From: Alistipes sp.
Lineage (GTDB): Bacteria; Bacteroidota; Bacteroidia; Bacteroidales; Rikenellaceae
DNA length: 8,514 nt
Reading direction: 5' to 3'
Assembly: GCA_029051915.1 (NCBI GenBank)
Contig: JAIDKM010000039.1
Span: 1-8,514, forward strand
Notes under the pieces: model-generated
What the model was told of the DNA's origin: nothing
Seen by the model: only the letters and a program-made list of their open reading frames with translations
Databases searched by the model: none
Part shown: piece after piece, positions 1-8,514 of the stretch
Numbering within the stretch: the first letter of the stretch is position 1
Layout: each line of letters opens with the position of its first letter
Position numbers and translations under genes: made by a program

Positions 1-522
1 GTGGAACACTCCGAGACCCTGGGAACCGAACGAGGGCCGATTGAGGAGCGACGACAACCGGATCGAACGACGGGGGGAAAGGGGGGCGTAGAGGTACCGG
101 AAGCCCGACAGGCCCGGCCGAGAGAGGCGGAAAGCCGCCGAAGCCCGGGATGGCTCCGCTATTTAGCCTGCAAAATCCTGGGAATCAATAATATAGAAGA
201 AAACGCGAAGCCGGACGGCCGAATGCCGGGCCCTGCTCCGCAGAGAGAAGCCCGCAGCCGCCCGGGCGAACAGGCGGCGACGCAGAAACCGGGCGAGCCC
301 GCGGCGGAACCGACAGAACGGCCCGCGAGCCTGCAAGCCCTACCGGGCACCCGGCACTCCGAACGACCCGATCCGCGGCACCCGGCACCCGGGAAGCGGA
401 ACGAGACCCGAGAAGAACGCGTGGCGAGGCTGATACGCGAATTCCGACTTGAAGCCTCGACCCCTGTAGAATGTGTTTTGTTTGTTGCAGATTTGAAAAA
501 AGAGATCGATGGCTATCTATGA
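1..522 (+). CDS. Hypothetical low-complexity protein upstream of avd (5' end uncertain)
   Basis: I do not recognise this gene. The frame is open from the first base of the window, where a GTG could be a start but is just as likely internal, so the protein may be truncated at its N-terminus. About two thirds of it is rich in Arg, Glu, Pro, Gly and Ala with no visible fold. Residues ~52-75 (WLRYLACKILGINN and following) and the last ~40 residues are different: the C-terminus (REERVARLIREF, then TPVECVLFVADLKKEIDGYL) looks like one or two amphipathic helices and is the part most likely to be a real domain. The stop overlaps the avd start by 14 bp (509-522), which suggests translational coupling in one transcript with avd. 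The GC-rich composition means the open frame in the first half could be accidental. Confidence is moderate that the 3' end is coding and low for the rest. Confidence 0.45.
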   Translation: MEHSETLGTERGPIEERRQPDRTTGGKGGVEVPEARQARPREAESRRSPGWLRYLACKILGINNIEENAKPDGRMPGPAPQREARSRPGEQAATQKPGEPAAEPTERPASLQALPGTRHSERPDPRHPAPGKRNETREERVARLIREFRLEASTPVECVLFVADLKKEIDGYL

Positions 523-907
523 CAATTTGCCTGTTTTCAAGGCGACGTACGATTTGCTGTTGCAGGTGGTGAAACTTTCGGTCAATATCCGGCGAGATGC
601 CCGCTACACGCTGGGCGAATCGCTCAAAAAGGAGATTCTCGGACTGTGCATCTGCATCTACAGAGCCAACCTGACGGCCGAAAAGGGCCCGCTGATCGAA
701 CAAGCCCGCGAAGCCCTCGTGCCGATCAAGCTGCTGATCCGTCTGCTGCACGACACGCAGCAACTTTCGACCAAACAATACGCCATGCTCTGCGACCACC
801 TCGACACCATATCGCGGCAGCTGAGCGCATGGCAGAAATACCTCCTGAAAGAAAAAACCAAATCCCGGACTCCCGAACCCGCCCCGGCGGCCGGCGAGAC
901 GGAATGA
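509..907 (+). CDS. avd: DGR accessory variability determinant (Avd-like four-helix protein)
   Basis: 132 residues, close to the ~125-130 of known Avd proteins. Avd is a small basic four-helix protein that forms a pentameric barrel, binds template RNA and the reverse transcriptase, and is needed for mutagenic retrohoming (family knowledge from the Bordetella phage DGR). Seen here: an almost wholly helical sequence that can be divided into about four helices (roughly residues 5-28, 34-55, 60-83, 88-117), with the family-like segment RRDARYTLGESLKKEIL at ~29-45, many Lys/Arg, and a disordered Pro/Ala/Glu tail after ~118. The start ATG at 509 is preceded by an A-rich stretch (GAAAAAAGAG) rather than a true Shine-Dalgarno, normal for Bacteroidetes. 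It overlaps the preceding frame, and the first template leader begins 4 nt after its stop. In the Bordetella system the 3' end of avd is itself part of the functional template RNA, so the tight junction may matter. Assignment rests on sequence character plus the RT and template array downstream. Confidence 0.88.
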   Translation: MAIYDNLPVFKATYDLLLQVVKLSVNIRRDARYTLGESLKKEILGLCICIYRANLTAEKGPLIEQAREALVPIKLLIRLLHDTQQLSTKQYAMLCDHLDTISRQLSAWQKYLLKEKTKSRTPEPAPAAGETE

Positions 908-910
908 CGA

Positions 911-1096
911 AATAGTAAAACAGCTTCTCCGGCCCGGAATGACGGAAGCCACGGTTTCCGTCAGCGAGGTCAATGTAGATTCAGCAATCCGCTGGCGATG
1001 CGCATGCAGACTCATCCCCTGCTGCCCGGATCGTCAGCTTTTCATCCCAGTTTGCCGGAAAGCGATTTCTTTCCGTCATCCATTCCAGCGATTGCT
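911..1096 (+). ncRNA. Structured template leader L1 (unit 1)
   Basis: Conserved non-coding leader directly after avd. It opens with a TAAAACAGCTTCTCC box, then GGCCCGGAA. Hairpin H1 is at its best here: TGACGGAA (940-947) pairs perfectly with TTCCGTCA (956-963) around the loop GCCACGGT. The invariant box AGCAATCCGCTGG (983-995) is complementary, with one bulged C, to CCAGCGATTGCT (1085-1096) at the edge of repeat R1, forming stem P1. Between them lie a TTCATCCCAG box and hairpin H2, CGGAAAG (1056-1062) with CTTTCCG (1069-1075). No frame is conserved across the leaders. Whether it acts as RNA or as DNA is inference; location in a presumed avd-RT transcript favours RNA. Confidence 0.68.
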
Positions 1097-1294
1097 TCGA
1101 CTGTCTGCTTCGGGCTACCGCACCTGGACGTCGGGAGCCCTGACGAATGTCGGCGCGCAAGGCCTCTGCTGGTCTTCTTCGCCCCAGTCGGGCAGTACCA
1201 ACGCAGGCGATGTGAATTTCAACTCGACGAACGTGAACCCGCTGAACAGCGACAACCGCGCCTACGGCTTTACCGTGCGCTGCGTCCAGCATCT
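1082..1294 (+). repeat. DGR template-like repeat R1 (C-lectin variable-region sequence)
   Basis: 213-bp member of an eleven-copy family. After the ATTCCAGCGATTGCT box it reads in one frame as the C-terminal end of a FISUMP/C-lectin-like DGR target protein: ASGYR, SGALTNVG, WSSSP, FNSTNVNP, then RAYGFTVRCVQHL. There is no start codon or N-terminal domain, so it is not a gene. Variable columns here read TWT (after G-Y-R), AQ-G-LC (before the WSSSP tryptophan) and NSDN (before RAYGF). The 3' end is the block TGCGCTGCGTCCAGCATCT, identical in all eleven copies and in the place where the IMH or IMH-like element sits in known DGRs. A T-tract follows at 1303-1309. The template role is inferred from position between avd and RT and from Asn-rich surface columns. 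Confidence 0.8.
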
Positions 1295-1355
1295 GCACGA
1301 AGTTGTTTTTTATTCTCACGCTCTTTGACAAAACTGATACTTTTTTCTTCGACAT

Positions 1356-1398
1356 GATAAAAAACAGCTTCTCCGGAACATTCAATCCAGCGATTGCT
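1356..1398 (+). other. Truncated leader of unit 2 (no H1, no P1 5' box)
   Basis: This unit keeps only the two ends of the leader: the opening box GATAAAAAACAGCTTCTCCG (1356-1375) and the TR-edge box AATCCAGCGATTGCT (1384-1398), fused through a few bases. The H1 hairpin, the AGCAATCCGCTGG strand of P1, the first ATTCATCCCAG box and H2 are all missing. It looks like a deletion of about 120-150 bp relative to the other ten units. If the leader is required in cis, R2 should be inactive or should depend on a neighbouring leader. Confidence 0.6.
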
Positions 1399-1596
1399 CC
1401 ATATGCCTGCTGCGGGCTACCGCAACTATGCGACGGGAGCCCTGAACAATGTCGGCACGGTGGGCGACTACTGGCCTTCGTCGCCGCAGTCGGGTAGTGC
1501 CAATGCCGGCAATCTCTACTTTACGTCGAGCAATATGAACCCGTTGACCAGTGCTGCGCGTGCCTACGCCTTCCCTGTGCGCTGCGTCCAGCATCT
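1384..1596 (+). repeat. DGR template-like repeat R2 (leaderless, divergent)
   Basis: 213 bp with the same frame and 3' block as R1. Encoded end: PAAGYRNYATGALNNVG, TV-G-DY-W, then a Pro in place of the first Ser of WSSSP, YFTSSNMNP, LTSAARAYAFPVRCVQHL. It is one of the most altered members: the usual FNSTNVNPLN segment reads FTSSNMNPLT and the Asn pair before Arg is Ala-Ala. This is what a previously mutagenised copy, or a template decaying after loss of its leader, would look like. A T6 tract follows the end at 1603-1608. Confidence 0.75.
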
Positions 1597-1627
1597 ACGC
1601 CTGTTTTTTATCCTTATTCCTACATGA

Positions 1628-1877
1628 GATAAAAAGCATACTTCCGACCCGGAATGGCCGAGGCCACGACTTCGACCAGCGAGGTTTGGTAGATTCAGCA
1701 ATCCGCTGACGGCGGCCGGCTTCTGCGAGCGCCTCCGCCAGCTATCCTATTCCAGTCTGTTCCGGAGCTGCCTTCCCGAAAGCGCGGCTCGCGGACGATT
1801 TACCGCCAGCTATTCATCCCAGTCTGTCCTGCAGTTGCCCCAGCGGCTCCTTCGGGATATTCAATCCAGCGATTGCT
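1628..1877 (+). ncRNA. Structured template leader L3 (longest, with partial duplication)
   Basis: Opens with GATAAAAAGCA, then GACCCGGAA. H1 pairs TGGCCGA (1655-1661) with TCGACCA (1672-1678), six of seven positions, with one C/A mismatch. AGATTCAGCAATCCGCTG (1691-1708) supplies the 5' strand of P1. The first twin box occurs twice, as CAGCTATCCTATTCCAGTCTG-like sequence near 1738 and as CAGCTATTCATCCCAGTCTG near 1808, so part of this leader has duplicated and diverged; that accounts for its 250-nt length. H2 pairs TGTCCTG (1825-1831) with CGGGATA (1853-1859), including two G-U pairs. Confidence 0.62.
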
Positions 1878-2078
1878 TTCTAAGGCAGCATCGGGCTTCC
1901 GCAACAACACGTCGGGAGCCCTGACGAATGTCGGCGCGAATGGCTACTGCTGGTCGTCGGCGCCCCAGTCGTCGGGCAGTGCCGATGTGGGCTACTTGGG
2001 ATTCAATTCCACCAACGTCAATCCCTACAACAGCGGCGCTCGCAGCAACGGCCTTACCGTGCGCTGCGTCCAGCATCT
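1863..2078 (+). repeat. DGR template-like repeat R3
   Basis: 216 bp. Encoded end: AASGFRNNTSGALTNVG, AN-G-YC-W, SSAPQSSGSADVGYLGF, NSTNVNPYNSGARSNGLTVRCVQHL. It carries one more codon than R1 and R2 in the SPQ-SGS loop. The residue after the first Gly is Phe (TTC) where other copies have TAC, AAC or CTC, so only bases 1 and 2 of that codon vary. The tail after the invariant block contains CGAGA-ggctg-TCTCG (2081-2095), a short hairpin, instead of a T-tract. Confidence 0.8.
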
Positions 2079-2110
2079 GCGAGAGGCTGTCTCGACTTAC
2101 TCTGCAACGA

Positions 2111-2277
2111 GATAAAAAACAGCCCTCCCGACCCGGAATGGCCGAGGCCATCGGTTTCGGTCAGCGAGGTCAGTAGATTCAGCAATCCGCTGGCGGTATT
2201 CGTCGCCGTCAGCTATTCATCCCAGCCTGCCTTTGCGTCGTCATCCCGCCGCTCAGGCATCCAATCCAGCGATTGCT
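2111..2277 (+). ncRNA. Structured template leader L4
   Basis: Compact 167-nt leader, useful as the minimal form: GATAAAAAACAG, GACCCGGAA, H1 (TGGCCGA 2139-2145 with TCGGTCA 2157-2163, seven pairs including one G-U), GTAGATTC followed by AGCAATCCGCTGG (2181-2193), CAGCTATTCATCCCAG, H2 (TGCCT 2228-2232 with AGGCA 2255-2259, plus an inner GCG/CGC helix), and CCAGCGATTGCT (2266-2277) closing P1. Nothing in it looks coding. Confidence 0.68.
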
Positions 2278-2481
2278 ATCACGTTATATGATTGCCTCGG
2301 GCAACCGCGTCAACACGACGGGAGCCCTGAACAATGTCGGCGCGCAAGGTCTCTGCTGGTCTTCTTCCCCTGCGTCGGGCAGTGTCAATGCCGGTGGCCT
2401 GAACTTCAACTCGACGTATGTGGGCCCGGTACCGGACCACAATCGTGCTAACGCCTTCCCTGTGCGCTGCGTCCAGCATCT
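2263..2481 (+). repeat. DGR template-like repeat R4
   Basis: 219 bp. Encoded end: MIASGNRVNTTGALNNVG, AQ-G-LC-W, SSSPASGSVNAGGLNF, NSTYVGPVPDHNRANAFPVRCVQHL. The PVPDHN stretch replaces the usual PLNSNN: its codons (GTA CCG GAC CAC) differ at bases 1-2, and partly at base 3. The distance from the edge box to GGC-AAC-CGC is two codons longer than in most copies, shared with R10. The 3' end is followed by CAGC-N8-GCTG and T6, a weak terminator-like tail. Confidence 0.8.
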
Positions 2482-2508
2482 ACAGGCTGTTTTTTATTTT
2501 TCCGATAT

Positions 2509-2707
2509 GATAACAACTAAACAGCCTCCGACCCGGAATGCCGAAAGCTACGGTTTTCGGCAGAGTGGTTCGTAGATTCCGCAATCCGCTGGCGATCCGT
2601 TGAGCGCCGCCTCTGTGAAGGTGCGCCGAAGCGGAACGTCAGCTATTCATCCCAGCCTGCCTGTGCGCCGTCATCCCGCCGCTCAGGCATTCATTCCAGC
2701 GATTGCT
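2509..2707 (+). ncRNA. Structured template leader L5
   Basis: H1 is a perfect seven-pair stem, TGCCGAA (2539-2545) with TTCGGCA (2556-2562), differing from L1 and L4 on both strands. P1 strands: GCAATCCGCTGG (2581-2592) and CCAGCGATTGCT (2696-2707). Between P1 and the twin boxes lies an extra hairpin, GCGCC then GGTGC around CTCTGTGAA, also present in L7 and, with other sequence, in L9 and L11. H2: TGCCT (2658-2662) with AGGCA (2685-2689). From 2527 to 2707 it is nearly identical to L7 (about four differences), whereas the repeats that follow are not. Confidence 0.68.
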
Positions 2708-2908
2708 TCGACTGTCTGCCTCGGGCTACCGCCACTATACGTCGGGAGCCCTGACGAGTGTCGGCGGAACAGGTGTTTACTGGTCTTCTTCGGCTTCTGC
2801 GGCGGGCAATGCCAATGCGAGCTACTTGAATTTCAACTCGACGAACGTGAACCCGCAGAACAGCAACAACCGCGCTTACGGCTTTACCGTGCGCTGCGTC
2901 CAGCATCT
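2693..2908 (+). repeat. DGR template-like repeat R5
   Basis: 216 bp. Encoded end: RLSASGYRHYTSGALTSVG, GT-G-VY-W, SSSASAAGNANASYLNF, NSTNVNPQNSNNRAYGFTVRCVQHL. The first 25 bases after the edge box are almost the same as in R1, so the 5' parts share recent ancestry. TSVG against TNVG in R1 is a single A-to-G change (AAT to AGT), the direction expected of adenine mutagenesis from an R1-like parent. Pro of SSSP is Ala here. Confidence 0.8.
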
Positions 2909-2930
2909 ACAGGCTGTTTTTGACCCTTCG

Positions 2931-3087
2931 ACAGAAAACAGCTTCTCCGATCCGGAATGGCCGTGGCTACGGCTATGGCCAGCGAGATCCGCAGATTCCG
3001 CAATCCACTGACTACACGTTAGTTATTCATCCCAGTATGTCCTGCAGTTGCCTCCGCTCCTCCGGGATATTCATTCCAGCGATTGCC
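2931..3087 (+). ncRNA. Structured template leader L6
   Basis: Short leader (157 nt). H1 pairs TGGCCGT (2958-2964) with ATGGCCA (2975-2981): the last pair is T-A reversed relative to L4, and the third pair is G-C where others have A-T or C-G, giving compensatory change. P1 is weaker: GCAATC (3000-3005) with GATTGC (3081-3086), and CTG with CAG, but an A replaces the G between them. H2 is TGTCCTG (3038-3044) with CGGGATA (3063-3069), shared with L3. Confidence 0.64.
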
Positions 3088-3288
3088 TGCTATAGCTGCA
3101 TCGGGCAACCGCAACCGTGAGACGGGAGCCCTGAACAATGTCGGCACGTACGGCGAGTGCTGGTCGTCCTCGCCTGCTGCGGCCGGCAGTGGCAATGCGT
3201 GCTATCTGGAGTTCAATTCGGATCGCTCGTATCCGATGAACAGCTACTACCGTGCGAACGGCTTCACCGTGCGCTGCGTCCAGCATCT
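3073..3288 (+). repeat. DGR template-like repeat R6 (strongly altered)
   Basis: 216 bp. Encoded end: AIAASGNRNRETGALNNVG, TY-G-EC-W, SSSPAAAGSGNACYLEF, NSDRSYPMNSYYRANGFTVRCVQHL. The STNVNPLNNNN segment of the family reads SDRSYPMNSYY. Tyr codons TAC-TAC stand where R5 and R8 have AAC-AAC, an A-to-T change at base 1 in two successive codons. Framework residues are untouched. Of all copies this looks most like a diversified variable region, and least like a clean Asn-rich template. Confidence 0.78.
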
Positions 3289-3380
3289 GCGAGAGGCGGT
3301 TTTCTTATTTGAACTATTCTCTGCCGAGCGGTGCCGAACACCCTGTGCCGTGCCGGCATGATGGAGCCAACGATTCAATC

Positions 3381-3575
3381 GATAACAAACAGTCCTCCGA
3401 CCCGGAATGCCGAAAGCTACGGTTTTCGGCAGAGTGGTTCGTAGATTCCGCAATCCGCTGGCGACCCGTTGAGCGCCGCCTCTGTGAAGGTGCGCCGGAT
3501 CGGACGTCAGCTATTCATCCCAGCCTGCCTGTGCGCCGTCATCCCGCCGCTCAGGCATTCATTCCAGCGATTGCT
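3381..3575 (+). ncRNA. Structured template leader L7 (near twin of L5)
   Basis: Opens with GATAACAAACAG. H1 is TGCCGAA (3408-3414) with TTCGGCA (3425-3431), as in L5. From 3396 to the edge box at 3561-3575 it matches L5 with about four differences (GATCCG/GACCCG, and GAAGCGGAACG/GGATCGGACG), so these two leaders separated recently by duplication or gene conversion. The sequence before it (3289-3380) is the most unusual inter-unit stretch, longer than elsewhere and without the usual T-tract followed directly by the opening box. Confidence 0.68.
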
Positions 3576-3776
3576 ATATTCCGCGGCCTCGGGCTACCGC
3601 GAGCGCGTCTCGGGAGCCCTGGGCGGTGTCGGCACGAATGGCTATGCCTGGTCTTCTGCGCCCTACGCATCCGGCAATGCCAATGCGGGCAACCTGAACT
3701 TCAACTCGACGGCCGTGAACCCGCTGAACAACAATGCGCGTGCTAACGGCTTTACCGTGCGCTGCGTCCAGCATCT
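3561..3776 (+). repeat. DGR template-like repeat R7
   Basis: 216 bp. Encoded end: YSAASGYRERVSGALGGVG, TN-G-YA-W, SSAPYASGNANAGNLNF, NSTAVNPLNNNARANGFTVRCVQHL. GGVG stands where most copies have TNVG or NNVG. Although its leader is nearly identical to that of R5, this repeat differs from R5 at dozens of bases, most of them in the variable columns. A reading frame open from 3469 through R7 and R8 to 4299 is a by-product of GC-rich sequence and is not annotated as a gene. Confidence 0.8.
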
Positions 3777-3815
3777 GCGAGGACTGTTTTACCTGTTTCC
3801 CGGATTCCAGGAAGC

Positions 3816-3976
3816 GATGAAAGACAACCTCTCCGACCCGGAATGGCCGAGGCCATCGGCTTCGGTCAGCGAGGTCAGTAGATTCAGCAATCCACTGGCG
3901 ATGTCCGTCAGTTATTCATCCCAGCCTGCCTGTGCGTCGTCAACCTGCCGCTCAGGCATCCATTCCAGCGATTGCC
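3816..3976 (+). ncRNA. Structured template leader L8
   Basis: 161 nt, close to L4 in sequence. H1: TGGCCGA (3844-3850) with TCGGTCA (3862-3868). GTAGATTC is followed by GCAATC (3887-3892), which pairs with GATTGC (3970-3975); CTGG pairs with CCAG, with an A in place of the G, as in L6 and L9. The H2 helix TGCCT...AGGCA with inner GCG/CGC is kept, although the loop reads CAACCTGC instead of CATCCCGC. Confidence 0.66.
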
Positions 3977-4175
3977 GAAAGGTTGCCTCGGGCAACCGCA
4001 ACAACACGACGGGAGCCCTGAATGTCGTCGGCACGTACGGCTACTCCTGGTCATCCTCGCCCTACGCAGCGGGCAGTGCCAATGTGAGCATTCTGCGTTT
4101 CCTTGCCAGCGAGATGACGCCGTTGAACAGCAACAATCGCGCGAACGCTTTCCCTGTGCGCTGCGTCCAGCATCT
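3962..4175 (+). repeat. DGR template-like repeat R8
   Basis: 214 bp. Encoded end: VASGNRNNTTGALNVVG, TY-G-YS-W, SSSPYAAGSANVSILRF, LASEMTPLNSNNRANAFPVRCVQHL. The FNSTNVNP core is replaced by FLASEMTP, which R8 alone carries. The distance from the edge box to the coding part is two bases shorter than in most copies, so the frame is not kept through the box. This is evidence against the box being protein-coding. The tail reads CAGC-N9-GCTG-CTTTTT. Confidence 0.8.
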
Positions 4176-4230
4176 GCGAGGCTGCTTTTTGTCCTTCCGG
4201 GGATCTTGGAACAGACCGATTGATCATGTT

Positions 4231-4449
4231 GATAAAAAACAGCTCTCCGGCGGCCCGGAGTGGCCGGGGGTTACGACTCCTGCCAGCGAGGCCTTGTAGA
4301 TTCAGCAATCCACTGATAACCTGTTGAGAACGGGACTTCGACCGGGCCGGGCCTCTGAAGGCCGCCCCGAATCGGAACGTCAGTTATTCATCCCAGCCTG
4401 TCGGGAAGTTTTCTGAAACTCCTTCCTGCCATTCATCCCAGCGATTGCT
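4231..4449 (+). ncRNA. Structured template leader L9
   Basis: Opens with GATAAAAAACAGCTCTCC and an expanded GGCGGCCCGGAG. H1: TGGCCGG (4261-4267) with CCTGCCA (4279-4285), six of seven pairs, loop length 11. TAGATTC and AGCAATC give the 5' P1 strand, followed by CACTG. An extra hairpin GGCCT-CTGA-AGGCC lies near 4350-4364 within the stretch that in L5 and L7 holds the GCGCC/GGTGC hairpin. H2: GGAAG (4404-4408) with CTTCC (4422-4426). The edge box has one variant base, ATCCCAGCGATTGCT. Confidence 0.66.
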
Positions 4450-4644
4450 TTTGGCTGCATCGGGTTACCGCACCTACCCGACGGGAGCCCTGACGAATGT
4501 CGGCGCGAACGGTAATTACTGGTCTTCTTCGCCTCAGTCGGGCAGTGCCAATGCCGGCCACTTGAATTTCAACTCGACGAACGTGAACCCGCTGAACAGC
4601 AATCCCCGCGCTTACGGCTTTACCGTGCGCTGCGTCCAGCATCT
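4435..4644 (+). repeat. DGR template-like repeat R9 (shortest, consensus-like)
   Basis: 210 bp, the shortest copy. Encoded end: LAASGYRTYPTGALTNVG, AN-G-NY-W, SSSPQSGSANAGHLNF, NSTNVNPLNSNPRAYGFTVRCVQHL. It is near the family consensus and keeps Asn at the G-x-x-W and STNVNPLN positions, so it is a good candidate for a little-altered template. A run of eight T follows from about 4654, the longest after any repeat. Confidence 0.82.
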
Positions 4645-4682
4645 GCGGAGACTGTTTTTTTTATCTTTCTGTCGAAACATGG

Positions 4683-4875
4683 AACGAAAAACGACTTCTT
4701 CGACCCGGAATGGCCGAGGCCATCGGCTTCTGCCAGTGCGGTCGGCAGATTCAGCAATCCGCTGCCGTCCCGGCTTCGGCATTCCTTTGCAGGATGCCGG
4801 ATTACGAACTGTCAGCTATTCATCCCAGTCTGTCGGGAAGCGACCCTCTTCCTGGCATTCATTCCAGCGATTGCT
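4683..4875 (+). ncRNA. Structured template leader L10
   Basis: H1: TGGCCGA (4711-4717) with TCTGCCA (4729-4735), six of seven pairs. AGATTCAGCAATCCGCTG gives P1 with CCAGCGATTGCT at 4864-4875. An additional strong hairpin, CGGCAT-T-CCT / AGG-ATGCCG with loop TTGC, lies near 4776-4799 in the place where L5, L7, L9 and L11 carry an unrelated extra hairpin. H2: GGAAG (4836-4840) with CTTCC (4848-4852), seven-base loop. Confidence 0.68.
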
Positions 4876-5082
4876 TATCACGTTTCAGATTGCTTCGGGC
4901 AACCGCAACCGTGAGACGGGAGCCCTGACGGTCGTCGGCACGAACGGCTACGCCTGGTCGTCTTCGCCCTACGCTGCCGGCAATGCCAATGGAGGCTTCC
5001 TGAACTTCAACTCGGGCAACGTGTACCCGTTGAACAATACCAACCGTGCAAACGCCTTTCCCGTGCGCTGCGTCCAGCATCT
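4861..5082 (+). repeat. DGR template-like repeat R10 (longest)
   Basis: 222 bp. Encoded end: FQIASGNRNRETGALTVVG, TN-G-YA-W, SSSPYAAGNANGGFLNF, NSGNVYPLNNTNRANAFPVRCVQHL. NRET is shared with R6, and PYAAG and NAFPV with R8, so it reads as a mosaic. It has the two-codon-longer 5' spacer also seen in R4. The tail is GAAGTTGTTTT. Confidence 0.8.
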
Positions 5083-5115
5083 GCCTGAAGTTGTTTTCGG
5101 CGATCCGTGTTTCTT

Positions 5116-5328
5116 GGAAAAAAGCGGCTCCCCGACCCGGAATGACAGGAGCTACGGGCTTTTGTCAGTGTGGTCAGTAGATTCAGCAATCCGCTGCCGT
5201 CCCCGTTAAGCACGGGGTTTCGAGAGGACACCGTGTCTCTGAAGGTGTGCCGAATCGAACGTCAGCTATTCATCCCAGTTTGCTGCGGTGCTGATTTCTC
5301 CGCCGCGGCATCCATTCCAGCGATTGCT
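5116..5328 (+). ncRNA. Structured template leader L11
   Basis: H1 has a different geometry from the rest: outer TGACA (5143-5147) with TGTCA (5163-5167) and inner AGC (5150-5152) with GCT (5158-5160), so the stem survives although almost every base differs from L4 or L8. GTAGATTCAGCAATCCGCTG supplies P1. The extra hairpin here is ACACC/GGTGT around GTGTCTCTGAA, the same position as GCGCC/GGTGC in L5 but with different pairs. H2: TGCTGCGG (5281-5288) with CCGCGGCA (5303-5310), eight pairs including one G-U. Confidence 0.68.
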
Positions 5329-5525
5329 CTTACAGTTCCTTCGGGCCTCCGCAACAACACGTCGGGAGATTTGTGGGGCGTCGGCACGAACGGCTACGCC
5401 TGGTCTTCCTCGCCCACGTCCGGCAGCACCAACGCCGGCTATCTTGACTTCAACTCGACGAACGTGAACCCGCTGAACAATAACAACCGCGCTTACGGTT
5501 TCCCCGTGCGCTGCGTCCAGCATCT
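5314..5525 (+). repeat. DGR template-like repeat R11 (RT-proximal)
   Basis: 212 bp, next to the reverse transcriptase, where the single template of an ordinary DGR would lie. Encoded end: PSGLRNNTSGDLWGVG, TN-G-YA-W, SSSPTSGSTNAGYLDF, NSTNVNPLNNNNRAYGFPVRCVQHL. It has the most complete Asn run (AAC AAT AAC AAC before Arg) and Asn-Asn after G-L-R, as expected of a template with AAY codons. The usual GAL is GDL. The 5' spacer is 35 nt from CAGCGA to CGC, so the frame breaks at the edge box. No further leader follows it. Confidence 0.82.
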
Positions 5526-5541
5526 GCGGGAGCCGCTTTTT
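5526..5541 (+). terminator. Weak terminator-like hairpin after R11
   Basis: GCGG-gag-CCGC (5526-5536) is followed directly by five T, and a second T5 tract lies a few bases on. The stem is only four pairs. It could attenuate transcription into the RT gene or mark a processing point at the end of the last template. Several other repeats have comparable CAGC...GCTG plus T-run tails, so the position may be functional even though each copy is weak. Confidence 0.3.
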
Positions 5542-5613
5542 CCTTTTTACCGACTGCGAACGAAACCGGAGTCGGGCCTGTAAACCGAATTGAAAACATC
5601 TAAAAAACAATCT

Positions 5614-6825
5614 ATGAACGAAAAACTGCTGACCGACCTCTTCAATGCCTATTATGATGCTCGGCAAAATAAACGCAACACGCTCAGTCAACTACGTTTC
5701 GAGATGAACCTCGAAGACAACCTGATGGAGCTCTACCATGAAATCGATGAACGCCGCTACCATGTGGGCCGCAGCATCTGTTTCATGACGAATATCCCGG
5801 TCAAACGGGAGATCTTCGCCGCCGATTTCCGTGATCGGGTGGTACACCACCTGCTATGCAACTATGTGAGTCCGCTTTTCGAACGGACGTTCATCACCGA
5901 CAGCTACTCCTGCCGCAAAGGCATGGGTACGCATTTCGGCATCGGCCGCCTGGAACATCACATCCGGTCGTGCTCGAACAACTACCAATGGAAGAGCTAC
6001 CTGCTCAAGCTGGATATTCAAGGCTATTTTATGAATATCAACCGGGAACTGCTGTTCAATATCATTATGCAGAAACTGAACCGGTTTGCACCGCGCCATG
6101 CGTATGATGGAAAGACCTGGGGAGAGATTCTGGACTACGATCTGATCGGCTATCTTGCCCGGGAGATCGTTTTCAACGATCCTACCGAGAACTGCGAAGT
6201 CCGCGGCAACCAGAAGCAATGGATCGGCCTGCCGCCCTCCAAGAGTCTGTTCCATACGCCGGACGGATGCGGGCTGCCCATCGGAAACCTTACCTCGCAA
6301 CTATTCAGCAATGTATACCTGTCGAAGCTGGACGATTTCATCAAGCGGACGCTGCGTGTGAAACATTATGGACGTTATGTTGACGACTTCTACATTGTCG
6401 GCACCGACCGGGCCCGGCTGATGCAACTGGTGCCCATTATCCGGGATTTTCTGAAAGAAGAACTGGGCCTGCAGCTGCACCCCGACAAGATCTATCTACA
6501 AGAAGTAACGAAAGGAGTCAATTTCCTGGGAGCCAATATCAAACCCTATCGCCGCTATCTGGTCAACAAGACCAAGCGCCGCATCAACCGCCAGATGAGC
6601 AGTGCCGCCTATCGTCCGCAAGAACTGATGGTCGCCACGATCAACTCCTATCTTGGCTACATGCGGCACCTGTGCTGTCAGAACTACATCCGCCGGCTGG
6701 TCGAACGCAATCCGTGGCTGCTTGAGAAAGGGCGTTTCACCCAATACTACCGGAAGTTCATTCCCTACAAGAAACCGGCCGACGCGACTACGACCTCGCC
6801 CGATGATCTGACGTGGCCTCTGTAG
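5614..6825 (+). CDS. DGR reverse transcriptase
   Basis: RNA-dependent DNA polymerase that copies template RNA into adenine-mutagenised cDNA with Avd. From the ATG at 5614 it is 403 residues; an in-frame TTG at 5590 would add eight residues (MKTSKKQS) but is a less likely start. Visible RT motifs: catalytic Asp134 in KLDIQGYF (132-139), PIGNLTSQ (222-229), which is the I/VGxxxSQ signature of the DGR clade instead of the QGxxxSP of retroviral and group II intron enzymes, and YVDD (255-258) with both metal-binding Asp. LHPDK (288-292) and GVNFLG (301-306) fit RT motifs 6 and 7, followed by a basic thumb-like region and a short Pro/Thr tail. There is no maturase, HNH or integrase domain. The region before the start, CTAAAAAACAATCT, is A-rich and resembles the opening box of the template leaders. 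Same strand as avd and the array; converges on the aminotransferase gene three bases downstream. Confidence 0.96.
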   Translation: MNEKLLTDLFNAYYDARQNKRNTLSQLRFEMNLEDNLMELYHEIDERRYHVGRSICFMTNIPVKREIFAADFRDRVVHHLLCNYVSPLFERTFITDSYSCRKGMGTHFGIGRLEHHIRSCSNNYQWKSYLLKLDIQGYFMNINRELLFNIIMQKLNRFAPRHAYDGKTWGEILDYDLIGYLAREIVFNDPTENCEVRGNQKQWIGLPPSKSLFHTPDGCGLPIGNLTSQLFSNVYLSKLDDFIKRTLRVKHYGRYVDDFYIVGTDRARLMQLVPIIRDFLKEELGLQLHPDKIYLQEVTKGVNFLGANIKPYRRYLVNKTKRRINRQMSSAAYRPQELMVATINSYLGYMRHLCCQNYIRRLVERNPWLLEKGRFTQYYRKFIPYKKPADATTTSPDDLTWPL

Positions 6826-6828
6826 CGG

Positions 6829-8025
6829 TCAGCTTCGTGCGTTATAGGCCTCGAGTGCTTTGCGCAGAATCAACAGCGCACGCTCGAGGTCTTCTTTTTT
6901 GAGGACGTAGGCGATGCGGACTTCGTTGCGCCCGTACGAAGGATCGGAATAGAACCCCGACGCCGGAGCCAGCATGACGGTTTCGTTCTCGTAGCTGAAC
7001 TCCTCCAGACACCAGGCGCAGAATTTGTCGCTGTCGTCGACCGGCAGGCGTGCCACGGTATAGAAAGCTCCCATCGGAATGGGCGAGTAAACGCCCGGAA
7101 TACGGTTCAACCCGTCGATCAGGCATTTGCGCCGCTCGATATACTCCTCGTAGATCTCTGTGCTGTAAGAACGGGGTGCGTCGATCGACGCCTCGGCGAC
7201 GAGCTGTCCCAGCAACGGAGGCGACAAGCGGGCCTGACAAAATTTCATCACGGCGTTGCGCAACGTTTTGTTCTTGGTGATGAGCGCGCCGATGCGGATG
7301 CCGCATTCGGAGTAACGTTTCGAGACCGAATCGATCAACACGACGTTCTGCTCGATGCCTTCGAGGTGGCAGGCCGAGACATAGGGCGACCCCGTGTAGA
7401 TGAACTCGCGGTAAACCTCGTCCGAAAAGAGGAACAAGTCGTATTTTTTCACCAGATCGCGGATGCGGTTCATTTCGCGCCGCGAGTAGAGGTAACCTGT
7501 GGGATTGTTGGGGTTGCAGATCAGAATGCCGCGAGTCCGGGGATTGATGAGTTTCTCGAACTCCGCGACGTCGGGCAGGGCGAATCCCTGCTCGATCGAC
7601 GAGACGACGGGTCGGATCGTTGCCCCGGCCGAGATGGCGAATGCCATGTAATTGGCGTAGGCGGGCTCGGGAACGATGATCTCGTCGCCGGGATTCAGAC
7701 ACGACATGAATGCGAACAACACGGCCTCCGAACCGCCGGTGGTGATGATGATATCGTCGGGCGAGAGCTTGATCTGGTATTGTTCGTAATAACCGGCCAG
7801 TTTCTCGCGCAGCGAACGATACCCGTCGCTCGGGCTGTATTCGAGGATCGTGCGGTCGATTTTCTTCATGGCATCGAGTCCCACCTGCGGTGTCGGCAGG
7901 TCGGGCTGTCCGATGTTCAGGTGGTAGATCTTGACTCCCCGGGCGCGGGCCGCTTCGGCCAGCGGTACGAGTTTGCGTATCGGAGACGCCGGCATCAACT
8001 CGGCGCGTTGCGAAATTTCGGGCAT
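6829..8025 (-). CDS. PLP-dependent class I/II aminotransferase (aspartate aminotransferase-like)
   Basis: 398 residues, a normal full length for fold-type I aminotransferases. It moves an amino group between an amino acid and a 2-oxo acid through pyridoxal phosphate, in the cytoplasm. Seen in the sequence: NIGQPD at 37-42, YSPSDGYRSLREKLA (63-77, substrate/PLP entry loop), NPNNPTG (171-177), SDEVY with Asp202 that holds the PLP ring nitrogen, the Schiff-base lysine Lys236 in DSVSKRYS, and Arg370 in NEVRIAY that binds substrate carboxylate. All key residues are present, so it should be active. The substrate cannot be read from sequence: aspartate, aromatic or another amino acid remain possible. 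The ATG at 8025 lies 27 bp after the stop of the HU gene on the same strand, so the two probably share a transcript. It is unrelated to the DGR and is simply the chromosomal neighbour. Confidence 0.93.
   Translation of the reverse strand: MPEISQRAELMPASPIRKLVPLAEAARARGVKIYHLNIGQPDLPTPQVGLDAMKKIDRTILEYSPSDGYRSLREKLAGYYEQYQIKLSPDDIIITTGGSEAVLFAFMSCLNPGDEIIVPEPAYANYMAFAISAGATIRPVVSSIEQGFALPDVAEFEKLINPRTRGILICNPNNPTGYLYSRREMNRIRDLVKKYDLFLFSDEVYREFIYTGSPYVSACHLEGIEQNVVLIDSVSKRYSECGIRIGALITKNKTLRNAVMKFCQARLSPPLLGQLVAEASIDAPRSYSTEIYEEYIERRKCLIDGLNRIPGVYSPIPMGAFYTVARLPVDDSDKFCAWCLEEFSYENETVMLAPASGFYSDPSYGRNEVRIAYVLKKEDLERALLILRKALEAYNARS
6849..6900 (+). terminator. Candidate rho-independent terminator for the avd-array-RT transcript
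   Basis: CCTCGAGTG (6849-6857) pairs with CGCTCGAGG (6881-6889), and inside it TGCGC (6861-6865) pairs with GCGCA (6876-6880), around a ten-base loop. The stem is followed on the + strand by TCTTCTTTTTT (6890-6900). It begins 23 bp after the RT stop but lies within the 3' coding end of the convergent aminotransferase, so its bases also encode protein. The shape is good; coincidence with the Lys-Lys codons remains possible. Confidence 0.5.
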
Positions 8026-8052
8026 GGGGCGGATGTTTTGTTCGGGCGGCGG

Positions 8053-8313
8053 TTACTCGATGTCGACCGTCGGGCGGAATTTGATGACTTTGCGGGGCGG
8101 AATCTTTACGGCGGCTCCTGTACGGGGATTGCGTCCCACGCGTTCGCTCTTATGCTGGACGCTGAACGTACCCAAGCCGGTCAGCGTCAGCCGCTCTCCT
8201 TCGCGAAGCGTCTGTACGGTGGCCCGGATCATGGCATCGACGGCTTTGCGGGCTTCGACTTTGGTCATGTTCGTGTCGAGCGCGATAGCTTCGACGAACT
8301 GCGATTTATTCAT
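8053..8313 (-). CDS. HU/IHF-family DNA-binding protein
   Basis: 86 residues from the ATG at 8313, the usual size for HU/IHF subunits. A longer frame to 8361 is open, but the 16 extra residues do not fit the family and reach into the promoter, so the MNKSQFVEAIA start is chosen. HU proteins are dimeric nucleoid proteins that bend DNA. Seen: N-terminal helices (3-38), LTLTGLGTFSV (42-52, the beta turn before the arms), RVGRNPRTGAAVKIPPRK (58-75), where the Asn-Pro that intercalates in DNA is Asn62-Pro63, and VIKFRP (76-81) near the end. First gene of a likely two-gene unit with the aminotransferase. Confidence 0.94.
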   Translation of the reverse strand: MNKSQFVEAIALDTNMTKVEARKAVDAMIRATVQTLREGERLTLTGLGTFSVQHKSERVGRNPRTGAAVKIPPRKVIKFRPTVDIE

Positions 8314-8358
8314 AAGGATCGTATCGTAAATGAAGAGATTCCGGCACCTAACGATCAG

Positions 8359-8388
8359 CAAAGTTAGAGATTTTTCGTAAAAGTCAAA
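8359..8388 (-). promoter_or_regulatory. Bacteroidetes-type promoter of the HU-aminotransferase unit
   Basis: Read on the minus strand, TTTG (8385-8388) is followed after 18 bp by TAACTTTG (8359-8366), an exact TAnnTTTG -7 element. The spacer is one or two bases shorter than the usual 19-21. It would start transcription near 8353, about 40 nt before the HU ATG at 8313. Confidence 0.7.
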
Positions 8389-8447
8389 AAATTATTGCGG
8401 CGGATCGGTTTGCGGGCGGGCGTCGGAAGAAATATGGGCCGCAAAGA

Positions 8448-8479
8448 TTTGGCAGAATGGAAAATCCGTGTTACTTTTG
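8448..8479 (+). promoter_or_regulatory. Bacteroidetes-type promoter of tRNA-Ser
   Basis: TTTG (8448-8451), 20-bp spacer, TACTTTTG (8472-8479): both elements and the spacing match the Bacteroidetes sigma-ABfr consensus. The tRNA begins six bases after the -7 element, so transcription would start at or just before the mature 5' end. Confidence 0.78.
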
Positions 8480-8484
8480 CTTCC

Positions 8485-8514
8485 GGAAAGATGGCAGAGT
8501 GGTCGATTGCGGCG
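8485..8514 (+). tRNA. tRNA-Ser, 5' part (cut by window end)
   Basis: GGAAAGA (acceptor strand), TG, then the D arm GCAGAGTGGTCGATTGC, followed by GGCG. This opening is typical of bacterial serine tRNAs, including the wide D loop with GG. The anticodon lies beyond the window, so the isoacceptor cannot be named. tRNA-Leu has similar D arms, which is the only serious alternative. Confidence 0.82.

What the first reader, a model, noticed from the sequence alone, without database searches (positions are those of the whole stretch)
911..5525. Eleven template-like repeats in tandem between avd and the DGR reverse transcriptase
Seen: eleven 210-222 bp copies in the same orientation, all ending in the identical block TGCGCTGCGTCCAGCATCT, all encoding only the variable C-terminal end of a C-lectin-like protein and lacking start codons. 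Known: DGRs typically have one template repeat near avd and RT. Inference: a multi-template DGR in which one RT/Avd pair draws on an array of distinct templates, or an archive of variable-region copies. Either would be an unusual architecture; I do not know of a described DGR with so many.
Basis: partly seen in the sequence, partly recalled or inferred. Interest (0 to 1): 0.93.

Follow-up and report, generated by a model that had tools for sequence, protein, structure and literature searches.

The report
One mutator enzyme, dozens of templates
This Alistipes-like bacterium carries 36 copies of a likely mutation template, eleven in a row beside one reverse transcriptase and 25 scattered through its genome, and one of the eleven matches a prophage gene almost everywhere except at adenines, so a single mutator likely draws on a whole library of templates instead of the usual one.

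Summary
The eleven repeats are real. They look like template units of a diversity-generating retroelement (DGR), not gene fragments. Ten of 11 carry a leader resembling Rfam RT-7 RNA, and units pair 5' end to 3' end by a stem that varies in step on both sides. The same unit occurs at 25 further places in this genome; only two longer genes carry the matching tail. Unit 11 fits as template of one of them, a prophage gene: 15 of 18 mismatches over 173 nt fall at template adenines.

In relatives the host target beside avd fits a scattered unit in four genomes and an array unit in one. In six single-template relatives all mismatches are at template adenines.

Between two species the unit sites are conserved, but leader and core at most sites are no more alike than random pairs, so the library appears to be reshuffled. 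I call it a new variant of a known kind: a DGR with a genome-wide template library. Against it: no template was found for this genome's other tail-bearing gene (cut by a contig end), and no target for ten of the eleven array units.

The parts
509..907 (+). avd, DGR accessory protein, 132 aa
   Evidence: PF22296 bAvd E 2.5e-9, 38 bits against cut-off 40; NF033474 DivGenRetAVD E 4.1e-14, 52.8 bits against cut-off 80
933..1102 (+). unit 1: RT-7-like RNA leader
   Evidence: RF03028 85.8 bits, E 3e-19, under the gathering score 116.8
1085..1294 (+). unit 1: template core (from the CCAGCGATTGC block)
   Evidence: identical 3' block
1387..1596 (+). unit 2: template core; no RT-7 match
1648..1883 (+). 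unit 3: RT-7-like RNA leader
   Evidence: 85.7 bits
1866..2078 (+). unit 3: template core
2132..2283 (+). unit 4: RT-7-like RNA leader
   Evidence: 80.5 bits
2266..2481 (+). unit 4: template core
2532..2713 (+). unit 5: RT-7-like RNA leader
   Evidence: 89.4 bits, E 3.3e-20
2696..2908 (+). unit 5: template core
2951..3093 (+). unit 6: RT-7-like RNA leader
   Evidence: 74.0 bits
3076..3288 (+). unit 6: template core
3401..3581 (+). unit 7: RT-7-like RNA leader
   Evidence: 88.9 bits
3564..3776 (+). unit 7: template core
3837..3982 (+). unit 8: RT-7-like RNA leader
   Evidence: 78.2 bits
3965..4175 (+). unit 8: template core
4254..4455 (+). unit 9: RT-7-like RNA leader
   Evidence: 86.8 bits
4438..4644 (+). 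unit 9: template core
4704..4881 (+). unit 10: RT-7-like RNA leader
   Evidence: 69.6 bits
4864..5082 (+). unit 10: template core
5116..5132 (+). unit 11: 5' arm of the terminal stem
   Evidence: pairs with 5528-5543; duplex energy -29.7 kcal/mol
5136..5334 (+). unit 11: RT-7-like RNA leader
   Evidence: 83.5 bits
5317..5525 (+). unit 11: template core; fits as template of the prophage gene on contig C231
   Evidence: 15 of 18 mismatches over 173 nt at template adenines
5528..5543 (+). unit 11: 3' arm of the terminal stem, ending in a T run (terminator-like)
5614..6825 (+). DGR-type reverse transcriptase, 403 aa
   Evidence: PF00078 E 1.6e-15; 8ub7 E 2.7e-40

Best explanation
The eleven repeats are most likely template units of a diversity-generating retroelement, part of a set of 36 such units in this genome, which one reverse transcriptase and its Avd partner would copy with errors at adenines into the tails of very few target genes. 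Each unit is predicted to be a small RNA: a structured 5' leader (RT-7-like), a roughly 200-nt template encoding a C-lectin-like protein tail, and a terminator whose 3' arm pairs with the RNA's own 5' end (covariation shown; RNA not observed). The RT-Avd complex would prime on this RNA, copy the template with random bases at adenines, and the cDNA would replace the variable end of a target gene (known DGR mechanism, here inferred). Shown by sequence: array unit 11 and a prophage gene here form an adenine-restricted template-target pair; in relatives the fimbrillin-like or similar target beside avd pairs in the same way with a distant unit (G007, G114, G059, G154) or with an array unit (G105). 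From this I infer that units work in trans and that the working unit differs between species. Also inferred: the other units are reserve or past templates kept by selection on the protein they encode, and units are reshuffled among fixed sites.
For: Unit 11 to prophage gene C231: 15 of 18 mismatches over 173 nt at template A. Host targets: G007 with dispersed L179, 22 of 25 at A, the other 3 at the 3' edge; G114 with dispersed L168, 17 of 23; G059 with dispersed L294, 7 of 8; G105 with an array unit, 12 of 12 over the 180 nt present; G154 with dispersed L311, 16 of 18 unambiguous. Hypergeometric tails for G007, G114, G059: 4e-15, 2e-9, 3e-5, not corrected for picking the best unit. The same scoring with C, G or T as the free base fits worse in each. 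Single-template controls: 16/16, 18/18, 17/17, 12/12, 21/21, 15/15 at A in six distinct loci. RT-7 ends within one base of the tail match in two distinct single-template loci. Terminal stem: own ends -18.5 kcal/mol on average, swapped ends -13.9; 0 of 10,000 permutations as good (79 of 103 units), and 0 of 10,000 also when swapping only within one genome's array or dispersed set (mean -15.3, z -8.9); outer pair G-C 35, A-U 27, unpaired 2 of 64 parsed. Protein-level selection on cores: 16 cross-species pairs at least 87% identical differ at codon positions 1, 2, 3 in 80, 53 and 144 places (my sum). No stop in the matched part of 38 tails here or 89 in three relatives.
Against: For the other tail-bearing gene here (C199, VR cut at the contig end) none of 35 of the 36 units, nor 45 units of G138, is a clean template. 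Ten of 11 array units have no target here. G011 (17 units of its array contig and units of other genomes tested, its own dispersed ones not) and the tandem array of G192 gave no clean template for their targets; G138's VR is filled with N. G114's pair has 6 non-A mismatches, most of them inside the tail. Dispersed units are poorer in AAY codons than array units (4.6 against 9.4 per unit in G000), so many may be weak or retired templates; G105 shows no such difference. The stem test is not significant in the smallest set (G114 dispersed, 3 units). Unit 2 lacks the leader. Position-3 excess is not seen in every pair (e.g. 10,3,7 and 9,7,8). No transcription data. Window leaders score under Rfam's RT-7 cut-off.
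Confidence: 0.8

Rival explanations
1. Dedicated pairs: each template has its own target, mostly on prophages or other mobile genes now lost or unassembled; nothing is switched and there is no library function.
For: Unit 11 pairs with a prophage gene; G007 and G114 use the same syntenic unit for the host target; four window units have an array counterpart at least 87% identical in G138.
Against: By the tail search G007 (98% complete) has 19 units and G114 (99%) 21, with one non-unit gene each (18 and 21 units read out). The working template differs between species: array in G105, different distant sites in G007/G114 and G059/G154. No phage relative of the array in 50,697 phage records and none convincing in viral contigs.
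Confidence: 0.25
2. Silent-copy archive working by ordinary DNA recombination: units are donors for block gene conversion of the target, without the RT.
For: At most syntenic sites neither leader nor core is best matched between G000 and G138; two G138 sites share an identical core with different leaders.
Against: The three targets fitted by mosaic differ from their unit at scattered adenines, not in blocks; the fit needs at most one switch, and that at an edge. Covarying terminal stems and RT-7 leaders point to RNA.
Confidence: 0.08
3. Most units are dead remnants: a few templates work and the rest are decaying duplicates.
For: Dispersed units are A-poor in five of six genomes and no target is found for most units.
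Against: No stop codon in the matched part of 38 tails here and 89 in three relatives or in 69 collected in G059; codon-position-3 excess overall; terminal-stem pairing also in the larger dispersed sets (G000 0 of 5,000 and G138 37 of 5,000 permutations as good).
Confidence: 0.1
4. Selfish retron-like elements: units are mobile RNAs spread by the RT, and the DGR link is secondary.
For: Retron-like end pairing, dispersal, 36 units here and up to 89 tail matches per genome.
Against: Sites are conserved between species with flanks about 86% identical, so units do not jump freely; cores keep coding sense; the RT's best solved relative is 8ub7 and its retron-model score is 52.7 against a cut-off of 235.
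Confidence: 0.06

Closest known systems
Classical single-template DGR (Bordetella phage BPP-1 type, recalled; here L076, L079, L068, L074, L039, G181)
   Same: avd, template, RT order; tail of C-lectin-like type; change restricted to template adenines
   Different: One template next to the RT against 11 in tandem plus 25 dispersed; a structured leader before the template, whereas a review passage describes a structured trailing RNA (PMC8867640)
DGRs with several templates or remote targets (MetaCSST survey PMC6642488; Treponema denticola PMC4891356; Thiohalocapsa PB-PSB1 PMC10907252)
   Same: More than one TR, or action in trans, has been reported: 216 of 271 multi-VR DGRs of the survey have one TR, so 55 have more; trans action of one TR on remote targets; TR variants among strains
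   Different: The named examples have two or six TRs (the six in an atypical DGR with few A-to-N changes) or many targets per TR; here many templates stand against one or two targets, the inverse ratio. TR numbers of the other 55 are not given in what I read
Rfam RT-7 RNA (RF03028)
   Same: Leader fold and conserved blocks; RT-7 sits immediately before the template in single-template relatives
   Different: Window copies score 69.6-89.4 bits against a gathering score of 116.8; the model's 191 positions end before the template tail
Retron msr-msd RNA (recalled)
   Same: 5' and 3' ends pair, structured 5' part before the copied part
   Different: RT is of DGR type with Avd; the copied part encodes a protein tail; no branched RNA-DNA known
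Silent-copy antigenic variation (pilin or VSG archives; recalled)
   Same: One expressed gene and many silent partial copies
   Different: Target and donor differ at adenines, so transfer presumably goes by way of RNA and cDNA

Membership tests
DGR | DGR-type reverse transcriptase | tested here: met
   Best solved relative 8ub7, E 2.7e-40 (that it is the BPP-1 RT is recalled); the sequence reads IGNLTSQ, the recalled GxxxSQ motif of DGR RTs. NCBIfam offers only weak matches to other RT models, all under cut-off
DGR | Avd accessory protein | tested here: met
   PF22296 and NF033474 significant but under the curated cut-offs
DGR | Template-variable pair differing at template adenines | tested here: met
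   Unit 11 and C231: 15 of 18; five relatives
DGR | Target tail of C-lectin type | tested here: inconclusive
   PF09603 matches C231 (E 5.6e-5) and the G007 target (E 3.1e-4), both under the cut-off; none in C199 or the G114 target; no structure was predicted
DGR | Different 3' ends of template and target (IMH* and IMH) | tested here: inconclusive
   Units end CAGCATCT or close variants plus a T run; targets end otherwise and carry TGAGCGAGC..GCGAG; function untested
DGR | Active mutagenic retrohoming | not testable with these tools
   Needs strains or population reads
Retron | Retron RT | tested here: not met
   NF038233 52.7 bits against a cut-off of 235
Retron | Complementary 5' and 3' ends of the RNA gene | tested here: met
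   Own-versus-swapped tests, 0 of 10,000
Retron | Branched RNA-DNA product | not testable with these tools
   Needs experiment
Rfam RT-7 RNA | Score over the gathering cut-off | tested here: not met
   Window copies 69.6-89.4 against 116.8; L028=L076 159.2, L029=L079 151.8 and L031 123.1 pass
Silent-copy gene conversion | Targets differ from donors in blocks | tested here: not met
   Three targets fitted: single-template adenine fit with at most one edge switch

The most novel reading that the evidence does not exclude
A bacterial template library that evolves: dozens of retron-like template RNA genes at fixed genomic sites exchange their variable cores among themselves and take turns, through one error-prone reverse transcriptase, in rewriting one surface adhesin (and prophage genes). 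It would combine an archive of selected variants with fresh mutation at adenines, a two-tier diversification system that none of my ten library searches turned up for DGRs.
Probability: 0.45. Interest if true: 0.93.

Novelty: new variant of a known kind. Interest (0 to 1): 0.83.

Why it matters
In the DGR papers I could read passages of, the usual case is one template feeding one or a few targets. Here the ratio is inverted: 36 templates in this genome and up to 89 tail matches per genome in relatives, against one or two tail-bearing genes. The case suggests a function for an RNA family that I know here only by its Rfam name (RT-7, as the leader of DGR template RNAs), offers separable natural template RNA genes for in-trans targeted mutagenesis, and makes testable whether a bacterium keeps an archive of past variable regions. 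The prophage link suggests that a host DGR can diversify a phage gene.

Tried and rejected
Independent translation of the units: no shared start codon and a varying distance from leader block to core in the array. Dispersed units as simple adenine-mutated copies of array units: no clean pair heads the ranking of ordered pairs in four genomes; the NNY share at AAY sites (0.71-0.82) is only a little above other variable sites (0.63-0.69), and conserved sites give 0.53-0.78. Mosaic origin of targets: not needed. A promoter before each unit: a TAnnTTTG box precedes 13 of 73 dispersed units, about 1.2 expected, and 1 of 41 array units, about 0.5 expected (114 of 186 units placed), so own promoters are shown for few. 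A fixed relation to neighbouring genes: 40 same-strand, 32 opposite by a crude longest-ORF rule. Phage relatives: no match of the array in 50,697 phage records; 69 viral loci with the 15-mer gave 10 open-frame candidates, none with this tail though L197 ends in a similar RAVRCV; the C231 protein finds two weak relatives that match residues 45-115 only. Rows dropped: 24 of 103 units without a recognisable leader start; 15 of 79 not parsed; four of 22 syntenic pairs left out as doubtful. One spurious row (L177, + strand) is in the G007 dispersed average, and the G114 dispersed average rests on 3 units. Of 89 tail matches in G059, 67 units and the target were examined. The 116 G192 hits count an overlap of two loci twice; one search gives 83.
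Full report
WHAT IS THERE. The window (G000:C323) is from a fragmented genome (1.78 Mb, 392 contigs, 82% complete) whose RT is 95% identical to that of an Alistipes senegalensis MAG (L058). It reads avd (509-907), eleven same-strand repeats (about 911-5545), RT (5614-6825), then an aminotransferase and an HU-like gene on the other strand. All eleven repeats end in the same 19 bases and are 207-219 bp long from a shared CCAGCGATTGC. Ten of eleven are preceded by a match to Rfam RT-7 RNA, 69.6-89.4 bits, under the family's gathering score of 116.8.

THE UNIT IS GENOME-WIDE. The 3' block (up to 2 mismatches) occurs at 36 places: 11 in the array and 25 outside it. The RT-7 model finds 34 places in this genome, all under its cut-off. 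A tail peptide finds 38 places; beyond the 36 units these are a 292-aa gene on C231 and an ORF of 714 aa that runs off the end of C199. The C231 contig carries terminase, YopX-like and methylase genes, so it is a prophage region. C199 encodes a protein with a lipoprotein-like start, no Pfam hit, and a tail cut by the contig end; whether it is the gene beside avd here cannot be seen.

RNA FEATURES. The 5' end of a unit (such as AAAAGCAGC) is complementary to its own 3' end (GCTGCTTTT). Over 79 of 103 units from four genomes the mean duplex energy is -18.5 kcal/mol; with ends swapped between units it is -13.9, and none of 10,000 permutations reaches the observed sum. Because related units share ends, I repeated the test with swaps only inside each genome's array or dispersed set: mean -15.3, z -8.9, 0 of 10,000; single sets reach 0-37 of 5,000 except the three-unit G114 dispersed set, 814 of 5,000. 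In 64 parsed units the outer pair is G-C in 35, A-U in 27 and unpaired in 2. The predicted fold of unit 11 closes the same stem (MFE z -1.9, 2 of 100 shuffles as good). The layout resembles a retron RNA, but the RT is of DGR type.

WHAT THE UNITS TEMPLATE. Unit 11 and the C231 tail: 15 of 18 mismatches over 173 nt at adenines of unit 11. In single-template relatives (L028=L076, L029=L079, L068, L074, L039, G181) all mismatches are at template adenines: 16/16, 18/18, 17/17, 12/12, 21/21, 15/15. In L028 and L029 (and their copies) RT-7 ends within one base of the tail match; in L031 one RT-7 match ends 13 bases before a tail match. This suggests that RT-7, at least there, is the leader of a DGR template.

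In multi-template relatives I asked which unit fits the target beside avd. G007: dispersed L179, 22 of 25 at A, the rest at the 3' edge. G114: dispersed L168, 17 of 23. G059: dispersed L294, 7 of 8. G154: dispersed L311, 16 of 18 unambiguous. G105: array unit, 12 of 12 (in G105 the target sits at the edge of another contig, so its place beside avd is assumed). The G114 and G007 targets are lipoprotein-like with DUF4906 and, in G007, FimA domains. Scoring with C, G or T as the free base fits worse in each. The donor sites of G007 and G114 are syntenic (87% over 2,139 nt); the G154 donor lies in a neighbourhood syntenic with the G059 donor cluster. At the place of the G007/G114 donor, G000 and G138 hold units (L011, L159) only 72-73% identical to it and with 5 and 6 AAY codons against 14 in the G007 donor. 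No clean donor was found for C199 here, for G011 (none of its own dispersed units tested), or for G192; G138's VR is filled with N. A motif TGAGCGAGC..GCGAG lies just behind the tail of targets: one such place in G000 (C231), G138, G007, G114, G011 and G059 and one near a contig start in G105; G138 and G059 have one further hit each, the G059 one not at a tail, the G138 one not examined.

HOW THE LIBRARY CHANGES. Of 24 dispersed G000 units compared (of 25), 22 have a syntenic partner in G138 by the script, with flanks 86% identical on average; L011's partner, L159, was found otherwise. Core identity at partners is 0.71 against 0.69 for all pairs and leader identity 0.62 against 0.63. By blast, 3 of 18 cores and 3 of 18 leaders are best matched at the syntenic site, and not the same ones. 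Between G007 and G114 the picture is two-sided: 4 of 8 cores are 0.91-0.95 identical, the others 0.61-0.74. Very fast change could mimic exchange, but this two-sidedness speaks for replacement. Two G138 sites share an identical core of about 200 nt with different leaders, ends close to the template borders; misassembly is possible. Sixteen cross-species pairs of cores at least 87% identical differ at codon positions 1, 2, 3 in 80, 53 and 144 places (my sum), which suggests selection on a protein although the units have no shared start codon: a sign that cores are expressed after transfer. Array units keep more AAY codons than dispersed ones: G000 mean 9.4 (11 units) against 4.6 (23), G138 9.1 (11) against 4.5 (33), G114 12.0 (8) against 6.7 (3), G007 12.2 (8) against 5.3 (7), G059 7.9 (14) against 4.8 (53); but not G105, 9.5 (4) against 9.1 (7).

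DISTRIBUTION. RT-7 was found in 14 of 151 genus genomes drawn (stricter filters) and a close RT (E up to 1e-60) in 40 of 268 family genomes. Unit number runs from one beside the RT (G181, G002) through two (G099) and three and five beside two RT genes (G084) to arrays of 4-14 with dispersed units (G105, G154, G007, G114, G000, G138, G059); the tail peptide rings 89 times in G059 and 87 in G011, the latter with a repeated stretch of assembly. G192 has 83 tail matches within 23 kb, many about 210 bp apart, one with a stop, apparently a separate expansion.

LITERATURE. Ten searches of the open library listed no paper on such an array; most subscription papers are not held. Read as passages only: PMC8144416, PMC4891356, PMC8867640, PMC10907252, PMC12875486, PMC8143477 (89, a reference entry only); PMC6642488 as passages (41) and one section (87). 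They report DGRs with more than one template repeat (six in an atypical named case, number not given for others), TR variants among T. denticola strains, and trans action of one TR on remote targets. The RT-7 source paper was not available.

VERDICT. By its tested features this is a DGR, with an architecture I could not find described: many template RNA genes, tandem and dispersed, against one or two targets. Shown by sequence: the units, their covarying ends, and adenine-restricted template-target pairs on different contigs or at distant sites, with different donors in different species. Inferred: transcription, priming, action in trans as a process, use of every unit, and exchange of cores.

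Noticed in passing
window 1-522 (+): ORF running off the window start; its C-terminal end is the same as that of an ORF upstream of avd in L058. No NCBIfam hit for the L058 ORF. Possibly a DGR accessory gene.
   Followed up: partly
L065 and L308 (G192): 83 tail matches in 23 kb before the RT, many about 210 bp apart; no clean template for the 838-aa ORF at its start.
   Followed up: partly
leaders in L173-L177, L170, L171, L144, L145: AT-rich palindromic insert (TGAATAATTAACAATGAATAGTGAATAATT-like) inside several leaders, possibly a small mobile repeat.
   Followed up: no
L192 and L309: The VR of the host target is filled with N in the A. senegalensis MAG and holds 9 ambiguous bases in G154, 4 of them at template adenines; may reflect population variation.
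   Followed up: partly
L195 (G011:C85): Six units occur twice, identical, about 7.66 kb apart: real duplication or assembly artefact.
   Followed up: no
L144 and L145 (G138): Identical cores with different leaders at two distant sites, borders close to the template borders.
   Followed up: partly
G084:C21: Two RT genes with separate template clusters on one contig.
   Followed up: no
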